Origin: Myxococcales bacterium
GTDB taxonomy: Bacteria > Myxococcota > Myxococcia > Myxococcales > Anaeromyxobacteraceae
Direction of reading: 5' to 3'
NCBI GenBank assembly: GCA_021806645.1
Contig: JAJZQX010000008.1
Span: 62,001-126,000, forward strand
DNA: 64,000 nucleotides
Shown one piece after another: positions 1 to 64,000 of this stretch. Position numbers and translations under genes: made by a program. A model generated the notes under the pieces. That model saw only the letters and a list, made by a program, of their open reading frames with translations. It was not told the origin of the DNA and ran no database searches. Each line of letters starts with the position of its first letter. Within the stretch, counting starts at the first letter, position 1.

Positions 1-1452
1 GGCCTGCGCGGCCACCATGACCGCGTCGTTGTTGTGGATGGTCCCGTTCAGCACGATGCCGGGCGGGAAGCCGTCCACCGCCGAGCCGGCGCTGACGCCG
101 ACCTGGCCGCTCACCACGCTCGAGCCGGTGTTGGTCACGGTGGCGTTGGCGAGGATGGCCACGTCCTGGGCGCTGCCGAGGAGCTGCGCGGTCGGAGGCG
201 GGGGCGGGGTGGAGGCCGAAGGGAGCGGGAAGGAGTAGGTGAAGCCGTCCCCGACCTGCGTGACGCCCGCGGGCAGCGGGCCGAGCGTGTAGTTCGCCCC
301 GGGGCCGGAGGCCAGGATGTCGCCCAGATCGACGCTGGTGGCGTCACCCAGGCCGGTGTTGGTGACGGTGACGGTCCAGGTGGCGGTGGCGGTCCCGCCG
401 GCCATGGTCACCAGGCCGGGCTTGACCGACTTGGTGATCTCGATGGTGGGCGCGGGCGCGAAGTGCTTGTAGAGGATCTGCTTGCCGATCTCCTCGCCGT
501 TGATGGTCGCGACCGCGACGATGCGGCCCTCGGCCAGCTTGTCCGGCGAGAAGAGCGTGACCCAGGTGAGGCCATCGGCGAAGGGGGTGGTGATCCCGGT
601 CACGTTGTAGAGCGGGTACTGGCTGGTCACGAACGGGAAGCGCTCGCCAGTCAGGTGTGAGTTGTTGGTGCGGGTGTCGGCCTGGTCGTCGAAGACGCCG
701 TACCCGAGCGCGACCCGGTTGTCGTCGGAGGTGCCGAACTGCATGCTGTTGAGCCGGCCGGCCCACCACTGGTCGATCTCCCAGCGGACGTCGGCGCCGA
801 TGACGGGGTGAACGATCCCGGCGGCGTCCATGAAGCCGACCCAGGCCACGCCCAGGTTCTGGCTGAAGCTCGGGGCGGTCTCGTTCTGCTCCCGCAGCAG
901 GGGCAGGCCGGGGTCACCGACGACACCGGAGACGATCCCGGTGGTGCCGATCCCGAGCGGCTCGTCCTGCAGCCAGGCGTAGAAGAAGAGCTTGCCGGCC
1001 TGGATGCTGGTGGCGTCGAGCGGGACCAGGTTGCCCAGGCTGTCGCGGTAGACGGCGCGCGGGGCCTCGACGATGAGCGCCGTCGCCGGGAGGACCAGGG
1101 AGACGCTGGAGGTCAAGCCGGCCACGATGTTGATCTTCGCGGACGCATCGACGAACCCGGGGGCAGACCCGCTAGCGGTGTACTCGCCCGGCGCCAGATC
1201 GACGATGAGCCGGTCGCCGATGAAGGTCTTGGTGTAGCTCGCCGGGCCGGTCACGATCACCGTGGCCGAAGGCGGATTGACGTTGACGTTGAGGGACCCG
1301 ACGGTGGGTGGGGGCGGTTCAATGGTGGTGGTGGTGGTGGTGTCCTTGCCCGAACAGGCGGAGAGCGCCGCGGCGCAAGCAAGGGCGATGAAGAGCCCAC
1401 CGCTTCGGAGGATGAAAGGAGTGACGCGAGGCCTGCCTGCGTACGGTGTCAT
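1..1452 (-). CDS. Secreted lipoprotein with PEGA-like, DUF11-like and ice-binding-like (DUF3494) domains; runs off the window
   Basis: The reading frame opens at the ATG at 1452-1450, with GGAG about 9 bases upstream, and stays open for 484 codons to the window edge, so the C-terminus is missing. A signal peptide ends in a lipobox (LSAC, Cys33), followed by a run of six Thr. Residues about 50-120 look like a PEGA-type beta domain (NVNPPSATVIV, APGEYTASG). Residues about 345-400 resemble a DUF11-type repeat (ATWTVTVTNTGLGDATSV). From about 424 the sequence reads LGSAQDVAILANATVTNTG and then DGFPPGIV, the opening of the ice-binding-like DUF3494 fold. Family knowledge: such domains bind ice or act as adhesins. 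A surface-anchored protein is inferred; the ligand is unknown. Confidence 0.75.
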   Translation of the reverse strand, partial: MTPYAGRPRVTPFILRSGGLFIALACAAALSACSGKDTTTTTTIEPPPPTVGSLNVNVNPPSATVIVTGPASYTKTFIGDRLIVDLAPGEYTASGSAPGFVDASAKINIVAGLTSSVSLVLPATALIVEAPRAVYRDSLGNLVPLDATSIQAGKLFFYAWLQDEPLGIGTTGIVSGVVGDPGLPLLREQNETAPSFSQNLGVAWVGFMDAAGIVHPVIGADVRWEIDQWWAGRLNSMQFGTSDDNRVALGYGVFDDQADTRTNNSHLTGERFPFVTSQYPLYNVTGITTPFADGLTWVTLFSPDKLAEGRIVAVATINGEEIGKQILYKHFAPAPTIEITKSVKPGLVTMAGGTATATWTVTVTNTGLGDATSVDLGDILASGPGANYTLGPLPAGVTQVGDGFTYSFPLPSASTPPPPPTAQLLGSAQDVAILANATVTNTGSSVVSGQVGVSAGSAVDGFPPGIVLNGTIHNNDAVMVAAQA

Positions 1453-1848
1453 TGGGTCGTTCTCCAAGTGGAAGGAGTTGCACCCGCGGTAATGCACACC
1501 TCGGGCCAGTGGCGCGGCGGCCCGAAACGCAGCCAAATGTCCAATCTGGCTGCTTCGACGATCGGACTCGGCGGCTCGGCCGAGAACGCGAACGTTCGCT
1601 GTCGGACACTTCGAACCGGGAGCCGCGCGCGCGGGCTCGGCGCGGCTCGCTCGGGCCCACTCGAAGAAGGCGCCCCGATCACGGTGGCTGATCGGAGGAC
1701 CGGGCCGCCTCGGGCGTGGCCCGGCACGCTCGACCAGGGGGCCCAGCATGGGACGGGAACGCCCCATGAGCGCGGGCCCCGGGCCCTTCAAGACAGAAGG
1801 CCCGACCGCCGGCGCGATCGGGCCCTCGAAGACGCGTGGCGGGCCGCG
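1453..1848. other. Gap between two minus-strand genes
   Basis: About 400 bases without a convincing gene. It carries the ribosome-binding region of the lipoprotein at its left end and a terminator-like hairpin for the complex I operon at its right end. I see no RNA gene or repeat in the rest, and no clear promoter that I would assign to the lipoprotein. Confidence 0.5.
1797..1826 (-). terminator. Candidate rho-independent terminator of the nuoA-N operon
   Basis: Perfect 7-base arms GGCCCGA (1799-1805) and TCGGGCC (1818-1824) flank a 12-base loop. Read on the minus strand, the hairpin is followed by TTCTGTCTT, a modest T-rich stretch. It lies about 25 bases past the nuoN stop, the expected place for the end of the eleven-gene operon. 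Confidence 0.55.
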
Positions 1849-3402
1849 CTACCCCTTGAACATGTGCAGCGAGGCGACGGTCCAGTCGACCATGGGCGTC
1901 CACCAGAGGCCGAACACCAGCACCGCCACCGCCGAGGCCGACAGCAGCAGCTGGTACATGAGCGGCGTGGCCGGGGCCTGGCGGGGCTCGGCGTAGGGCA
2001 CGTCGATGAACATCGCCCGGATCACCCGCGCGTAGTAGTAGAGCGAGATGGCGCTGTTGAGCGCGCCGATGATGGCCAGCGTGGCGTACCAGTTGCCGCC
2101 CGGCCCCGGGATGCGGTCGATGACGGCCACGAACAGGTACCACTTGCCGACGAAGCCGGCGAAGGGCGGGATGCCGGTGAGCGAGAAGAGGAAGATGGCG
2201 AACGCGGTCGCCGCCAGCGGGTGGCGCCTGGCCAGCCCGCGGTAGTCGAGGATCGACTCCGAGCCGGTGGCCTCGGCGACCAGGATGACGACCAGGAAGG
2301 CTCCCAGGTTCATCACCACGTAGATGAGCAGGTAGATCATGATGGCCTGCATGCCGCGATCCGACGCGGCCGAGAGCCCCATGAGCATGTAGCCGGCGTG
2401 GGCGATCGACGAATAGGCCAGCAGGCGCTTCAGGTTGGTCTGCGCCAGCGCCGTCAGGTTGCCGAGCGTCATGGTGACCGCCGACATGATGCCGATGATG
2501 GCCGGCCAGGGGATGCCGCCCACCGCCTCGCCGAAGCCGGCGGTCACCGCCGACGGGCCCGAGAGCGCGCCGTAGAAGAGCCGGAGGGCGACCGCGAAGC
2601 CGGCCGCCTTGGGCCCGACCGAGAGGAAGGCGGTGAACGGGGTCGGGGCGCCCTCGTACACGTCGGGGCACCACATGTGCCAGGGCACCGCGGCGATCTT
2701 GTAGCCGACCCCGGCGGTGACCAGCACCACCGCCACCACCAGCGTGAGCCGGGTGGCCGCGGCCGGGAGGCCGGTGGCCTGCAGGTGCAGGAGGTTTCCG
2801 GCCAGCGCGCCGAGGCTGGTGGTGCCGAGCAGGCCGTAGAGGTAGCTCATGCCGAAGAGCATCACGCCGGAGGCGACGCCGCCGTAGATGACGTACTTCA
2901 GCGAGGCCTCGGCGGCGCGGCGGTCGCCCTTCTTGAAGCCGGCCAGCACGTAGCTGCAGAGCGAGACCAGCTCGATGGAGAGGTAGACCATCAGCAGGTC
3001 GGTGGCGCTGGCCATCAGGAACAGGCCGAGCATCATGGCCGTCATCAGCGCGTAGAACTCGCCGATCCGCTGCGGGGGGAAGTCCTTGCCGGGCGCGGCG
3101 ATGAGGACGGTCAAGGCCGCCGACAGCAGGAAGAGCCACTTGAAGAAGGTGGCGAAGCCGTCGGTGGCGATCATGCCGTTGAAGAGGGAGCGGGCGCCGG
3201 CCGGCTGGAGGGCGAGGAAGACGGCGGCCAGGCCGAGCACCAGCAGGGCGTTCACGGCCAGCCGCGCCGAGCGGCCCGGGTGGTTCTTCCAGAAGAGGTC
3301 GACGATGAACAGCCACATGGTCCCGAAGGTCAGGACCAGCTCGGGCCTGAAGTCCGCGGCCGAGGCCAGGTTCACGTCGACGAGAGACAGGAGTTCCGTC
3401 AC
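1849..3402 (-). CDS. nuoN: NADH-quinone oxidoreductase subunit N
   Basis: A 517-residue polytopic membrane protein and one of three antiporter-like proton-pumping subunits of the complex I membrane arm. The motif WHMWCPDVYEGAPTP and many hydrophobic helices identify it. The start is a GTG (3402-3400) with AAGGGAG upstream. It is the last gene of the minus-strand cluster, 19 bases after nuoM, and ends just before a terminator-like hairpin. Length is normal for the family. Confidence 0.95.
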   Translation of the reverse strand: MTELLSLVDVNLASAADFRPELVLTFGTMWLFIVDLFWKNHPGRSARLAVNALLVLGLAAVFLALQPAGARSLFNGMIATDGFATFFKWLFLLSAALTVLIAAPGKDFPPQRIGEFYALMTAMMLGLFLMASATDLLMVYLSIELVSLCSYVLAGFKKGDRRAAEASLKYVIYGGVASGVMLFGMSYLYGLLGTTSLGALAGNLLHLQATGLPAAATRLTLVVAVVLVTAGVGYKIAAVPWHMWCPDVYEGAPTPFTAFLSVGPKAAGFAVALRLFYGALSGPSAVTAGFGEAVGGIPWPAIIGIMSAVTMTLGNLTALAQTNLKRLLAYSSIAHAGYMLMGLSAASDRGMQAIMIYLLIYVVMNLGAFLVVILVAEATGSESILDYRGLARRHPLAATAFAIFLFSLTGIPPFAGFVGKWYLFVAVIDRIPGPGGNWYATLAIIGALNSAISLYYYARVIRAMFIDVPYAEPRQAPATPLMYQLLLSASAVAVLVFGLWWTPMVDWTVASLHMFKG

Positions 3403-3421
3403 GTCGGCTCCCTTGTCGCCG

Positions 3422-5077
3422 CTACAGCGGCCGGATGTTCCGGATCAGGGCGTGCAGCGAGCCGTTGACCGCCGAGAGGATCATCTGTGGGTAGAACCCG
3501 AGGACGATGGTGAAGGCGGCCAGCGGGTAGAGGGTGAGCCGCTCGCGCCAGACCAGGTCCGGGAAGCCGACGTAGGCCTGGTTGAGCTTGCCGAGGAACA
3601 TCCGGTGGATGGCCCACAGGTAGTAGGCGGCGGTGATGATGACCGAGGTGGCCGAGATGATGGTGTAGGTGGTGAAGACCGGGAACGCACCGGAGAAGAC
3701 CATGAACTCGGAGATGAAGCCGGCCAGGCCGGGGAGGCCCATCGAGGCGAAGAAGGCCAACCCGGTCATGGCGGTGTACTCGGGGAGCACCGCGGCCAGG
3801 CCGCCGAACTTCTCGATCTCGCGGTGGTGGGCGCGGTCGTAGATCACGCCGACCAGGAGGAAGAGCATCGAGCTGATGATGCCGTGGGTGAAGAGGTTGA
3901 GCACCGCGCCGGAGATCCCCTGCGGCGTCATGGAGGCCATCCCCAGCAGCGAGAAGCCCATGTGCGAGACCGAGGAGTAGGCGATGAGCTTCTTCAGGTC
4001 CTTCTGCGCCAGGCAGACGAAGGCGGCGTAGACGATGTTGATGACCCCGAAGACCGCCATGGCGTTGGCCGCCCAGGCGGTGGCGTCGGGCAGGATGGCG
4101 TAGTTGAAGCGGAGGATGCCGTAGATGCCCATCTTCAGCAGCACGCCGGCCAGGATGACCGAGATGGGCGTGGGGGCCTCGACGTGGGCGTCGGGCAACC
4201 AGGTGTGGAAGGGGAACATCGGGATCTTGATGGCGAAGCCGATGAAGAGCCCGACGAAGACGATCCTGGTGAAGGCGAAGCCGAGGATGGGGGCGGCGCC
4301 GGCGAAGACGCCCGCCTGGGCCTGCCTGGCCATCTCCATGATGTTGAAGGTGTGGCCGCTCGACATGGTGCCGTCGGCCAGCGGGGCCGGCAGGCTGTTG
4401 TAGTAGAGGGCGATGATGGCCAGCAGCATCAGCACCGAGCCGGCCAGGGTGTAGAGGAAGAACTTGATGGCCGCGTACTCCTTGCGCGGGCCGCCCCACA
4501 CGCCGATGAGGAAGTACATCGGCAGGAGCATGACCTCCCAGAACACGTAGAAGAGGAACATGTCGAGGGCGGCGAAGGTGCCCATCATGCCGGTCTGAAG
4601 GAGCAGCAGCATGGCCATGTAGCCCGGCACCATCCGCACCGAGAAGTGCTTGGGGTGGTGCGGATCGTCGTGGCCGTCGTCGACCATCCCGGCCATCTCG
4701 GCGGCCTTGGCCCCCGACCACCACGGCATCGACGCGATGGTGGCGATGAAGGAGACGATTCCGGAGAGCAGGATCATCGAGATGGAGAGGCCGTCGGCGC
4801 CGACGAAGTACTCGACGTTGAAGGACCTGATCCAGACCGCCTTGGCGACCAGCTGCACGCCGGGGATGGTCCCGTCGTACATCGACCAGGCGGCGACCGC
4901 GGCCACCATCGACAGGAAGCTGGTGACGAGGGCGATCCAGCGGCTGGCCTGGTCGACCAGCACCTTGCCCAGGCCGAGCATGGCCCGGCCGATCATCAGC
5001 AGCACGATGGCGACAGCGCCGATGAGCGGGAAGAAGGTGGCCCAGCTGAGGACGTTTCCGTCGGTGAAGAAAGACAT
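3422..5077 (-). CDS. nuoM: NADH-quinone oxidoreductase subunit M
   Basis: A 551-residue antiporter-like membrane subunit of complex I. The signature HTWLPDAHVEAPTP and the helix pattern place it in NuoM. A short hydrophilic His/Asp-rich loop (DDGHDDPHHPKH, about residues 133-144) is longer than usual. AAGGAG precedes the ATG at 5077. It sits 19 bases after nuoL and 19 bases before nuoN, so the membrane-arm genes are probably one transcript. Confidence 0.95.
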   Translation of the reverse strand: MSFFTDGNVLSWATFFPLIGAVAIVLLMIGRAMLGLGKVLVDQASRWIALVTSFLSMVAAVAAWSMYDGTIPGVQLVAKAVWIRSFNVEYFVGADGLSISMILLSGIVSFIATIASMPWWSGAKAAEMAGMVDDGHDDPHHPKHFSVRMVPGYMAMLLLLQTGMMGTFAALDMFLFYVFWEVMLLPMYFLIGVWGGPRKEYAAIKFFLYTLAGSVLMLLAIIALYYNSLPAPLADGTMSSGHTFNIMEMARQAQAGVFAGAAPILGFAFTRIVFVGLFIGFAIKIPMFPFHTWLPDAHVEAPTPISVILAGVLLKMGIYGILRFNYAILPDATAWAANAMAVFGVINIVYAAFVCLAQKDLKKLIAYSSVSHMGFSLLGMASMTPQGISGAVLNLFTHGIISSMLFLLVGVIYDRAHHREIEKFGGLAAVLPEYTAMTGLAFFASMGLPGLAGFISEFMVFSGAFPVFTTYTIISATSVIITAAYYLWAIHRMFLGKLNQAYVGFPDLVWRERLTLYPLAAFTIVLGFYPQMILSAVNGSLHALIRNIRPL

Positions 5078-5096
5078 GAGGCGGGCTCCTTGAGCG

Positions 5097-7622
5097 CTAG
5101 CTGATCAGGAAGTTGACGAGGACCACCACCAGGGCGCCGCCGAGGGCTCCGTAGAGGTAGGTCTGGATGCGGCCGGTCTGGAGGAGGCGCAGCGAACCGC
5201 CGGCCCATGAGATGACGCTGGCGAGGCCGTTGACCGCGCCGTCCACCACGTAGGTGTCGATGGCCCCGTCGAGGTTGGCGAACCCCCTGGTGACGGCGCC
5301 GGCGGCGTTCACCAGGGCGTCGAGGATCTTGCCGTCGAACCAGGAGAAGACGCGGGCCAGGCGCTCGCTGTTGCGCACCACGGCCCATTCGTAGAGCTCG
5401 TCCACGTAGTACTTGTTGTAGACGACCGTCCAGACGCCCTTCCAGCGCTCGATCATGGCCTGGAGTGCCGCCTCGTTCCTGTTGTCCTTGTAGATGGCGC
5501 GGGCGGCCACGAACCCGACCGTGGCGGCGAGCACGCCCAGCCCCTGGAAGAGGAACTCGAGCCAGTGGGCCGGCTGGCTGAACTCCACCTTGGCCAGCAG
5601 CACCGGCTCGAGCCAGTGCTCGAGGACCGGGGGCAGGTGGCTCCAGGCGGTGGGGATGCCGAGGAAGAGGGTGGCCACCGAGCCGGCGGCGAGGAGCGCC
5701 AGCACCAGCGTGATCTGCCAGGGCGACTCGTGCGGCGTGCCGCCGTGGTGGCCGTGACCGCCGGCGTGGACGGCAGGCGCCGCGGGCGCGGCGTGGACCC
5801 CGGCCAGGGCGGCGTGGGCGCCGTGGCCGGCGTGGGCGTGCTCGCCGGCGTCCTCCAGCGTGTGGGCCGCGTGGCCGGTGCCATGGGCGTGGACGGCGCC
5901 GTTGGAGGCATGGACCCGGGCCGAGCTGGCCGGCGTGTGCGCCGCCACCGCCGAGTGCGGGTCCTCGTTGTGCTCGTGGCCGTGCCCCTCGCCGCCGCGG
6001 TACTCGCCGGTGAAGGTCATGTAGTAGGAGCGGTACATGTAGAACGAGGTGCCGGTCGCGGCGATCAGGCCGATGACGAAGATGACCGGTCCCAGCCACG
6101 GGGTCGGCTGGCCGAAGAGGGCCAGGTGGTGGCTGGTGAAGGCCTTCCAGAGGATCTCGTCCTTCGAGTAGAAGCCGTTGGCGAGCGGGAAGCCGGCGAT
6201 GGCCACCGTGGCGATCAGGTAGGTCCAGCGGGTGATGGGCATGTGCCGCTTCAGCCCGCCCATCTTCCGCATGTCCTGCTCGTGGTGGCAGCCGAGGATC
6301 ACCGAGCCCGACCCGAGGAAGAGCGTGGCCTTGAAGAAGGCGTGGGTCAGCAGGTGGTAGACGCCGGCCCAGTAGGCGCCGGTGCCGACGCCGATGAACA
6401 TGAAGCCCAGCTGCGACACCGTCGAGTAGGCCAGCACCTTCTTGATGTCGTACTGGAAGAACCCGATGGTGGCCGCGAAGATGGCGGTGAGGGCGCCGAT
6501 CAGCGCCACCCAGCCCATCGCGCTGGGCGAGAGCACGAAGAGGAAGTTGAGCCGGGCCACCATGTAGACGCCGGCGGTGACCATGGTGGCGGCGTGGATG
6601 AGGGCGGAGACCGGGGTCGGGCCGGCCATGGCGTCGGGGAGCCAGACGTAGAGCGGTAGCTGGGCCGACTTGCCCATGGCGCCGACGAACAGCAGCATCC
6701 CGATCAGGGTCAGCAGCGAGACGCCCCAGACGGTGGTGGTGGCGAGGTGCTCCTTCACGCCGGTCGCCTCGATGACCACCTGGTCCCGCAGCTCGCGGAA
6801 GTTCATGGTCGGGCCGATCTTCACGCCGTCCACGCGCGGCGCCAGCGCGGCGGCGGCTGCGGCGGTGGAGGCGCCGGCGGTGGTGTTCAGCTCCACGCTG
6901 GGGACGTAGTCGAGGTTGCGCAGGGTGCCCGGGCGAGCCTCCCAGGCGCCGCCCAGCCCCCAGAAGAGCAGCATGAGTCCGACGATGAAGCCGAAGTCGC
7001 CGAAGCGGTTGACGACGAAGGCCTTCATGCCGGCGGCGGCCTTCTCGGGGTCGGTGTACCAGAAGGCGATGAGCAGGTAGGAGGCCAGGCCGACGCCCTC
7101 CCAGCCGAAGAACATCACCGCGAAGTTGTCGCCCATCACCAGCAGCAACATGGCGAAGACGAAGAAGTTCAGGTAGCTGAAGAAGCGCCAGTAGGCCGGC
7201 TCCTCCGCCATGTAGCCGATCGAGAAGACGTGGATCAGCGTCCCGATGCCGGTGATGATCAGCACCATCATCATCGAGAGCTGGTCGAGCGAGAAGGCCA
7301 GGTCCACGGTGAGCCGGCCGGCCGTGAACATGTTCCAGAGCGTCTGCTGGAGGAAGCGCTCCTCGGCCGGCAGCGCCCGCAGCTGGAAGAACGAGTAGGC
7401 CGCCACCGCGAAGGAGGCCATCATCGCGCCCACGGCGATGAAGTGGACCAGTTGCTTGCCCCGGCCGCCCTTCATCGACTTCGGCTCGCCGAAGAGCGCC
7501 TGGAGCTTCCAGCCGAGGAGCGCGTTGACGGTCGCGCCGATCAGCGGGAAGAGCGGGATGAGCCACAGGTACGCGGCGTGCGTCACCACCAGCGGCACCA
7601 GTTCGGTGGATTCGTGTCCCAT
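5097..7622 (-). CDS. nuoL: NADH-quinone oxidoreductase subunit L with a large His-rich insertion
   Basis: An 841-residue membrane subunit, far longer than a typical NuoL of about 610-680 residues. The antiporter core is intact (GKSAQLPLYVWLPDAM, then GPTPVSALIHAATMV). The extra length lies mainly at residues about 541-631, a hydrophilic Ala/Gly/His stretch with about 20 histidines (for example EGHGHEHNEDPH and GGHGHHGG), followed by further helices and the long C-terminal part expected for the lateral helix. The ATG at 7622 is preceded by GGGAG overlapping the nuoK stop. The insertion is in frame and the surrounding helices look normal, so the protein is probably functional; the role of the insert is unknown. 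Confidence 0.93.
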   Translation of the reverse strand: MGHESTELVPLVVTHAAYLWLIPLFPLIGATVNALLGWKLQALFGEPKSMKGGRGKQLVHFIAVGAMMASFAVAAYSFFQLRALPAEERFLQQTLWNMFTAGRLTVDLAFSLDQLSMMMVLIITGIGTLIHVFSIGYMAEEPAYWRFFSYLNFFVFAMLLLVMGDNFAVMFFGWEGVGLASYLLIAFWYTDPEKAAAGMKAFVVNRFGDFGFIVGLMLLFWGLGGAWEARPGTLRNLDYVPSVELNTTAGASTAAAAAALAPRVDGVKIGPTMNFRELRDQVVIEATGVKEHLATTTVWGVSLLTLIGMLLFVGAMGKSAQLPLYVWLPDAMAGPTPVSALIHAATMVTAGVYMVARLNFLFVLSPSAMGWVALIGALTAIFAATIGFFQYDIKKVLAYSTVSQLGFMFIGVGTGAYWAGVYHLLTHAFFKATLFLGSGSVILGCHHEQDMRKMGGLKRHMPITRWTYLIATVAIAGFPLANGFYSKDEILWKAFTSHHLALFGQPTPWLGPVIFVIGLIAATGTSFYMYRSYYMTFTGEYRGGEGHGHEHNEDPHSAVAAHTPASSARVHASNGAVHAHGTGHAAHTLEDAGEHAHAGHGAHAALAGVHAAPAAPAVHAGGHGHHGGTPHESPWQITLVLALLAAGSVATLFLGIPTAWSHLPPVLEHWLEPVLLAKVEFSQPAHWLEFLFQGLGVLAATVGFVAARAIYKDNRNEAALQAMIERWKGVWTVVYNKYYVDELYEWAVVRNSERLARVFSWFDGKILDALVNAAGAVTRGFANLDGAIDTYVVDGAVNGLASVISWAGGSLRLLQTGRIQTYLYGALGGALVVVLVNFLIS

Positions 7623-7623
7623 G

Positions 7624-7932
7624 TCACTCCCGCATCAGGTCCGCGTAGCGGACGTCGATGGTCTTGAAGGTCTGGAAGACGGCCAGCACGATGGCCAGGC
7701 CGACCGCGGCCTCGGCGGCGGCCAGCACGATGACGAAGAGGGCGAAGACCTGCCCGGAGACGCCGCCCACCACGTAGTGGTTGAAGGCGGCGAAGTTGAC
7801 GTTGGCGCCGTTGAGGATCAGCTCGACGCCCATCAGCACGCCGACGGCGTTGCGCCGGGTGGTGACGGTCACCAGGCCGAAGCAGAAGAGCAGCGCGCCG
7901 ACGATGAGGAAGTGTGAGAGGGAGATCTGCAT
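7624..7932 (-). CDS. nuoK: NADH-quinone oxidoreductase subunit K
   Basis: A 102-residue protein with three hydrophobic helices, the size and layout of NuoK. The block GVLMGVELILNGANVNF carries the conserved membrane glutamate, and a second glutamate lies in the AAAEAAVGLAIV helix. The stop abuts the nuoL start, and GGAG stands upstream of the ATG at 7932. It is part of the proton channel of the membrane arm. Confidence 0.95.
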   Translation of the reverse strand: MQISLSHFLIVGALLFCFGLVTVTTRRNAVGVLMGVELILNGANVNFAAFNHYVVGGVSGQVFALFVIVLAAAEAAVGLAIVLAVFQTFKTIDVRYADLMRE

Positions 7933-7984
7933 GGTTGGCTCCAGGGCCGCCGGGCGGCCGATGCGGTGGGACCGGCCCGAAGGG

Positions 7985-8620
7985 TCAGTCGGCCTTGATC
8001 TCCTTGCGGGCGATGACGACGGCGCCGACCAGGGTGGCCAGCAGCACCATGGAGGCGATCTCGAACGGCAGCAGCCACCGGGTCAGCAGGCCGTCGCCGA
8101 TGGTCTCGGTGGTGTAGGCGGCCGCGGCCGGGGTGATGGTCTCCCACGGCGTGACCAGCGCCACCGCCAGCAGCACCGGCGCCACCGCGACGAAGAGCAT
8201 GGCCCCGCCCCAGAGCCCGAGGCTGGCGTTGGAGACGGTGATCTCGGTGATCCGGTTGGTCAGCATCACCGCGAAGAGCACCAGCACCAGCACGCCGCCG
8301 ATGTAGACCAGCAGCTGGGCGACGGCGAGGAAGTCGGCGGCCAGGAAGACGTAGAGGGCCCCGGCCCCGAGCAGCGCGGCCAGCAGGCCGATGGCGCTGT
8401 AGAGGATGTTGCGCGAGAGGGCCACCCCGGCCGCGCCGGCGATGGTCAGGCCGGCGATGACGTAGAAGAGGACTTCGGCGAGGCCGGTCGCGGTCGTCTC
8501 GCCGGGGGGCATGGCCTTCATGGCGGGGACGATGGCCAGCTGGCCCATCACCACCACGAAACCGGTGGCCAGCGCGGTGCCGAGGATCCAGCCGAGGATC
8601 TTGCCCGTGGTCTGCGTCAT
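7985..8620 (-). CDS. nuoJ: NADH-quinone oxidoreductase subunit J
   Basis: A 211-residue, five-helix membrane subunit of complex I. LAVAQLLVYIGGVLVLVLFAVML is split over helix 3 and carries the family signature. The ATG at 8620 follows the nuoI stop by a few bases, with AGGAG overlapping that stop, so translation is probably coupled. Somewhat longer than the shortest NuoJ proteins, but within the family range. Confidence 0.93.
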   Translation of the reverse strand: MTQTTGKILGWILGTALATGFVVVMGQLAIVPAMKAMPPGETTATGLAEVLFYVIAGLTIAGAAGVALSRNILYSAIGLLAALLGAGALYVFLAADFLAVAQLLVYIGGVLVLVLFAVMLTNRITEITVSNASLGLWGGAMLFVAVAPVLLAVALVTPWETITPAAAAYTTETIGDGLLTRWLLPFEIASMVLLATLVGAVVIARKEIKAD

Positions 8621-8629
8621 CGGGGGCTC

Positions 8630-9274
8630 CTACTTCGTCTCGGGGTTGGTGGGGGTGGGCGGGGCCGGGGCGGCGGCCGGGACCGGGGCCACGGCGGGGG
8701 CCGGCGGCTCGGGCGGCAGGTACTCGACGGCCGCGGCGTTCCAGCGGGCCGCCTCGAGCCTGGCGCGCACCAGCGAGCCGAGCGGCGCCCGGGCGAAGTA
8801 CTCCGCCCCCTTCTCCACCCTGTAGACCGGGAAGGGCTTGACCGGGTCGGACCAGCGGAAGACCAGGTTGCGGATGTTGGCCACCGACCCCTCGAACTCG
8901 CGGGTGTGCTGGATCGAGCCGGTGGGGCAGGGCTCGACGCAGAGGCCACAGAACATGCACTTGGCCTCGTCGATGTCGAACTGGGTCACCAGCCGCTGCT
9001 TCGGGTTGGCGGGATCCTTCTCCAGGGTGATCTGGATGCAGGCGATGGGGCAGGCACGCTCGCAGGCCTGGCAGCCGGTGCAGATGGCGGTGTCCACCTC
9101 GAGGAAGCCGCGGTAGCGCGGCGGCAGCATGTCGCGCACCGGCAGCGGCGTGCGGTCCGGGTACTGGACCGTCATGGGCCGGCGGAAGAGGTGCGACATG
9201 GTGATGGAGAGGCCGTGCCAGAAGGAGACGGCGGTCTTCTGGAAGCTGCCGGCGTATTCGGTGAAGGTCATCAT
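8630..9274 (-). CDS. nuoI: NADH-quinone oxidoreductase subunit I (two [4Fe-4S] clusters)
   Basis: A 214-residue ferredoxin-like subunit that passes electrons along the peripheral arm. Two CxxCxxCxxxCP clusters are complete: C65, C68, C71, C75 and C106, C109, C112, C116. The C-terminal tail of about 30 residues is a Pro/Ala-rich linker unlike the conserved core. Two adjacent ATG codons (9274 and 9271) are both possible starts. It lies between nuoH and nuoJ in the usual order. Confidence 0.95.
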   Translation of the reverse strand: MMTFTEYAGSFQKTAVSFWHGLSITMSHLFRRPMTVQYPDRTPLPVRDMLPPRYRGFLEVDTAICTGCQACERACPIACIQITLEKDPANPKQRLVTQFDIDEAKCMFCGLCVEPCPTGSIQHTREFEGSVANIRNLVFRWSDPVKPFPVYRVEKGAEYFARAPLGSLVRARLEAARWNAAAVEYLPPEPPAPAVAPVPAAAPAPPTPTNPETK

Positions 9275-9285
9275 GGCGGCTCCGC

Positions 9286-10656
9286 TCACCAGTTGGTCAT
9301 GTCTACGTGGTCGCCGGCGGCGGCGATGTTGGCCCGGGTCTGGCGGGCGAAGAGCAGCGTCACCACCACGAAGCCGGCGAACATCACCCAGCCGCTGATG
9401 GTGGAGAGGGCCGGCTGACGCGCCACCAGCACCTGCCAGAGCAGCGTGAAGACGAAGGTGACGAAGGCGACCGGGACCAGGTACTTCCAGCAGAGGGTCA
9501 TCATCTGGTCGATGCGGATGCGCGGCAGCGTCCAGCGGACCCAGACGATGAGGTTGAGGACCACCAGCGTCTTCACCACCATCACCACCATGGAGAGGGC
9601 CTGCAGACCCCACCAGCCGGGCGCGGGCAGGGCGCCGGCGCCCTTGGCGGCGGCGTAGACCTCCGGGCCGACCCCGGGGATCTGCCAGCCGCCCAGGAAG
9701 AGCGTGGCGGCGATGGCCCCCATCACCCAGAGGTTGCCGAACTCGACCAGGAAGTAGATGGCGAAGCGGAAGCCCGAGTACTCGGAGAGGTAGCCGGCCA
9801 CCAGTTCCGACTCGGCCTCGGGGAGGTCGAAGGGGGTGCGGTTGCCCTCGGCCAGCTGCGCGATGAAGAAGACGGCGAAGGCGACCGTGGCGGCCGGGTT
9901 GGTGAAGACGAACCACTGCCAGGGCCACGCGCCCTGGGCCCGGACGATCCCCTGCATGGAGAGGGTCCCGGCCATCAGGATGGGCACCATGGTGGCGAGC
10001 CCGGCCGGGATCTCGTAGCTCACCACCTGGGCCGCCGAGCGCATGCCGCCGAAGAGCGCCCACTTGGAGTTGGACGACCAGCCGGCCAGCAGGATGCCCA
10101 CCACCACCAGGGCGGTGACCGAGACCAGGTAGAAGATGCCGACGTTCAGGTCGGCCGCGATCAGGCTCTCGCCGAACGGCAGCGCCACGAAGGTGAGGGC
10201 GAAGCCGGTCATGACGAAGTAGGGGGCGACGCGGAAGAGCATCCGGTCGGCCTCGGCCGGGATCAGATCCTCCTTGAAGAGGAGCTTCACCGCGTCGGCG
10301 ATCCACTGGAAGAAGCCGGCGGCGCCGGCGCGGTTGTAGCCGATGCGGCTCTGCATGCGGGCGCTGACCCGCATCTCCCACCAGACCGTCATGCCGGAGA
10401 TGACGGCCCCGAAGGTCAGGAGGATGAGCGCCAGGACCACCACCGATCCCCAGGAGACCAGCGTGGTGTAGGGCCAGGTGGCCGGGTCTACCTCGGCGAA
10501 CTTCCGGATCAGGGCCTCGACCACCAGCGGCTTGGTGGCCGCCGACAGCACCAGGATCAGCGCGAAGAGGGCGCCGGGCAGCGCCACCCCCACGATCAGC
10601 GTGATGAGGACGACGGCGCGCGGCGAGAGCGGCGGGCGCTTGGGAGTGGTAGCCAT
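9286..10656 (-). CDS. nuoH: NADH-quinone oxidoreductase subunit H
   Basis: A 456-residue membrane subunit that forms the quinone site at the arm junction. Recognisable blocks are RMQSRIGYNRAG and NRTPFDLPEAESELVAGY. The ATG (10656-10654) overlaps the nuoD stop in TAATG, which indicates translational coupling. The open frame extends far upstream, but that part is antisense or shifted coding of nuoD, so the internal ATG is preferred. It is longer than the E. coli protein (325 residues), with extra hydrophobic segments at both ends. Confidence 0.93.
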   Translation of the reverse strand: MATTPKRPPLSPRAVVLITLIVGVALPGALFALILVLSAATKPLVVEALIRKFAEVDPATWPYTTLVSWGSVVVLALILLTFGAVISGMTVWWEMRVSARMQSRIGYNRAGAAGFFQWIADAVKLLFKEDLIPAEADRMLFRVAPYFVMTGFALTFVALPFGESLIAADLNVGIFYLVSVTALVVVGILLAGWSSNSKWALFGGMRSAAQVVSYEIPAGLATMVPILMAGTLSMQGIVRAQGAWPWQWFVFTNPAATVAFAVFFIAQLAEGNRTPFDLPEAESELVAGYLSEYSGFRFAIYFLVEFGNLWVMGAIAATLFLGGWQIPGVGPEVYAAAKGAGALPAPGWWGLQALSMVVMVVKTLVVLNLIVWVRWTLPRIRIDQMMTLCWKYLVPVAFVTFVFTLLWQVLVARQPALSTISGWVMFAGFVVVTLLFARQTRANIAAAGDHVDMTNW

Positions 10657-11807
10657 TAGCGGTCGATCTCCGGGGCGACGACGTCCAGGGAGGCGATGAG
10701 GGCCACCAGGTCGGCCACCATCAGGCCGGGGCTGATGGCCTCGATGATCCCCATGGCGGTGAAGGAGCCGGTGCGGGTGCGGACGCGCCAGGCCCTGTTG
10801 GTGCCGTCGGCCACCAGGTAGAAGGCCATCTCGCCGCGCGCCGACTCGACGCGGGAGAGCGCCTCGCCGGCCTCCACCTTCAGGTTGCGGGCGACCTTGG
10901 GGGCCACGATGTCGCCCTCGGGCGCCTGCTGGATGAGATCCAGCGCCTGCCGGACGATCTTGGAGGACTCGCCCATCTCGCGGGTCCGGCAGATGTACCT
11001 GTCGAAGCAGTCGCCCACCTGCCCGAACATGCCCTTGCCGACCGGAACGTCGAACTCGAACTCCGGGTAGACGCCGTAGGGCATGGCCTTGCGCAGGTCG
11101 AAGTCGACGCCCGAGCCGCGCAGGTTGGGGCCGGAGAGGCCGTAGTCGACGGCCATGGGGCCGGGGATGACCGCCACGTTGGCGAGCCGCTTGATGTAGA
11201 TCTCGTTGAAGGAGATGAGCCGGTCGAACTCGACGAGGAACTTGTCGAAGTGGTCGAGGAAGGCCAGCGTCTTGTCGCGCCAGCCCTCGGGCAGGTCGAA
11301 GGCCACGCCGCCGATGCGGTGGTAGTTGTAGGTGAGCCGCGCGCCGCAGAGCGCCTCGATGAGATCGTTGATGGTCTCGCGCTCGCGGATGCCGTGGATC
11401 ATCGGGGTGAAGGCCCCGATGTCCATGGTCATGGTGCCGATCGAGACCAGGTGGCTGGCGATGCGGCAGAGCTCGGTGGAGATGGCGCGCAGGTAGAGGG
11501 CCCGCTTCGGGACCTGGATGCCGCAGAGCCGCTCCACCACCATGGCGTACCCCTCGTTGGGGAACATGGCCGCCACGTAGTCGATCCGGTCGGTGTACGG
11601 CATGAAGCCGTGATAGCCGGTGCTCTCGCCGATCTTCTCGATGGAGCGGTGCAGGTAGCCGACGTCGGGGACGGCCTTGCGCAGCACCTCGCCGTCGGTC
11701 TCGACGATGAAGTTGATGACGCCGTGGGTGGAGGGGTGCTGGGGGCCGAAGTTGAGGATCATCTCCTCGTTGTTGCGGTCCACGCGGCGGAGGATGAGCT
11801 TTTCCAT
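10656..11807 (-). CDS. nuoD: NADH-quinone oxidoreductase subunit D
   Basis: A 383-residue 49-kDa-type subunit that lines the quinone pocket and derives from the hydrogenase large subunit. [10 protein letters not shown] near the N-terminus, [12 protein letters not shown] and the C-terminal [11 protein letters not shown] are family hallmarks. It is separate from nuoC, unlike the fused nuoCD of E. coli. The gap to nuoC is 12 bases. Confidence 0.96.
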
Positions 11808-11819
11808 GAGGTCCTCCGG

Positions 11820-12443
11820 TCAGGCCTTGGGGGCGTCGGGCGCGGCCGGCGCCGGGGGGGCGGCCGGGGCGGGAGGGGCGGGTGGGGGCGGCGGTGGGGG
11901 CGGGGGCCTGGGGAGCGCGGCGCGGGCCACGTCGTCGAGCCGCTTCAGCTCCACCAGCGGGTTCTCGCGCTCGTTCCCGATGCCGTGCCACCCGCCGGCC
12001 TCCTGGTAGTCCTTGCGGAGCGGGTGGCCGACCCAGTCGTCGGGCAGCATGATGCGGCGCAGGTCGGGGTGGCCGGTGAAGGAGACGCCGAAGAGGTCGT
12101 AGACCTCGCGCTCGAACCAGTCGGTCCCCTTCCAGACCACGGTGAGCGACGGCACCACCGGGTTGGCGCGGTCGGCCTCCACCTTGAGCTTCACGGCGTG
12201 CCGGTGCTTCAGGGAGAGGAGGTGGACCACCACCTCGATGACGTCGCGCTTGGGCCAGTCTACGGCGGTGAGATCCTCGCAGAGGTCGAACTCGAGGCCG
12301 GCGGTGGTCTTCAAGAAGGCGCAGACCTCTACCAGCCGCGCCGCCTTCACCGGCAGCCAGGGATCACCCCTGGTCTCGGAGGGCGCCCCCACGTCGTCGC
12401 CGAAGCGCGCCTTGAGCCTTTCGTGGATCTCGCTGGTCGTCAT
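11820..12443 (-). CDS. nuoC: NADH-quinone oxidoreductase subunit C
   Basis: A 207-residue 30-kDa-type subunit. The core includes FEREVYDLFGVSFTGHPDLR and PLRKDYQEAG. The last 35 or so residues are an almost pure Pro/Ala run, a low-complexity tail absent from the plus-strand paralogue. The ATG is at 12443. It stands alone rather than fused to NuoD. The 107 bases between it and nuoB hold no evident gene. Confidence 0.94.
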   Translation of the reverse strand: MTTSEIHERLKARFGDDVGAPSETRGDPWLPVKAARLVEVCAFLKTTAGLEFDLCEDLTAVDWPKRDVIEVVVHLLSLKHRHAVKLKVEADRANPVVPSLTVVWKGTDWFEREVYDLFGVSFTGHPDLRRIMLPDDWVGHPLRKDYQEAGGWHGIGNERENPLVELKRLDDVARAALPRPPPPPPPPPAPPAPAAPPAPAAPDAPKA

Positions 12444-12550
12444 TTCACTCCCTGTTGCGACAGGGGCGAGCGGCTCGCTTGCCGCGAACCCTCGCCCCGT
12501 GCAGCGGCCACCTCGGCCGCGACGTTCTGGCCCGCCTGACGGCTGCTACA

Positions 12551-13069
12551 TCACACCGCGACGGCGGGAGGAGCCCGCCGCTTGTCGCTCCAACGCTCGT
12601 TGCGAACCAGCTCCTGCAGCCGGATCAGCCCCTCGGTCAGCGCCTCGGGCCGCGGCGGGCAGCCCGGCACGTAGACGTCCACCGGGAACATCTTGTCGAC
12701 GCCCTTGCAGACCGAGTAGGCGTACTGGAAGAGGCCGCCGCAGTTGGCGCACGAGCCCATGGAGATGACGTACTTGGGCTCGGACATCTGGTCGTAGAGC
12801 AGCTTGGCCCGCTCGGCCATCTTGTAGGTGAGCGTGCCGGCCACGATCATGAAGTCGGCCTGCCGGGGCGAGGCGCGCGGGATGGCGCCGAAGCGCATGA
12901 TGTCGGCCCGCGGGCCGCCGGTCTGGATCAGCTCGATGCCGCAGCAGGCCAGGCCGAAGAGCAGGTACCAGAGCGAGTTCTCCCGGGCCATGTTGATGAG
13001 CCGGTCGAGCTGGCTGGTGTGGAAGAGGGTGACGTCGCCGCCGATCCCCGAGTCTAGCTTCTGCGCCAT
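12551..13069 (-). CDS. nuoB: NADH-quinone oxidoreductase subunit B (N2 cluster)
   Basis: A 172-residue subunit that holds the terminal N2 [4Fe-4S] cluster next to the quinone site. All four ligands are visible: C42 and C43 in LACCGIEL, C107 in MGSCANCGG, and C137 in VPGCPPRPE. The start at 13069 lies about 30 bases after nuoA. It differs clearly from the second copy at 14055-14609, so the two clusters are not a recent duplication. Confidence 0.96.
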
Positions 13070-13099
13070 CTGGTCTTTCCCTTCTTTCCCGGTCCGGTT

Positions 13100-13531
13100 C
13101 TAGGCGGCGCGGCGCTGCGGGGCGTCGTCCTGGGAGGTGGTCGGGCTCAGCGTCTTCACCCACTCCAGATCACCCTTGGCCCAGACCCAGGCCAGGCCGA
13201 CCACCAGGATGGCGATGAAGAGGAGCAGCTCGAAGAAGGCCACCCACGCCAGCGTCGGGCTGGCCTCGGTCCACTTGCGGAAGACCGCCACGACCGGGAA
13301 GGTCAGGGCGATGTCCACCTCGAAGATCACGAAGACCAGGGCGACCAGGTAGAAGCGCGGGTTGAAGTTGAACCAGGCGACCCCGATGGGGCGCTCGCCG
13401 CACTCGTAGATGGAGCTCTTCTCGGCGCTCGGGATCTTGGGACCGACCAGTCTCGAGGCGGTGATACCGCCGAGCGCGAAGCCGACGGCGACGATGGCGA
13501 AGACCAGCACGGCGCCGAATTCGTAGCCCAT
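13100..13531 (-). CDS. nuoA: NADH-quinone oxidoreductase subunit A
   Basis: A 143-residue, three-helix membrane subunit and the first gene of the minus-strand cluster. The hallmark ECGERPIGVAWFNFNPRFY is the conserved cytoplasmic loop, followed by FVIFEVDIAL. The ATG at 13531 is preferred over an in-frame GTG at 13540 because GGGGTG lies 6 bases before the ATG. The promoter is read from the divergent control region. Confidence 0.93.
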   Translation of the reverse strand: MGYEFGAVLVFAIVAVGFALGGITASRLVGPKIPSAEKSSIYECGERPIGVAWFNFNPRFYLVALVFVIFEVDIALTFPVVAVFRKWTEASPTLAWVAFFELLLFIAILVVGLAWVWAKGDLEWVKTLSPTTSQDDAPQRRAA

Positions 13532-13572
13532 CGAAAGCACCCCATCAGGTCGGTGTGGGAAAAATCGCGCGG

Positions 13573-13600
13573 AGTCTACTCATCGTCGCCGCGATGTCAA
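13573..13600 (-). promoter_or_regulatory. Sigma70-type promoter of the minus-strand nuo operon
   Basis: On the minus strand a perfect TTGACA (13600-13595) is followed after 16 bases by TAGACT (13578-13573), matching TATAAT at four of six positions. A start near 13566 would give a leader of about 35 bases to nuoA. Confidence 0.6.
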
Positions 13601-13614
13601 GGGTCCGAATTCTC

Positions 13615-13643
13615 TTGACGAAATCATTGCGCGCGGGCATTTG
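13615..13643 (+). promoter_or_regulatory. Weaker candidate promoter of the plus-strand nuo operon
   Basis: TTGACG (13615-13620), then 17 bases, then CATTTG (13638-13643). The -35 is good, the -10 poor. Its -35 faces the -35 of the minus-strand promoter with 14 bases between, so the two would share any activator or repressor bound there. Confidence 0.35.
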
Positions 13644-13671
13644 GATGACCCACCCGAAAAGCTTCCGACCT

Positions 13672-14040
13672 ATGCTCACACCCCTCCAGACCTACTTCCC
13701 GATCGGTGTAGTGCTGTTGGTCGCGATCGGCCAGGCTTTCCTCCTCCTGGGGCTGGCCAACACCCTCGGCCCCCGCCGCCCCAACCCGGCCAAGATGGCC
13801 CCGTTCGAGTGCGGCTCGGTGCCGGTCGGGTCGGCGCGCGATCGCTTCGGCGTGAAGTTCTACGTCGTCGCCCTGCTGTTCATCGTCTTCGACATCGAGG
13901 CGGTCTTCCTCTTCCCCTGGGCGGTGCTCTTCACCGAGCTCGGCTGGGCCGGCTACGTCGAGATGCTGCTCTTCGTCGCCACCCTGCTGGCTGGCCTCGC
14001 CTACGTCTGGAAGAAGGGCGTCATCGACTGGAACGAGTGA
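13672..14040 (+). CDS. nuoA: Second NADH-quinone oxidoreductase subunit A
   Basis: A 122-residue NuoA paralogue with ECGSVPVGSARDRFGVKFY and IVFDIEAVFLFPW, the classic loop and acidic helix. The frame is open upstream to 13555, but family length and the promoter position favour the ATG at 13672; no good ribosome-binding site precedes it. It opens the plus-strand cluster and is only loosely similar to the minus-strand NuoA (this copy has the IEAVFLFPW form, the other VDIALTFPVV). Confidence 0.88.
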   Translation: MLTPLQTYFPIGVVLLVAIGQAFLLLGLANTLGPRRPNPAKMAPFECGSVPVGSARDRFGVKFYVVALLFIVFDIEAVFLFPWAVLFTELGWAGYVEMLLFVATLLAGLAYVWKKGVIDWNE

Positions 14041-14054
14041 GGGGGAGCACCGGA

Positions 14055-14609
14055 ATGTCCACGGAACTCGACGCCATCCCCGGCATCATCCCGACCCGCC
14101 GAGACGACGCCATCGGCGCGCTCGAGAAGATGGTCTCGAAGGGGCTCGGCTGGGCGCGCAAGTACTCGCTCTTCCAGTACCCGTTCGTCACCGCCTGCTG
14201 CGGCATGGAGTACATGACGCTGGCGGCGGCTCGCTACGACCTCGACCGCTTCGGCGCCGCGCTGCCGCGCTTCTCGCCGCGCCAGGCCGACCTGCTCATG
14301 GTGGTCGGCACCGTCAACTGCAAGCAGGCCCCCATCCTGCGCCGGGTCTGGGAGACCATCTCGGAGCCGAAGTGGGTGGTCGCCTTCGGGGTCTGCGCCT
14401 CCTCGGGCGGCTTCTACGACAACTACGCCACCGTGCAGGGCATCGACCGGATCATCCCGGTGGACGTCTACGTGCCGGGCTGCCCGCCGCGGCCGGAGCA
14501 GGTGCTCGACGGGATCATGATGCTGCAGGCGAAGATCCAGGGGCAGCACCACCAGTTCACCGAAGGCAAGCCGCTCCCCGTGCTCGGGCAGGCGCCGCGC
14601 CAGCGGTAG
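14055..14609 (+). CDS. nuoB: Second NADH-quinone oxidoreductase subunit B
   Basis: A 184-residue N2-cluster subunit. The ligands are C48 and C49 (TACCGMEY), C114 (GVCASSGG) and C143 (VPGCPPRPE). The ATG at 14055 follows GGGGGAG. The start is 14 bases after the nuoA stop. The CCGMEYM version of the tandem-Cys block is the common proteobacterial form, while the minus-strand copy reads CCGIEL, so the two clusters have different histories. Confidence 0.95.
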   Translation: MSTELDAIPGIIPTRRDDAIGALEKMVSKGLGWARKYSLFQYPFVTACCGMEYMTLAAARYDLDRFGAALPRFSPRQADLLMVVGTVNCKQAPILRRVWETISEPKWVVAFGVCASSGGFYDNYATVQGIDRIIPVDVYVPGCPPRPEQVLDGIMMLQAKIQGQHHQFTEGKPLPVLGQAPRQR

Positions 14610-14621
14610 GGGGAGGATCCC

Positions 14622-15167
14622 ATGTCCAAGGTCGTCATCGACGCGCTCGTCGAGCGCTTCAAGGATCCGGTCCAGGGCGACGGCGTGACCGGCGCCTATG
14701 AGGGGGCCGGCGGCGACGACTGCGCCTTCGTGAAGCGCGAGCGGCTGGTCGAGGTCTGCCGGTTCCTGCGCGACGATGCGGAGATGCAGTTCAACATGGC
14801 GCCCTACATCACGGCGGTGGACTACCTGGGGCAGGAGCCGCGCTTCGAGGTGGTCTACAACCTGCTCTCCACCACCAGGAACTGGCGCATCCGGCTGCGG
14901 GTCAAGGTGGCCGAGCAGGACGCGGTGCTGCCGAGCGTCTGCGGGATCTGGCGCGGCGCCAACTGGTTCGAGCGGTACTGCTTCGACATGTACGGCATCC
15001 ACTTCACCGACCACCCCGACCACCGCCGCCTCTACATGTACGACGAGTTCGTCGGCCACCCGCTGCGCAAGGACTACCCGCTGCGCGGCCGGCAGCCGCT
15101 GGTGACCGAGCTCGAGGTGCCGGCGGAGCCGTTCCGCGGGCCGGGGCCGGCGGAGCGCGGCGAGTAG
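14622..15167 (+). CDS. nuoC: Second NADH-quinone oxidoreductase subunit C
   Basis: A 181-residue 30-kDa-type subunit. WFERYCFDMYGIHFTDHPDHR and GHPLRKDYPLRGR are the signature regions. A GGGGGAGG ribosome-binding site precedes the ATG at 14622. It lacks the Pro/Ala tail of the minus-strand copy. It lies 12 bases after nuoB and 43 before nuoD. Confidence 0.94.
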   Translation: MSKVVIDALVERFKDPVQGDGVTGAYEGAGGDDCAFVKRERLVEVCRFLRDDAEMQFNMAPYITAVDYLGQEPRFEVVYNLLSTTRNWRIRLRVKVAEQDAVLPSVCGIWRGANWFERYCFDMYGIHFTDHPDHRRLYMYDEFVGHPLRKDYPLRGRQPLVTELEVPAEPFRGPGPAERGE

Positions 15168-15210
15168 CGGCAAGACGACCGGCGCGGTCTGCCGCGTCAG
15201 GCGAGGTTCC

Positions 15211-16449
15211 ATGTCGACCGAGGTCAAGGAAGCGTTGAAGCAGCCGGTGGCGCCGCGCTCGAGCGAGCTCGACGCGCCGCTGCAGTCGAAGCGCATGCTG
15301 GTCAACCTCGGCCCGTCGCACCCGGCCATGCACGGGACGGCGCGCGCGGTGGTGGAGCTGGAGGGCGAGAACATCGCCTCCTGCAAGCTCGACATCGGGT
15401 TCCTGCACCGCGGCTTCGAGAAGAGCTGCGAGAACGTCACCTGGACCCAGTGCTTCCCGTACACCGACCGGCTCAACTACGTCAGCTCGATCATGAACAA
15501 CGTCGGCTTCGCGCTGGCGGTCGAGAAGCTCTGCAAGCTGGAGGTCCCGGAGCGGGCCCAGTACCTGCGCACCATAACCTCCGAGATCCACCGCATCTGC
15601 GACCACCTCACGCTGGTGGGCGCGCTCGGCCTCGAGCTGGGCGCCATGACGGTCTTCCTCTACGCCATCGAGGGGCGCGACCTGCTCTGGGATCGGCTCA
15701 CCGAGCTCTGCGGCGCCCGGCTCACCTCCAACTACGCGCGCATCGGCGGCGTCTCGCGCGACGCGCCGGAAGGCTGGCTCGAGAAGACCTCCGCCACCCT
15801 GGATCGGGTGGTGCTGCTGCGCGACGAGATCGACGCGCTGCTGACCCGCAACCGCATCTTCGTGGACCGGACCCGCAAGGTGGGCACGGTGAGCCGCGCC
15901 GACGCGCTCGATCTCGGCTTCACCGGGCCGTGCCTGCGCGCCTCGGGCGAGCCCTACGACCTGCGCAAGGCGGCGCCCTACCTGGTCTACGACCGGCTCG
16001 ACTTCGACATCCCGGTGGGCAGCAACGGCGACACCTTCGACCGGTACCTGATGCGGATCGAGGAGATGAAGCAGTCGGACAAGATGATCCGGCAGTGCTT
16101 CCGCGACATGGCCCCGGGCGAGCTGGTGGTGCGCGACTTCCGCTACGTGCTGCCGCCCAAGCCCGAGGTCTACGGGACCATCGAGGGCGTCATGGCCCAC
16201 TTCAAGCTCATCATGGAGGGGATCCAGGTCCCCGCCGGCGAGGCCTACGGGTACACCGAGGCGGCCAACGGCGAGCTCGGGTTCTACCTGGTCTCCGACG
16301 GCAGCGGCCGACCCTACAAGCTGGGGCTGCGCGCGCCGGGGTGGCCCATGCTGGCGGCCCTGCCCGTCATCCTGCAGGGGGCGCTGCTCTCGGATCTCGT
16401 CCCGGTGTTCGACTCCATCAACATGATCGGCGGCGAGGTCGAGCAATGA
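15211..16449 (+). CDS. nuoD: Second NADH-quinone oxidoreductase subunit D
   Basis: A 412-residue 49-kDa-type subunit. LGPSHPAMHGTAR, FLHRGFEKSCEN and the C-terminal FDSINMIGGEVEQ are diagnostic. Note PSHPAMHG here against PQHPSTHG in the minus-strand copy. Only a weak GAGG precedes the ATG at 15211, so re-initiation from nuoC may matter. Full length for the family. Confidence 0.95.
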   Translation: MSTEVKEALKQPVAPRSSELDAPLQSKRMLVNLGPSHPAMHGTARAVVELEGENIASCKLDIGFLHRGFEKSCENVTWTQCFPYTDRLNYVSSIMNNVGFALAVEKLCKLEVPERAQYLRTITSEIHRICDHLTLVGALGLELGAMTVFLYAIEGRDLLWDRLTELCGARLTSNYARIGGVSRDAPEGWLEKTSATLDRVVLLRDEIDALLTRNRIFVDRTRKVGTVSRADALDLGFTGPCLRASGEPYDLRKAAPYLVYDRLDFDIPVGSNGDTFDRYLMRIEEMKQSDKMIRQCFRDMAPGELVVRDFRYVLPPKPEVYGTIEGVMAHFKLIMEGIQVPAGEAYGYTEAANGELGFYLVSDGSGRPYKLGLRAPGWPMLAALPVILQGALLSDLVPVFDSINMIGGEVEQ

Positions 16450-16480
16450 CCACTCGCCCGGCGCGCTCGGAGGAATAGGA

Positions 16481-18241
16481 ATGGCCGAGGAGAAGAAGCC
16501 CGAAGCGCCCGCCGCGGCCCCCAGGCCGCCGGGCCCGCCCGCGCCGCCGCCGCCCAGGAACCCGGGGATGGTGACCGCCACCATCGACGGCCGCGAGGTG
16601 GTGGTGAAGCCCGGCACCTCCGTCATCGAGGCGGCCACCCGGATGGGGATCGAGATCCCCTACTACTGCTGGCACAAGCGGCTCTCGGTGGCCGCCAACT
16701 GCCGCCAGTGCCTCGTCGAGATGTCCAACTCGCCGGGCGGCAAGCTCCAGCCGTCCTGCCAGGCGCCCCTGGCCGAGGGCGTGGTGGTCAAGACCGACAC
16801 GCCGAGGGTCAAGGACCAGCAGCGCGCCAACCTGGAGTTCCTGCTCCTCAACCACCCGGTAGACTGCGCCATCTGCGACCAGGCCGGCGAGTGCAAGCTG
16901 CAGGACTACTACGTCAAGTACGACGGCAGGCCCTCCCGCCTCGACATCCCCAAGAACGTGAAGGGGAAGCGCGTCGCGCTGGGACCGACGGTCACGCTCG
17001 ACCAGGAGCGCTGCATCCTCTGCACCCGCTGCGTCCGCTTCATGAGCGAGGTGGCCAGGAACCCGCAGCTGGGCGTCGCCAACCGCGGCACGCGCAGCGA
17101 GATCACCGCCTTCCCGGGCCAGCCGCTCGACGACAGGTACGCCGGCAACGTGGTCGACCTCTGCCCGGTCGGCGCGCTCACCTCCACCGACTTCCGCTTC
17201 AGCGGCCGCGTCTGGTTCATGAGCTCGGCCCGCTCGATCTGCACCGGCTGCAGCCGTGGCTGCAACGTCTCGCTCGACTACCTCGGCGAGTCGGCCTACC
17301 GGCTGCGCCCGCGGGAGAACGACCAGGTCAACCAGGAGTGGATGTGCGACCAGGGCCGGCTCACCTACAAGCCCTTCAACGCCGGCCGCGTCCTCAAGGC
17401 ACGGCTCGGGCGGGGCGCCGAGGCCCAGCCGGCGGCGCGTGACGCCGCGGTGGCCGCGGCGGCCAGCGCGCTCGCCGCCGCCGGGCCGGGTGGGGTGGCG
17501 GTGCTGCTCTCGCCGCTGGCCTCGCTCGAGGACCTGCTGGCGGCCTGCGCGGTCGCCAGCGAGGGGCTGGGCGTGAAGGAGGTCCACGTCGGAGGCCGGC
17601 CGGACGGCTGGCACGACCAGTTCCTCAAGCAGGCCGACGAGAACCCCAACCGCAAGGGGGTGGAGCTGGCGGCGCGAGCCTTCGGCCTGGCGGTCCGTCC
17701 GTTCGCCGAGCTGGTGGCCGCGGCCGGTTCCGGCGCGGTCCGCGCGGTCTGGGCCGTGGGCGCCGAGCTGCCGGCCGCTGCCGGCGCGCTCACCTCGCTC
17801 CCGGTGCTGGTGGTGCAGGCCAGCAACGGCGGCGCGCTGGCCGACGCCGCCACGGTGCTGCTGCCGGCCTCGCCGGCGGCCGAGGCCGACGGCACCTACG
17901 TCAACTTCGAGGGGCGCGCCCAGCGGTTCGAGGCGGCCTGGTACCCGCGCGGCGAGGCCCGCCCGCACGCCGACCTGGCGGCGGCGCTGGGGCGCGCGCT
18001 CGGCCTCGAGACCCCGTGGCGCGGCAACCGCGAGGTCTGGCTGGCGCTCTCGCCGAAGCTGGCGGGCGCCGCCGGCGCGGACTTCAAGTGGGACTCGCTC
18101 CCGTCGGCCGGACGCCGCCGGGGCTTCGTCCCGCTGGCGGCCGGCACCGTGGACGGCCGGCTGGCCGGGCAGCGGGATCGCCTGGTTCCCGAAGGTCTCG
18201 AGCCGCCCGAGCGCGGCGGCGTCACGCCGAGCAGCTGGTGA
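16481..18241 (+). CDS. nuoG: NADH-quinone oxidoreductase subunit G (iron-sulfur subunit)
   Basis: A 586-residue peripheral-arm subunit. After a Pro-rich N-terminus there is a [2Fe-2S] site (C63, C74, C77, C93), a His-ligated [4Fe-4S] site (H125, C129, C132, C138), a further [4Fe-4S] site (C178, C181, C184, C228) and the extra N7-type site (C254, C257, C261, C289). The remaining half is a degenerate molybdopterin-oxidoreductase domain, shorter than in E. coli NuoG (about 908 residues). It is the only diaphorase-side subunit in the window: the usual partners NuoE and NuoF (NADH site) are absent, so its electron source must be encoded elsewhere or be different. Confidence 0.93.
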   Translation: MAEEKKPEAPAAAPRPPGPPAPPPPRNPGMVTATIDGREVVVKPGTSVIEAATRMGIEIPYYCWHKRLSVAANCRQCLVEMSNSPGGKLQPSCQAPLAEGVVVKTDTPRVKDQQRANLEFLLLNHPVDCAICDQAGECKLQDYYVKYDGRPSRLDIPKNVKGKRVALGPTVTLDQERCILCTRCVRFMSEVARNPQLGVANRGTRSEITAFPGQPLDDRYAGNVVDLCPVGALTSTDFRFSGRVWFMSSARSICTGCSRGCNVSLDYLGESAYRLRPRENDQVNQEWMCDQGRLTYKPFNAGRVLKARLGRGAEAQPAARDAAVAAAASALAAAGPGGVAVLLSPLASLEDLLAACAVASEGLGVKEVHVGGRPDGWHDQFLKQADENPNRKGVELAARAFGLAVRPFAELVAAAGSGAVRAVWAVGAELPAAAGALTSLPVLVVQASNGGALADAATVLLPASPAAEADGTYVNFEGRAQRFEAAWYPRGEARPHADLAAALGRALGLETPWRGNREVWLALSPKLAGAAGADFKWDSLPSAGRRRGFVPLAAGTVDGRLAGQRDRLVPEGLEPPERGGVTPSSW

Positions 18242-18251
18242 GGAGGAACGC

Positions 18252-19646
18252 GTGAAGCGCTTCGTCGGAATGTCCCTGACGCTGGCCGCCCTGGTCGGCG
18301 TCCTCGTCCTCCTCGGCGCCGGCTTCTACTGGGTGGCGGCCGGGCTCGGGTACGCCTGCAACGGGCTGGCGATCTGGCTCGGCTGGAATCCGCCCGGGAC
18401 CTGGAGCCCCTTCGCCTTCCACGTCGGCATCACGCTCGGCAACCTGCTGACGCTGATGATGGTCGTGCTCATGATCTCCGGCTCGCTGCTCACGGTGGCC
18501 GAGCGCAAGTGGTCGGCGCTGCTGCAGAACCGGATCGGCGCCAACCGGATCACGGTGGGTGGCAACCCCCTGGGCGGCATCCCCTACCTGCTGGCCGACG
18601 CGCTCAAGATGCTCACCAAGGAGCGGGCCGCGCCCGACGTGCGCACCAGGCTCCTCTTCGAGCTGGCCCCGGTCCTGGCCTTCGCGCCGGTCTTCTGCCT
18701 CTTCGCCATCGTCCCGGTCGGCCCGCCCATCGACCTCGGCGCCTTCTTCGCCGGCGCCGCCGGCGCCGGCCGCACCGTGGCGTTGCAGGTGGCGTCGATC
18801 GACGCCGGCCTGCTCTACCTCTTCGCCATCGCCTCGCTCTCGGTCTACGGCACCTCGCTGGCCGGCTGGGCCTCCAACAACAAGCTGGCGCTGCTGGGCG
18901 GCGTCCGCGCCTCGTCGCAGATGATCTCGTACGAGGTCTCGATGGGGCTCTCGCTGGTGGGCACCATGATGGCCTACCGGACGCTGCGGCTCGAGGAGAT
19001 GGTGGTGGCGCAGGGCGCGCCGGTCCTGGGTGGCTTCCCGGCGCTGGGGCTGCTGCTGCAACCCATCGGCTTCCTCGTCTTCTTCACCTCGGGTTTCGCC
19101 GAGACCAAGCGGGCGCCGTTCGACCTCCCCGAGGGCGAGAGCGAGATCGTCGGCTACTTCATCGAGTACTCGGGCATGAAGTTCGGCATGATGTTCCTCG
19201 CCGAGTTCCTCGAGATCGCCGTCTTCGCCGGCGTCATCACCGCCGTCTTCCTGGGCGGCTGGCACCCGCTGGTGGTCGACACCGGGTGGCTGCGCGCCCA
19301 CGTGACGCCGCTCTGGTTCGGCGCCATCGGCGCCGGGGCCTTCCTGGTGAAGATGATCGTGCTGATGTGGCTGCAGCTGGTCATCCGCTGGCTGCTGCCG
19401 CGCTTCCGCTACGACCAGGTCCAGAAGCTCTGCTGGAAGATCCTGCTGCCGGCCTCGCTGGTGAACATCTTCGTGACCGGCGCCGCCATCCTCATCGACC
19501 CGTCGCTGCAGTTGCTGGCCTGGATCGGCCTCGCCACCATCATCGTCATCGGCCTGCTGGTCGCCACCACCGGCCGCGCGGCGCCGGCCCACGACGCCGG
19601 CCCGGCCCACGGCGGCCACGGCGCGGCGGCCGCGGCCGGCCACTAG
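18252..19646 (+). CDS. nuoH: Second NADH-quinone oxidoreductase subunit H with His-rich tail
   Basis: A 464-residue membrane subunit. [14 protein letters not shown] and [18 protein letters not shown] identify NuoH. The start is a GTG (18252) 5 bases after a perfect AGGAGG. The last 20 residues are Ala/Gly/His-rich ([12 protein letters not shown]), a feature the minus-strand copy lacks. Ten bases after nuoG, 11 before nuoI. Confidence 0.94.
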
Positions 19647-19657
19647 GAGAGACCGAC

Positions 19658-20377
19658 ATGGCCTACCAGCTCGACAACCGGCCCCTCGACCTCCGCGAGC
19701 GGTTCTACTTCCCCGAGGTCATCCGGGGCATCGGCACGCTCGCCGGGCACTTCCTGAAGAACCTCTTCTTCAGCCGCGACGCCAACCCCGACATCCTGGC
19801 GCGCCCGCGCGGCTTCGCCCGCTCCGACAACGTCACCCTGCAGTACCCGGAGGAGAAGGCACCGTACCCGCCGGGCTACCGCGGCCTGCACCGGCTGGTG
19901 CCGCGCCAGGACGGCAGCCCGCGCTGCGTGGCGTGCTACATGTGCGCCACCGCCTGCCCGGCCCAGTGCATCTACATCGAGGCCGGCGAGGTGGCCGGCG
20001 ATCCCATCGAGAAGTACCCGGTCAAGTTCGTCATCGACGAGCTGCGCTGCGTGGTCTGCGGCTTCTGCGTCGAGGCCTGCCCCAAGGACGCCATCCGCAT
20101 GGACACCGGCGAGCACGCGCCACCGTCGCTGGAGCGGAGCGGCCAGTTGCAGGACATCAAGGCGCTGCTGCGCGGGCCGGCCGTCAGCTACCTCTCGGAT
20201 CCGTGGCTGCGGCGCCCCTCGCCCTCCATCCCGGCCGACCAGCTGGCGGCCATGAAGGCCACCGCCCGGCCCTACCACGCCGACGCCGACGACGAGTACG
20301 CTTCGACGCCCGGCTTCTCGGTGCGCGCGCTGGCCGCCGAGGCCAGGGAGCGGGCCGCGCGGGCCGGGGCGAAGTAG
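19658..20377 (+). CDS. nuoI: Second NADH-quinone oxidoreductase subunit I
   Basis: A 239-residue ferredoxin-type subunit with two complete clusters: C90, C93, C96, C100 and C131, C134, C137, C141. Residues 150-239 form a longer C-terminal extension than usual. AGGAGAG precedes the ATG. It ends the plus-strand cluster: no nuoJKLMN follows, and the next gene is an unrelated membrane protein, so a complete second complex would need membrane-arm subunits from another locus or from the minus-strand cluster. Confidence 0.94.
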
Positions 20378-20389
20378 CCCGGGTTCCCC

Positions 20390-21877
20390 GTGGGCCCCGC
20401 CGTGCGCCGCGCCTGGCTGCTAATGGCGGCGCTGGTGGCGGCCGCCGCGCTGCTCGACCTCGGCAGCTTCCACCGGCTGGAGCAGGGCGACTCGATCGTG
20501 CCGGTGCTGGTCTCGCTCCAGCGCTGGACCCCGCTCTACTGGGACCAGGAGCGGTACGGGATGCTGGTGCCGCTGCTGGCGTGGCCGGTCCGCGATCCGC
20601 TCTGGAACCTGCTGCTGCAGCGCGGACTGATGATCTTCGCGGGGCTGGCGGCGTCGGTGCTGCTGGCCCGCCACCTGCTGGCCGAGCGCGACTGGCCGCT
20701 GGTGGGCACGGTGGCGGCCGCCACGCTGGTGCTGGTGGCCCCGGCGGCGTGGCGCTTCGAGTATCTCGGCGACCAGCCCTACGGAGTCTCGCTGGCGCTG
20801 GCGCTGGCCGGCCTCGCCTTCGCCGAGCCGGCGGCGGGGGGTGCGCGCCGGTCGCGCCGGCGGCTCGCGGTGGGGCTCCTGCTGGTGCTCCTGGCCCACT
20901 GGGTCAACCCGGCCACCGGCGTGCTGCTGGGGCTGCTGGCGCTGGCCAGGGCGCTGGAGGACTGGTTCACCACCGACGACCGTGGAGCGGTGCGGGAGCG
21001 GCTGCTGGTCGACGCTGGGCTGCTGGCCATTGGGCTCACGGCCGGTCAGCTCTCGATCGCCCTCTACCCGGCCATCACCGGCCAGCCGCTCCGGCTCGCG
21101 GTCGGGTTCTTGCCGCTGGCGCGGTGGCCGGCCGCCTGGGGCGCCATGGTGGCCCGGGCCTGGGGCGAGGCGGGGAGCTGGGGCTGGGCGCTGCTGGGCG
21201 GCGCGGCGCTGGCGGCGGCGCTCGCGGCGCTCCCCTCGTCGCGGAGCTTCCGGCGTGACGCCCTGGTGCGGGCCGCGACGCTGGTGGCGGCGGCGACGGC
21301 CTACGCGGCCTTCGTCGGGGCGCTGGCCTGGGTGGCGGAGAACCACCACCACCCGCGCTACCTGGCGCCGGCCGCGCTGCTCCTCCACCTGGCGGTGATC
21401 TCGCTGCTGGCCGAGCCGCTGGCGCGGGCGGCCCGGGCCTCCCGGCCGGCCTTGGTGGCGGCGGTGCTGGCTCTCCCGCTGGCCGCGCTGGCGGTGGGGG
21501 GCGCACCGTCGCTGGCGCGGGTCCGCACCGACCTCGACGTGGTGGCGGGGAAGCTCACCGAGGACGTGCTGGCGGCGCGCTGCCAGCTCATCGCCGGCGA
21601 CTACTGGTCGGTCTGGCCGGCGGTCTGGCACGCGTCGCTGGTGGCGCGCGAGCGCGGGATCGACCAGCCGGTCTGGGGGGTGAGCCACCGGGCCACGCCC
21701 ACGGTGGTGAAGTGGAAGGGGATCCCCGTGGCCTCGATCCGGATCTGCCGGCCGCACGGCGCGGAGCCGGAGCGCGAGGCGGAGCGCTGGCTGCGCGCCT
21801 ACCACGCCTGGCCGGTCCGGGTGGTGGAGCGGCGCGCCACGGTGGACGTGCTGGAGCTCGAGCCGCCGCTGGAATAG
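20390..21877 (+). CDS. Polytopic membrane protein of unknown function
   Basis: A 495-residue protein with roughly nine to eleven hydrophobic helices, Leu/Ala/Val-rich throughout. An N-terminal helix is followed by a short aromatic loop (RWTPLYWDQERYG), then alternating helices and short Arg-rich loops, and a soluble C-terminal part of about 110 residues ending in DVLELEPPLE. The architecture resembles integral-membrane glycosyltransferases (PMT/DUF2029-like), but I see no diagnostic motif, so this is only a resemblance. The GTG at 20390 is 12 bases after nuoI; a start at the ATG near 20423 is also possible. Confidence 0.7.
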   Translation: MGPAVRRAWLLMAALVAAAALLDLGSFHRLEQGDSIVPVLVSLQRWTPLYWDQERYGMLVPLLAWPVRDPLWNLLLQRGLMIFAGLAASVLLARHLLAERDWPLVGTVAAATLVLVAPAAWRFEYLGDQPYGVSLALALAGLAFAEPAAGGARRSRRRLAVGLLLVLLAHWVNPATGVLLGLLALARALEDWFTTDDRGAVRERLLVDAGLLAIGLTAGQLSIALYPAITGQPLRLAVGFLPLARWPAAWGAMVARAWGEAGSWGWALLGGAALAAALAALPSSRSFRRDALVRAATLVAAATAYAAFVGALAWVAENHHHPRYLAPAALLLHLAVISLLAEPLARAARASRPALVAAVLALPLAALAVGGAPSLARVRTDLDVVAGKLTEDVLAARCQLIAGDYWSVWPAVWHASLVARERGIDQPVWGVSHRATPTVVKWKGIPVASIRICRPHGAEPEREAERWLRAYHAWPVRVVERRATVDVLELEPPLE

Positions 21878-22130
21878 GCGGGTGCGGTCCGTCGCCTGGC
21901 CAGGCCGCCCCGCGCCGGGCCTGGTGAGGTCGCGGACGGAGCGAGGTCGAACCCGGAGGGCCAGGTTCTCCGGCGACGACAGCCTCGACACGCCACCACC
22001 GCCACGGACCCCGGGCGCCGGCGAGGGCTCCATCGACGAGGCGCCGCGGCTCGTGGCCCAGAAGGGTCGGGTGGGAGTCTGCCCCACGGCCGATGGGAGA
22101 GGATGCCGTCCAGTCAAGGAGAACGGGCCG

Positions 22131-22970
22131 ATGACACTCCTCGCGACGTCCCTGCTCATCTGGACCGGCTCGCTCCTGGCCGGGTTCCTCGGCGCGCTCA
22201 CTGGCCTCGGTGGTGGCGTGGTGGTCGTCCCGCTCCTGGCCCTGGCGTTCGGGGTGGACCTCCGGTACGCCATCGGGGCCTCGCTGCTCTCGGTCATCGC
22301 CACCTCGTCGGGCGCCGCCGCCGCCTACGTCCGCGACGGGCTGAGCAACGTCCGCGTCGGCATGTTCCTGGAGATCGCCACGACCCTGGGCGCCCTGGCG
22401 GGAGCCTTCGTCGCCGCCCACGTCCCGACCAGCGCCGTCGCCGTGGTGTTCGGCCTGGTGCTGCTCGGAGCCGCGGGCCTCTCGCTTCGCCACCCGGCGA
22501 GCCAGGCCGGGCCTCCGCGGCCGGCCGACCCCATCGCCATCGCGCTCCGGATGGACGGGAGCTACCCCGGACACGACGGCCGGATCGAGTACCACGTGCG
22601 CAACGTCCCGGCCGGCTTCGGCCTCATGGCCGTCGCGGGCGGGCTCTCCGGGCTCCTCGGGATCGGGTCGGGCGCGCTCAAGGTCATCGCCATGGACGAC
22701 GTCATGCGGCTCCCGTTCAAGGTGTCGAGCACCACCAGCAACTTCATGATCGGCGTGACGGCGGCGGCGAGCGCCGGGGTCTACCTGGCGCGTGGGTACC
22801 TCGATCCGGTCCTCGCGGCCCCGGTGGTCCTCGGGGTCCTTCCAGGGGCGCTCCTGGGGGCCTGGCTGCTCCCGCGCCTGGGCGGCCGGGTGCTCCGGCT
22901 GGTCTTCGCCGGCGTGATCGCCGTCCTGGCCGTCGAGATGCTCTACCAGGGCGCGACGGGGAGGCTGTGA
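22131..22970 (+). CDS. TauE/SafE family sulfite/anion exporter
   Basis: A 279-residue membrane protein of the TauE/SafE family, thought to export sulfite or organosulfonates. Two homologous halves are visible: FLGALTGLGGGVVVVPLL near residue 25 and LSGLLGIGSGALKV near residue 180, each with the Gly-rich half-repeat. A soluble segment of about 50 residues separates them. AAGGAG lies 9 bases before the ATG at 22131. The stop overlaps the next start (TGATG), so it is co-translated with the DUF1634 protein. Confidence 0.9.
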   Translation: MTLLATSLLIWTGSLLAGFLGALTGLGGGVVVVPLLALAFGVDLRYAIGASLLSVIATSSGAAAAYVRDGLSNVRVGMFLEIATTLGALAGAFVAAHVPTSAVAVVFGLVLLGAAGLSLRHPASQAGPPRPADPIAIALRMDGSYPGHDGRIEYHVRNVPAGFGLMAVAGGLSGLLGIGSGALKVIAMDDVMRLPFKVSSTTSNFMIGVTAAASAGVYLARGYLDPVLAAPVVLGVLPGALLGAWLLPRLGGRVLRLVFAGVIAVLAVEMLYQGATGRL

Positions 22971-23353
22971 TGCTGCGGTGGACCGACCAGCGGATGGAGC
23001 GCTTCATCGGAGGCCTGCTGCGGGTGGGCGTGCTGCTCTCGGCCGCCCTGGTCCTGGCCGGCGCGGTGGTCCACCTGGCCGGGCATGCCGGGGACCGACC
23101 CGACCTCCACGTCTTCCGGGGGGAGCCGCTCGCGCTCCGGGAAATCGGCGGGATCCTGCGGGGCGCCCTCGCGGTCGAGGGCCGTGGACTCATCCAGCTC
23201 GGCCTGCTGGTCCTGGTGGCGACGCCGGTGGCCCGCGTCGGCTTCTCCGTCTTCGCGTTCGCGGCCCAGCGGGACCGGACCTACGTGCTCGTCACGATGG
23301 CCGTCCTGGCCATTCTCAGCTTCAGCCTCTTCGGGGTTCGAGGGCACCCGTAG
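22970..23353 (+). CDS. DUF1634 membrane protein
   Basis: A 127-residue protein with three hydrophobic helices, matching DUF1634 in size and in the GGLLRVGVLLSAALVLAG opening. Family members are commonly the neighbour of TauE/SafE exporters, and the 1-base overlap here supports a joint function, perhaps as an accessory subunit. No catalytic residues are evident. Confidence 0.8.
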   Translation: MLRWTDQRMERFIGGLLRVGVLLSAALVLAGAVVHLAGHAGDRPDLHVFRGEPLALREIGGILRGALAVEGRGLIQLGLLVLVATPVARVGFSVFAFAAQRDRTYVLVTMAVLAILSFSLFGVRGHP

Positions 23354-23373
23354 CTGGACCGCGTCGGCGTCGC

Positions 23374-24006
23374 TCACCTGGCCTTCGTGCCGATCCGGCG
23401 ATTCGCGGTGAACGGCTGGTGTCCCGGGCCGACCTCCAGGACCTGCGCCGAGCCGTGGCGCACCGTGAGGTCGAAGCAGCGCGCGAGGCCGAGGCCCAGT
23501 GCGTCGGCGAGCAGCACCCGGAGCGGCCCGCCGTGCGAGACGATGACCGCCGCCTGACCTGGGCAGGCCGCGAGGACCTGGGACCGCGCCCGCCTGGCCC
23601 GCCGGGCCACGTCGTCCAGCGCCTCGCCGCCCGGGAACCTCACCTCGGTGGGGTTGCGCATCCACTCGCTCCAGGTCCGCGGATGGCTCGCCTCGACCTC
23701 TTCGAAGGTCAGCCCCTCCAGGGCGCCGAAGTCCACCTCGCACAGGTCGGCCAACCGCCGGACCTCGACGCCCAGCGCCGTGGCGATGGGGTCGGCGGTC
23801 TCGACGGCCCGCCGCGAGGTGCTCGCGTAGACGGCCGCCGCGCCGGCCCGGCGGAGCCGGGAGGCCAGCGCGACGGCCTGGAGCCGCCCCGCCTCGGAGA
23901 GCGCGAGGTCGGTCCGCCCGATGCAGCGCCCGCTTGCAGACGCCTCGGTCTCGCCGTGGCGGACCAGGATCAGGCGGGTGACACCGGGCGGCCTGGACCG
24001 ATCCAT
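23374..24006 (-). CDS. cobC: Histidine phosphatase, probable alpha-ribazole phosphatase
   Basis: A 210-residue phosphoglycerate-mutase-fold enzyme. LVRHGETEAS carries the catalytic His, STSRRAVETA the second phosphate pocket, and VIVSHGGPLRVLL the C-terminal His. As the last gene of the cobalamin operon it most likely removes the 5-prime phosphate of alpha-ribazole phosphate or adenosylcobalamin phosphate. The start at 24006 is chosen because the upstream open frame overlaps cobS in another frame. The family is broad, so the substrate rests on context. Confidence 0.82.
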   Translation of the reverse strand: MDRSRPPGVTRLILVRHGETEASASGRCIGRTDLALSEAGRLQAVALASRLRRAGAAAVYASTSRRAVETADPIATALGVEVRRLADLCEVDFGALEGLTFEEVEASHPRTWSEWMRNPTEVRFPGGEALDDVARRARRARSQVLAACPGQAAVIVSHGGPLRVLLADALGLGLARCFDLTVRHGSAQVLEVGPGHQPFTANRRIGTKAR

Positions 24007-24011
24007 GCGCG

Positions 24012-24749
24012 CTACCCGGCCGCCACGCCGATCACCAGCAGCAGCGCCTCGGAGAGGACGACGGCGGCGCCGAAGGTGTCGCCGGTGACGCCGCCGAGTC
24101 GCCGCCGGAAGAGCCACCCCAGCGCCAGGAGCAGGAGCACCTCGGCTCCGACCGCGGCCAGGCCCGCCCAGCCGACCCAGGCGGCGGCGCCCAGGGTGAT
24201 GGCCGTGGCCACCGCGAGCTCCGGCCAGCCGCCGTGCTCGGTGGTGGCCGCGCCTAGTCCGCCGCCTGGCCGGGCGTAGGGCAGGGCCCGGGCCAGCGGG
24301 ACCGGCGCCCAGCGTGAGGCGGTCATGGCGAGGACGATCCAGCGGTCGCAGGCCGGCCGGCCGAGGAGCGCGGCGAGGGCCGCTGCTTCCACCAGCAGGA
24401 GGAGGACGAGGCTGGTGGCCCCAAAGGCGCCGACCGCGTGGTCCCGCATGATCCGGAGCGCGTCCTCGCGGGTCCGGCCCCCGCCGAGGCCGTCGATGGT
24501 GTCGGCGAGGCCGTCGAGGTGGAGCGCGCCGGTGAGCAGCGCCAGGAGGGCGAGGAGCAGGCCGGCCTGGAGGGTCTCGGGGAGCCGGTCCGGGAGGGCG
24601 TGGCGCGCGGCGACCAGCAGGGCGCCCAGGAGGGCGCCCGCGGCGGGGAAGAAGGCGGTGGCCCGGCCCACGGCGCGCGCGTCGATCGCGCCCGTCCCCG
24701 GCACGGGGAGCCGCGTGAGGAAGGCGACGGCCACGGCGAGCCGCCTCAC
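24012..24749 (-). CDS. cobS: Adenosylcobinamide-GDP ribazoletransferase
   Basis: A 245-residue inner-membrane enzyme that joins adenosylcobinamide-GDP to alpha-ribazole. HLDGLADTIDGLGGG is the acidic metal-binding motif, and FLTRLPVPG opens the protein. A GTG at 24749 overlaps the cobQ stop as GTGA, the same coupling used elsewhere in this operon, and gives the family length; an ATG at 24779 would overlap cobQ by 34 bases and is less likely. Confidence 0.9.
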   Translation of the reverse strand: MRRLAVAVAFLTRLPVPGTGAIDARAVGRATAFFPAAGALLGALLVAARHALPDRLPETLQAGLLLALLALLTGALHLDGLADTIDGLGGGRTREDALRIMRDHAVGAFGATSLVLLLLVEAAALAALLGRPACDRWIVLAMTASRWAPVPLARALPYARPGGGLGAATTEHGGWPELAVATAITLGAAAWVGWAGLAAVGAEVLLLLALGWLFRRRLGGVTGDTFGAAVVLSEALLLVIGVAAG

Positions 24750-25795
24750 GGGACGCTCCAGGGGGCGGGGCGGGGCCACTCCAGGCCGACCAGCCGGGTG
24801 AGGAGGGTCCAGTCGAGGTGCTCGAGGGCCGCGTCGGCGAGCCGCTCGTAGGCCGCCTCCCGGGTCGAGATGGCCGGCGCCGCGGGCGCACGGAGCCCCC
24901 GGGCGGCGCGGAGGGAAGCGTCGAGCTGGTCGGGCGCCTCCACGAACCGCACGTTGACGCCCGGCTCCTGCTCTAGCGGCGCGAGGTCGTCGTGGTTGGA
25001 GATGCGCGGGAAGCGCACCGCCGCGACGTCGAGCTCGCCGGGGCCGGCGCGGCGGCCGTGGCCTCGGTCGTCCAGCGAGACCGAGTCCTCGTCGGCGATC
25101 CGCAGGCCGCGCAGGAAGGGGAGGACGCCCAGCACCGGGACGCCGGTCCGGCCGGCGAGGAACTCGAGCCCGGGCTCAAGCAGCTTCCGGTCGCCGCGGA
25201 ACTTGTTGACGACGAAGGCGGCCACGCGAGCCCGATCGGCCGGCTCGAGCAGTTCGAGCGTGCCGACGAAGGCGGCGAAGACCCCGCCGCGGTCGATGTC
25301 GCCGTCCAGCAGCACCGGCGCGCCGGCGGCGTGGGCCACGTCCATGTTGACGATGTCCCGGTCGCGCAGGTTCACCTCGGCCGGGCTGCCGGCCCCCTCG
25401 ATGACCACGACGTCGGAGCGGGCGCGCAGGCGCGCCAGGCTCTCGCGCACGACGGCGCGCAGCTCGGGCTTGCGGTCGTGGTACTCGCGTGCCCCGAGGC
25501 TGCCGATGGGCCGGCCCAGCACCACCACCTGCGAGCGGGCCTCGCCCTCGGGCTTGAGGAGCACCGGGTTCATGTCGGCGCACGGGGCCGCGCCGGCCGC
25601 CTCGGCCTGGATCGCCTGGGCGCGCCCGATCTCGCCGCCGTCGGCGCCCACCGCCGAGTTGAGGGCCATGTTCTGCGCCTTGAAGGGGAGGACGCGAAGG
25701 CCGGCGCGGCGGAAGAGCCGGCACAGGCCGGTGACGAGCAGGCTCTTGCCGACCGAGGAGGCGGTCCCCTGGACCATGATGGTGCGTGCCGTCAT
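24746..25795 (-). CDS. cobQ: Cobyric acid synthase lacking its glutaminase core (internal in-frame deletion)
   Basis: Normally a roughly 500-residue amidotransferase; here 349 residues. The N-terminal ATPase half is intact (QGTASSVGKSLLVTGL, KAQNMALNSAV, EGAGSPAEVNLRDRDIVNM, NKFRGD). It continues into the start of the glutaminase domain (FPRISNHDDLAPLEQ, then VRFVEAPDQLD) and then jumps to the extreme C-terminus (AAYERLADAALEHLDW). Against Salmonella CbiP about 165 residues are missing, including the catalytic Cys (GICGGYQ) and His (TYLHGLF). The frame is preserved. Such a protein could bind ATP and substrate but could not hydrolyse glutamine; it may be dead, use free ammonia, or reflect an assembly collapse. 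Confidence 0.85.
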   Translation of the reverse strand: MTARTIMVQGTASSVGKSLLVTGLCRLFRRAGLRVLPFKAQNMALNSAVGADGGEIGRAQAIQAEAAGAAPCADMNPVLLKPEGEARSQVVVLGRPIGSLGAREYHDRKPELRAVVRESLARLRARSDVVVIEGAGSPAEVNLRDRDIVNMDVAHAAGAPVLLDGDIDRGGVFAAFVGTLELLEPADRARVAAFVVNKFRGDRKLLEPGLEFLAGRTGVPVLGVLPFLRGLRIADEDSVSLDDRGHGRRAGPGELDVAAVRFPRISNHDDLAPLEQEPGVNVRFVEAPDQLDASLRAARGLRAPAAPAISTREAAYERLADAALEHLDWTLLTRLVGLEWPRPAPWSVP

Positions 25796-26868
25796 CGAAG
25801 CTCCGTGGCGAGCGCGGACAGGAGGCGGACCCGCTCCGCGGCGGGGCGGGCGGCCACGCGCAACCAGCCGGGGAGGCCGAAGGAGGCGCAGTCGCGCACC
25901 ACCAGGCCGTGGGCGAGCAGGCGCGCGCGCAGGGAGGCCGCGCCGGGCGCCTCGAAGGCGAGGTAGGGGGCCACCGACGCCAGCGGGCGCAGCCCGAGCG
26001 CCCGGAGCCCGCCGTCGAGCGCCAGGCGGTCGTCGCGGAGCCGCCGGCGCGACCCCTCGACGAAGTCGTCCTCTCCGAGCGCCGCCAGGGCGGCCGCCTG
26101 CGCCACCGCGCTGGTGCTCCAGGCGGGACGGGATGCCTCCAGCGCCGCCGCCAGCGCCACCGGCGCGACCAGGAAGCCGGCGCGCAGGCCGGGGATGGCG
26201 TGCTCCTTGGTCATCGAGCGGAGACGGAGGACGTTGTCGGGGAGCGGCCGCGCCGCGTCCTCGTGGTGGTCGGACAGCGGGAGGAAGGACTCGTCGAGGA
26301 GGACGAGCCGCCCGGCGAGCCGCCCGGCGAGGCGGGCCACCGCCTCCGCGCGAAGGGGCAGGCCGGCGGGCGAGGTGGGCGTGCAGAGGGACACCAGGGC
26401 CGCGCCGGCCGCGCTCGCGGCCGCGGCGACCGCGTCGAGATCGACCGCTAGCCCGTCGGCCGGAGACGCGCGCCAGGCCACCACCTCGGCGCCGGCCAGC
26501 TCGGCGGCGGCGCGGAACTCCGAGAAGACCGGCTCGACGCAGAGGAGGCGCGAGCCGGGGCCGAGCACCACCCGTGCCAGGGTCCAGAGGAGCTCGGTCG
26601 CGCCATGGCCGAAGACGATCCGCTCGGGCGGGAGCCCAAGCCGGGCCGCCAGGGCGCGCCGCACCGGCGCGGCGGTGGGATCCGGGTAGCGGTCCACCGG
26701 CGCGGCGCGGATGGCGGCCAGCACCGCGGGCGAGGGGCCGTAAGGGTTGACGTTCACGCTGAAGTCGAGGGCCGTGGACGGGTCGGCGCCCGCGCCCCGC
26801 AACTCCAGGTCGCAGGCGCCGCCGTGGATCCGGGCGGGGGCGGCGCGCCAGCGGAGTTCAGGCCCCAT
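25792..26868 (-). CDS. cobD: Threonine-phosphate decarboxylase-like PLP enzyme
   Basis: A 358-residue class I/II aminotransferase-fold protein. [14 protein letters not shown] at the N-terminus is typical of CobD (Salmonella naming), and [15 protein letters not shown] carries the PLP lysine. CobD makes the aminopropanol-phosphate side chain of cobalamin from threonine phosphate. Its stop overlaps the cobQ ATG (ATGA), and its start overlaps the end of cbiB. It could be mistaken for histidinol-phosphate aminotransferase; the operon settles the role. Confidence 0.85.
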
Positions 26869-27805
26869 GGAGGACCACCCGGGCGCCCAGCGAGAGCGCC
26901 GCGGCGAGCGCCACCGCGACGACGACCAGCCTCCACGCCCGCGCCACGGTGTCGTGGTCCACCGGGCGCAGCGGGTCGCCGAGGCGGTAGTGCCCCATCT
27001 TCTCCAGCTCGACGCCGAGCAGCCCGGCCATGGCCGCCATGGGCCAGCCGGCGTTCGGGCTCTCGGTGCGCCGGGCGTCGCGCCGGAGGATGCGCAGGCC
27101 GCCGGCCGCGTCGGCGCCGCCGGCCAGGCCGGCCAGCAGCAGGAGCGCCGCCGCCAGGCGGGCCGGCACGAGGTTCACCAGGTCGTCGAGCCGGGCGGCC
27201 GCCTTGCCGAGCCACTCGTGGCGGCCGTGGTAGCCGATGCGGGCGTCGAGCGTGTTCACGGCGCGGTAGGCCACGGCGCCGGGAAGCCCGAGGAGCGCCC
27301 AGGCGAGGAGCGGCGCCACGGCGCTGTCGGAGGCGTTCTCGGCCACCGACTCGACCGCGGCCGCCGCCAGGCGAGGGGCGTCGAGCGCGGACGCGTCACG
27401 GCTGCAGAGCGCGCGCAGGCTGAACCGCGCCTCGTCGAGGTGCCCGGCGCGCAGCGCGCGTGCGACCCTGGCCGCGGCCCGCCCGAGCTCCCGGATGGCG
27501 AAGGTGGACTTGAGCGCGAGCGCCTCCAGCGCGACCGAGAGCCAGGGCGGCGCCGTCGCGCCGGCCCGCAGGAGGAGCAGCGCCGCGCCGGCGAAGGCCG
27601 CCGGCAGGAGCAGCGCCAGGGCGGCGCCATAGGCGAGCTGCCCGAAGCGACCGGCCGCGGGCGCCCGCGCCTCCAGCCAGGAGATGGCCCCACCCATCCA
27701 GACCACCGGGTGGAGCCGGCCCGGGTACTCCCCGGCGACCAGATCGATGGCGAGCGCCAGGACCAGGACCGCCGCTCCGTGCCCGGGCGCCACGCCCAGC
27801 GTCAC
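26858..27805 (-). CDS. cbiB: Adenosylcobinamide-phosphate synthase
   Basis: A 315-residue membrane enzyme that attaches aminopropanol phosphate to cobyric acid. Recognised blocks are [41 protein letters not shown] and [15 protein letters not shown], all highly conserved. A GTG at 27805 overlaps the cobT stop as GTGA. Length is normal. Confidence 0.93.
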
Positions 27806-28860
27806 GCGCTCGCCCCGCTCACGCCGGCCGCCTCGAAGGTCGCCATCTCGAGGAGCACGGCGATCGAGGCGTCCACCAGCCCCATGGCGAGCGCGGCGCC
27901 GGTCCCTTCGCCGAGCCGGAGGTCGAGGTCGAGGAGCGGCCGGGCCTCCAGCGCCCGGAGCAGGTGGCGGTGGCCACGCTCGACCGACTGGTGCGAGGCG
28001 ATGACGGCGTGGCGGGCGCGCGGGGAGATGCGGACGGCGGCCAGGGCGGCCGCGGTGGCGATGAAGCCGTCGGCCAGCACCGGGACGCGTCGCGCCGCGG
28101 CCCCGAGCACGACGCCGGCCAGGCCGGCGATCTCGAAGCCGCCCAGCGTGGCGAGCGTGCGCACGGGGTCCCAGCCGTCCACCGGATTGGCCTGCAGCAT
28201 CCGGGTCACCACCTGGACCTTGTGGGCGTGGCGCGCGTCGTCGATGCCGGTGCCGCGGCCGGTCACCTCGGCGGGGCTGGCCCCGGTGTAGGCGGCGGCC
28301 AGCGCGCTCGCCGAGGTGGTGTTGGCGATGCCCATCTCGCCGATGCCGAGGAGGCCGACGCCCTGATCGGCCAGCTCGCCGGCCAGGGCGATGCCGGCCT
28401 CGAGGGCTCGCACCACCTCCTCCTCGGTCATGGCCGGCCCCAGCGTGGCGTTGCGGGTGCCCGGACCGATCCGGACGGAGCGGACCTCCGGCATGGGCGG
28501 CAGCGCGCCCTTCACACCCATGTCCACCACCACCACCCGGGCGCCGACCCGGCGCGCCAGCACGTTGATGCCGGCGCCGCCCCGGGCGAAGTTGAGGACC
28601 ATCTGTGCGGTGACCTCCTGCGGGAAGGCGCTCACCCCCTCGTCGGCCACGCCATGGTCGCCGGCCATCACCACCAGCGCCTTCTTCGGCAGCTCGAGAT
28701 CCGCCGAGCCGCGGATGGAGGCGAGCGTGCAGGCCAGTTCCTCGAGGCGGCCGAGGCTCCCGGGCGGCTTGGTCTTGCCGTCGAGGCGGCGCTGCGCCTC
28801 GGCGGCGGCGGCGAGGTCGGGGGCGGGGATGTCTTCCAGGGTGTCGTCGAGCAGGCTCAT
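27802..28860 (-). CDS. cobT: Nicotinate-nucleotide--dimethylbenzimidazole phosphoribosyltransferase
   Basis: A 352-residue enzyme that activates the lower ligand base to alpha-ribazole phosphate. [44 protein letters not shown] and [10 protein letters not shown] are classic CobT segments. A catalytic Glu is visible near the C-terminus ([13 protein letters not shown]). Overlaps cobU by ATGA. Full length. Confidence 0.95.
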
Positions 28861-29423
28861 GAGGGATCTCCGTGGTCGGTGACGAGGGTGAGGGGTGCGG
28901 GCCGGAGCCGCAGGATGCAGCCCAGCGCCGCGAGGAAGACGCGGTCGGCCCGCCGCGCCAGGACCTGGTGGGCCCGCCCCGCCACGTCGCGGAAGGTCCG
29001 GCCGAGGGCGCTCTCGGGCACCACGCCCATGCCGACCTCGTTGGTGACCAGGACGGCGTGGAAGGGGCTGGCCTGGAGCAGGTCGGCGAGCCGTGCGACC
29101 TCGAACGCGATGGCCTCGGGCCCGTCACCGCGCAGCAGGAGGTTGGAGAGCCAGAGGGTGAGGCAGTCCACGACCACCACCTCGGGCGGCGCGGCGGCCA
29201 GCGCCACCAGCGCGCCGGGCAGGTCGAGCGGGGCCTCGACGGTGACGAAGTCACCCTCCCGCTCGGTCCGGTGGGCGGCGATGCGGGCGCGCATCTCGTC
29301 GTCGAAGGGCCGCGCCGTGGCCACGAAGGCGCGGCGGCCGCCCAGGCGGCGGGCCAGCGACAGCGCGAAGGCGCTCTTGCCGGAGCGGACGCCGCCGCCG
29401 ACGAGGACGAGCTCGGGCTTCAC
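28857..29423 (-). CDS. cobU: Adenosylcobinamide kinase / adenosylcobinamide-phosphate guanylyltransferase
   Basis: A 188-residue bifunctional enzyme. [12 protein letters not shown] is the P-loop, [14 protein letters not shown] holds the guanylylation region, [13 protein letters not shown] is the Walker B segment, and [12 protein letters not shown] is conserved. The GTG at 29423 is preferred because GGAG stands about 9 bases upstream and it forms a GTGA overlap with the remnant reading frame before it. It is the first intact gene of the operon. Confidence 0.93.
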
Positions 29424-29780
29424 GGGAGGTGCTCCAGCAGCCGGGCCGCGACGCCGCGCCGCACCGTCTCGAAGGTGGCCGCGCCGACCATGTGGCCGAG
29501 CGAGGTGTGCTTCCCGGCGTGGGGCGCGCGGGACGCGGCGGCGGTCAACGGCGGCCTTGAGCAGCGTCGTCTTGCCGGCGCCGTTGCCGCCCACCAGCGC
29601 GACGCGCTCGCCGGGGCCCACCAGGAGGTCGAGGTCGCGCAGCACCGGCGGGGCGGCTGGATGCCCGAGCGCGGCGGCGCGGCGCCGCAGCACGCGGAGC
29701 GCTACGGCCACGAAGGGGAGGGCGGCGGCGGTCCAGGGCTCGGCCCAGCCCAGCGGCAGGATCCCGTCGGCCAGGTGCAT
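29420..29780 (-). pseudogene. Collapsed remnant of cbiM, cbiO and probably cbiZ
   Basis: From the ATG at 29780 the frame reads MHLADGILPLGW and about 38 residues of a CbiM-type N-terminus, then continues without a stop into APPVLRDLDLLVGPGERV and GGNGAGKTTLLKA, the start of a CbiO ATPase including Walker A. Right after Walker A homology shifts frame: from about 29552 another frame reads AGKHTSLGHMVGAATFETV and ends at a TGA (29422-29420) overlapping the cobU GTG. I take this last piece for the C-terminus of adenosylcobinamide amidohydrolase CbiZ, from memory of that family. At least two deletions have therefore fused three genes; none can be functional. Confidence 0.7.
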
Positions 29781-29931
29781 GGCCAGCGCGGGCGCCGGGA
29801 TGGGCCCGGCCTCGGCGGCGAGCGCGAGCGCGAGCGCGGAGGCGGGGGAATGGACGGCAGTCGGGGTCCGCCGGGCGATCTCCGCGCCCGGAGAACCGCA
29901 GCCGGAAGGCATGCGGACTCCTCGGCTCCGG

Positions 29932-30112
29932 GTAGGTCTCCTGGCTCGTGGGTTTAGAAGATCGGCTGATCTTCCGCGCTGGCTCGGCCTTCCCCGGCTC
30001 TCGCCGAGTGGCTTCTTCGAGGCAGCTTCCCACTTACAGTGGCGGGACCGCGCCGGCATCGCACCGGCTTCCCTGTTATGCCCTCGCGGGCACCCGAAGC
30101 ATCTGGTTGTGC
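29932..30112 (-). promoter_or_regulatory. Cobalamin (B12) riboswitch
   Basis: Read on the minus strand, the region contains the B12-box features in order: GATGCTTCGGGTGCCC, AACAGGGAAGCCGGTG, GCGGTCCCGCCACTGTAA (about 30050-30030), then GAGCCAGGAGACCTAC near 29950-29934. It lies about 150 bases before the cbiM remnant and 510 before cobU, so it should repress the salvage operon when adenosylcobalamin is abundant. A run of complementary segments (GAAGATC and GATCTTC) in the middle forms an obvious peripheral stem. Confidence 0.93.
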
Positions 30113-30245
30113 CGGCACCGGTAGCGCGCCGGAGCGGGAGGTGTCAAGCAGCGTCTCGCCATCGCGCGAGCGGACGCGCCGCGCCGCCGGGGCTATCCCG
30201 CCGCCGCGCCTCCGGGCGGAGGGCGAGGCGGCCGCGGGGCCCTGG

Positions 30246-30612
30246 CCGACGCTGGTGCTGAGGGTCGCGGCCATCTACGGGCCCGGGCGCGGTCTCCATG
30301 TCGCGCTCCGGACCGGCGCCCGGCCCCGGGTGGACGACGTGGACCGGGTGGTGTCCAGGGTGCACGTAGACGACCTGGCCTCGCTCGGCCTCGCGGCGCT
30401 CGCCTCGGATCTGGCGGGCGCGTTCCCCGTGGCCGACCAGGAACCGGCATCGAGCCGGGAGGTGGCCCGGTTCTGCGAGGAACTCGGGCTGCCCCCGATT
30501 CGACTCGATGGCGAGCCGGGAGGTGCCGGCGCCTGGCGCGTCCGGCGGGTGGACGGGATGGCGATCCTCGCGCACCTCGGCGTCCTCACGACCCGGAGGT
30601 GGCGGGCCGCGC
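30246..30612 (+). pseudogene. 5-prime-truncated NAD-dependent epimerase/SDR remnant
   Basis: In one plus-strand frame the translation LVLRVAAIYGPGRGLH, then VVSRVHVDDLASLGLAAL, then FPVADQEPASSREVARFCEELGLP matches the C-terminal half of YeeZ-like epimerase-fold proteins. The Rossmann N-terminus with the nucleotide-binding Gly motif is missing, and there is no plausible start: the frame is simply open back through the riboswitch. The family's end (VDGMAILAHLGV) is followed by unrelated sequence. It lies opposite the 5-prime side of the riboswitch. Confidence 0.6.
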
Positions 30613-30685
30613 CCAGGTCCTGGGGCGGGGTCGGCGCCAGGATCGGCTCGCCGCGCGCTCGGCGGTCTTCATGGCGCGTGGCTCC

Positions 30686-32170
30686 TCACCGGCGCAGCAC
30701 GGCCACCGCCTCGGCGAGGCGGGTTCCGTACTCGGGGTCGGCCCGGCGGAAGTGGGCGACGGAGCGCTCGATGACGTCCGGCCGGGAGACCTTGGCCAGG
30801 CTGCCGGCGATGTTGGCGACGAGCCGGGCGCGCGCCTCCGCGTCCATGACGCGGTAGAGGGCGCCGGCCTGGACGTAGTCGTCGTCCTCGGCGTGACGGA
30901 CCGGGGCCGCCGGGCCGGTCGTCCCGGTGACGGCGAGGCCGTGCTGGTACGGCGCACCGGTCTCGGCGGGGCCGTCGTAGCTGTTCGGCTCGTAGTTCCT
31001 GGCCCGGCCGCCGTTGTCGCCAGTGCGCATGAAGCCGTCCCGCCCGTAGTTGCGCGCCCCGCCGGGCACGCTCTTCGGCTCGTTGACCGGCAACCGGGTG
31101 TGGTTGATGCCGAGCCGGTAGCGGTGGGCGTCGCCGTAGGCGAAGAGGCGGGCTTGCAGCATCTTGTCGGGCGAGGGCCCGATGCCCGGCACGAAGTGGG
31201 CCGGGTCGAAGGCGGCCTGTTCCACCTCGGCGAAGTAGTTGTCCGGCACCCGATCGAGGACCAGCCTGCCGATGGTGATGAGCGGGTAGTCGCGGTACGG
31301 CCAGACCTTGGTCACGTCGAAGGGGTCGAAGCGGTAGGTGGCGGCCTCCTGCTCCGGCATGACCTGGACCTTGAGGGTCCAGGAGGGGAACTCGCCACGG
31401 CCGATGGCGGCGTACATGTCCGCCTGGTGGTGGGCCGGGTCCTGGCCGCCCAGCCGCTCGGCCTCCTCGCTGGTGAGGCAGCGAACGCCCTGGTCGGTCT
31501 TGAAGTGGAACTTCACCCAGGAGCGCTCTCCGGCGGCGTTGATCCACTGGAAGGTGTGGGAGCCGAACCCGTCCATGTGACGGAGCGAGGCCGGGATGCC
31601 ACGGTCGCCGAAGAGCCAGGTGAACTGGTGGGTGGCCTCGGGTGAGTGGGAGAAGAAGTCCCAGATGTTGTCGGGTTCCTGCCGGTTGGTGAAGGGATCG
31701 TACTTCTGCGAGTGGATGAAGTCGGGGAACTTGATGCCGTCGCGGATGAAGAAGACTGGGGTGTTGTTCCCCACCAGGTCCCAGTTGCCGTCCTCGGTGT
31801 AGAACTTGAGGGCGAAGCCACGCGGGTCGCGGGCCGTGTCGGCGGCGCCACGGGAGCCGGCCACCGTGGAGAACCGCGCGAGGGCGGGCGTGCGCTTCCC
31901 GACCTGCGAGAAGACCTTCATGCTTGTCCAGCGCGAAACCTCGGGGCTGGTGACCTCCAGGTATCCGTAGGCCCCGGTGCCGACGGCGTGGACGATCCGC
32001 TCCGGGATCCGCTCGCGGTTGAAGCGCGCCAGCTTCTCCAGGAGGTGGTGGTCCTGCAGCAGTACCGGACCGGTGGGCCCGGCGGTCTGGGCGTGCTGGT
32101 TGTCGGTGACCGGCGCGCCGGCCTCGGTGGTCAGGGTGATCGGGGTGGTAGGGGTGGGACGCTTGGCCAT
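30686..32170 (-). CDS. katA: Monofunctional heme catalase
   Basis: A 494-residue small-subunit catalase. The distal His is H61 (RIVHAVGTGAYG), the Asn lies in VGNNTPVFFIRDG, and the heme-ligand Tyr in RLFAYGDAHRYRLG. AAGGAG stands 7 bases before the ATG at 32170; the frame is open further upstream but that is antisense to oxyR. The gene is divergent from oxyR, with an OxyR-type operator between, so induction by peroxide is expected. The shape is complete from start to end. Confidence 0.95.
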   Translation of the reverse strand: MAKRPTPTTPITLTTEAGAPVTDNQHAQTAGPTGPVLLQDHHLLEKLARFNRERIPERIVHAVGTGAYGYLEVTSPEVSRWTSMKVFSQVGKRTPALARFSTVAGSRGAADTARDPRGFALKFYTEDGNWDLVGNNTPVFFIRDGIKFPDFIHSQKYDPFTNRQEPDNIWDFFSHSPEATHQFTWLFGDRGIPASLRHMDGFGSHTFQWINAAGERSWVKFHFKTDQGVRCLTSEEAERLGGQDPAHHQADMYAAIGRGEFPSWTLKVQVMPEQEAATYRFDPFDVTKVWPYRDYPLITIGRLVLDRVPDNYFAEVEQAAFDPAHFVPGIGPSPDKMLQARLFAYGDAHRYRLGINHTRLPVNEPKSVPGGARNYGRDGFMRTGDNGGRARNYEPNSYDGPAETGAPYQHGLAVTGTTGPAAPVRHAEDDDYVQAGALYRVMDAEARARLVANIAGSLAKVSRPDVIERSVAHFRRADPEYGTRLAEAVAVLRR

Positions 32171-32250
32171 GGTTCGCTCCTTGCCGGGACCGGGGGAGGT
32201 GGATCCGGTGCCGACCGGGAGACCATGCCCTCGGCCAATCGATAGGGCCA

Positions 32251-32287
32251 AGACATGTATTCTATGAAGCTGATAGTCTGGAGCTAT
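32251..32287. promoter_or_regulatory. OxyR operator between katA and oxyR
   Basis: OxyR sites follow ATAG-N7-CTAT-N7-ATAG-N7-CTAT. Here three of the four elements are exact and correctly spaced: CTAT 32262-32265, ATAG 32273-32276, CTAT 32284-32287; the fourth position (32251-32254) reads AGAC. The last element overlaps the oxyR ATG (32286), which would allow autorepression. On the minus strand a possible katA promoter, TTCATA-N18-TATCGA, starts inside the operator. Confidence 0.7.
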
Positions 32288-33191
32288 GACGCCGCATCCC
32301 TTTTCCCTGCGCCAGCTCCAGTACGCCGTGGCGGTGGCCGAGACCGGCGGGTTTCGTCGCGCCGCCGAGCGCTGCCACGTCTCCCAGCCGTCGCTGAGCG
32401 CCCAGCTGGCCCGGCTGGAGTCGGTGCTGGGCGTCCGCCTCTTCGAGCGGGACCGCCGGCGCGTCCTCCCCACCGCGGCCGGCGAGGAGCTGGTGGCCCG
32501 GGCCCGGCGCGTCCTCACCGGCGCCGACGACCTGGCCGCCGCGGCGGCGCAGCTGGGCGACCCGCTGGCGGGGCCGCTCCACCTCGGCGTCATCCCCACC
32601 GTCTCGCCGTACCTGCTCCCCGTCGCGACCTCGGGGCTGCGGACGCGCTGCCCGCGACTCTCGGTGCGCTGGACCGAGGACCGGACCGACGGGCTCCTGG
32701 CCTCGCTGCGGGAGGGACGGCTGGACGGGGCGCTGCTGGCGCAGGTGGCCGGCCTGGACGACCTGGTGAGCGCCACCGTCGTCGAGGATCCCTTCGTGCT
32801 GGCGGCCACCCACGGTCATCACCTGGTCCGCGGCCGGCGGCCGGCGCGGCTGGCGGACCTCGACGGGGAGACGGCGCTCCTCCTCGAGGACGGGCACTGC
32901 TTGCGGGACCAGGCCCTGGCCCTCTGCGCTCGGGGCAAGGCCCGGGAGGCCGACTTCAGGGCCACCAGCCTCTCCACGCTGGTGCAGATGGTGGTCGGCG
33001 GCGCCGGCGTGACCCTGCTGCCGTCGATGGCGCTGCCGGTGGAGAACCGGCGGGGCGAGCTCACGGTGCGGAGGTTCGAGGCCCCACCGCCAGGGCGCAC
33101 CATCGTGCTGGTCTGGCGGCGGCAGTCGCCCCGCGCGCCGGCGCTCGAGCAGGTGGTCGCGGCACTTCGGGAGAGCGCCCGGCGCGGGTAG
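32286..33191 (+). CDS. oxyR: Hydrogen peroxide-inducible regulator OxyR
   Basis: A 301-residue LysR-type regulator. The N-terminal winged helix includes FRRAAERCHVSQPSLSAQLARLE. The redox pair is present: C205 and C214 in EDGHCLRDQALALC, with the same spacing as Cys199 and Cys208 of E. coli OxyR. It is divergent from katA across 115 bases. The ATG at 32286 lies inside its own operator. Confidence 0.93.
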   Translation: MTPHPFSLRQLQYAVAVAETGGFRRAAERCHVSQPSLSAQLARLESVLGVRLFERDRRRVLPTAAGEELVARARRVLTGADDLAAAAAQLGDPLAGPLHLGVIPTVSPYLLPVATSGLRTRCPRLSVRWTEDRTDGLLASLREGRLDGALLAQVAGLDDLVSATVVEDPFVLAATHGHHLVRGRRPARLADLDGETALLLEDGHCLRDQALALCARGKAREADFRATSLSTLVQMVVGGAGVTLLPSMALPVENRRGELTVRRFEAPPPGRTIVLVWRRQSPRAPALEQVVAALRESARRG

Positions 33192-33316
33192 GCCGCGGGC
33201 CAGCGGCGCCGCGGGAAGAGCGCCCTCGCCGGGAATGCCCGCGGCCAGCCCGGGACGCGGGCCCCGCGTCGAATCGCCGGCTTGTCACGGCCGGGGACCG
33301 TGCCTGGTCTCGATGC

Positions 33317-33778
33317 GTGGGCAACGCGCTCGAAGTGGAGAACCTCTCCGTCGCCTTCGGCGCCACCAAGGTGATCCGCGACCTCAGCTTCGCCGTTCCC
33401 AGGGGCAGCGCACTCGCCGTGATCGGGCCCAACGGCGCCGGGAAGACCGTCCTGTTCCGGGCGCTCATCGGTTCAAGCCCCCACACCGGCCTGGTTCGCT
33501 GGGCGCCGGCGACGCGCATCGGATACGTGCCGCAGAAGCTCGACATCGAGCGCGACCTGCCGGTGACCGGGCACGACCTCCTCGCCGCCAAGGCGGCGGT
33601 CGTGCGTGCCGACGCCCGCGACAACGCCCGCGCGCTCGAACTGGTGAGGCTGGCGCCGGAGCAGGCCGGGCGTCGCATCGGGACGCTCTCGGGTGGCCGC
33701 TTCGCCGGAACCGCTGACTGCGCCAGCGCCGCACCAACGCCGTCATCGGCGCCATCCGCGGCATGCTCGGCTTCCTGA
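33317..33778 (+). pseudogene. Truncated metal-type ABC transporter ATPase
   Basis: From a GTG at 33317 the frame gives an ABC ATPase up to and including the signature: LEVENLSVAFGATK, Walker A IGPNGAGKTVLF, RIGYVPQKLDIERDLPVT and finally GTLSGG. The Q-loop wording is typical of zinc/manganese (ZnuC/MntB-like) ATPases. After LSGG homology stops: Walker B and the H-loop are missing and the frame ends after 25 unrelated residues. In another frame the tail reads RTNAVIGAIRGMLGFLKPVR and stops at 33792, probably the end of a different lost gene. No permease or binding protein is nearby. Confidence 0.75.
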
Positions 33779-33784
33779 AGCCGG

Positions 33785-34372
33785 TCAGGTGAGCCGCGGG
33801 CCGAGGCCGACCACCGCGGCCACGCTGGGGCGAGCAAGAGCCCGTGCTTCCCACCGCGCCAGGCGAGGGAGACCGAGAGACGCAGGCCGGAGGGGCCGGG
33901 GAAGCCTGGCCACGAAGGGCGCGAGGGCGATGTCGGCGATGGAGAACGGGCCAGCGAGGAAGCCCTCCTCGGGGGCATCCCGCTCCAGCGCGGTGAGCGC
34001 CGCCACCACGGCCTGCCCGGCTCGCTCCTTCTCGTCGTCGCTCCCGCGGAGGAGCTTGGGAAGGTGCGGACCCAGGCCCGAGGTGATCCGCTCGTAGAGC
34101 AGGCGGGTCCGGGCGCGGCCCAGCGGGTCCGCGGGGAGGAGGGCTGGCTCGGGCGCGCGGTCCTCGAGGAACTGGAGGATCAGGCTCGAGTCGGGGATGG
34201 CCAACCCGTCCACCACCAGGACCGGCACGCCCCCTGCCGGGTTGAGGGCCAGGAGCGCCGCGGGCTTGTTGGCCAGGTCGACCACGTGCTCGTCCACCGA
34301 GAGCCCCTTCTCGGCCAGGGCGATGCGGACCCGCTGGCTGTAGGGGCAGGTCCAGGCGTGCCAGAGTTCCAT
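33785..34372 (-). CDS. Glutathione S-transferase family protein
   Basis: A 195-residue protein with an N-terminal thioredoxin-like domain (MELWHAWTCPYSQRVRIAL) and an all-alpha C-terminal domain. The Cys in TCPYSQ is at the position used by omega/beta-type and dehydroascorbate-reductase-like GSTs, and GGVPVLVVDG and IPDSSLILQFLED are the glutathione-site blocks. The substrate cannot be read. It ends head-to-head with the truncated ABC gene, the two overlapping by a few bases. Confidence 0.85.
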   Translation of the reverse strand: MELWHAWTCPYSQRVRIALAEKGLSVDEHVVDLANKPAALLALNPAGGVPVLVVDGLAIPDSSLILQFLEDRAPEPALLPADPLGRARTRLLYERITSGLGPHLPKLLRGSDDEKERAGQAVVAALTALERDAPEEGFLAGPFSIADIALAPFVARLPRPLRPASLGLPRLARWEARALARPSVAAVVGLGPRLT

Positions 34373-34410
34373 GTGCTCTCCTCCGCGTACCGGCGGACGT
34401 CACATCGCGC

Positions 34411-35577
34411 TCACATCCCCGGAAGCCGCGGTACCTGCTCGAGCTTCGACGCCTTGTAGTAGGCGCCCCAGGCCTGCTTCATCCAGTGGCCGACCACCGG
34501 GAGCGGGACCATCTGCTCCTTGACGCTGTCGCGGTGGATGTAGGCGGCGCCATTCCCCATGTCGAGTAGGCAGGTGATGCCGAGGTGGGGCAGGTAGCTC
34601 TCCCGCTCGGGGCGACCGGCCTCGAGGGCCCGGACGTTGCCCGCCACCACGCGCGCCATGACCTCGGCGACGTGCCCCTGCTTGGCCCTCCAGTCTGGGC
34701 CCTGCAGCGCGGCGGCGTCGCCGATCGCCCACACGCCGGCGAAACCCGGGACCGCGCAGCCGGCGTCGATCTGGACGAAGCCGGCTTCGTTCTTCGGCAG
34801 GTCCGACGACTTGACGATGGGGTGACCCTCACCGGCCGGCAGGAACAGGACCAGGTCGGCGTCCAGCTTCGACTGGTCCTCGAAGACCACGCCACCGGAC
34901 TCGAACCGATCGATCTTCTTGCCGAAGCGCCTGGCGATGCCGAGCCGGTCGAACATCGACTGGATGGCCCCGACGGCCTTCTTCCCCATCCGCTCGCCGG
35001 GGCTCGGCATGGGGGCGAAGAAGGTCAGCTCGAACGCGTCGCGGAGTCCGCGGCGCCGCAGCAGCGTGTCGACGTTGAACATGACCTCGAATACGGGCCC
35101 GCCGCGGACGGCCGAGGTGTCCTTGGGATTTCCCCCGAAGCCCATGGCGATCCGCCCGCTCCCCTTGGCCAGGAGCGCGTCGAGCGCCTCGTGGAGGCGC
35201 AGGACGTTCTCCGGCGCACCACCCAGCGTGAAGGTCTGCTCGACGCCCCTGGGCTTGAGCCGGTCGCCGCCCATGGCGACGATCAGGTGGTCGGCGGCGA
35301 ACTCGGCCCCGTTCACGGTCGCCGACCGGCGCGCCGCTGAGATCGACTCGACCGCCCCCTCGACGAAGGTGAAGCCGTGGCGCCGAGCGGCGTCCCCGAG
35401 GTCCAGCTTCACCTGGTCGAGCGAGCGCTCGCCGGTCACGACCCAGATGGAGGTCGGGTAGATGAATAGGAATGGGCGGTCTGAGACCAGGGTGACCTCG
35501 AGCCCGGCCTTGCGGAGCTGGATGGCCGCCTCGAGTCCCGCGAATCCGCCACCTATGACGAGCGATGTCTTGGTCAT
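34411..35577 (-). CDS. FAD-dependent oxidoreductase of the sulfide:quinone reductase type
   Basis: A 388-residue flavoprotein. GGGFAGLEAAIQLRKAGL is the FAD Rossmann motif; GCAVPGFAGVWAIGDAA is the second FAD block; the C-terminal TCLLDMGNGAAYIHRD and an amphipathic tail resemble SQR-type membrane-bound enzymes. The paired redox cysteines of true SQR are not obvious: only the Cys in GCAVPG and the one in TCLLDM are near expected places. The ATG at 35577 is used although the frame is open upstream. Next to CcdA and thioredoxins, a role in sulfide or thiol redox is plausible; type II NADH dehydrogenase is an alternative. Confidence 0.8.
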   Translation of the reverse strand: MTKTSLVIGGGFAGLEAAIQLRKAGLEVTLVSDRPFLFIYPTSIWVVTGERSLDQVKLDLGDAARRHGFTFVEGAVESISAARRSATVNGAEFAADHLIVAMGGDRLKPRGVEQTFTLGGAPENVLRLHEALDALLAKGSGRIAMGFGGNPKDTSAVRGGPVFEVMFNVDTLLRRRGLRDAFELTFFAPMPSPGERMGKKAVGAIQSMFDRLGIARRFGKKIDRFESGGVVFEDQSKLDADLVLFLPAGEGHPIVKSSDLPKNEAGFVQIDAGCAVPGFAGVWAIGDAAALQGPDWRAKQGHVAEVMARVVAGNVRALEAGRPERESYLPHLGITCLLDMGNGAAYIHRDSVKEQMVPLPVVGHWMKQAWGAYYKASKLEQVPRLPGM

Positions 35578-35585
35578 GATGTCCT

Positions 35586-36233
35586 CTACATCCCCACGAA
35601 GAGCATCCCCTTCGTCAGGATGATCAGGCCGAAGGTCACCAGCAGGATCCCTGAGGCCCAGCGCACCACCAGGGGGTGGGCCGCCACGGCCCGGATCCGC
35701 TGCCGCAGCGCCTGCGAACCGTACCCGACCGCCAGCATGGGGAAGGCGAACCCGGCCGAGTAGGCGAGCAGCATGAGGACGCCGGCCAGGAGCGTGCCCC
35801 GCGTCGCCACCGTGGCCAGGACGCCCGACAACATGGGGCCGACGCATGGGATCCAGACCAGGCCGAGGCTGAGCCCCAGCACGAGGCCGGACCAGCGCCC
35901 CCGGCCCGGCGCCCGGATGCCCTGTAGCCAGGTGAGGCGCTTGAAGAGGTTCACGTCGGCCAGGAGCAGCAGGCCGAAGAGGACGACCAGGCCGCCGACC
36001 CCCTTCTCCAGGTAAGGAAGGAACCGCCCGGCCGCGCCACCGAGCAGGCTGGTCAGCACCCCCATCACCATGAAGCTCACGGCGATGCCGGCCACCACCA
36101 GGGCCGGCCGAGAGCGGTCTTCGTCGGTGGTGCCGGTGACCAGGAGAGGCACCACCGGCAGGACGCACGGGCTGGCCACGCTGGCCAGGCCCGCGGCGAA
36201 GGAGAGGGCGAGCGACGAGAGCCCGAGGCCCAT
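35586..36233 (-). CDS. ccdA: CcdA/DsbD-like thiol:disulfide transmembrane transporter
   Basis: A 215-residue, six-helix membrane protein. The two redox cysteines sit in the expected places: C23 in ASPCVLPVVPL and C130 in WIPCVGPML. CcdA moves reducing power from cytoplasmic thioredoxin to the periplasm. The ATG at 36233 overlaps the preceding stop as TGATG (a GTG one codon earlier is also possible). It is the third gene of a coupled set with two thioredoxin-fold proteins, which would be its cytoplasmic donor and periplasmic acceptor. Confidence 0.92.
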   Translation of the reverse strand: MGLGLSSLALSFAAGLASVASPCVLPVVPLLVTGTTDEDRSRPALVVAGIAVSFMVMGVLTSLLGGAAGRFLPYLEKGVGGLVVLFGLLLLADVNLFKRLTWLQGIRAPGRGRWSGLVLGLSLGLVWIPCVGPMLSGVLATVATRGTLLAGVLMLLAYSAGFAFPMLAVGYGSQALRQRIRAVAAHPLVVRWASGILLVTFGLIILTKGMLFVGM

Positions 36234-36643
36234 CACGGCGCCAGGAGCTGGCGGACCTGCCTGTCCGGCTGGATTCCCGGGGTGGCCCGGCGGAGCTCCA
36301 CGCCGTTGCCGTCGGTCACGATGAGCTGGGGGAGGGAGCGGATGCCGTACTCCTCGAAGCGGGCGAGGTCGCCCGGCTCGGTGGTCCGGTAGTAGACGAG
36401 CTGCGCCCGCGAGGCCAGGTCCGGCATGCCGCGGAGGATCTCGTCCTGCATCTGGCAGGGGCGGCCGTTCGGGTTCATGAAGAAGACCAGGCGCGGCCGC
36501 GTCCCGGTGACGGGCGCCGCCGATGGCGCGGGGGAACCCGCCACGGGCGCCGCGAGCTGGACCGGAGCCGACGAGGCGTTCGAGCAGGCCGCCAGCGAGA
36601 GGGTGACGAGGACGAGAGCGGCTGTCTTCATGCGTGCGTTCAT
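36233..36643 (-). CDS. Lipoprotein with degenerate thioredoxin fold
   Basis: A 136-residue protein with a signal peptide and lipobox ending at C20 (LSLAAC). The mature part has a thioredoxin-like outline: LVFFMNPNGRPCQMQDEI, then a middle helix, then SLPQLIVTDGNG with the cis-Pro. The active site has only one cysteine (C63, in NGRPC) instead of CxxC, so it cannot cycle as a normal dithiol. Starts by ATGA overlap with the thioredoxin upstream and overlaps ccdA downstream. Probably a periplasmic partner of CcdA. Confidence 0.8.
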   Translation of the reverse strand: MNARMKTAALVLVTLSLAACSNASSAPVQLAAPVAGSPAPSAAPVTGTRPRLVFFMNPNGRPCQMQDEILRGMPDLASRAQLVYYRTTEPGDLARFEEYGIRSLPQLIVTDGNGVELRRATPGIQPDRQVRQLLAP

Positions 36644-37029
36644 TTGGGGCTCCCTTGCGGACTGGCGATCAGTTCGGAGTCGATCACTTCGTGCAGGTAG
36701 CGCGAGCCGACGAAGCCGGTCACCCGGGTCACCTCGCGCCCTTTCTTGAAGAAGAGGACGGTCGGCGTTCCCATGACGCCGAGCCGCGCCGCGTACTCGC
36801 GGGCCTCGCCGGCGTTCATCTCGGCGACCTTGACGTGACCCTGGTAGGCGGCGGCCAGGTCCATGATGACGGGCTCGAGCATGGCGCACGGCCCGCAGCC
36901 GGGGCTCCAGACGTCAAGGACCACCGGCAGGGTCGAGCGCGCCACCTCGGCGACGAAGTTCTCGTCATCCACGTGGACCGGCTGGACGCGCGGGGCCTTC
37001 GGGCCGAACAGCCTGTCGAACCATCCCAT
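36640..37029 (-). CDS. Thioredoxin
   Basis: A 129-residue thioredoxin with active site CGPC (C45, C48, in WSPGCGPCAM) and cis-Pro in MGTPTVLFFKKG. No signal peptide is evident, so it should be cytoplasmic, the electron donor to CcdA. The ATG at 37029 is preferred over an upstream in-frame start because GGGAG stands 7 bases before it. The first 20 residues (WFDRLFGPKAPRV) are an extra segment before the thioredoxin core. Confidence 0.92.
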   Translation of the reverse strand: MGWFDRLFGPKAPRVQPVHVDDENFVAEVARSTLPVVLDVWSPGCGPCAMLEPVIMDLAAAYQGHVKVAEMNAGEAREYAARLGVMGTPTVLFFKKGREVTRVTGFVGSRYLHEVIDSELIASPQGSPK

Positions 37030-37271
37030 CTCGCCGCTCCCGGGACGCCCCGCGGCGGTGGGCCGCATGCGTCATTCGTGGGTGAGAGCGCGGAGCCGGG
37101 CGGAGGGTTCAGGCAGGAGCCCGGCCGGCCTGATGGCTCCAGGTAGGCGTTCCCCGAACCCTCCCGCCCGGGAACGGCTCCCACCTTCGGGAGCGGCCGA
37201 CTGGCGCAACCCTCCAGGCACCGCCCGGAGGATGCCAGGCGGGCGCTACGATGCCGGTCTCGGAGGACACG

Positions 37272-37454
37272 ATGAGTGCCAACAAGACGGCAGGTATCGA
37301 CTTCTCGACGAAGGAGCTCCGCATCATGGTGCAGTCCCTGGGCAACTGCCTGGAGACTTGCCAGGTGCACGCCGAGAAGCCCGACGCACCGTGTGAGGAC
37401 TGTGACGCGGCGCGGAAGCTGAAGAGGAAGCTGGAGAAGCAGATCGCCGCCTGA
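37272..37454 (+). CDS. Small Cys-containing protein, unknown function
   Basis: A 60-residue cytoplasmic protein from the ATG at 37272, with GGAGGA directly upstream; an earlier in-frame start at 37251 has no ribosome-binding site. Four cysteines in two pairs, LGNCLETCQVH and APCEDCDAAR, followed by a basic helical tail (RKLKRKLEKQ), suggest a metal or redox site. I do not recognise the family. Fourteen bases before the 33-residue Cys-rich protein and divergent from the CcdA/thioredoxin set. Confidence 0.75.
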   Translation: MSANKTAGIDFSTKELRIMVQSLGNCLETCQVHAEKPDAPCEDCDAARKLKRKLEKQIAA

Positions 37455-37467
37455 GGAAGGACCAACC

Positions 37468-37569
37468 ATGAAGCTGCTGACGACGGTGAAGCAGGGCTGC
37501 TGCGCGCCCGAGAAGACGGCGCAGTGCTGTGCCAAGGCCTCCCGGCTGGTGTCGGGCTGCCACGACTGA
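37468..37569 (+). CDS. 33-residue Cys-rich microprotein
   Basis: ATG at 37468, stop TGA at 37567-37569, with GAGGAAGGA upstream. The product has five cysteines in 33 residues, as QGCCAPEK, AQCCAKAS and SGCHD. The two CC pairs and Lys/Ala spacing look like a small metal-binding (metallothionein-like) peptide. The start and ribosome-binding site are good, and a strong hairpin follows, so this is probably a real gene at the end of a two-gene unit. No family is recognised. Confidence 0.6.
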   Translation: MKLLTTVKQGCCAPEKTAQCCAKASRLVSGCHD

Positions 37570-37575
37570 AGCACC

Positions 37576-37599
37576 GCGGGGGCCCTCCGGGGCCTCCGC
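37576..37599 (+). terminator. Candidate terminator hairpin after the microprotein
   Basis: Arms GCGGGGGCCC (37576-37585) and GGGCCTCCGC (37590-37599) pair over ten positions with one G-T wobble, closed by a TCCG tetraloop. Only a short CCTTTCC follows, so a rho-independent role is likely but not certain. Confidence 0.5.
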
Positions 37600-37668
37600 A
37601 CCTTTCCAGACCGGCTCCTCCCGCTGGCCGGGCCACGCCCGGGCGGGAGGCCATTCCCAGGAGCCCGA

Positions 37669-38007
37669 ATGAGCGACCACGTCAGGGAGATCACCGAGGC
37701 GGACTACGAGCGCGAGGTGGTGGGCGCCGGCCAGCCGGTGGTGCTCGACTTCTTCTCCACCGAGTGCCCGCCCTGCGAGGCGCTCGCGCCCAAGTTCGAG
37801 GCGGTGGCCGGGCAGTTCGCCGGCAAGGTCCGCTTCCTCAAGGTCTTCCGCCAGGGCAATCGCGAGCTGGCCACCAGGCTGGGCGTGACCGGCAGTCCGA
37901 CGCTGATCTTCTTCGGCCCCGACGGTCGGGAGCGGGGCGAGCGGCTCGGCGGCGAGGAGATCAAGCGTACGGCCATCAAGGCGCAGGTCGAGGCGCTCAT
38001 CACGTGA
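37669..38007 (+). CDS. Thioredoxin with CPPC active site
   Basis: A 112-residue thioredoxin-family protein. The active site is C33-Pro-Pro-C36 (FFSTECPPCEAL), a less reducing variant than CGPC, with cis-Pro in TGSPTLIFF. No signal peptide. It is 13 bases before trxB, the obvious reductase partner. A CPPC site suggests a dedicated substrate rather than general thioredoxin. Confidence 0.9.
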   Translation: MSDHVREITEADYEREVVGAGQPVVLDFFSTECPPCEALAPKFEAVAGQFAGKVRFLKVFRQGNRELATRLGVTGSPTLIFFGPDGRERGERLGGEEIKRTAIKAQVEALIT

Positions 38008-38020
38008 CCTGGGGGAATCC

Positions 38021-38965
38021 ATGACCACCAAGTACGACCTCATCATCGTCGGCGCCGGGCCGGCCGGCCTGGCGGCCGCCATCTACGCGGCCCGGGCCAG
38101 GCTGCGGACGCTGGTCCTGGACGAGAGCGTCGCGGGGGGGCAGGTGAAGACCACCCACAAGGTCTCCAACTACCCGGGCTTTCCGGAGGACATCAAGGGG
38201 ACCGACCTCGCCAAGGCCTTCGCCACGCAGGCGGAGCGGTTTGGCGCCACCATCCGGCGCGCCATCGAGATCACCGCCCACGACTTCTCGGGCCCGGTGA
38301 AGACGATCGAGCTCGACGAGGAGGAGACGGTCGAGGCCCCGGCGGTCATCGTCGCCACGGGCGCCAGGCCGCGCGATCTCGGCATCCCGGGCGAGTCGAA
38401 GTACAAGGGGCGGGGCATCAGCTACTGCGCCACCTGCGACGGCGCCTACTTCGAGGGCAAGGACATCCACGTCATCGGCGGCGGCAACTCCGCGGTCGAG
38501 GAGTCGCTCTTCCTCACCAGGTTCGCGCGCTCGGTCACCATCATCCACCAGTTCGACCATTTCCAGGCCGAGGCCGCCACCACCGAGGAGGCCCTCCACA
38601 ACCCCAAGATCGAGGTCATCTGGGACTCGGAGCCGCGCGCCTTCACCGGCGAGGGGGGACTGCAGGCGCTCACCATCGAGAACGTCAAGACCCGGAAGAC
38701 GACCGACCTGAAGACCGACGGCGTCTTCGTCTTCATCGGCTACGTGCCGCGCACCGACCTGGTCAAGGGGGTCGTCGCGCTGAACAAGTGGGGGTACGTG
38801 GAGACCGCCGAGGACATGTCCACCCCGGTGCCCGGGCTCTACGTGGCCGGAGACATCCGCGCCAAGAGCTTCCGCCAGATCACCACCGCGGTCGCGGACG
38901 GGACCATCGCCGCCCTGGCGGCCCAGAAGTACGTGAAGCAGGCCGTGGCGAACGTCGCCGCCTGA
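38021..38965 (+). CDS. trxB: Thioredoxin reductase
   Basis: A 314-residue FAD/NADPH flavoprotein. FAD motif IIVGAGPAGLAAAIYAARA, redox pair CATC (C136, C139) in SYCATCDGAYF, NADPH motif VIGGGNSAVEESLFL, and GLYVAGDIRAKSFRQ at the C-terminus. It probably reduces the CPPC thioredoxin directly upstream. Full length. Confidence 0.94.
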   Translation: MTTKYDLIIVGAGPAGLAAAIYAARARLRTLVLDESVAGGQVKTTHKVSNYPGFPEDIKGTDLAKAFATQAERFGATIRRAIEITAHDFSGPVKTIELDEEETVEAPAVIVATGARPRDLGIPGESKYKGRGISYCATCDGAYFEGKDIHVIGGGNSAVEESLFLTRFARSVTIIHQFDHFQAEAATTEEALHNPKIEVIWDSEPRAFTGEGGLQALTIENVKTRKTTDLKTDGVFVFIGYVPRTDLVKGVVALNKWGYVETAEDMSTPVPGLYVAGDIRAKSFRQITTAVADGTIAALAAQKYVKQAVANVAA

Positions 38966-38994
38966 GCAGCGCGGGCGCCCGTGGCCGGCGGGTC

Positions 38995-39219
38995 TCAGCG
39001 CCGCCGGCAGGCCGGGCGGCGGCCGTTCCAGCCCGAGGCGCGGTGGACCGCCTCGATCAGCTCGGCCAGGCTGGCGACCGCCGCGGTGCAGCGCGGGCAG
39101 GCGGACAGGTGCAGCACGACGCGGGCGCGATCCAGGGCGCCCAGCTCCTCGTCGAGGTACTCCGAGAGCCGGACCCCGATCTCGTCGCAGCTGCAGTGCT
39201 CGAGCATGAGGCGGTTCAC
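38995..39219 (-). CDS. Small zinc-finger (zf-HC2, anti-sigma-like) protein
   Basis: A 74-residue protein with the zf-HC2 pattern: EHCSCDEIGVRLSEYLDEEL, then HLSACPRCTAAV, giving the His-x3-Cys-x2-Cys site. Such domains occur in ECF anti-sigma factors, but there is no transmembrane part and no sigma factor nearby, so the role is open. The GTG at 39219 is preferred because TGGAGGT lies 6 bases upstream; an ATG at 39207 is the alternative. The C-terminus is Arg-rich. Confidence 0.75.
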   Translation of the reverse strand: MNRLMLEHCSCDEIGVRLSEYLDEELGALDRARVVLHLSACPRCTAAVASLAELIEAVHRASGWNGRRPACRRR

Positions 39220-39245
39220 GGGGACCTCCAGGGGGCGGGGCCGCG

Positions 39246-39503
39246 TCAGGTCGGTTTCGAGGGCGATGGCCTGCCGATGATCAGGCCGACGATGGCCCCG
39301 GCCACCGAGGCGCTGCCGACGTTGGAGAGGATGGCGCACCCCCCGGTCCGGCAGCCGATGAGCTGGGCGTAGGCCCCGCCGACGACGGCCCCGACGGCAC
39401 CCAGCAGCAGGGTCCGCCAGCCGCCGTGGCGCAGCCAGGCGAGGAGGCGGTTGGTGGCACGGGTCTCGGGGACGGTTGGCTGCGGGGCTGGGTCGAGTGG
39501 CAT
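39246..39503 (-). CDS. DUF6132-type small membrane protein
   Basis: An 85-residue protein with a short N-terminal tail and two hydrophobic helices flanking the motif LIGCRTGGCAILSN, which I recognise as the conserved CxxGxC segment of DUF6132. Family members often sit beside thioredoxin or sulfide-oxidation genes. Function unknown; the two cysteines suggest redox or metal binding. It runs with the zinc-finger gene, 26 bases before it. Confidence 0.75.
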   Translation of the reverse strand: MPLDPAPQPTVPETRATNRLLAWLRHGGWRTLLLGAVGAVVGGAYAQLIGCRTGGCAILSNVGSASVAGAIVGLIIGRPSPSKPT

Positions 39504-39627
39504 CTGGACGCTCCGCCCGGTGTGAGCCTGGAGCCCCTTGGGCGGTTCGGCTTGCCGTGGGGCCGGGTGAGGGGGGATCCTTGGAACCCAGGGTGCCGCG
39601 GCGGGCTCTCACCGGGGGGAGCGGCGA

Positions 39628-40296
39628 ATGGTGACCGGAGACGATCAGGGCATGGGGCCGATTGGCCAGGCGGTCGCGGCCCGCTACGGGGCGCTGGCCA
39701 GCCAGACCGGCTCGCTCTCGTGTGGCGGTGCGCTCGAGCTGGCCGCGCCTAGCCCCGGGGAACGGCTCGTCGATCTCGGCTGCGGCCGGGGCGGCGACCT
39801 CTTCCGTGCCGCCGCCATGGTGGGACCGGCCGGGCACGCCACCGGCGTGGACGCCACGCCACGGATGGTGGAGGCGGCGCGCGAGCGGATCGCCGGGCTC
39901 GCCAACGCCTCCGTCGTCCAGGGGGACCTCGCCGCCGTGCCGCTGCCGGCCGCCTGCGCCGACGTGGTGGTCTCCAACTGCGCCATCAACCACGCCCCGG
40001 ACAAGGCGGCGGTCTATCGCGAGGTGGCCCGCCTGCTCGCCGCCGGCGGGCGCGTGGTGGTCTCGGACGTGGTCGCGGAGGCCGTCCTGCCCGAGTCGGT
40101 GCGGTCGGACCCGGCCGCTTGGGCCGCCTGCTACGGCGGCGCCGTCCCCGAGGCCGACTACCTGGCCGCCGTGGCCGCCGCCGGGCTCGCCGACATCCGC
40201 GTCATCAAGCGGACCGAGCCCTACGAGAAGGGCGGCGTCCGAGTCCTCAGCATCACCCTGGAGGCGCGCGCGCCGCGCCGCGCCATGGAGCAATAG
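39628..40296 (+). CDS. ArsM-like SAM-dependent methyltransferase
   Basis: A 222-residue class I methyltransferase. [13 protein letters not shown] is the SAM-binding motif, [20 protein letters not shown] and [16 protein letters not shown] closely resemble arsenite methyltransferases, as does the Cys in WAACYGGAV. The N-terminal Cys pair of ArsM is not clear, so arsenite as substrate is uncertain. GGGGGGAG precedes the ATG at 39628. The stop overlaps the radical SAM gene start by one base (TAGTG), so the two are probably made together. Confidence 0.82.
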
Positions 40297-41648
40297 TGCA
40301 ACTGTCCCGACACGCCATCCTCGCCGATGTCCCTGGGCGCGACGAGGTCCTGCTGGTCCAGCCGCTCTCCGGCCAGGCCGCCCTGCTGCGGCGGGCCGAC
40401 GCCGCCGTGCTCCGCGCGCTGCCCGGCCCGCTTCCGGCCTCGCTGCCGGAGGCCACGCTGCGGCAGGCCGGCTTCGTGGTGGACGCGCCCGCCGACGACC
40501 AGGCCCTCCTCGACGGCGCGGTGGCCACCTGGCGCGCCGAGGCGGCGCAGACCCAGACGCAGCTCATCGTGGTGCCGACCTTCGGCTGCAACCTCGCCTG
40601 CACCTACTGCTACCAGGAGCTCTTCGATCCGGCCGGGGCAGGCCTGATCACGCCCAAGGCGATCGACGCCTTCTTCTCCTACGTGGACCGGCACCACCTG
40701 GGCGGCCCGCTCAAGCCCTACCTGACCATCTTCGGCGGCGAGCCGCTGCGCGACACGCCGGCCCACCACGATCGGATCGGCCGCTTCCTGGACGGCGCGC
40801 GGGCGCGCTCCATGAAGGTGGCGGTGGTCACCAACGGCCACGACCTGGTGGCCTTCGTGCCCACGCTGGCCGCCGGTCCGGTCAAGGAGGTCCAGGTCAC
40901 GCTGGATGGTCCGCGCTCGCTGCACGACGCCCGCCGTCCCCACAAGGACGGCTCGGGAACCTTCGACCGGATCGTCGCCGGGATCGACGCGCTGCTGGCG
41001 GCCGGCGTGCCGGTCAACCTGCGCGTGGTGGCCGACAAGGAGAACCTGCCGCACCTGCCCGAACTGGCGTCGTTCGCGGCCGCGCGCGGGTGGCTCGACC
41101 AGCCGGCGTCCCGCTTCAAGACGCAGATCGGGCGGAACTACGAACTCTTCGGCTGCGCCAGCCGGCAGGACCGCGGAGCCCTCTTCGACCGGGTCGAGCT
41201 CTGGGCCCGCTACCTCGAGCTCTGCGAAGCCCACCCCGAGCTGCGCCGCTTCCACGCGCCGCGCTTCCACGGGATCGGGCATCTCGCCTCGGCCGGCGAG
41301 CTGCCGCCGCCCAACTTCGACGCCTGCCCGGCCACCAAGAGCGAGTGGGCCTTCTCGCCCGACGGCGGCGTCTTCGGCTGCACCGCCACGGTGGGCCACC
41401 CGGCCCACCGGCTCGGCTCCTTCTTCCCGGAGGTGGCTCGCGACGAGGCCGCCATCGCACGGTGGAGCGGCCGCACCACGCTCGCGATGGCGGGCTGCCA
41501 GGGCTGCGCGCTGGCGCCGGTCTGCGGCGGTGGCTGCGGCGCGGTGGCCTGGCACCGGACCGGCTCGGCCCTGGATACCGACTGCCGGCCGGTGCGCGAA
41601 CTCTACGGCCTCGGAGCCCGGTTCTACGGACTCGGGGACGCTGCGTGA
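40296..41648 (+). CDS. Radical SAM/SPASM maturase-like enzyme
   Basis: A 450-residue radical SAM enzyme. The first 90 residues form a small domain (ILADVPGRDEVLLVQPLSG) typical of peptide-modifying members. The SAM cluster is C98-x3-C102-x2-C105 (FGCNLACTYCYQE), with LTIFGGEPL following. The SPASM region holds cysteines 344, 362, 401, 404, 410, 414 and 430, enough for two auxiliary clusters. The GTG at 40296 overlaps the methyltransferase stop, with GGAG 6 bases upstream. Family knowledge suggests maturation of a peptide or protein; no precursor peptide of a known type is adjacent. Confidence 0.88.
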   Translation: MQLSRHAILADVPGRDEVLLVQPLSGQAALLRRADAAVLRALPGPLPASLPEATLRQAGFVVDAPADDQALLDGAVATWRAEAAQTQTQLIVVPTFGCNLACTYCYQELFDPAGAGLITPKAIDAFFSYVDRHHLGGPLKPYLTIFGGEPLRDTPAHHDRIGRFLDGARARSMKVAVVTNGHDLVAFVPTLAAGPVKEVQVTLDGPRSLHDARRPHKDGSGTFDRIVAGIDALLAAGVPVNLRVVADKENLPHLPELASFAAARGWLDQPASRFKTQIGRNYELFGCASRQDRGALFDRVELWARYLELCEAHPELRRFHAPRFHGIGHLASAGELPPPNFDACPATKSEWAFSPDGGVFGCTATVGHPAHRLGSFFPEVARDEAAIARWSGRTTLAMAGCQGCALAPVCGGGCGAVAWHRTGSALDTDCRPVRELYGLGARFYGLGDAA

Positions 41649-41746
41649 CCGGACACCGGCACGGCTGCCTGGTCCGCGGGGAGGCGCTGACCCACCGGGC
41701 CGAGGCCTCAAGTCAGCGAGAAGGCGCCGCGGCGGACCGAGCGTGA
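41645..41746 (+). CDS. Coupled 33-residue small reading frame, unproven
   Basis: A GTG at 41645 overlaps the radical SAM stop as GTGA and opens a frame of 33 residues ending at 41746 (HGCLVRGEALTHRAEA in the middle). It is hydrophilic, with one cysteine and no recognisable family. The overlap geometry is the one used for coupled genes in this window, but a short frame in GC-rich DNA can arise by chance. It could be a substrate peptide for the enzyme upstream. Confidence 0.25.
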   Translation: MTGHRHGCLVRGEALTHRAEASSQREGAAADRA

Positions 41747-41767
41747 GCCCGGACCGCGACTGGTCGG

Positions 41768-41959
41768 CTACGGCTTGCGCACCGGGCAGGTGCTGAAGCC
41801 GAAGATCTTGTAGATCGGGCAGAAGCCGATGATTCCGGTCGCCAGCGGGACGAGGCCGATGTAGCCGAGCGGGGACTGCGGGCCGACGAACGCCAGGGAC
41901 AGGATCCCCAGGCCAAGAACGATGCGGATGGCGCGGTCGATGGTGCCTTCGTTGGTCAT
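41768..41959 (-). CDS. DUF2892 inner-membrane protein
   Basis: A 63-residue protein of the YgaP C-terminal/DUF2892 type: EGTIDRAIRIVLGLGIL, a second helix, then GIIGFCPIYKIFGFSTCPV with the two conserved cysteines. GGAGGA lies 7 bases before the ATG at 41959. Members are linked to sulfide and persulfide metabolism, which fits the surrounding thiol-redox genes. The 18-base C run lies 56 bases upstream of its start. Confidence 0.85.
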   Translation of the reverse strand: MTNEGTIDRAIRIVLGLGILSLAFVGPQSPLGYIGLVPLATGIIGFCPIYKIFGFSTCPVRKP

Positions 41960-42014
41960 TTGAACATCCTCCGTGCCCGGGAGAGCCGAAGGGGTCCTGA
42001 AAGGGTTCGTGGCA

Positions 42015-42032
42015 CCCCCCCCCCCCCCCCCC
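42015..42032. repeat. Homopolymeric tract of 18 C
   Basis: An uninterrupted run of 18 C on the plus strand (18 G on the minus), between the divergent DUF2892 and hybrid kinase genes. It is by far the longest homopolymer in the window. Such tracts slip during replication and can change promoter spacing; the G-rich strand could also fold into a quadruplex. Its length is also a known source of sequencing error. Confidence 0.9.
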
Positions 42033-42246
42033 TGTGGGCAACCATGGTCCGCGCGCCGGTGCCCGCCTGCTGGTCGCACTCAACCGTCGGGGAGCGGTCG
42101 CGCCGGCCGGCGGAGCGCCGGTCAGTTGGAGTGGCCCCAAGTGCCCAACGTCGTGGTGCACGGAAGGCGTATAAGGAGCGGTGTGCCGCTGGAGCTTCCG
42201 GTCGTGCAACCCGCGCCACCGACTCGCGCACCAAGAGATCCCCACC

Positions 42247-44358
42247 ATGTCCCCAACAATCCGCGATGCCGCCTTTCCCGGCCCGGCCTCGGGCACCACG
42301 GTGGCCCTCACCGAGGTTCGACGCCAGGAGACCTTGATGAAGACCGGGGCCCTGCAGAACGCGATCTTCAACAGCGCGAACTTCTCGAGCATCGCCACCG
42401 ACGAGAAGGGGGTCATCCAGATCTTCAACGTCGGCGCCGAGCGCATGCTCGGCTACACCGCCGCCGAGGTGATGAACAAGATCACCCCCGCCGACATCTC
42501 CGACCCGCAGGAGGTGATCGCGCGGGCCAAGGCGCTGAGCATGGAGCTGTCCACGCCCATCGCGCCGGGCTTCGAGGCCCTGGTCTTCAAGGCCTCGCGT
42601 GGCATCGAGGACATCTACGAGCTGACCTACATCCGCAAGGACGGCAGCCGCTTCGCCGCCATGGTGTCGGTCACGGCCCTGCGGGACGCGCACGGCGCCA
42701 TCATCGGCTACCTGCTGATCGGCACCGACAACACGGCGCGGAAGCAGGTCGAGGCCGAGCAGAAGGTGCTCGACCAGCGGCTGCGCGATCAGCAATTCTA
42801 CACGCGCTCGCTCATCGAGTCGAACATCGACGCCATCATGACCGCCGATCCGTCCGGCATCATCACCGACGTCAACCGGCAGATGGAGGCGCTCACCGGC
42901 TGCACCCGGGACGAGCTGATCGGTTCGCCGTTCAAGGACTACTTCACCGATCCGGAACGGGCCGAGATGAGCATCAAGCTGGTGCTGGGCAAGAAGAAGG
43001 TCACCGACTACGAGCTCACCGCGCGCGCCAGGGACGGCCGGGAGACGGTCGTCTCCTACAACGCGACCACCTTCCACAACCGGGAAGGGAAGCTGCAGGG
43101 CATGTTCGCGGCGGCCCGTGACATCACCGAGCGCAAGCGGCTCGACCGGGTGCTGCAGGAGAAGAACGCCGAGCTGGAGGCGGCGAAGCTGGTGGCGGAG
43201 AAGGCCAACCGGGCGAAGTCGGAGTTCCTCTCGAGCATGAGCCATGAGCTGCGCAGCCCGCTCAACGCCATCCTCGGGTTCGCCCAGCTGATGGAGACCG
43301 AGGCCCCGCCGCCGACGCCCACCCAGGCGGAGGGGATCACGCAGATCCTCCAGGCGGGCTGGCACCTGCTGAAGCTGATCGACGACATCCTCGACCTCGC
43401 CAAGGTCGAGTCCGGGCAGGTGCCGCTCTCGCGCGAGCCGGTGTCGCTGCTCGAGGTCATGAGCGAATGCCAGGCCATGATCGAGCCGCAGGCGCGACAG
43501 CGGGGGCTCCGGCTGACCTTCCCCGCGACCGCCCCTCCGGTCTTCGTCCATGCCGATCGGATCCGGGTGAAGCAGGTCCTCCTCAACCTGCTCTCCAACG
43601 CCGTCAAGTACAACGCCACGCAGGGCACCATCGAGGTCAGGTGGGTCGAGGCCAGGCCCGGGCGCATCCGGACCAGTATCCGGGACACCGGCGCGGGCCT
43701 CCGTCCCGAACAGATCGCGCAGCTCTTCCAGGCCTTCAATCGTCTCGGGCAGGAGGCCGGCGGCGAGGAGGGAACCGGCATCGGCCTGGTGGTGGCCAAG
43801 CAACTGGTCGAGCTGATGGGGGGCAGCATCGGCGTCGAGAGCACCGTCGGGGTGGGCAGCGTCTTCTGGTTCGAGCTCGACGCGACCGTCGAGCCACACC
43901 TGGCCACCGAGGTGGGTCACGCTGCCGACCTCGTCCAGTCGAAAGCGGACCGTGGCGGACGGCTCCACACCCTGCTCTACGTGGAGGACAACCCGGCCAA
44001 CATGAAGCTCATCGAGCAGATCATCGCGCGCCATCCCGACATCCGCCTGCTGACCGCGGTGGACGGGCTGTCCGGCGTCGAGCTGGCCCGCACCGCCAGG
44101 CCGGACGTGATCCTGATGGACATCAACCTGCCCGGCATCAGCGGCTTCGACGCCCTCGAGATCCTGCGTGACGACCCGGCCACGGCGCACATTCCGGTCA
44201 TGGCCCTAAGCGCCAACGCCATGCAGCGCGACATCGACAAGGGGCTGAAGGCGGGATTCCTCCGCTACATCCCCAAGCCCATCAAGGTCAACGAGTTCAT
44301 GGAGGCGCTCAACGTGGCGCTGGAGTTCGCGGGACGGGGGAAGAGTCCACGGAAGTGA
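42247..44358 (+). CDS. Hybrid sensor histidine kinase (PAS-PAS-HisKA-HATPase-REC)
   Basis: A 703-residue protein from the ATG at 42247. Two PAS domains (about residues 30-160 and 180-300, each beginning with an FNSANFSSIATDEKG- or SNIDAIMTADPSG-like segment), a short coiled coil, HisKA with H333 (SHELRSPLNAILGF), HATPase_c (NLLSNAVKYN, then GTGIGLVVAKQL), and a C-terminal receiver with D625 (ILMDINLPG). No transmembrane segment or signal peptide, so it senses a cytoplasmic cue through the PAS domains. There is no HPt domain or output domain, and no partner gene next to it. The upstream control region contains the C18 tract. Confidence 0.92.
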   Translation: MSPTIRDAAFPGPASGTTVALTEVRRQETLMKTGALQNAIFNSANFSSIATDEKGVIQIFNVGAERMLGYTAAEVMNKITPADISDPQEVIARAKALSMELSTPIAPGFEALVFKASRGIEDIYELTYIRKDGSRFAAMVSVTALRDAHGAIIGYLLIGTDNTARKQVEAEQKVLDQRLRDQQFYTRSLIESNIDAIMTADPSGIITDVNRQMEALTGCTRDELIGSPFKDYFTDPERAEMSIKLVLGKKKVTDYELTARARDGRETVVSYNATTFHNREGKLQGMFAAARDITERKRLDRVLQEKNAELEAAKLVAEKANRAKSEFLSSMSHELRSPLNAILGFAQLMETEAPPPTPTQAEGITQILQAGWHLLKLIDDILDLAKVESGQVPLSREPVSLLEVMSECQAMIEPQARQRGLRLTFPATAPPVFVHADRIRVKQVLLNLLSNAVKYNATQGTIEVRWVEARPGRIRTSIRDTGAGLRPEQIAQLFQAFNRLGQEAGGEEGTGIGLVVAKQLVELMGGSIGVESTVGVGSVFWFELDATVEPHLATEVGHAADLVQSKADRGGRLHTLLYVEDNPANMKLIEQIIARHPDIRLLTAVDGLSGVELARTARPDVILMDINLPGISGFDALEILRDDPATAHIPVMALSANAMQRDIDKGLKAGFLRYIPKPIKVNEFMEALNVALEFAGRGKSPRK

Positions 44359-44417
44359 CGAGGGGCGACGCGCCGCCGGAGAGGCGGGCCTTGACCTGGC
44401 CACCCGCGACAAACCGC

Positions 44418-44468
44418 TTGACCGCCGCCGCGACCCGTCGGTATCACGATGTCCTACGTCGTGCTACC
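44418..44468 (+). promoter_or_regulatory. Promoter and candidate NikR operator of the nik operon
   Basis: TTGACC (44418-44423) and TATCAC (44442-44447) are 18 bases apart, a plausible sigma70 promoter. Over the -10 lies an inverted repeat, CGGTATCACGA (44439-44449) and TCGTGCTACCG (44459-44469), with one mismatch in the arms. Its inner half-sites GTATCAC and GTGCTAC are separated by 13 bases, the 7-13-7 geometry described for NikR sites in deltaproteobacteria. nikR is the last gene of the operon. Confidence 0.6.
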
Positions 44469-44493
44469 GCGCCCCGGCGCCGGGAGGACCACC

Positions 44494-44964
44494 GTGCGGT
44501 TCCACGCCGTCGCCGTCGCTGTCACGGGCGCCGCGGTGCTGGCGCTCACCGGCGCCTCGGCCATGGCTCACGAGACGCTCCACGAGGTGCAGCGGGGCAA
44601 GGCCATCGCGGTCAGGGCCTGGTTCGCCGACGGCGAGGTGCTGGCCTACACGACGTACGAGGTCTACTCGCCGGCCGACCCGAAGCTCCCCTGGCAGCAG
44701 GGGCGCACCGACCGCGCCGGCTGGCTCGCCTTCGTCCCCGACGCGCCGGGAGCCTGGCGGGTCAAGGTGCTCGACGCCAGCGGCCACGGGCTCGACCTCG
44801 GGATCGAGGCCGGGGCGGAGGCCGGCGCCAGCTCGCCGGCGCCTGGTGCCGCGCCGTGGCCGACCGCCGCCTTCGTCCTCCGCCCGCTCCTCGGCCTCGC
44901 CGTCATCGCCACCGTCTTCGCGGCGCTCATCCTCGCCTACCGCAAGAAGAGGGCCGGCAAGTGA
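44494..44964 (+). CDS. nikL: Nickel ECF transporter accessory protein NikL-like
   Basis: A 156-residue protein from a GTG at 44494, with GGGAGGA just upstream; an earlier ATG at 44449 lies inside the promoter/operator and is rejected. A cleavable signal peptide (ends about SAMAHETLHE), a DUF4198-like periplasmic beta domain (EVLAYTTYEVYSPADPK), and one C-terminal helix followed by RKKRAGK. This layout matches NikL, the extra component of NikM-type nickel ECF transporters. The His at the mature N-terminus is typical. Confidence 0.8.
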   Translation: MRFHAVAVAVTGAAVLALTGASAMAHETLHEVQRGKAIAVRAWFADGEVLAYTTYEVYSPADPKLPWQQGRTDRAGWLAFVPDAPGAWRVKVLDASGHGLDLGIEAGAEAGASSPAPGAAPWPTAAFVLRPLLGLAVIATVFAALILAYRKKRAGK

Positions 44965-45197
44965 GCGCCGGTGCGCATCGGGCCATGGCCCGTGCCGCGG
45001 TCGCCGCCCTGGTCGCCGCGGCCAGCGTGCCCGCGCTGGCCCACCACGGCACCGCCGCCGTCAGCGCCATCGGCGCCGAGGGGCCGGGCGCCGCGCTCGA
45101 CACCGCCTCGCCGCACGAGGTGGCCGTCCAGCGGGGGTCCGAGGGGTTCAAGGATTGCCGGGCCGCCCTGATGGTCAGCTACGCTCCCCGGTCCTGA
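44961..45197 (+). pseudogene. Internally deleted secreted protein linked to nickel uptake
   Basis: Starts by GTGA overlap with nikL (an ATG at 44985 is possible) and encodes only 78 residues. The first 50 look like the start of a larger exported protein: signal peptide ending ALAHHGTAAVS, then GAEGPGAALDTASP. The last 20 (GFKDCRAALMVSYAPRS) look like the closing beta strand of an outer-membrane protein. The middle is missing, in frame. I infer a porin-like neighbour of nik genes that lost its barrel; the family assignment is from memory and tentative. Confidence 0.5.
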
Positions 45198-45199
45198 CC

Positions 45200-45835
45200 A
45201 TGCACCTCCCGGACGGCTTCCTCTCGCCCCAGCTGAGCCTGCCGGCCTGTGCGGTCGCCGCGCCGCTCTGGGCCTGGGCGGCGCGCCGCCACTTCGGGCG
45301 CTCGGCGGCCGAGTCGCTGCCGGTGCTCGGCTCGCTCACCGCGCTCGCCTTCGTCATCCAGACCATCATGATCCCGGTGCCGGGCGGCACCTCCACGCAC
45401 CTCACCGGCGTGACCTTGCTGGGGCTGATCTTCGGCCCGCTGGCCGCCTTCGCCTGCGAGTCGCTGGTCCTGCTGGTGCAGGCGCTCTTCTTCGGGGCCG
45501 GCGGGGTCACCGTGCTAGGCGTCAACGCGCTGGCCATGGGGCTGCTTGGCCCGCTGGCCGGCTGGCTGGCCTGGAAGGCGCTCCGCCGCCTCTCGGAGAA
45601 GGCGGCGCTCTTCGCGGCCGGCTGGCTCAGCATGCAGGTCTCCACGCTGTCGGTGGTCGGCGCGCTGGCGCTGCAGCACCGGCTCGATCCGAGCATCTTC
45701 CCGGTGGCGCCGGCCGTCACCGTGGCGGCCATGCTGGTGCCGAGCTTGACCGTGGCCGGCCTGGTGGAGGGGCTCTACACGGTCTTCGCCCTCTCGCTGG
45801 TCCGAAAGGCCAACCTCCGTGGCGTCGAAGCCTGA
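45200..45835 (+). CDS. nikM: Nickel/cobalt ECF transporter substrate-binding subunit
   Basis: A 211-residue polytopic membrane protein of the CbiM/NikM family. The N-terminal MHLPDGFLSP supplies His2, which together with the amino terminus binds the metal; PVPGGTSTHLTGVTLLGLIFGP contains the further conserved histidine. The initiator at 45200 is fixed by this motif, since the metal site needs the exact N-terminus. The presence of NikL and NikR in the operon favours nickel over cobalt. Confidence 0.9.
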   Translation: MHLPDGFLSPQLSLPACAVAAPLWAWAARRHFGRSAAESLPVLGSLTALAFVIQTIMIPVPGGTSTHLTGVTLLGLIFGPLAAFACESLVLLVQALFFGAGGVTVLGVNALAMGLLGPLAGWLAWKALRRLSEKAALFAAGWLSMQVSTLSVVGALALQHRLDPSIFPVAPAVTVAAMLVPSLTVAGLVEGLYTVFALSLVRKANLRGVEA

Positions 45836-46388
45836 CCCGCGCTCGGACCGGCGCCTCCTGCTCGCCTGGCTGGTGGCGATCTTCGCCCTCTCGGCGGTGC
45901 GCGACCCGAGCTGGCTGGCCGGCGCCGGGCTCCTGGCGGCGCTCGCCTTCCGCCGCGGCCTGGCGCGCAGCCTGCGCCGCACCGCCCGCTCGGTGGTACC
46001 GTTCACGGCCGGCCTTTCGCTGGCGTCGCTCGGCTGGCTGCGGCTGGTGACCGGGACCTGGCCGCCGGTCGAGCCCTTCGCCGCGCTGGCCCTGCGCGCG
46101 GCGGTCATCGGGTTCCTCACCTTCGCCGTCCTCGACCGGGTGGCGCTGCTGCCGGCGCTGGCCCCCTTCCCGATGCTGACCCGGCTGCTGGTGGTGACGC
46201 TGGCGCAGATCCACGCGCTGCGGCTCCTCTCCACCGAGTCGCTGCAGGGGCTCCGCAGCCGCCTGCCGCACCGGCCCGGCCCCGTCGTCCTCCTCCGCGG
46301 CGCGGGCGGGATCACCGCCATGCTCTTCACGCTGGCGGCGCGCAACGCCCGCGACATCTCCGACGCGCTGCGCTCGAGAGGCTTCTGA
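45819..46388 (+). CDS. nikQ: ECF transporter transmembrane (T) subunit
   Basis: A 189-residue membrane protein of the CbiQ/NikQ type, with hydrophobic helices and the C-terminal coupling region MLFTLAARNARDISDALRSRGF, where the Ala-Arg-Gly-like motif contacts the ATPase. It overlaps nikM by 17 bases and nikO by one. Shorter than the usual 230-270 residues, chiefly in the N-terminal half; no sign of a frameshift, so it may be a compact version. Confidence 0.85.
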   Translation: MASKPDPRSDRRLLLAWLVAIFALSAVRDPSWLAGAGLLAALAFRRGLARSLRRTARSVVPFTAGLSLASLGWLRLVTGTWPPVEPFAALALRAAVIGFLTFAVLDRVALLPALAPFPMLTRLLVVTLAQIHALRLLSTESLQGLRSRLPHRPGPVVLLRGAGGITAMLFTLAARNARDISDALRSRGF

Positions 46389-47170
46389 TGTCCTTCTCCG
46401 TCGAGGCCCTCACGCTCTCGCTCGGCGGCCGCCAGGTGCTCCGCGACCTCTCCTTCGCGGTGGCGCCGGGCGAGCGGGTGGTGCTGCTCGGCGTCAACGG
46501 CAGCGGAAAGACCACGCTCCTCAAGGCGCTCGACGGGCTGATCGCACCCGACGCGGGGCGCATCAGCTACGGCGGCGAGGCGCTCACCGCCCGCCGCCTC
46601 GACCAGGCGGTCTTCCGCCGTCGCTTCCGCGGCGAGGTGGCGCTCCTCTTCCAGAACGTCGACGCCATGCTCTTCAACCCGACGGTGGCCGACGAGCTCG
46701 CCTTCGGGCCGCGCCAGCTCGGCCTGGCCGGAGTCGAGACCCGGGTGGCGCGCTGGGCGCGCCAGTTCGAGGTGGAGCCGCTGCTCGATCGGCCCCCCTT
46801 CGAGCTCTCCGGCGGCGAGAAGAAGCGGGTGGCGCTGGCGGCGCTGATGACGACGGAGCCCAGGGTGCTGCTGCTCGACGAGCCCACGGCCAGCCTCGAC
46901 CCGGCCGGCGGGGCGCGGCTGGTCGACTTCCTCGACGGGCTGCGCGGGGTCACCGTGATCGCCTCGACCCACAACCTGACCGTCGCCGAGGAGCTGGGGG
47001 CGCGCGCCATCCTGCTGGCCCCGGGGCGTCCCGGCGCCCTCTTCGACGGCCCCACCGCCACGCTGGTGAACGACGAGCGGCTGCTCGTCGAGAGCGGCCT
47101 GGCGCACCGGCACGTCCACCAGCACGGCGGCGCCGGGCACGAGCACTTCCACGTCCACGACGCCGAGTGA
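46388..47170 (+). CDS. nikO: ECF transporter ATPase with His-rich C-terminus
   Basis: A 260-residue ABC ATPase. Walker A GVNGSGKTT, signature LSGGEKKRVALA, Walker B VLLLDEPTASLD and the H-loop STHNLTVAEEL are complete. The last 20 residues carry seven histidines (HVHQHGGAGHEHFHVH), a likely metal-binding tail that may sense or buffer nickel. One-base overlap with nikQ. Confidence 0.93.
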   Translation: MSFSVEALTLSLGGRQVLRDLSFAVAPGERVVLLGVNGSGKTTLLKALDGLIAPDAGRISYGGEALTARRLDQAVFRRRFRGEVALLFQNVDAMLFNPTVADELAFGPRQLGLAGVETRVARWARQFEVEPLLDRPPFELSGGEKKRVALAALMTTEPRVLLLDEPTASLDPAGGARLVDFLDGLRGVTVIASTHNLTVAEELGARAILLAPGRPGALFDGPTATLVNDERLLVESGLAHRHVHQHGGAGHEHFHVHDAE

Positions 47171-47210
47171 GCCGGACGGCGCGCCACCCGGGAACTTCCA
47201 GGAGCACCGC

Positions 47211-47630
47211 ATGATCGAGCGCATCGGAGTCTCGCTGGAGAACGACCTGCTGGAGCAGTTCGACCAGCTCATCGCGCAGAAGGGGTACGCGTCCCGCTCC
47301 GAGGCCATCCGCGACCTCATCCGCGACGCCCTGGTGCAGCGGCAGTGGTCGGCGGCGACCAGCCGGGAGGAGCAGGTGGCGGTCGTCACGCTGGTCTACG
47401 ACCACGATTCGTCGAGCCTGGCGCAGAAGCTGGCCCACATCCAGCACGAGAACCACAAGGCGGTGGTCTCGGCGCTCCACGTGCACCTGGACGAGCACAG
47501 TTGCCTCGAGGTGCTGGTGCTGCGTGGGCGGGCCCGGGAGGTCCTTCGCATGGGCGAGGGGCTCATCTCCACCAAGGGCGTGATGCACGGCAAGGTGGTC
47601 CCCGCGACCACCGGCCAGACCCTGCGATGA
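47211..47630 (+). CDS. nikR: Nickel-responsive regulator NikR
   Basis: A 139-residue ribbon-helix-helix repressor. The N-terminal RHH (IERIGVSLENDLLEQFDQL, SRSEAIRDLIRDAL) is followed by the ACT-like metal domain. Nickel ligands can be placed at H79, H90, H92 and C98, matching E. coli His76, His87, His89 and Cys95. It ends the transporter operon and probably acts on the palindrome at 44439-44469. Confidence 0.94.
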   Translation: MIERIGVSLENDLLEQFDQLIAQKGYASRSEAIRDLIRDALVQRQWSAATSREEQVAVVTLVYDHDSSSLAQKLAHIQHENHKAVVSALHVHLDEHSCLEVLVLRGRAREVLRMGEGLISTKGVMHGKVVPATTGQTLR

Positions 47631-47752
47631 CGCCGGCCGCCTCGCTGCAGGCCGGCATGACCCACCAGGCCCGGGTCAGGGCCTGGAAGTCGCTTTCGGA
47701 GACCATCTCGGCCAGCGAGGACCTGCTCGGCGTCTTAACCTGGCTGCCGTAA
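47627..47752 (+). CDS. Small coupled reading frame after nikR
   Basis: An ATG at 47627 overlaps the nikR stop as ATGA and gives 41 residues (RVRAWKSLSETISASEDLLGV in the second half, split here only for reference). No family is recognised and there is no transmembrane segment. Given the number of truncated genes nearby, it may be the surviving start of a larger protein. It ends just before a pair of hairpins. Confidence 0.35.
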   Translation: MTPAASLQAGMTHQARVRAWKSLSETISASEDLLGVLTWLP

Positions 47753-47770
47753 GGCAGCCCAAGGAAGCGA

Positions 47771-47834
47771 GCTGGGCCGGCGGCCGACCGACGGCCCAGC
47801 CCCCGGACCCATGCGGGTCGAAAGTCCGGGTCCG
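47771..47834 (+). terminator. Tandem hairpins closing the nik operon
   Basis: First hairpin: GCTGGGCCG (47771-47779) with CGGCCCAGC (47792-47800), nine perfect pairs. Second: CGGACCC (47804-47810) with GGGTCCG (47828-47834), seven perfect pairs. There is no T tract. Together they lie in the gap between the nik operon and the copper block. Confidence 0.5.
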
Positions 47835-47936
47835 ACAATGGGCTCGTTCTTGCATTCCTCAAGGCCAGTCCGAGTGCGACGCTGACCGCCGGTCCACGGC
47901 GGCACCACGCCTCGGCTGAGATCCAGGGAGCCCCAC

Positions 47937-48467
47937 ATGACCCGAGTCCTTCTCGCCGGAACAGCTGCATTCGCCCTCCTCACCGGCTGCGCCCACTCTC
48001 CTCCATCCACCGCAGCCCAACCGCCCGGCCACTCCAGCGACATGATGGCAAACTGCCCCATGAACGTCCCGGGCACCCAGGTGTCGGCCGCCGAGGCGGT
48101 GAATGGGGTGACCATCACCTTCACGGCGCCCGAACAGGTCGTGGAGCTCCGCCGCCGGGTCCACGCCATGGCGTCGATGCACAACGAGAAGCACGCGGAC
48201 GGCTCTTCCCACGGCGGCATGATGGGTGGCGGCATGATGGGCGGAGGGATGATGAGTGGTGGGATGATGGGTGGAGGCAAGGCGATGGACGGGATGAAGA
48301 TGCCGCCGTCGCGCGCCACCGTCGTGGACCTCGAGCTGGGAGCCAGCGTCACCGTGATCCCCATCCACCCGGACGACCTCCAGAAGCTGCGGTCCGCGGT
48401 CCGCATGCACGTGCAGCAGATGCAGGAGAACGGGTGCGCGATGATGGAGCACGGCCACGGCGGCTGA
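47937..48467 (+). CDS. Met/His-rich copper-binding lipoprotein
   Basis: A 176-residue protein with a lipobox (LLTGC, Cys18). The mature part has MMANCPMNVPG near residue 40 and, at about 91-112, tandem repeats of HGGMMGGGMMGGGMM type, then GKAMDGMKMPPS and a C-terminal MMEHGHGG. Methionine-rich repeats are typical Cu(I) ligands of periplasmic copper proteins. Ten bases before the P-type ATPase gene, so a copper chaperone or buffer is likely. Confidence 0.85.
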   Translation: MTRVLLAGTAAFALLTGCAHSPPSTAAQPPGHSSDMMANCPMNVPGTQVSAAEAVNGVTITFTAPEQVVELRRRVHAMASMHNEKHADGSSHGGMMGGGMMGGGMMSGGMMGGGKAMDGMKMPPSRATVVDLELGASVTVIPIHPDDLQKLRSAVRMHVQQMQENGCAMMEHGHGG

Positions 48468-48477
48468 TGGGCCGAAG

Positions 48478-50655
48478 ATGGGGGGACACGATCACCAGCA
48501 ACCTGGCCCGGCGCCGGCAGCGCCCGCGGCCCCTCCAGCACCACCAGCCCCTGCCGCCCCACCGGCGCCCGCGGCCTCGGCACCATCCCCGACCCCGGTG
48601 AAGCCCGGCCACTCCGGGCACGGTGCCGGGATGTCGCACGACATGTCGGACCCGGCCATGGCGGCGTCGATGGAAGCCGACATCCGCGCCCGCTTCTGGG
48701 TGGCGCTGGCCCTGACCGTGATGGTCGTCCTCATCTCTCCCATGGGGGAGATGATCGGCCTCCGCCTGCCGCTGAGCGCAGCCGTCCGGTCCTGGACCCT
48801 GCTGGCGCTCACCACGCCCGTGGTCTTCTGGTGCGGATGGATCTTCATCGCCGGGGCCTATCACGCCCTCGCCTCCCACCGCCTCGACATGTCGGTGCTG
48901 ATCGTCGTCGGCGTCCTGGCCGCGTACCTGGCCTCGGCCTACCTGACGGTCATCGGCTCGGCGGAGCTGTTCTACGAAGCGGCGGCCATGCTGGTGACCT
49001 TCGTCCTGTTCGGCCACTGGATGGAGATGCGATCCCGCCGCGGCAGCTCGGACGCCCTGCAGGCGCTGTTCAAGCTGGTGCCGCCCATGGCCCGGGTGGT
49101 GCGGGGAGGCCAGGAGGCGGAGATCCCGACGGCCGAGGTCCTGCTCGGCGACCTGGTCGTGCTGAGGCCCGGCGATCGGGTCCCGGTGGACGGCGAGGTC
49201 GTCGAGGGGACGACCTCGATCGACGAGTCCCTGGTGACCGGCGAGAGCCTGCCCGTGGAGAAGGGTGTGGGCGGCACGGTGGTAGGTGGGTCGGTCAACG
49301 GCGCCGGATCGGTGAGGTTCAAGGCGACCGGCGTGGGTCAGGAGACCACGCTGGCGCGAATCGCCAGGCTGGTCGAGACGGCGCAGAACTCCAAGGCCCC
49401 GGGGCAGCGCCTGGCCGACAAGGCCGCCGCCTACCTCGTGGTGGTGGCCATCGTGGTGGGGATCGCGACCTTCGTAGGATGGCGCTGGGGTGGCGGCGCC
49501 TCCTTCGTCACGGCCCTGACCTTCGCCATCTCGGCGGTGGTCATCGCCTGCCCCGACGCGCTCGGCCTGGCCACGCCTACGGCCGTGGCCGTGGGCACGG
49601 GCCTGGGCGCCCGGCACAACATCCTCATCAAGGACGCCGCCACCCTGGAGGGCGCCTCCCGCATCAGCTCCGTGGCCTTCGACAAGACCGGGACCCTGAC
49701 CGAGGGGGCGCCGCGCGTGGTGGAGGTCGTCGTCGCCGCCGGGGCGGAAGAGAACGAGGCCCTGCGCCTGCTGGCCGCCGCCGAGCGGGGCTCCAGCCAT
49801 CCCCTGGCGGCCGCCATCCTCGAGGAGGCCAGGCGCCGGAAGCTCGACGCCGGCGGCCAGGTCGAGGGCTTCGAGAACGTGGCGGGTCATGGGCTGCGAG
49901 TCGCCATCGACGGGAAGCGGATCCTGGTCGGCAACGTCCGGTTCCTGACCGACGAGAAGGCCGACCTCGCCCCGGTCGCCGAAGGCGTGGACCGGCTGAT
50001 GAAGGCCAGCCGCACCGTGATCCTCCTCGCCGTGGACGGTAAGGCGATGGCCGCGGTCGGGGCCACCGATCCGGTCAAGCCCTCGGCGAAGCGCGCCGTG
50101 GCCGAGCTGCGCAAGCTCGGCATCGAGACCGCGATGATCAGCGGCGACAACAAGGTGGTCGCGGACGCGGTGGGGAAGGAACTCGGCATCGACCGCGTCT
50201 TCGCGGAGGTGCTCCCGCAGGACAAGGCCGAGCACGTCAGGACCTTGCAGGGCGACAAGAAGGTCGTGGCCATGGTGGGCGACGGCGTCAACGACGCGCC
50301 CGCCCTGGCCCAAGCCGACATCGGCATCGCCATCGGCGCGGGCACCGACGTGGCGATCGAGGCGGCGAAGATCGTCCTGATGAAGTCCGATCCGCTCGAC
50401 GTCCTCAACGCCATCATCCTGTCCAGGGCCACGGTGCGGAAGATGAAGCAGAACCTGGTCTGGGCCAGCGTCTACAACCTGCTGGCCATCCCCGTCGCGG
50501 CCGGGGTCTTCTACCGGCCGTGGGGCTGGTCGCTCCGGCCCGAGGTCTCCGCCCTGCTGATGTCGGCCTCGTCGATCATCGTGGCCGTCAACGCCGTGAT
50601 GCTCCGCCGAGTCGGGAGCAGGCTGCTCGTCGCACCACAAGGGGAAGCCAGATGA
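48478..50655 (+). CDS. P1B-type copper/heavy-metal ATPase with CPD motif
   Basis: A 725-residue pump. The N-terminus is a Pro/Ala linker with His and Met (GHSGHGAGMSHDMS) instead of a CxxC metal-binding domain. Core motifs are complete: TGES, phosphorylation site D402 (AFDKTGTLTEG), SSHPLAAAI, GDGVNDAPALAQAD. The transmembrane motif is C358-Pro-Asp360 (IACPDALGLATPTA), where copper exporters usually have CPC. The change of the second ligand may alter metal choice or rate. AGATGA at the end overlaps the next small gene. Confidence 0.9.
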   Translation: MGGHDHQQPGPAPAAPAAPPAPPAPAAPPAPAASAPSPTPVKPGHSGHGAGMSHDMSDPAMAASMEADIRARFWVALALTVMVVLISPMGEMIGLRLPLSAAVRSWTLLALTTPVVFWCGWIFIAGAYHALASHRLDMSVLIVVGVLAAYLASAYLTVIGSAELFYEAAAMLVTFVLFGHWMEMRSRRGSSDALQALFKLVPPMARVVRGGQEAEIPTAEVLLGDLVVLRPGDRVPVDGEVVEGTTSIDESLVTGESLPVEKGVGGTVVGGSVNGAGSVRFKATGVGQETTLARIARLVETAQNSKAPGQRLADKAAAYLVVVAIVVGIATFVGWRWGGGASFVTALTFAISAVVIACPDALGLATPTAVAVGTGLGARHNILIKDAATLEGASRISSVAFDKTGTLTEGAPRVVEVVVAAGAEENEALRLLAAAERGSSHPLAAAILEEARRRKLDAGGQVEGFENVAGHGLRVAIDGKRILVGNVRFLTDEKADLAPVAEGVDRLMKASRTVILLAVDGKAMAAVGATDPVKPSAKRAVAELRKLGIETAMISGDNKVVADAVGKELGIDRVFAEVLPQDKAEHVRTLQGDKKVVAMVGDGVNDAPALAQADIGIAIGAGTDVAIEAAKIVLMKSDPLDVLNAIILSRATVRKMKQNLVWASVYNLLAIPVAAGVFYRPWGWSLRPEVSALLMSASSIIVAVNAVMLRRVGSRLLVAPQGEAR
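50311..50415 (+). repeat. Repeat partner inside the P1B ATPase gene
   Basis: This part of the ATPase gene, encoding QADIGIAIGAGTDVAIEAA and on to DPLDVLNAI, has a second copy at 54323-54427 in the same orientation, roughly nine in ten bases identical by eye. The other copy is a gene fragment. The pair flanks the oxidase/copB segment and could recombine. Confidence 0.8.
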
Positions 50656-50765
50656 TGAACTCCGGTGAAGGATGGATGGGCGGGGGGATGTGGCCCTGGT
50701 GGGCGATGGGCCTCCTGGTGGTGGTCCTGCTGGTCGTGTTGATCAACAGGTCCTCGAGGAAGTAG
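50652..50765 (+). CDS. 37-residue single-helix membrane peptide coupled to the ATPase
   Basis: The ATG at 50652 overlaps the ATPase stop (ATGA). The product begins MMNSGEGWMGGGMWPWW and continues as one strongly hydrophobic helix (LLVVVLLVVL) with a basic end. The overlap, helix and Met/Trp-rich head suggest a small regulatory or structural subunit, similar in outline to small peptides near copper ATPases, but no defined family. Confidence 0.65.
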   Translation: MMNSGEGWMGGGMWPWWAMGLLVVVLLVVLINRSSRK

Positions 50766-50798
50766 CCGGCCGTGGCCGCCCAGGCCTTCACGGCCGGC
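50765..50798 (+). terminator. Long inverted repeat after the ATPase unit
   Basis: GCCGGCCGTG (50765-50774) and CACGGCCGGC (50789-50798) form ten perfect pairs around a 14-base loop. It directly follows the small peptide gene. No T tract, so a terminator or an mRNA-end stabiliser. Confidence 0.5.
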
Positions 50799-51028
50799 CG
50801 GCTCCCTGGGCTCCCCGGTCGCGACCCCGGGGACCGTTTCCGAACGTTCGCGGGCGTCCCGCTCACCGCGAGGCGTACCACCCCTTCTTCTGGCCGCTCC
50901 GAGGCCGCCGGTCACGCCCACGGACGCCACACTGTGACCGAACCCATCACGCCGCGCCGGTCGCACGGGGTGGCGGACGGCGGTGGCCGGCGTTATTCGC
51001 CCCGTGAAGGTCGGCGGCGGAGGTGCGC

Positions 51029-51631
51029 ATGAGGAACGGGTGGTGGATCGTCGTGGTGGTGACGCTGGCGGCCCTGGTGGCCGTGCCCGGCGCCGTGCTG
51101 CTGCGTGGCGGGATCTCGGCCAGGCCCGGACCCGGGGCGGCCGAGGCCGCCGTGGCGCGCCGCCTGCGGAGCTACCTCATCCCGTCAAGCGCCCGCCAGG
51201 CCCGCAACCCGCTGCCGGTGGATCCGCGAGTCCTGGCCCAGGGACTGGCCCACTTCGCGGATCATTGCGCCAGTTGCCATGCCAACGACGGGAGCGGCGA
51301 CACCAGCCTCGGCCGCAACCTCTATCCTCGGGCGCCCGACATGCGCGGACCGCTCACCCAGGCGCTCACCGACGGCGAGCTCTTCTACATCATCGAGAAC
51401 GGTGTCCGGTTCACCGGCATGCCGGCCTGGGGTGGTGCCGGGAAGCCGGAGGAGAGCTGGAAGCTGGTCCACTTCATCCGGCACCTGCCCGCGCTGACGC
51501 CGGAGGAGCGCGCCGAGATGGAGACGCTCAACCCGCGCGGCGCCGACGAATGGCGCGAGTTGCAGGAGGAGGCCGAGTTCCTGCAGGGGACGGGGGGCGC
51601 TCCGGCGCCGCGCAAGCACACCGGTCATTGA
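51029..51631 (+). CDS. Membrane-anchored c-type cytochrome
   Basis: A 200-residue protein with an N-terminal hydrophobic anchor (WWIVVVVTLAALVAV) and one heme site, C80-A-S-C83-H84. The axial Met is likely in RFTGMPAWGG, the usual class I arrangement. The ATG at 51029 with GGAGG 5 bases upstream is preferred over GTG 51023. C-terminus charged and variable. In copper clusters such cytochromes may pass electrons to periplasmic oxidases; partner not known here. Confidence 0.85.
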   Translation: MRNGWWIVVVVTLAALVAVPGAVLLRGGISARPGPGAAEAAVARRLRSYLIPSSARQARNPLPVDPRVLAQGLAHFADHCASCHANDGSGDTSLGRNLYPRAPDMRGPLTQALTDGELFYIIENGVRFTGMPAWGGAGKPEESWKLVHFIRHLPALTPEERAEMETLNPRGADEWRELQEEAEFLQGTGGAPAPRKHTGH

Positions 51632-51653
51632 CCGGCCGACAGAGGAGGACGTC

Positions 51654-51965
51654 ATGAGGAAGCTCATAGCCGCCATGCTGGTCTCGACCGTCATAGCGCT
51701 GCCCGCGCTCGCGCACGAGGCGGCGCATCGCGCCCACGGCGTCGTGAAGGAGGTCACGGCCGCCCGGCTCGTCGTCACCGACGGGCATGGCAAGGACACG
51801 GCCTTCGCGTTGACCACCGGGACGAAGTTCTCCCGCGACCACAAGGCGATCGGGCGAGAGAAGGTCCTGGTGGGCGACCGGGCCGTCGTGAAGGGCAAGG
51901 AGGTCAGTGGTCAGATGGAGGCGACCACCGTCGAGCTGGGCGCTGCGCCGAAGCCGGCCCATTGA
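51654..51965 (+). CDS. Small periplasmic protein, possibly CusF-like
   Basis: A 103-residue protein with a signal peptide ending ALPALAHEAA. The mature part is a compact beta-rich domain (HGVVKEVTAARLVVTDGHG, then VGDRAVVKGKEVSG), OB-fold-like. Three His lie at the mature N-terminus (HEAAHRAH). The position 22 bases after the cytochrome gene and the copper context suggest a CusF-type copper carrier, but the key Trp/Met residues of CusF are absent. Confidence 0.65.
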   Translation: MRKLIAAMLVSTVIALPALAHEAAHRAHGVVKEVTAARLVVTDGHGKDTAFALTTGTKFSRDHKAIGREKVLVGDRAVVKGKEVSGQMEATTVELGAAPKPAH

Positions 51966-52129
51966 CGGTGAGGTCCGTTCCACCCGCGTCACACCCATGG
52001 AAGCGCTGGCGAGAACGGCGCAAGTCTGGTGGGTTGCGAATGTCCCTCCTGTGCATGCAGCGGGGGGATGACCCAAGCATGGCGTGACCGAAGTCTGGTT
52101 CTGCGCCGATCGACCCGGAGGTCCTGGGG

Positions 52130-53646
52130 ATGAACTCGGAATCTAGCCTTCTCGTCCCCGACATCAGGCTGTCCCGTCGCCGCTTCGTCCAGGGGGTCGC
52201 GGCCGCTGCCGCACTCGGTGGGGCGGGTCTGTGGAAGAACTCGGCCCAGGCCCTCGCGTGGCCCGGTGGACAGCCGGCGCTGTTCGGGACCGAATTCGAT
52301 CTGGAAGTGGGCGCGCTCCCCGTTGACTCACCGGTCACAGGCGCCTGGCGACCGCGGTCAACGGTCTGGTGCCGGGACCGCAGCTGCGGGTGCGTGAAGG
52401 CGAGACCCTGACCCTGCGGGTCACCAACCGCCTGAAGGACCTGACCGCGATTCACTGGCACGGCGTGCTGCTCGAGTCGGGGATGGACGGCGTGCCCGGC
52501 ATCAGCTTCCCCGGCATCGCGCCGGGGGAGACCTTCACCTACCGCTTCACGATGCGTCAGAGCGGTACCTACTGGTACCACGCGCACACGCTGCACCAGC
52601 AGACGGGGCTGTACGGCGCGCTCGTCGTCGAGCCGCGCGAGCCCGATCCGGTCCGCGTCGATCGCGACCACGTGGTGTTGCTCAGCGACTGGACTGACGA
52701 GGACCCGCTGCAGGTGTTCCTGAACCTCAAGAAGATGGGGGGCTACTACAACTTCGGGCAGCCGACGGTCGGGGAGTTCCTCGAGGACGTTTCCCGCCTT
52801 GGGCTGGGCGCGGCCATCACCAGGCGCCACATGTGGAATCGTTCCCGGATGAATCCGACGGATCTCAGCGACGTCTCGGCTGGTACCTACACCTACCTCG
52901 TCAACGGGACCACTCCGGCCGCCAACTGGACCGGATTGGCGCTCGCCGGCGAGCGCGTCCGGCTGCGCTTCATCGGCGCCGGCACCGCCACCTACTTCGA
53001 CGTGCGCATTCCCGGCCTCAAGCTCGTGGTGGTCTCCACCGACGGCCAGCGCGTCGACCCGGTGGAGGTGGACGAGTTCCGGATCGGGCCCGGCGAGACC
53101 TACGACGTCGTCGTCCAGATGCCGGACGATCGCGTCTACACCATCTTCGCCCAGTCCATGGACCGCACCGGATTCGCGCGGGGCACGCTGGCGCCCCGCG
53201 CCGGCATGGAGGCCGAGGTCCCGCGGCCGGATGCGCCGGTCTGGCTGGACCCCGTGGACATGATGGGCGCGATGGTCGCCATGCCGGGCGGCGCGGACCT
53301 CGCCGGGCACGGCATGGCCATGGCGGATCCGGGACCCATGGTGCGCCACGCTCGCACGGAGTACGGCCCCGCCGTGGACATGCGCGTGGACCACCCGCGC
53401 CTCAACCTCGACGATCCGGGCGTGGGTTTGCGGGGCCATGGTCGCCGAGTGCTGACCTGCGCCGACCTGCACACGGTCGGCGGCTCGCTGGACCCACGGG
53501 AACCCGGCCGCGAGATCGAGCTTCACCTGACCGGCAACATGGAACGCTTCATGTGGTCGCTCGACGGCGTGAAGCTCAATGACGCGAAGCCGATTCACTT
53601 CCGTGAAGGAGAGCGACTGCGGATCACCCTCCACAACGACAGCTGA
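52130..53646 (+). pseudogene. Frameshifted and 3-prime-truncated copper-resistance multicopper oxidase (CopA type)
   Basis: ATG 52130 opens a Tat-exported protein (SRRRFVQGVAAAAAL), GTEFDLEVGALPVD and then loses homology. One base later frame resumes exactly: with one extra T after 52328 the protein would read VDFTGHRRLATAVNGLVPG. The rest is intact through TAIHWHGVLL, GTYWYHAHT and HLTGNMERFMWSLDG. It then stops after RITLHNDS, so the C-terminal cupredoxin with the HPIHLHG and HCHLLYHME copper ligands is lost. Both defects would inactivate the oxidase. Confidence 0.85.
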
Positions 53647-53657
53647 TCGGGGATCAG

Positions 53658-54254
53658 GTGGAATACCTGAACGGCGACGGGCGCAGCGGCGCGGCCTGGG
53701 ACGTCTACGCCTGGTACGGCCCCGACGAGCAGAAGCTGTGGGTGCGCAGCGAAGGAGGCGTCGTGGACGGCACCGTGGACGACACGACCAGCGCGGAAGC
53801 GCTCTGGTGGCGGGCGTTCACGCCGTTCTGGGCGACCCTGCTGGGCCTGCGCCAGGATTTCGGTCCGGGCTCGCACACCCAGTTGGCGGTCGGGGTGGAA
53901 GGCCTGGCGCCCTACTGGTTCGACCTTCAGGCCACCGGCTACCTGGCCGCGGACGGTCGCGTGTCGGCGCGCCTGAAGGGATCGTACGAGGTGCTGCTCA
54001 CCAACAGGCTGATTCTGGCGGCCGAGGCGGAGTCCAATCTCCGCAGCAAGGCCAACCCGCGGCGGGGTGTGGGAGCCGGGGTGGGCAACGTCGAACTCGC
54101 TCTGCGCGTGCGCTACGAGTTCGTTCGCAAGGTGGCGCCCCATGTCGGTTTCGACTGGGATCGCGCGCTCGGCGAGACAGCCATCAGACGGCGCGCTGAC
54201 GGCAAGCCGATGAGCGAGGCGAAGCTCGTGGTCGGTGCGCGGCTCTGGTGGTGA
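53658..54254 (+). pseudogene. copB: N-terminally truncated copper-resistance protein B
   Basis: A 198-residue frame from a GTG at 53658 matches the outer-membrane CopB barrel: GAAWDVYAWYGPDEQKLWVR, LRQDFGPGSHTQLAVG, GLAPYWFDLQATGYL, EVLLTNRLILAAEAE and the end KLVVGARLWW. The signal peptide and N-terminal Met/His region are missing, and homology begins (GDQVEYL) right after the truncated oxidase. A deletion has therefore fused the two genes near 53640. It would not be exported. Confidence 0.8.
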
Positions 54255-54322
54255 CGCAGGGGCGACTCGCCGCGGGCGCGGTCGATGAGGGGGCACACGC
54301 CGGAGCGCAAGGTTCGTGGGCC

Positions 54323-54430
54323 CAGGCCGGCATCGGCATCGCCATCGGCGCGGGCACCGACGTGGCAACCGAGGCGGCCAAGATCGTCCTGATGAGGTCC
54401 GCTCCGCTCGATGTCCTCGACGCCATCCTC
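54323..54430 (+). pseudogene. Fragment of a P-type copper ATPase gene
   Basis: About 105 bases encode QAGIGIAIGAGTDVATEAA and on to APLDVLDAI, homologous to residues about 612-646 of the ATPase at 48478-50655. No start, no phosphorylation domain and no end are present. Point changes (Thr for Ile, Ala for Asp) show decay or divergence. It is wedged between the copB remnant and cusA. Confidence 0.8.
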
Positions 54431-57400
54431 ACGCCGTCGCGGGCGTGGGCGCCGGCGTCGGGGACTGCTTCGAGAACTCCCTGCGCTTCCAGAGGAAGTA
54501 TACGGCCGGGTAGACCAGCAACTCCATGAGGAAGCTGGTGACCAGGCCGCCCACCATGGGCGCGGCGATGCGCTTCATGAGGTCGGCGCCGGTGCCGGTG
54601 GACCACATGATGGGCAGCAGGCCGATCATGGCGGCGAAGACGGTCATGGCCTTGGGCCGGACGCGCTTGACGGCGCCGTGGATGATGGCCTCGACCAGGT
54701 CCTTCTCGTTGGCGAGCCGGCCGGCGGCCCGGGCCTCCTCGTGCGAGAGGTCGAGGAAGAGGAGCATGAAGACGCCGGTCTCGGCGTCGAGCCCCATGAG
54801 CGCGATCATGCCGACCCAGACGGCGATGGAGACGTTGTAGCCGAGGAACCAGAGCAGCCAGACCGCCCCGATGGCCGAGAAGGGGACCGCCATCATGACG
54901 ATGGAGGCCTTCACCGCGCTCTTGGTGTTCATGTAGAGGAGGGCGAAGATCAGCACCAGGGTGAGCGGCAGGATGAGCTTGAGCCGCTCCTTCACCCGCA
55001 GCATGTTCTCGTACTGGCCGCTCCAGGCCAGGTTGTAGCCGGTGGGCAGCGTGACGCCGGTGGCGACGGCCTTCTTGGCCTCCTCGACGTAGCCGCCCAC
55101 GTCGATCTTGGAGGTGTCGAAGTCCACGTAGACGTAGCCGGCCAGGAGCCCGTTCTCGTCGCGGATCATGGCCGGCCCCTGCGCCAGCTCGACCGTGGCG
55201 ATCTCCTCCATGGGGATCTGCCCCTTGCCGCCCGGCAGCGGCAGCAGGACGCGCCGCAGCGTGGAGAGGTCGTCGCGGTAGTCGCGGGCGTAGCGGACGC
55301 TGACGCCGTAGCGCTCGCGCCCCATGACCGTGGTGGTCTGGTTGTCGCCGCCGACCGCGGTCATGACCATCATGTTGGCGTCGTCCACGGAGAGGCCGTA
55401 GCGGGCCAGCTGCTCGCGCTTGAGGACGAAGTCGAGGAAGTAGCCGCCGGCCACGCGCTCGGCGAAGACGCTGCGGGTGCCGGGCACCTTCCGGACCACC
55501 GCCTCGACCTGCTTGGCGGTCTCCTCGATGACCTTGAGGTTCGCGCCGCTCACCTTGATCCCGACCGGCGTGCGGATGCCGGTGGAGAGCATGTCGAGCC
55601 TTCCGCGGATGGGCATGGTCCAGGCGTTGGAGATGCCGGGGAGCTGGAGGGCGGCGTCCATCTCGTTCTGGAGGTCGTCCTCGGTGATCCGGTCCCACCA
55701 GAAGGGACGGAGCGTGGCCTTGAGCCAGCGCGGCGCCCAGGAGGAGTACCAGCGTGCCTTCTCCCGCCACTGCAGCTCCGGCTTGAGGATGACGGTGGTC
55801 TCCATCATGGTGAAGGGGGCCGGGTCGGTCGAGGTGCCGGCGCGGCCGGCCTTGCCGAAGACCCGCTCCACCTCGGGGAAGGTCATGAGGATCTTGTCCT
55901 GGATCTGGAGGGCCTTCTGCGCCTCGGCCACCGACATGCCGGGCTGCACCGCCGAGGGCATGTAGAGGATGGTCCCCTCGCGGAGCGGCGGCATGAACTC
56001 GGAGCCGAGCCCGAGGTAGACCGGGATGGTGGTCGCGACCAGCAGGAGGCTGGCGGCGATGGTGGCGCGCGGGTGGCGCAGGACGAACCGGCAGGGCGGC
56101 TCGTAGAGCTTGTGGAGGCGCGCGCTGATGGGGTGCTTCTCCTCCGAGTGGTACGTCCCCACGAAGGCCTGGTTGGCCATCCAGGCGAGCCAGCGGGGCC
56201 GGAACAGGAAGGGGTCGATGCGGGCGAACATCATCCGCATGGCCGGGTCGAGCGTGATGGCCAGGAAGGCGGCGATGGCCATGGCCAGGTTCTTGGAGTA
56301 GGCGAGCGGGCGGAAGAGCCGGCCCTCCTGGTCCACCAGCGTGAAGACCGGCATGAAGGCCACGGCGATGACCAGCAGCGAGAAGAAGACGCCCGGCCCC
56401 ACCTCCAGGAGGGCCTCGAGCCGGATGGCGTGGAAGTCCCCCTTGCGCCCGCCGGCGTCCCAGTGGTGGATCTTGTTGTAGGCGTTCTCCACCTCGACGA
56501 TGGCGCCGTCCACCAGCACGCCGATGGAGATGGCGATGCCGGCCAGCGACATGAGGTTGGCGTTCAGCCCCATGAAGTACATGGGGATGAAGGCCAGCGC
56601 GACGCTCACCGGGATGGTGACGATGGGGATGACGGCGCTGGGGATGTGCCAGAGGAAGATGAGGATGATGATCGAGACCACGATCATCTCCTCGATGAGC
56701 TTCCCCTTCACGGTCTCGATGGCCTTGCCGATGAGCTCGGAGCGGTCGTAGGTGGTCACCACCTCGACCCCCTTGGGCAGCGAAGGCTTGATCTCCTCGA
56801 GCTTGGCCTTGACGCGGTTGATGACGTTGAGGGCGTTCTCGCCGGAGCGCATCACCACGATGCCGCCCACCACGTCCCCCTCGCCGTCGTAGTCGGCGAT
56901 GCCGCGGCGCATCTCGGGGCCGAGCGCCACCGTGGCCACGTCCTTCACCGTGACCGGGGTCCCGCCCTCGGCCCTGAGCACCAGGCTCTCCAGGTCCGCG
57001 ATGCTCTTCACGTAGCCGCGGCCGCGCACCATGTACTCCCGGCCCGAGAGCTCCACGAGCCGTCCGCCCACGTCGTTGTTCCCGTGGCGAACCGCGTTGA
57101 TGACCGCCTCCAGCGGGAGGTTGTAGGAGGCCAGGGCGTTGGGGTTGACGGTGATCTGGTACTGGCGCACCTGCCCGCCGATGGTGGCCACCTCGGAGAC
57201 GCCGGGCACGCTCTGCACGGCGTAGCGCAGGTTCCAGTCCTGGAAGGAGCGCAGCTCGTCCGAGGAGTGGGTGCCGGTCCTATCCACCAGCGCGTACTGG
57301 AAGACCCAGCCCACGCTGGTGGCGTCTGGGCCGAGCTCGGTGGAGACCCCGGCCGGCAGCTGCGGCTGGATCTTGGAGAGGTACTCGAGGACGCGGCTGC

Positions 57401-57716
57401 GCGCCCAGTACAGGTCGGTGCCGTCCTCGAAGATCACGTAGACGTAGCTGAAGCCGAAGTCGGAGAAGCCGCGGATGGCCTTCACCCTGGGCGCCCCGAG
57501 CAGCGCCGCGGTGATTGGGTAGGTCACCTGGTCCTCGATGATGTCCGGGCTCCGGTCCCACTTGGAGTAGACGATCACCTGGGTGTCGGAGAGGTCGGGC
57601 AGGGCGTCGAGCGGGATGTTCTTCATCGACCAGAAGGCGCCCGCCAGGGCCACCAGGGTGGCCGCCACCACCAGGTACCTGTTCTCGGCGCTGAAGCGGA
57701 TGATCGCCTTGATCAC
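54429..57716 (-). CDS. cusA: CusA/CzcA-family RND metal efflux pump
   Basis: A 1095-residue inner-membrane transporter with twelve helices and two large periplasmic loops. [19 protein letters not shown] and [16 protein letters not shown] open it; [14 protein letters not shown] carries the proton-relay acidic residues. The class is the CusA/SilA side of the heavy-metal RND family. It overlaps cusB by ATGA and ends against the ATPase fragment. Full length, no frame defects. Confidence 0.93.
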
Positions 57717-59164
57717 GGCTGCTTCCCCCCGCCGAGCGCCTGCAGCGAGGCCTTCAGGCGCGACTCGGAGTCGATGAGGAAGTTGGCGCGGGTGACGACC
57801 TTCTCGCCGGCGGCGAGCCCCTCGACCACCTCGGCCTCGGACCCGTCGTCCGCGCCGATCCGGACCTCCCTCGGCTGGAACTTGCCGTCCCCCAGGGCCA
57901 CGAAGATCACGTGCCTGGTGCCGGAGTCGATGACCGCGTCGGAGGGGATGCGCAGCGCCTGGCGCGGCGGTGACTTCAGGACCACCTCGCCGAACATCTC
58001 GGGCTTGAGGTCGCCGCGCGGGTTGGCGAAGGCGATGCGGACCTTGGCGGTGCGGGTCTTGGGATCGAGGAACGGGTCGACGAAGGCGACTCGCCCCTGG
58101 TAGAGCTTGCCGGGCACGGCCGTCAGGGTGAGCGTGGCCGGCGCCCCGACCTTAACGTGGGAGAGCTCGATCTCGTAGACGTCGGCCAGCATCCAGACCG
58201 TCGAGAGGTCCCAGATCTCGTAGGGCATGCCGCCGGCCTCGACCTTCATGCCGGGGACCACGTCCTTCTTGACCACCACTCCGTCGGCCGGAGAGCGGAT
58301 CACCAGGGTGCGCTCGGCCTGACGCGTCCGCTCCAGCCGCTCGATGTCGGCGCGCGGCACGTCCCAGAGCTCGAGCTTGCGCCTCGACGCCGCCACCAGG
58401 TCGGCGCCGTTGTCGGCCAGGCCGGTGGCGGAGGCCATGGCGTCGCGCGTGCCGAGCGCCAGGATGAACTCGTCCTCGGCCGCCAGGAGCTCGGGGCTGT
58501 AGATGGAGAAGAGCGGCTCGCCGCGGCGCACCGGCCGGCCGATGAAGTCGGCGTGGACGTGCTCCACGAAGCCGCCGAACTTCACGTTGACGTGGTGGAT
58601 CCGGGTCTCGTCGACGGCCACCCGGCCGGTGGTGCGCCAGGTGTCGCCGATGGGCCCGACTGCGGCCTCGGCGGTCCGCAGGCCGATGAGCTGCTGCCGC
58701 TCGGGATCGATCTTGATGGAGGCGAGCCCCTCGACCGTCCCCGCGCCGCCGAGGTCGTCCTGGTAGACGGGGAGGTAGTCCATCCCCATCTGGTCCTTGC
58801 GAGGGGTCGGGGAGGTCTGCTTCGGATCCATGGGCGAGCGGTAGAAGACGATCTTCCGCGCCACCGGGGCAGTGGCGCCTTCGCCGGCCGGGCCGCTCGC
58901 CATCTTGACCAGCTTCATGCCGCAGATGGGGCAGTCACCGGGGTGGTCCCGGATGATGGTCGGGTGCATGGGGCACTGGTACAGGACCTTCGCCTCGGCG
59001 GCCTTCCCGGCCGGCTGGTCGCGCCCGCCCGCGCCTCGCCGGGCGAGGAGCCCGGTGACGGCGCTGCCCAGCACGATGCCCGCGAGCGCCACCAGTGCGA
59101 AGGCGAGGCGCCGCCGTGGCCGGGGCGCCGGGGTGGTCTCGGTGATCGTCTTCTCGGTCGTCAT
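57713..59164 (-). CDS. cusB: CusB-type periplasmic adaptor with heavy-metal-binding N-terminus
   Basis: A 483-residue membrane-fusion protein. After an N-terminal anchor comes a small metal-binding domain with CPMHPTIIRD and CPICGMKLV, typical of many CusB/CzcB adaptors, then a second FYRSPMDPKQTSPTP block, coiled-coil hairpin and lipoyl/barrel domains (GFVEHVHADFIGRPVRRGE, RSPADGVVVKKDV). It links CusA to CusC. Thirteen bases after cusC. Confidence 0.93.
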   Translation of the reverse strand: MTTEKTITETTPAPRPRRRLAFALVALAGIVLGSAVTGLLARRGAGGRDQPAGKAAEAKVLYQCPMHPTIIRDHPGDCPICGMKLVKMASGPAGEGATAPVARKIVFYRSPMDPKQTSPTPRKDQMGMDYLPVYQDDLGGAGTVEGLASIKIDPERQQLIGLRTAEAAVGPIGDTWRTTGRVAVDETRIHHVNVKFGGFVEHVHADFIGRPVRRGEPLFSIYSPELLAAEDEFILALGTRDAMASATGLADNGADLVAASRRKLELWDVPRADIERLERTRQAERTLVIRSPADGVVVKKDVVPGMKVEAGGMPYEIWDLSTVWMLADVYEIELSHVKVGAPATLTLTAVPGKLYQGRVAFVDPFLDPKTRTAKVRIAFANPRGDLKPEMFGEVVLKSPPRQALRIPSDAVIDSGTRHVIFVALGDGKFQPREVRIGADDGSEAEVVEGLAAGEKVVTRANFLIDSESRLKASLQALGGGKQP

Positions 59165-59177
59165 GGAGGCTCCGGGG

Positions 59178-60593
59178 TCACATCTTGTTCATGGAGGAGG
59201 AGTTCGAGCCGGCCGGGTCGCCGCCAGAGGCGGCGCCCGCCCCGGCGGAGGCCGCCGGGCCGCCGCCCGACGAGCCGGCACCAGGGACCGGGCCGCCCGA
59301 CAGGCCGCCCGAGCCGCCGCCGGCGGACTCCAGGCTAACCTCGTCGGCCGCGATGGCCACACGCTGGGCCGCCGCGATGGTCTGCAAGTAGCCGTCCTCG
59401 TCGCCGATCACGCCGGCGATGGCCTCGAGGACGGAGGCGAAGGTGACGCGGCCGACGCGGTACTGGGCCAGCGTGCTGTCGGCGGTGGCCTGCGACTGGA
59501 TCAGCAGGCCGTCGCGGTACAGGCGGGCCGACTCCAGCAGGCTGGAGAGCAGGGCCAGGCGGTCCTGGACGCGCAGGCGGAGGACCTGGAGGACGGTCTC
59601 GGCGCCGCTCTCGCCCGCCTCGGCCCGGGCCTCGCTCTCGGCCACGGCGCGCGACTGCTTCGAGCCCGAGAAGATGGGCAGGCTCACCGAGACACCGGCC
59701 GACCACATGGGGTCGAGGCTCCCGCGCGGCATGACGGCCGCGGTCACGGCGAGGTCGGGGTAGCGCTCGCGCCGCGCCAGCGCCACCTGCTGGGTGGCGC
59801 GCTCGGCGGCGAGCCGGGCGACCTGGAGTTCGGGGCTGCGCCGCTCCGCGTCGGCCACGGCGGCCTCCAGGGGGGGCAGCTCCGGGAAGGGGAGGGCCCC
59901 GACGGTGGCCGTGGTCGGGAACGGCTCATCGAGCGGATGGGCCCGCAGCCGGTTCACGGCCTGCAGCCTGGTCCGCTCCTCGGCCCCGAGAGCCCAGCGG
60001 CGCTGCCGGAGCCGGTTGCGCTCGAGCTGGGCCCGGAGGAGGTCCGACTGCGAGCCCTCGCTGGTCTGGTAGCGGATCCGGGCCAGCCCCTCGGCCTTCG
60101 TCCAGAGCGCCTCGAGCCTGGTGAGCAGCGCCAGCCGATCGCGAACCAGGAGCAGGTCGAGGTAGGCGCGCCGGACGTCGGCCACGGCGGAGAGCCGGGC
60201 CCGGGCCACCGAGGCCTGGGCCAGCCGGACGCCGGAGGAGGCCACGTCGGAGCGCAGGCCGAGCTTGCCGGGCCACGGCAGCGGCTGGGTGATCATCACC
60301 TGCCAGAAGCTGGTCCCCATCTTGCCGATCTGGAGCCCGTTGAAGCCGTCGTTCTGGAGGCCGAGCGACAGCACCGGGTCCTGGAGGGCGCCGGCCTGTG
60401 GCACCCGCTCGCGCTCGGCGCTGACCAGCGCGTCGGCCTGGTGCAGCTCGGGGCGCCGGGCCAGGCTCTCGCGGATCAGCTCGGAGAGGACGGGGTCGGC
60501 GGACGCCACCGGCGCGCCCGCTGGGAGTGGTTGGGCCTGGACCGTGGCGGCGAGGAGGAGCGCCGGCGCGGCGCGGAGCAGTTGGGTCATCAT
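59178..60593 (-). CDS. cusC: CusC/TolC-type outer-membrane efflux protein
   Basis: A 471-residue outer-membrane channel. A signal peptide (LLRAAPALLLAATVQAQ) starts at tandem ATG codons 60593/60590; the frame is open further upstream but that part overlaps the promoter. ELHQADALVSAERERVPQAG and the SPELQVARLAAERA repeat are OEP-domain features. The last 45 residues are a Gly/Ser/Ala-rich tail ending SMNKM. First gene of the cus operon, behind a sigma54-type promoter; no ribosome-binding site is seen. Confidence 0.9.
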   Translation of the reverse strand: MMTQLLRAAPALLLAATVQAQPLPAGAPVASADPVLSELIRESLARRPELHQADALVSAERERVPQAGALQDPVLSLGLQNDGFNGLQIGKMGTSFWQVMITQPLPWPGKLGLRSDVASSGVRLAQASVARARLSAVADVRRAYLDLLLVRDRLALLTRLEALWTKAEGLARIRYQTSEGSQSDLLRAQLERNRLRQRRWALGAEERTRLQAVNRLRAHPLDEPFPTTATVGALPFPELPPLEAAVADAERRSPELQVARLAAERATQQVALARRERYPDLAVTAAVMPRGSLDPMWSAGVSVSLPIFSGSKQSRAVAESEARAEAGESGAETVLQVLRLRVQDRLALLSSLLESARLYRDGLLIQSQATADSTLAQYRVGRVTFASVLEAIAGVIGDEDGYLQTIAAAQRVAIAADEVSLESAGGGSGGLSGGPVPGAGSSGGGPAASAGAGAASGGDPAGSNSSSMNKM

Positions 60594-60608
60594 GGCGGGG
60601 CCCACAAG

Positions 60609-60624
60609 AGCACCAGCCGTGCCA
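60609..60624 (-). promoter_or_regulatory. Candidate sigma54 (-24/-12) promoter of cusCBA
   Basis: The minus strand reads TGGCACGGCTGGTGCT. Against the consensus TGGCACR-N4-TTGCW only the first T of the -12 element differs. The GG and GC doublets have the required spacing. The predicted start near 60598 leaves a leader of only about 5 bases to the first cusC ATG. Confidence 0.65.
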
Positions 60625-60737
60625 AGCGGCCAGAGGTCGCCGACCCCAGACCCTTCTGCGACCTGGCCGCCTGGGCTCGAAAGGCAGGTGGAATCAGGCC
60701 AGTCCGCGGCGGCGAAGTCGGCGCCGGTCACGATGGC

Positions 60738-60765
60738 CCGGTTACCCTGTGGCCGGACCGGTTAC
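60738..60765. promoter_or_regulatory. Direct repeat, candidate enhancer for the NtrC-type regulator
   Basis: CCGGTTAC occurs at 60738-60745 and 60758-60765, 20 bases apart, about two helical turns. The pair lies 140-167 bases upstream of the predicted sigma54 start and 90-110 bases before the kinase gene, a usual place for activator binding sites. Confidence 0.4.
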
Positions 60766-60851
60766 ACTCCCCGGTGACGGGAAGCCCCAGGTGGCCATGC
60801 ACACGCTCGATTCGAGGTGGCCCGGGAGTTGCTCTCGTGGAGACCCTCGGC

Positions 60852-62300
<1,449 letters not shown>

Positions 62301-62311
62301 GAGCAGCAGCC

Positions 62312-63692
<1,381 letters not shown>

Positions 63693-63706
<14 letters not shown>

Positions 63707-63830
63707 CCGGGGACCCGCCCAGGTCGGCGACGGCCTGCCGGACGCGGAGCGCTGCCATCCCTCCGCCGCCCACCACCGCCGCTCCGTGGCCGGCGAGCTC
63801 GGCGAAGAGCGGCAGGAGCGCAGCCGTCAC
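63693..63830 (-). pseudogene. Fragment resembling the N-terminus of siroheme synthase (CysG/Met8 type)
   Basis: A GTG at 63830 overlaps the upstream stop as GTGA and gives 45 residues: LPLFAELAGHGAAVVGGGG then MAALRVRQAV, recalling the NAD-binding start of precorrin-2 dehydrogenase (LPLFL..GRRALVVGGGPVAARK). Then it stops after DLGGSPATEA. Only the first strand-turn-helix is present, so it is a remnant. It overlaps the end of the response regulator by 14 bases on the opposite strand. Confidence 0.45.
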
Positions 63831-64000
63831 AGGAATCCCCACCGCCGGGCGTACTCCACGTGGACGCGGTACTCCTGGTCGGCGTAACCCAGGGCGCGGA
63901 GGTGGTCCTTCGCCTCCCGCGACTCCACCGTGGTCGAATCGGCGACGAGACGCCCGTGCGCCTCTCGCAGGGTGAAGCCACGCGCCACGAGCGCCTCCGC
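63827..64000 (-). CDS. C-terminal end of an unidentified protein; runs off the window
   Basis: One minus-strand frame is open from the window edge to a TGA at 63829-63827, 57 residues: RLVADSTTVESREAKDHL, then GYADQEYRVHVEYARRWGF. It is hydrophilic and predicted helical. The clean GTGA overlap with the following fragment supports a real gene. Function not recognisable from this piece. Confidence 0.5.
   Translation of the reverse strand, partial: AEALVARGFTLREAHGRLVADSTTVESREAKDHLRALGYADQEYRVHVEYARRWGFL

Follow-up and report, generated by a model that had tools for sequence, protein, structure and literature searches.

Described systems closest to the locus

Peptide maturation by radical-SAM (rSAM) enzymes, ArsM-type methylation, and thioredoxin reduction are each known, and a described counterpart exists for several parts of the locus reported here. 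The closest by structure is CteB/CteA (SCIFF, a thioether-forming ranthipeptide), in which a maturase with an N-terminal peptide-binding domain, an rSAM core, and a SPASM domain with two auxiliary clusters is paired with a short Cys-rich peptide gene. The N-terminal domain of CteB is a peptide-binding RRE. The overall architecture is shared by the genes that we describe, with an RRE-like N-terminal domain proposed to bind the peptide, from a 64,000-nucleotide stretch of a Myxococcales bacterium contig (JAJZQX010000008.1, positions 62,001 to 126,000; here called the window). Identity, however, is ∼15%, the peptide is unrelated in sequence, and the locus adds an ArsM-like methyltransferase (MTase) and a thioredoxin/thioredoxin reductase pair (Trx/TrxB).

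By profile score, the families nearest to the window rSAM enzyme are NCBIfam RiPP maturases (TIGR04463 “rSAM_vs_C_rich,” CefB, geopeptide, and Clo7bot), and every match falls well below its cut-off. TIGR04463 scored 125.8 bits against the window enzyme and 121 to 160 bits across it and its relatives (cut-off, 525); the corresponding ranges were 114 to 162 bits for CefB (cut-off, 600), 88 to 122 for the geopeptide maturase (cut-off, 400), and 57 to 99.9 for the SCIFF maturase (cut-off, 425). Because these scores fall short of the family cut-offs, membership in any of the four families was rejected. TIGR04463 was not named in any paper found in our literature search.

Arsenite methyltransferases of the ArsM/AS3MT type provide a second comparison. 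In CmArsM, Cys72, Cys174, and Cys224 bind As(III), and AS3MT uses Trx/TR/NADPH (PMC12608789). The window MTase has in common with these enzymes the methyltransferase fold, the three As(III)-binding cysteines, and an available thioredoxin system as reductant; it differs in being ∼160 residues shorter than the solved ArsM chains and in its linkage to genes for a peptide and an rSAM enzyme. In the TrsS/DVU_1556 system, an rSAM selenoprotein is paired with an ArsM-like methyltransferase. The locus likewise holds an rSAM and ArsM-like pair, but the window MTase reaches 84.9 bits against 155. The window rSAM enzyme is not among the 12 matches of the TrsS model in this genome, and we therefore rejected it as a TrsS member.

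The As(III) chaperone ArsD, finally, resembles the microprotein P33 of the window in having a vicinal Cys pair and a third Cys (Cys12, Cys13, and Cys18; PMC12607644), but ArsD is a 120-residue protein, and P33 is a peptide with no significant sequence relation to it. A single P33 relative among those scanned matched an ArsD-related model, at 11.4 bits (E = 0.22), where the cut-off is 90, and ArsD family membership was rejected on this basis. Literature searches with the P33 core motifs returned unrelated papers only, and searches combining RiPP with ArsM or rSAM with arsenite methyltransferase returned nothing relevant; an earlier mention in recent neighborhood surveys is possible. A survey of Bacteroidales RiPPs (PMC10352776) mentions neither thioredoxin nor ArsM. 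In the libraries and papers searched, the combination of these parts and the microprotein family are undescribed, as is the rSAM subfamily.

A conserved microprotein and its optional neighbor

A first-pass annotation of the window had drawn attention to two tiny Cys-rich genes (P60 and P33), said to lie 14 bases apart with good ribosome-binding sites and a terminator-like hairpin, between a CcdA/thioredoxin set and a thioredoxin/TrxB set. Both open reading frames are present with the Cys pairs that it listed: C26-x3-C30 and C41-x2-C44 in P60, and two CC pairs plus C31 in P33, whose translation from the window sequence is MKLLTTVKQGCCAPEKTAQCCAKASRLVSGCHD. The neighbors on either side are also as it had them, and good Shine-Dalgarno-like sites precede both genes (GGAGG for P60 and GGAAGG for P33). 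The two genes are adjacent as reported, at a spacing of 13 bases rather than 14. The hairpin likewise exists, with a z score of −1.8 in the window and scores near −3.5 in two of the five relatives examined; a terminator was rejected, since the U tract is absent and a terminator scan downstream of P33 called nothing. The hairpin is perhaps a 3′ end stabilizer or an attenuator.

Table 1. Features of the locus, in window coordinates
Feature	Position	Strand	Description
P60	37272-37454	+	Optional accessory protein; predicted helical hairpin with CxxxC-x10-CxDC
P33	37468-37569	+	33-residue Cys-rich microprotein; proposed precursor/carrier peptide
P33 invariant core	37519-37566	+	AQCCAKASRLVSGCHD; CC-x9-C-H-D at the very C terminus
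Hairpin 3′ of the P33 stop	37576-37599	+	10 bp, GC-rich; without U tract
Trx2	37669-38007	+	Dedicated thioredoxin; SxxCPPC, invariant RQ
TrxB	38021-38965	+	Dedicated thioredoxin reductase; HQFD replaces HRRxxxR
ArsM-like SAM-dependent methyltransferase (MTase)	39628-40296	+	222 aa; Cys triad C32/C118/C168
rSAM N-terminal ∼85 residues	40296-40550	+	Three strands plus helices; superposes on the CteB N-terminal part; proposed P33-binding (RRE-like) domain
Radical-SAM/SPASM enzyme (rSAM)	40296-41648	+	450 aa; GTG start overlaps the methyltransferase stop codon; proposed P33 maturase

The first-pass annotation had staked the pair on conservation in relatives with the same neighbors, and both peptides are conserved: P60 was found in 15 of 60 relatives and P33 in 19 of 60 (18 of them convincing; the match in genome G043 is weak). 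Substitutions in the P33 core number 346 at third codon positions versus 37 at first and second positions combined, a pattern that indicates purifying selection. Conservation and codon-position bias together rule out a spurious open reading frame, and we conclude that P33 is a real, highly conserved gene.

The final 16 residues of P33, A-Q-C-C-A-K-x-S-x-x-V-x-G-C-H-D, are shared by family members from Myxococcota, Bacillota, Bacteroidota, and Spirochaetota. Among 70 distinct peptides, the core residues A, C, C, K, G, C, and H are 100% conserved, and Q, S, and D are nearly invariant. The first half is variable except for MK[SL][LV]xKK, and 27 of the 70 peptides lack the N-terminal CC pair. The two CC pairs plus a fifth Cys taken earlier as the hallmark of P33 thus hold for the window but not for the family, whose conserved chemistry is instead CC-x9-C-H-[DN] at the very end. 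Family members are ∼30 to 43 residues long. Pfam and NCBIfam searches with P33 matched no model (NCBIfam even at E values up to 10), which we attribute to its being so short and so uneven in its first half. The microprotein, nearly unchanged across four anaerobic phyla, has no model in either library searched. Genome bin G018, with 4% contamination, carries two P33 genes (loci L049 on G018:C365 and L048 on G018:C68), and one G018 contig resembles the window in carrying P33 and P60 together with TsoC-like and CcdA genes.

P60 belongs to a family found in Myxococcota and Clostridia with an invariant CxxxC-x10-CxDC arrangement, the spacer between the Cys pairs running from 8 to 11 across the family, and it often adjoins Trx2/TrxB. 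It, too, matched no model in Pfam or NCBIfam (the latter even at E values up to 10). The predicted structure is a two-helix hairpin (pLDDT, 86) whose four Cys lie close to the turn, an arrangement suggestive of a metal site with a structural or regulatory role. The position of P60 varies between relatives, it is sometimes absent, and it was not found in the Bacteroidota loci that bear P33. The proposal that P60 and P33 form one module did not survive these comparisons: many loci lack P60, so a single P33-P60 unit was rejected, and P60 is an optional partner of the P33 module.

The CcdA/thioredoxin side of the presumed thiol-redox island fared no better. Across relatives, CcdA, TsoC, and Trx1 do not regularly accompany P33, and the set was rejected as part of the system because it is not conserved there. 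In the window, this side includes a lipoprotein-like thioredoxin-fold protein (36233-36652, minus strand) containing MNPNGRPCQ, followed by a CcdA-like gene. This motif resembles the NEPxGxxU of selenoprotein TsoC with Cys in place of selenocysteine (a weak match; E = 0.088), which raises the question of whether the two genes correspond to part of the Tso system in a form without selenium.

A five-gene module of microprotein, rSAM enzyme, methyltransferase, and thioredoxin pair

When window genes were mapped on relatives, P33 accompanied Trx2, TrxB, and the MTase and rSAM genes; the latter two, 2 to 4 kb downstream of P33, are its defining partners and had been overlooked in the first-pass annotation. 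An alignment of the rSAM enzyme was then used as the query against a collection of genomes from 84,980 species, yielding 178 rSAM relatives, of which the best 80 were fetched with their surroundings; these 80 lie in Myxococcota, Bacillota (Carboxydothermus, Thermoanaerobacterium, and other Clostridia), Bacteroidota, and Spirochaetota. A P33 gene, recognized by its C-terminal pattern, is present in 73 of the best 80 stretches. Four of the remaining seven come from genomes that carry P33 on another contig, and two more, from metagenome-assembled genomes (MAGs), begin 114 to 132 bases before the rSAM gene; in the last, also from a MAG (G013, locus L061), rSAM is present and P33 was not detected. 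Profile searches of 195 genomes from the phylum to which the window belongs gave rSAM matches in 24 and P33 matches in 23, all of the latter lying within the rSAM-positive group and none among the 171 remaining genomes (Fisher p = 5e-29, ignoring relatedness). The rSAM count was taken at E values below 1e-160; four matches between 1e-62 and 1e-71 were left out as a different family. An independent P33 profile search of 395 Bacteroidota gave six matches, five of which adjoin rSAM and MTase genes; the sixth adjoins an MTase gene, and the rSAM gene of that genome lies on another contig. P33 and rSAM therefore co-occur almost without exception, presenting the link between a short precursor gene and a dedicated modifying enzyme by which RiPP systems are recognized.

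The order MTase-P33-rSAM-Trx-TrxB occurs in 48 of 64 five-gene loci, and the others are rearranged with the same content. Since gene order shifts while the set persists, this is stronger evidence for a functional link than a frozen operon would be. Gene distances of module members correlate at r = 0.89 to 0.97, species relatedness not being factored in, which fits joint inheritance.

The rSAM enzyme has the predicted fold and cluster motifs of a peptide maturase. Its CxxxCxxC motif (C98/C102/C105) and a seven-Cys SPASM pattern (C344, C362, C401, C404, C410, C414, and C430) are invariant in 35 sequences across the phyla in which it was found. The predicted structure (pLDDT, 92) matches CteB best (5wgg/5why), over residues 4 to 448 with a Z score of 27.3 and an rmsd of 3.6 for 395 residues. 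No plasmid copy of the rSAM gene was found.

The best Protein Data Bank matches of the MTase are arsenite methyltransferases (5evj; E = 1.4e-25), the next kind of protein following at 1.7e-12. Its C32, C118, and C168 align with the three As(III)-binding cysteines of CmArsM and are kept in 99 to 100% of 73 orthologues, so that the As(III) triad is intact. Against the NCBIfam model NF008823, it scores 175 bits (cut-off, 263) and its Carboxydothermus orthologue 184, so the MTase is related to ArsM without being a filed arsenite methyltransferase. The genome holds another ArsM-like gene, separate from this one.

Trx2 and TrxB are dedicated to the module, in agreement with the linkage of dedicated thioredoxins to P33 that had been proposed. 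Trx2 adjoins the P33 or rSAM gene in nearly all loci, and the two proteins are one ∼422-residue fusion in most loci of Bacteroidota, Clostridia, and Spirochaetota and in some Myxococcota. TrxB scores 357 bits against TIGR01292 (cut-off, 343.45), and nearly all of 70 orthologues have the redox motif CATC. HQF is kept in ∼63 of the 70, whereas the other, ordinary TrxB of the genome keeps the NADPH motif (HRRGELR). In light of the HQFD that replaces HRRxxxR, it is possible that the module TrxB uses a donor other than NADPH, such as NADH.

Recurrent neighbors beyond the five genes are SQR-like and CoA-disulfide reductase/rhodanese genes (sulfur/thiol genes), DUF1847, and DUF302; no arsenic-resistance family and no exporter, leader-peptidase, or immunity gene family recurs. 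Because the recurrent neighbors are sulfur/thiol genes instead of arsenic-resistance genes, the MTase substrate need not be arsenic. A sulfide-quinone-reductase-like flavoprotein encoded in the window (34411-35589, minus strand) is found repeatedly around the module in both Myxococcota and Bacteroidota, which suggests a link to sulfide or polysulfide. Outside Myxococcota, DUF1847 (17 loci) and DUF302 (16 loci) adjoin the module, for example in Bacteroidota at L098:9326-9811 and L085:11174-11578, and may be further partners. The window also encodes an 85-residue membrane protein with GCxxGxC (39246-39503, minus strand), small relatives of which occur near the module in several Bacteroidota.

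Candidate roles of P33

We favor, with moderate confidence, a RiPP-like system in which P33 is the substrate of the rSAM enzyme and then remains intracellular as a Cys3-His carrier in chemistry involving a metal(loid) or a methyl group. The pairing of a linked short peptide, invariant in its core, with a SPASM enzyme whose N terminus resembles the peptide-binding part of CteB is characteristic of RiPP-like systems, and from these genomic and structural links we infer with good confidence that P33 is the substrate of the module rSAM. The RRE-like N-terminal domain would bind the Lys-rich head MK[SL][LV]xKK, and radical chemistry would alter the core CC-x9-C-H-D, for example by forming a thioether or another cross-link. 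We are fairly confident that the derived peptide is intracellular, because exporter and peptidase families are not recurrent; mature P33 would serve there as a small carrier or cofactor with a Cys3-His site. The intact ArsM-like triad suggests the involvement of a soft metal(loid) or methyl group, which P33 would hold or deliver and on which the MTase would act; As(III) or another soft metal(loid) as the actual business of P33 is a tentative assignment. The Trx/TrxB pair would hold the cysteines of P33 and MTase reduced, and the use of thioredoxin systems as reductant by ArsM-type enzymes (PMC12608789) would explain why a dedicated pair is present. Counting against a maturase are the shortness of P33 for a leader-plus-core precursor, its lack of a clear cleavage site, and the genomic or structural nature of every link between rSAM and P33. 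A more specific version, in which a Cys3-His site of rSAM-modified P33 holds As(III) (or Sb, Te, or Se) during methylation by the ArsM-like enzyme, would yield a peptide-bound organometalloid as a carrier, detoxification intermediate, or bioactive product; we consider it quite unlikely.

Part of the same evidence could be read without peptide modification. Pairs of rSAM and ArsM enzymes are known from organoarsenical pathways, and P33 might be an unmodified metallochaperone that binds As(III) or a soft metal(loid) through CC-x9-C and passes its load to the ArsM-like enzyme, the substrate of the rSAM enzyme then being the methylated metalloid or some other small molecule instead of P33. The three invariant Cys and the His of P33, the intact MTase triad, and the precedent of ArsD agree with such a role. 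The complete SPASM domain of the rSAM enzyme and its CteB-like N terminus for peptide binding are, however, features of a peptide maturase, the invariant or nearly invariant non-ligand residues A, K, S, G, and D of the core go beyond what metal binding needs, and ars genes are not recurrent nearby. We regard a metallochaperone as unlikely.

The first-pass annotation had envisaged a metal- or thiol-relay module, of which a real, conserved, model-free P33 with a dedicated Trx/TrxB pair has stood and the P60 unit, the CcdA set, and a simple relay have not. In a thiol relay, P33 and P60 would be redox carriers recharged by the dedicated thioredoxin/TrxB, consistent with the usual fusion of that pair, the vicinal Cys pair of P33, and the thiol-redox surroundings in the window. 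Such a relay is insufficient, because it leaves unexplained the ArsM-like MTase and the RiPP-maturase-type rSAM enzyme that are near-universal partners of P33; P60 is often absent, moreover, and a relay would not be expected to have an invariant His-Asp tail or a lone third Cys. We consider it improbable. An exported sactipeptide or ranthipeptide, acting as bacteriocin or signal with a tailoring methyltransferase, is very improbable despite the resemblance of the rSAM enzyme to sacti/ranthipeptide maturases, given that exporter, peptidase, and immunity genes are not recurrent, that bacteriocins lack the near-invariance seen in this core across four phyla, and that the MTase retains its metalloid site.

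The locus represents an undescribed five-gene system, present in four anaerobic phyla and centered on a microprotein. If P33 is modified, it joins the few conserved peptides that possibly act inside the cell, like the PQQ and mycofactocin precursors, and not as antibiotics. The link to an ArsM-like MTase would connect RiPP chemistry with metalloid methylation, a process relevant to the paddy soils and sediments that are home to several of the hosts.
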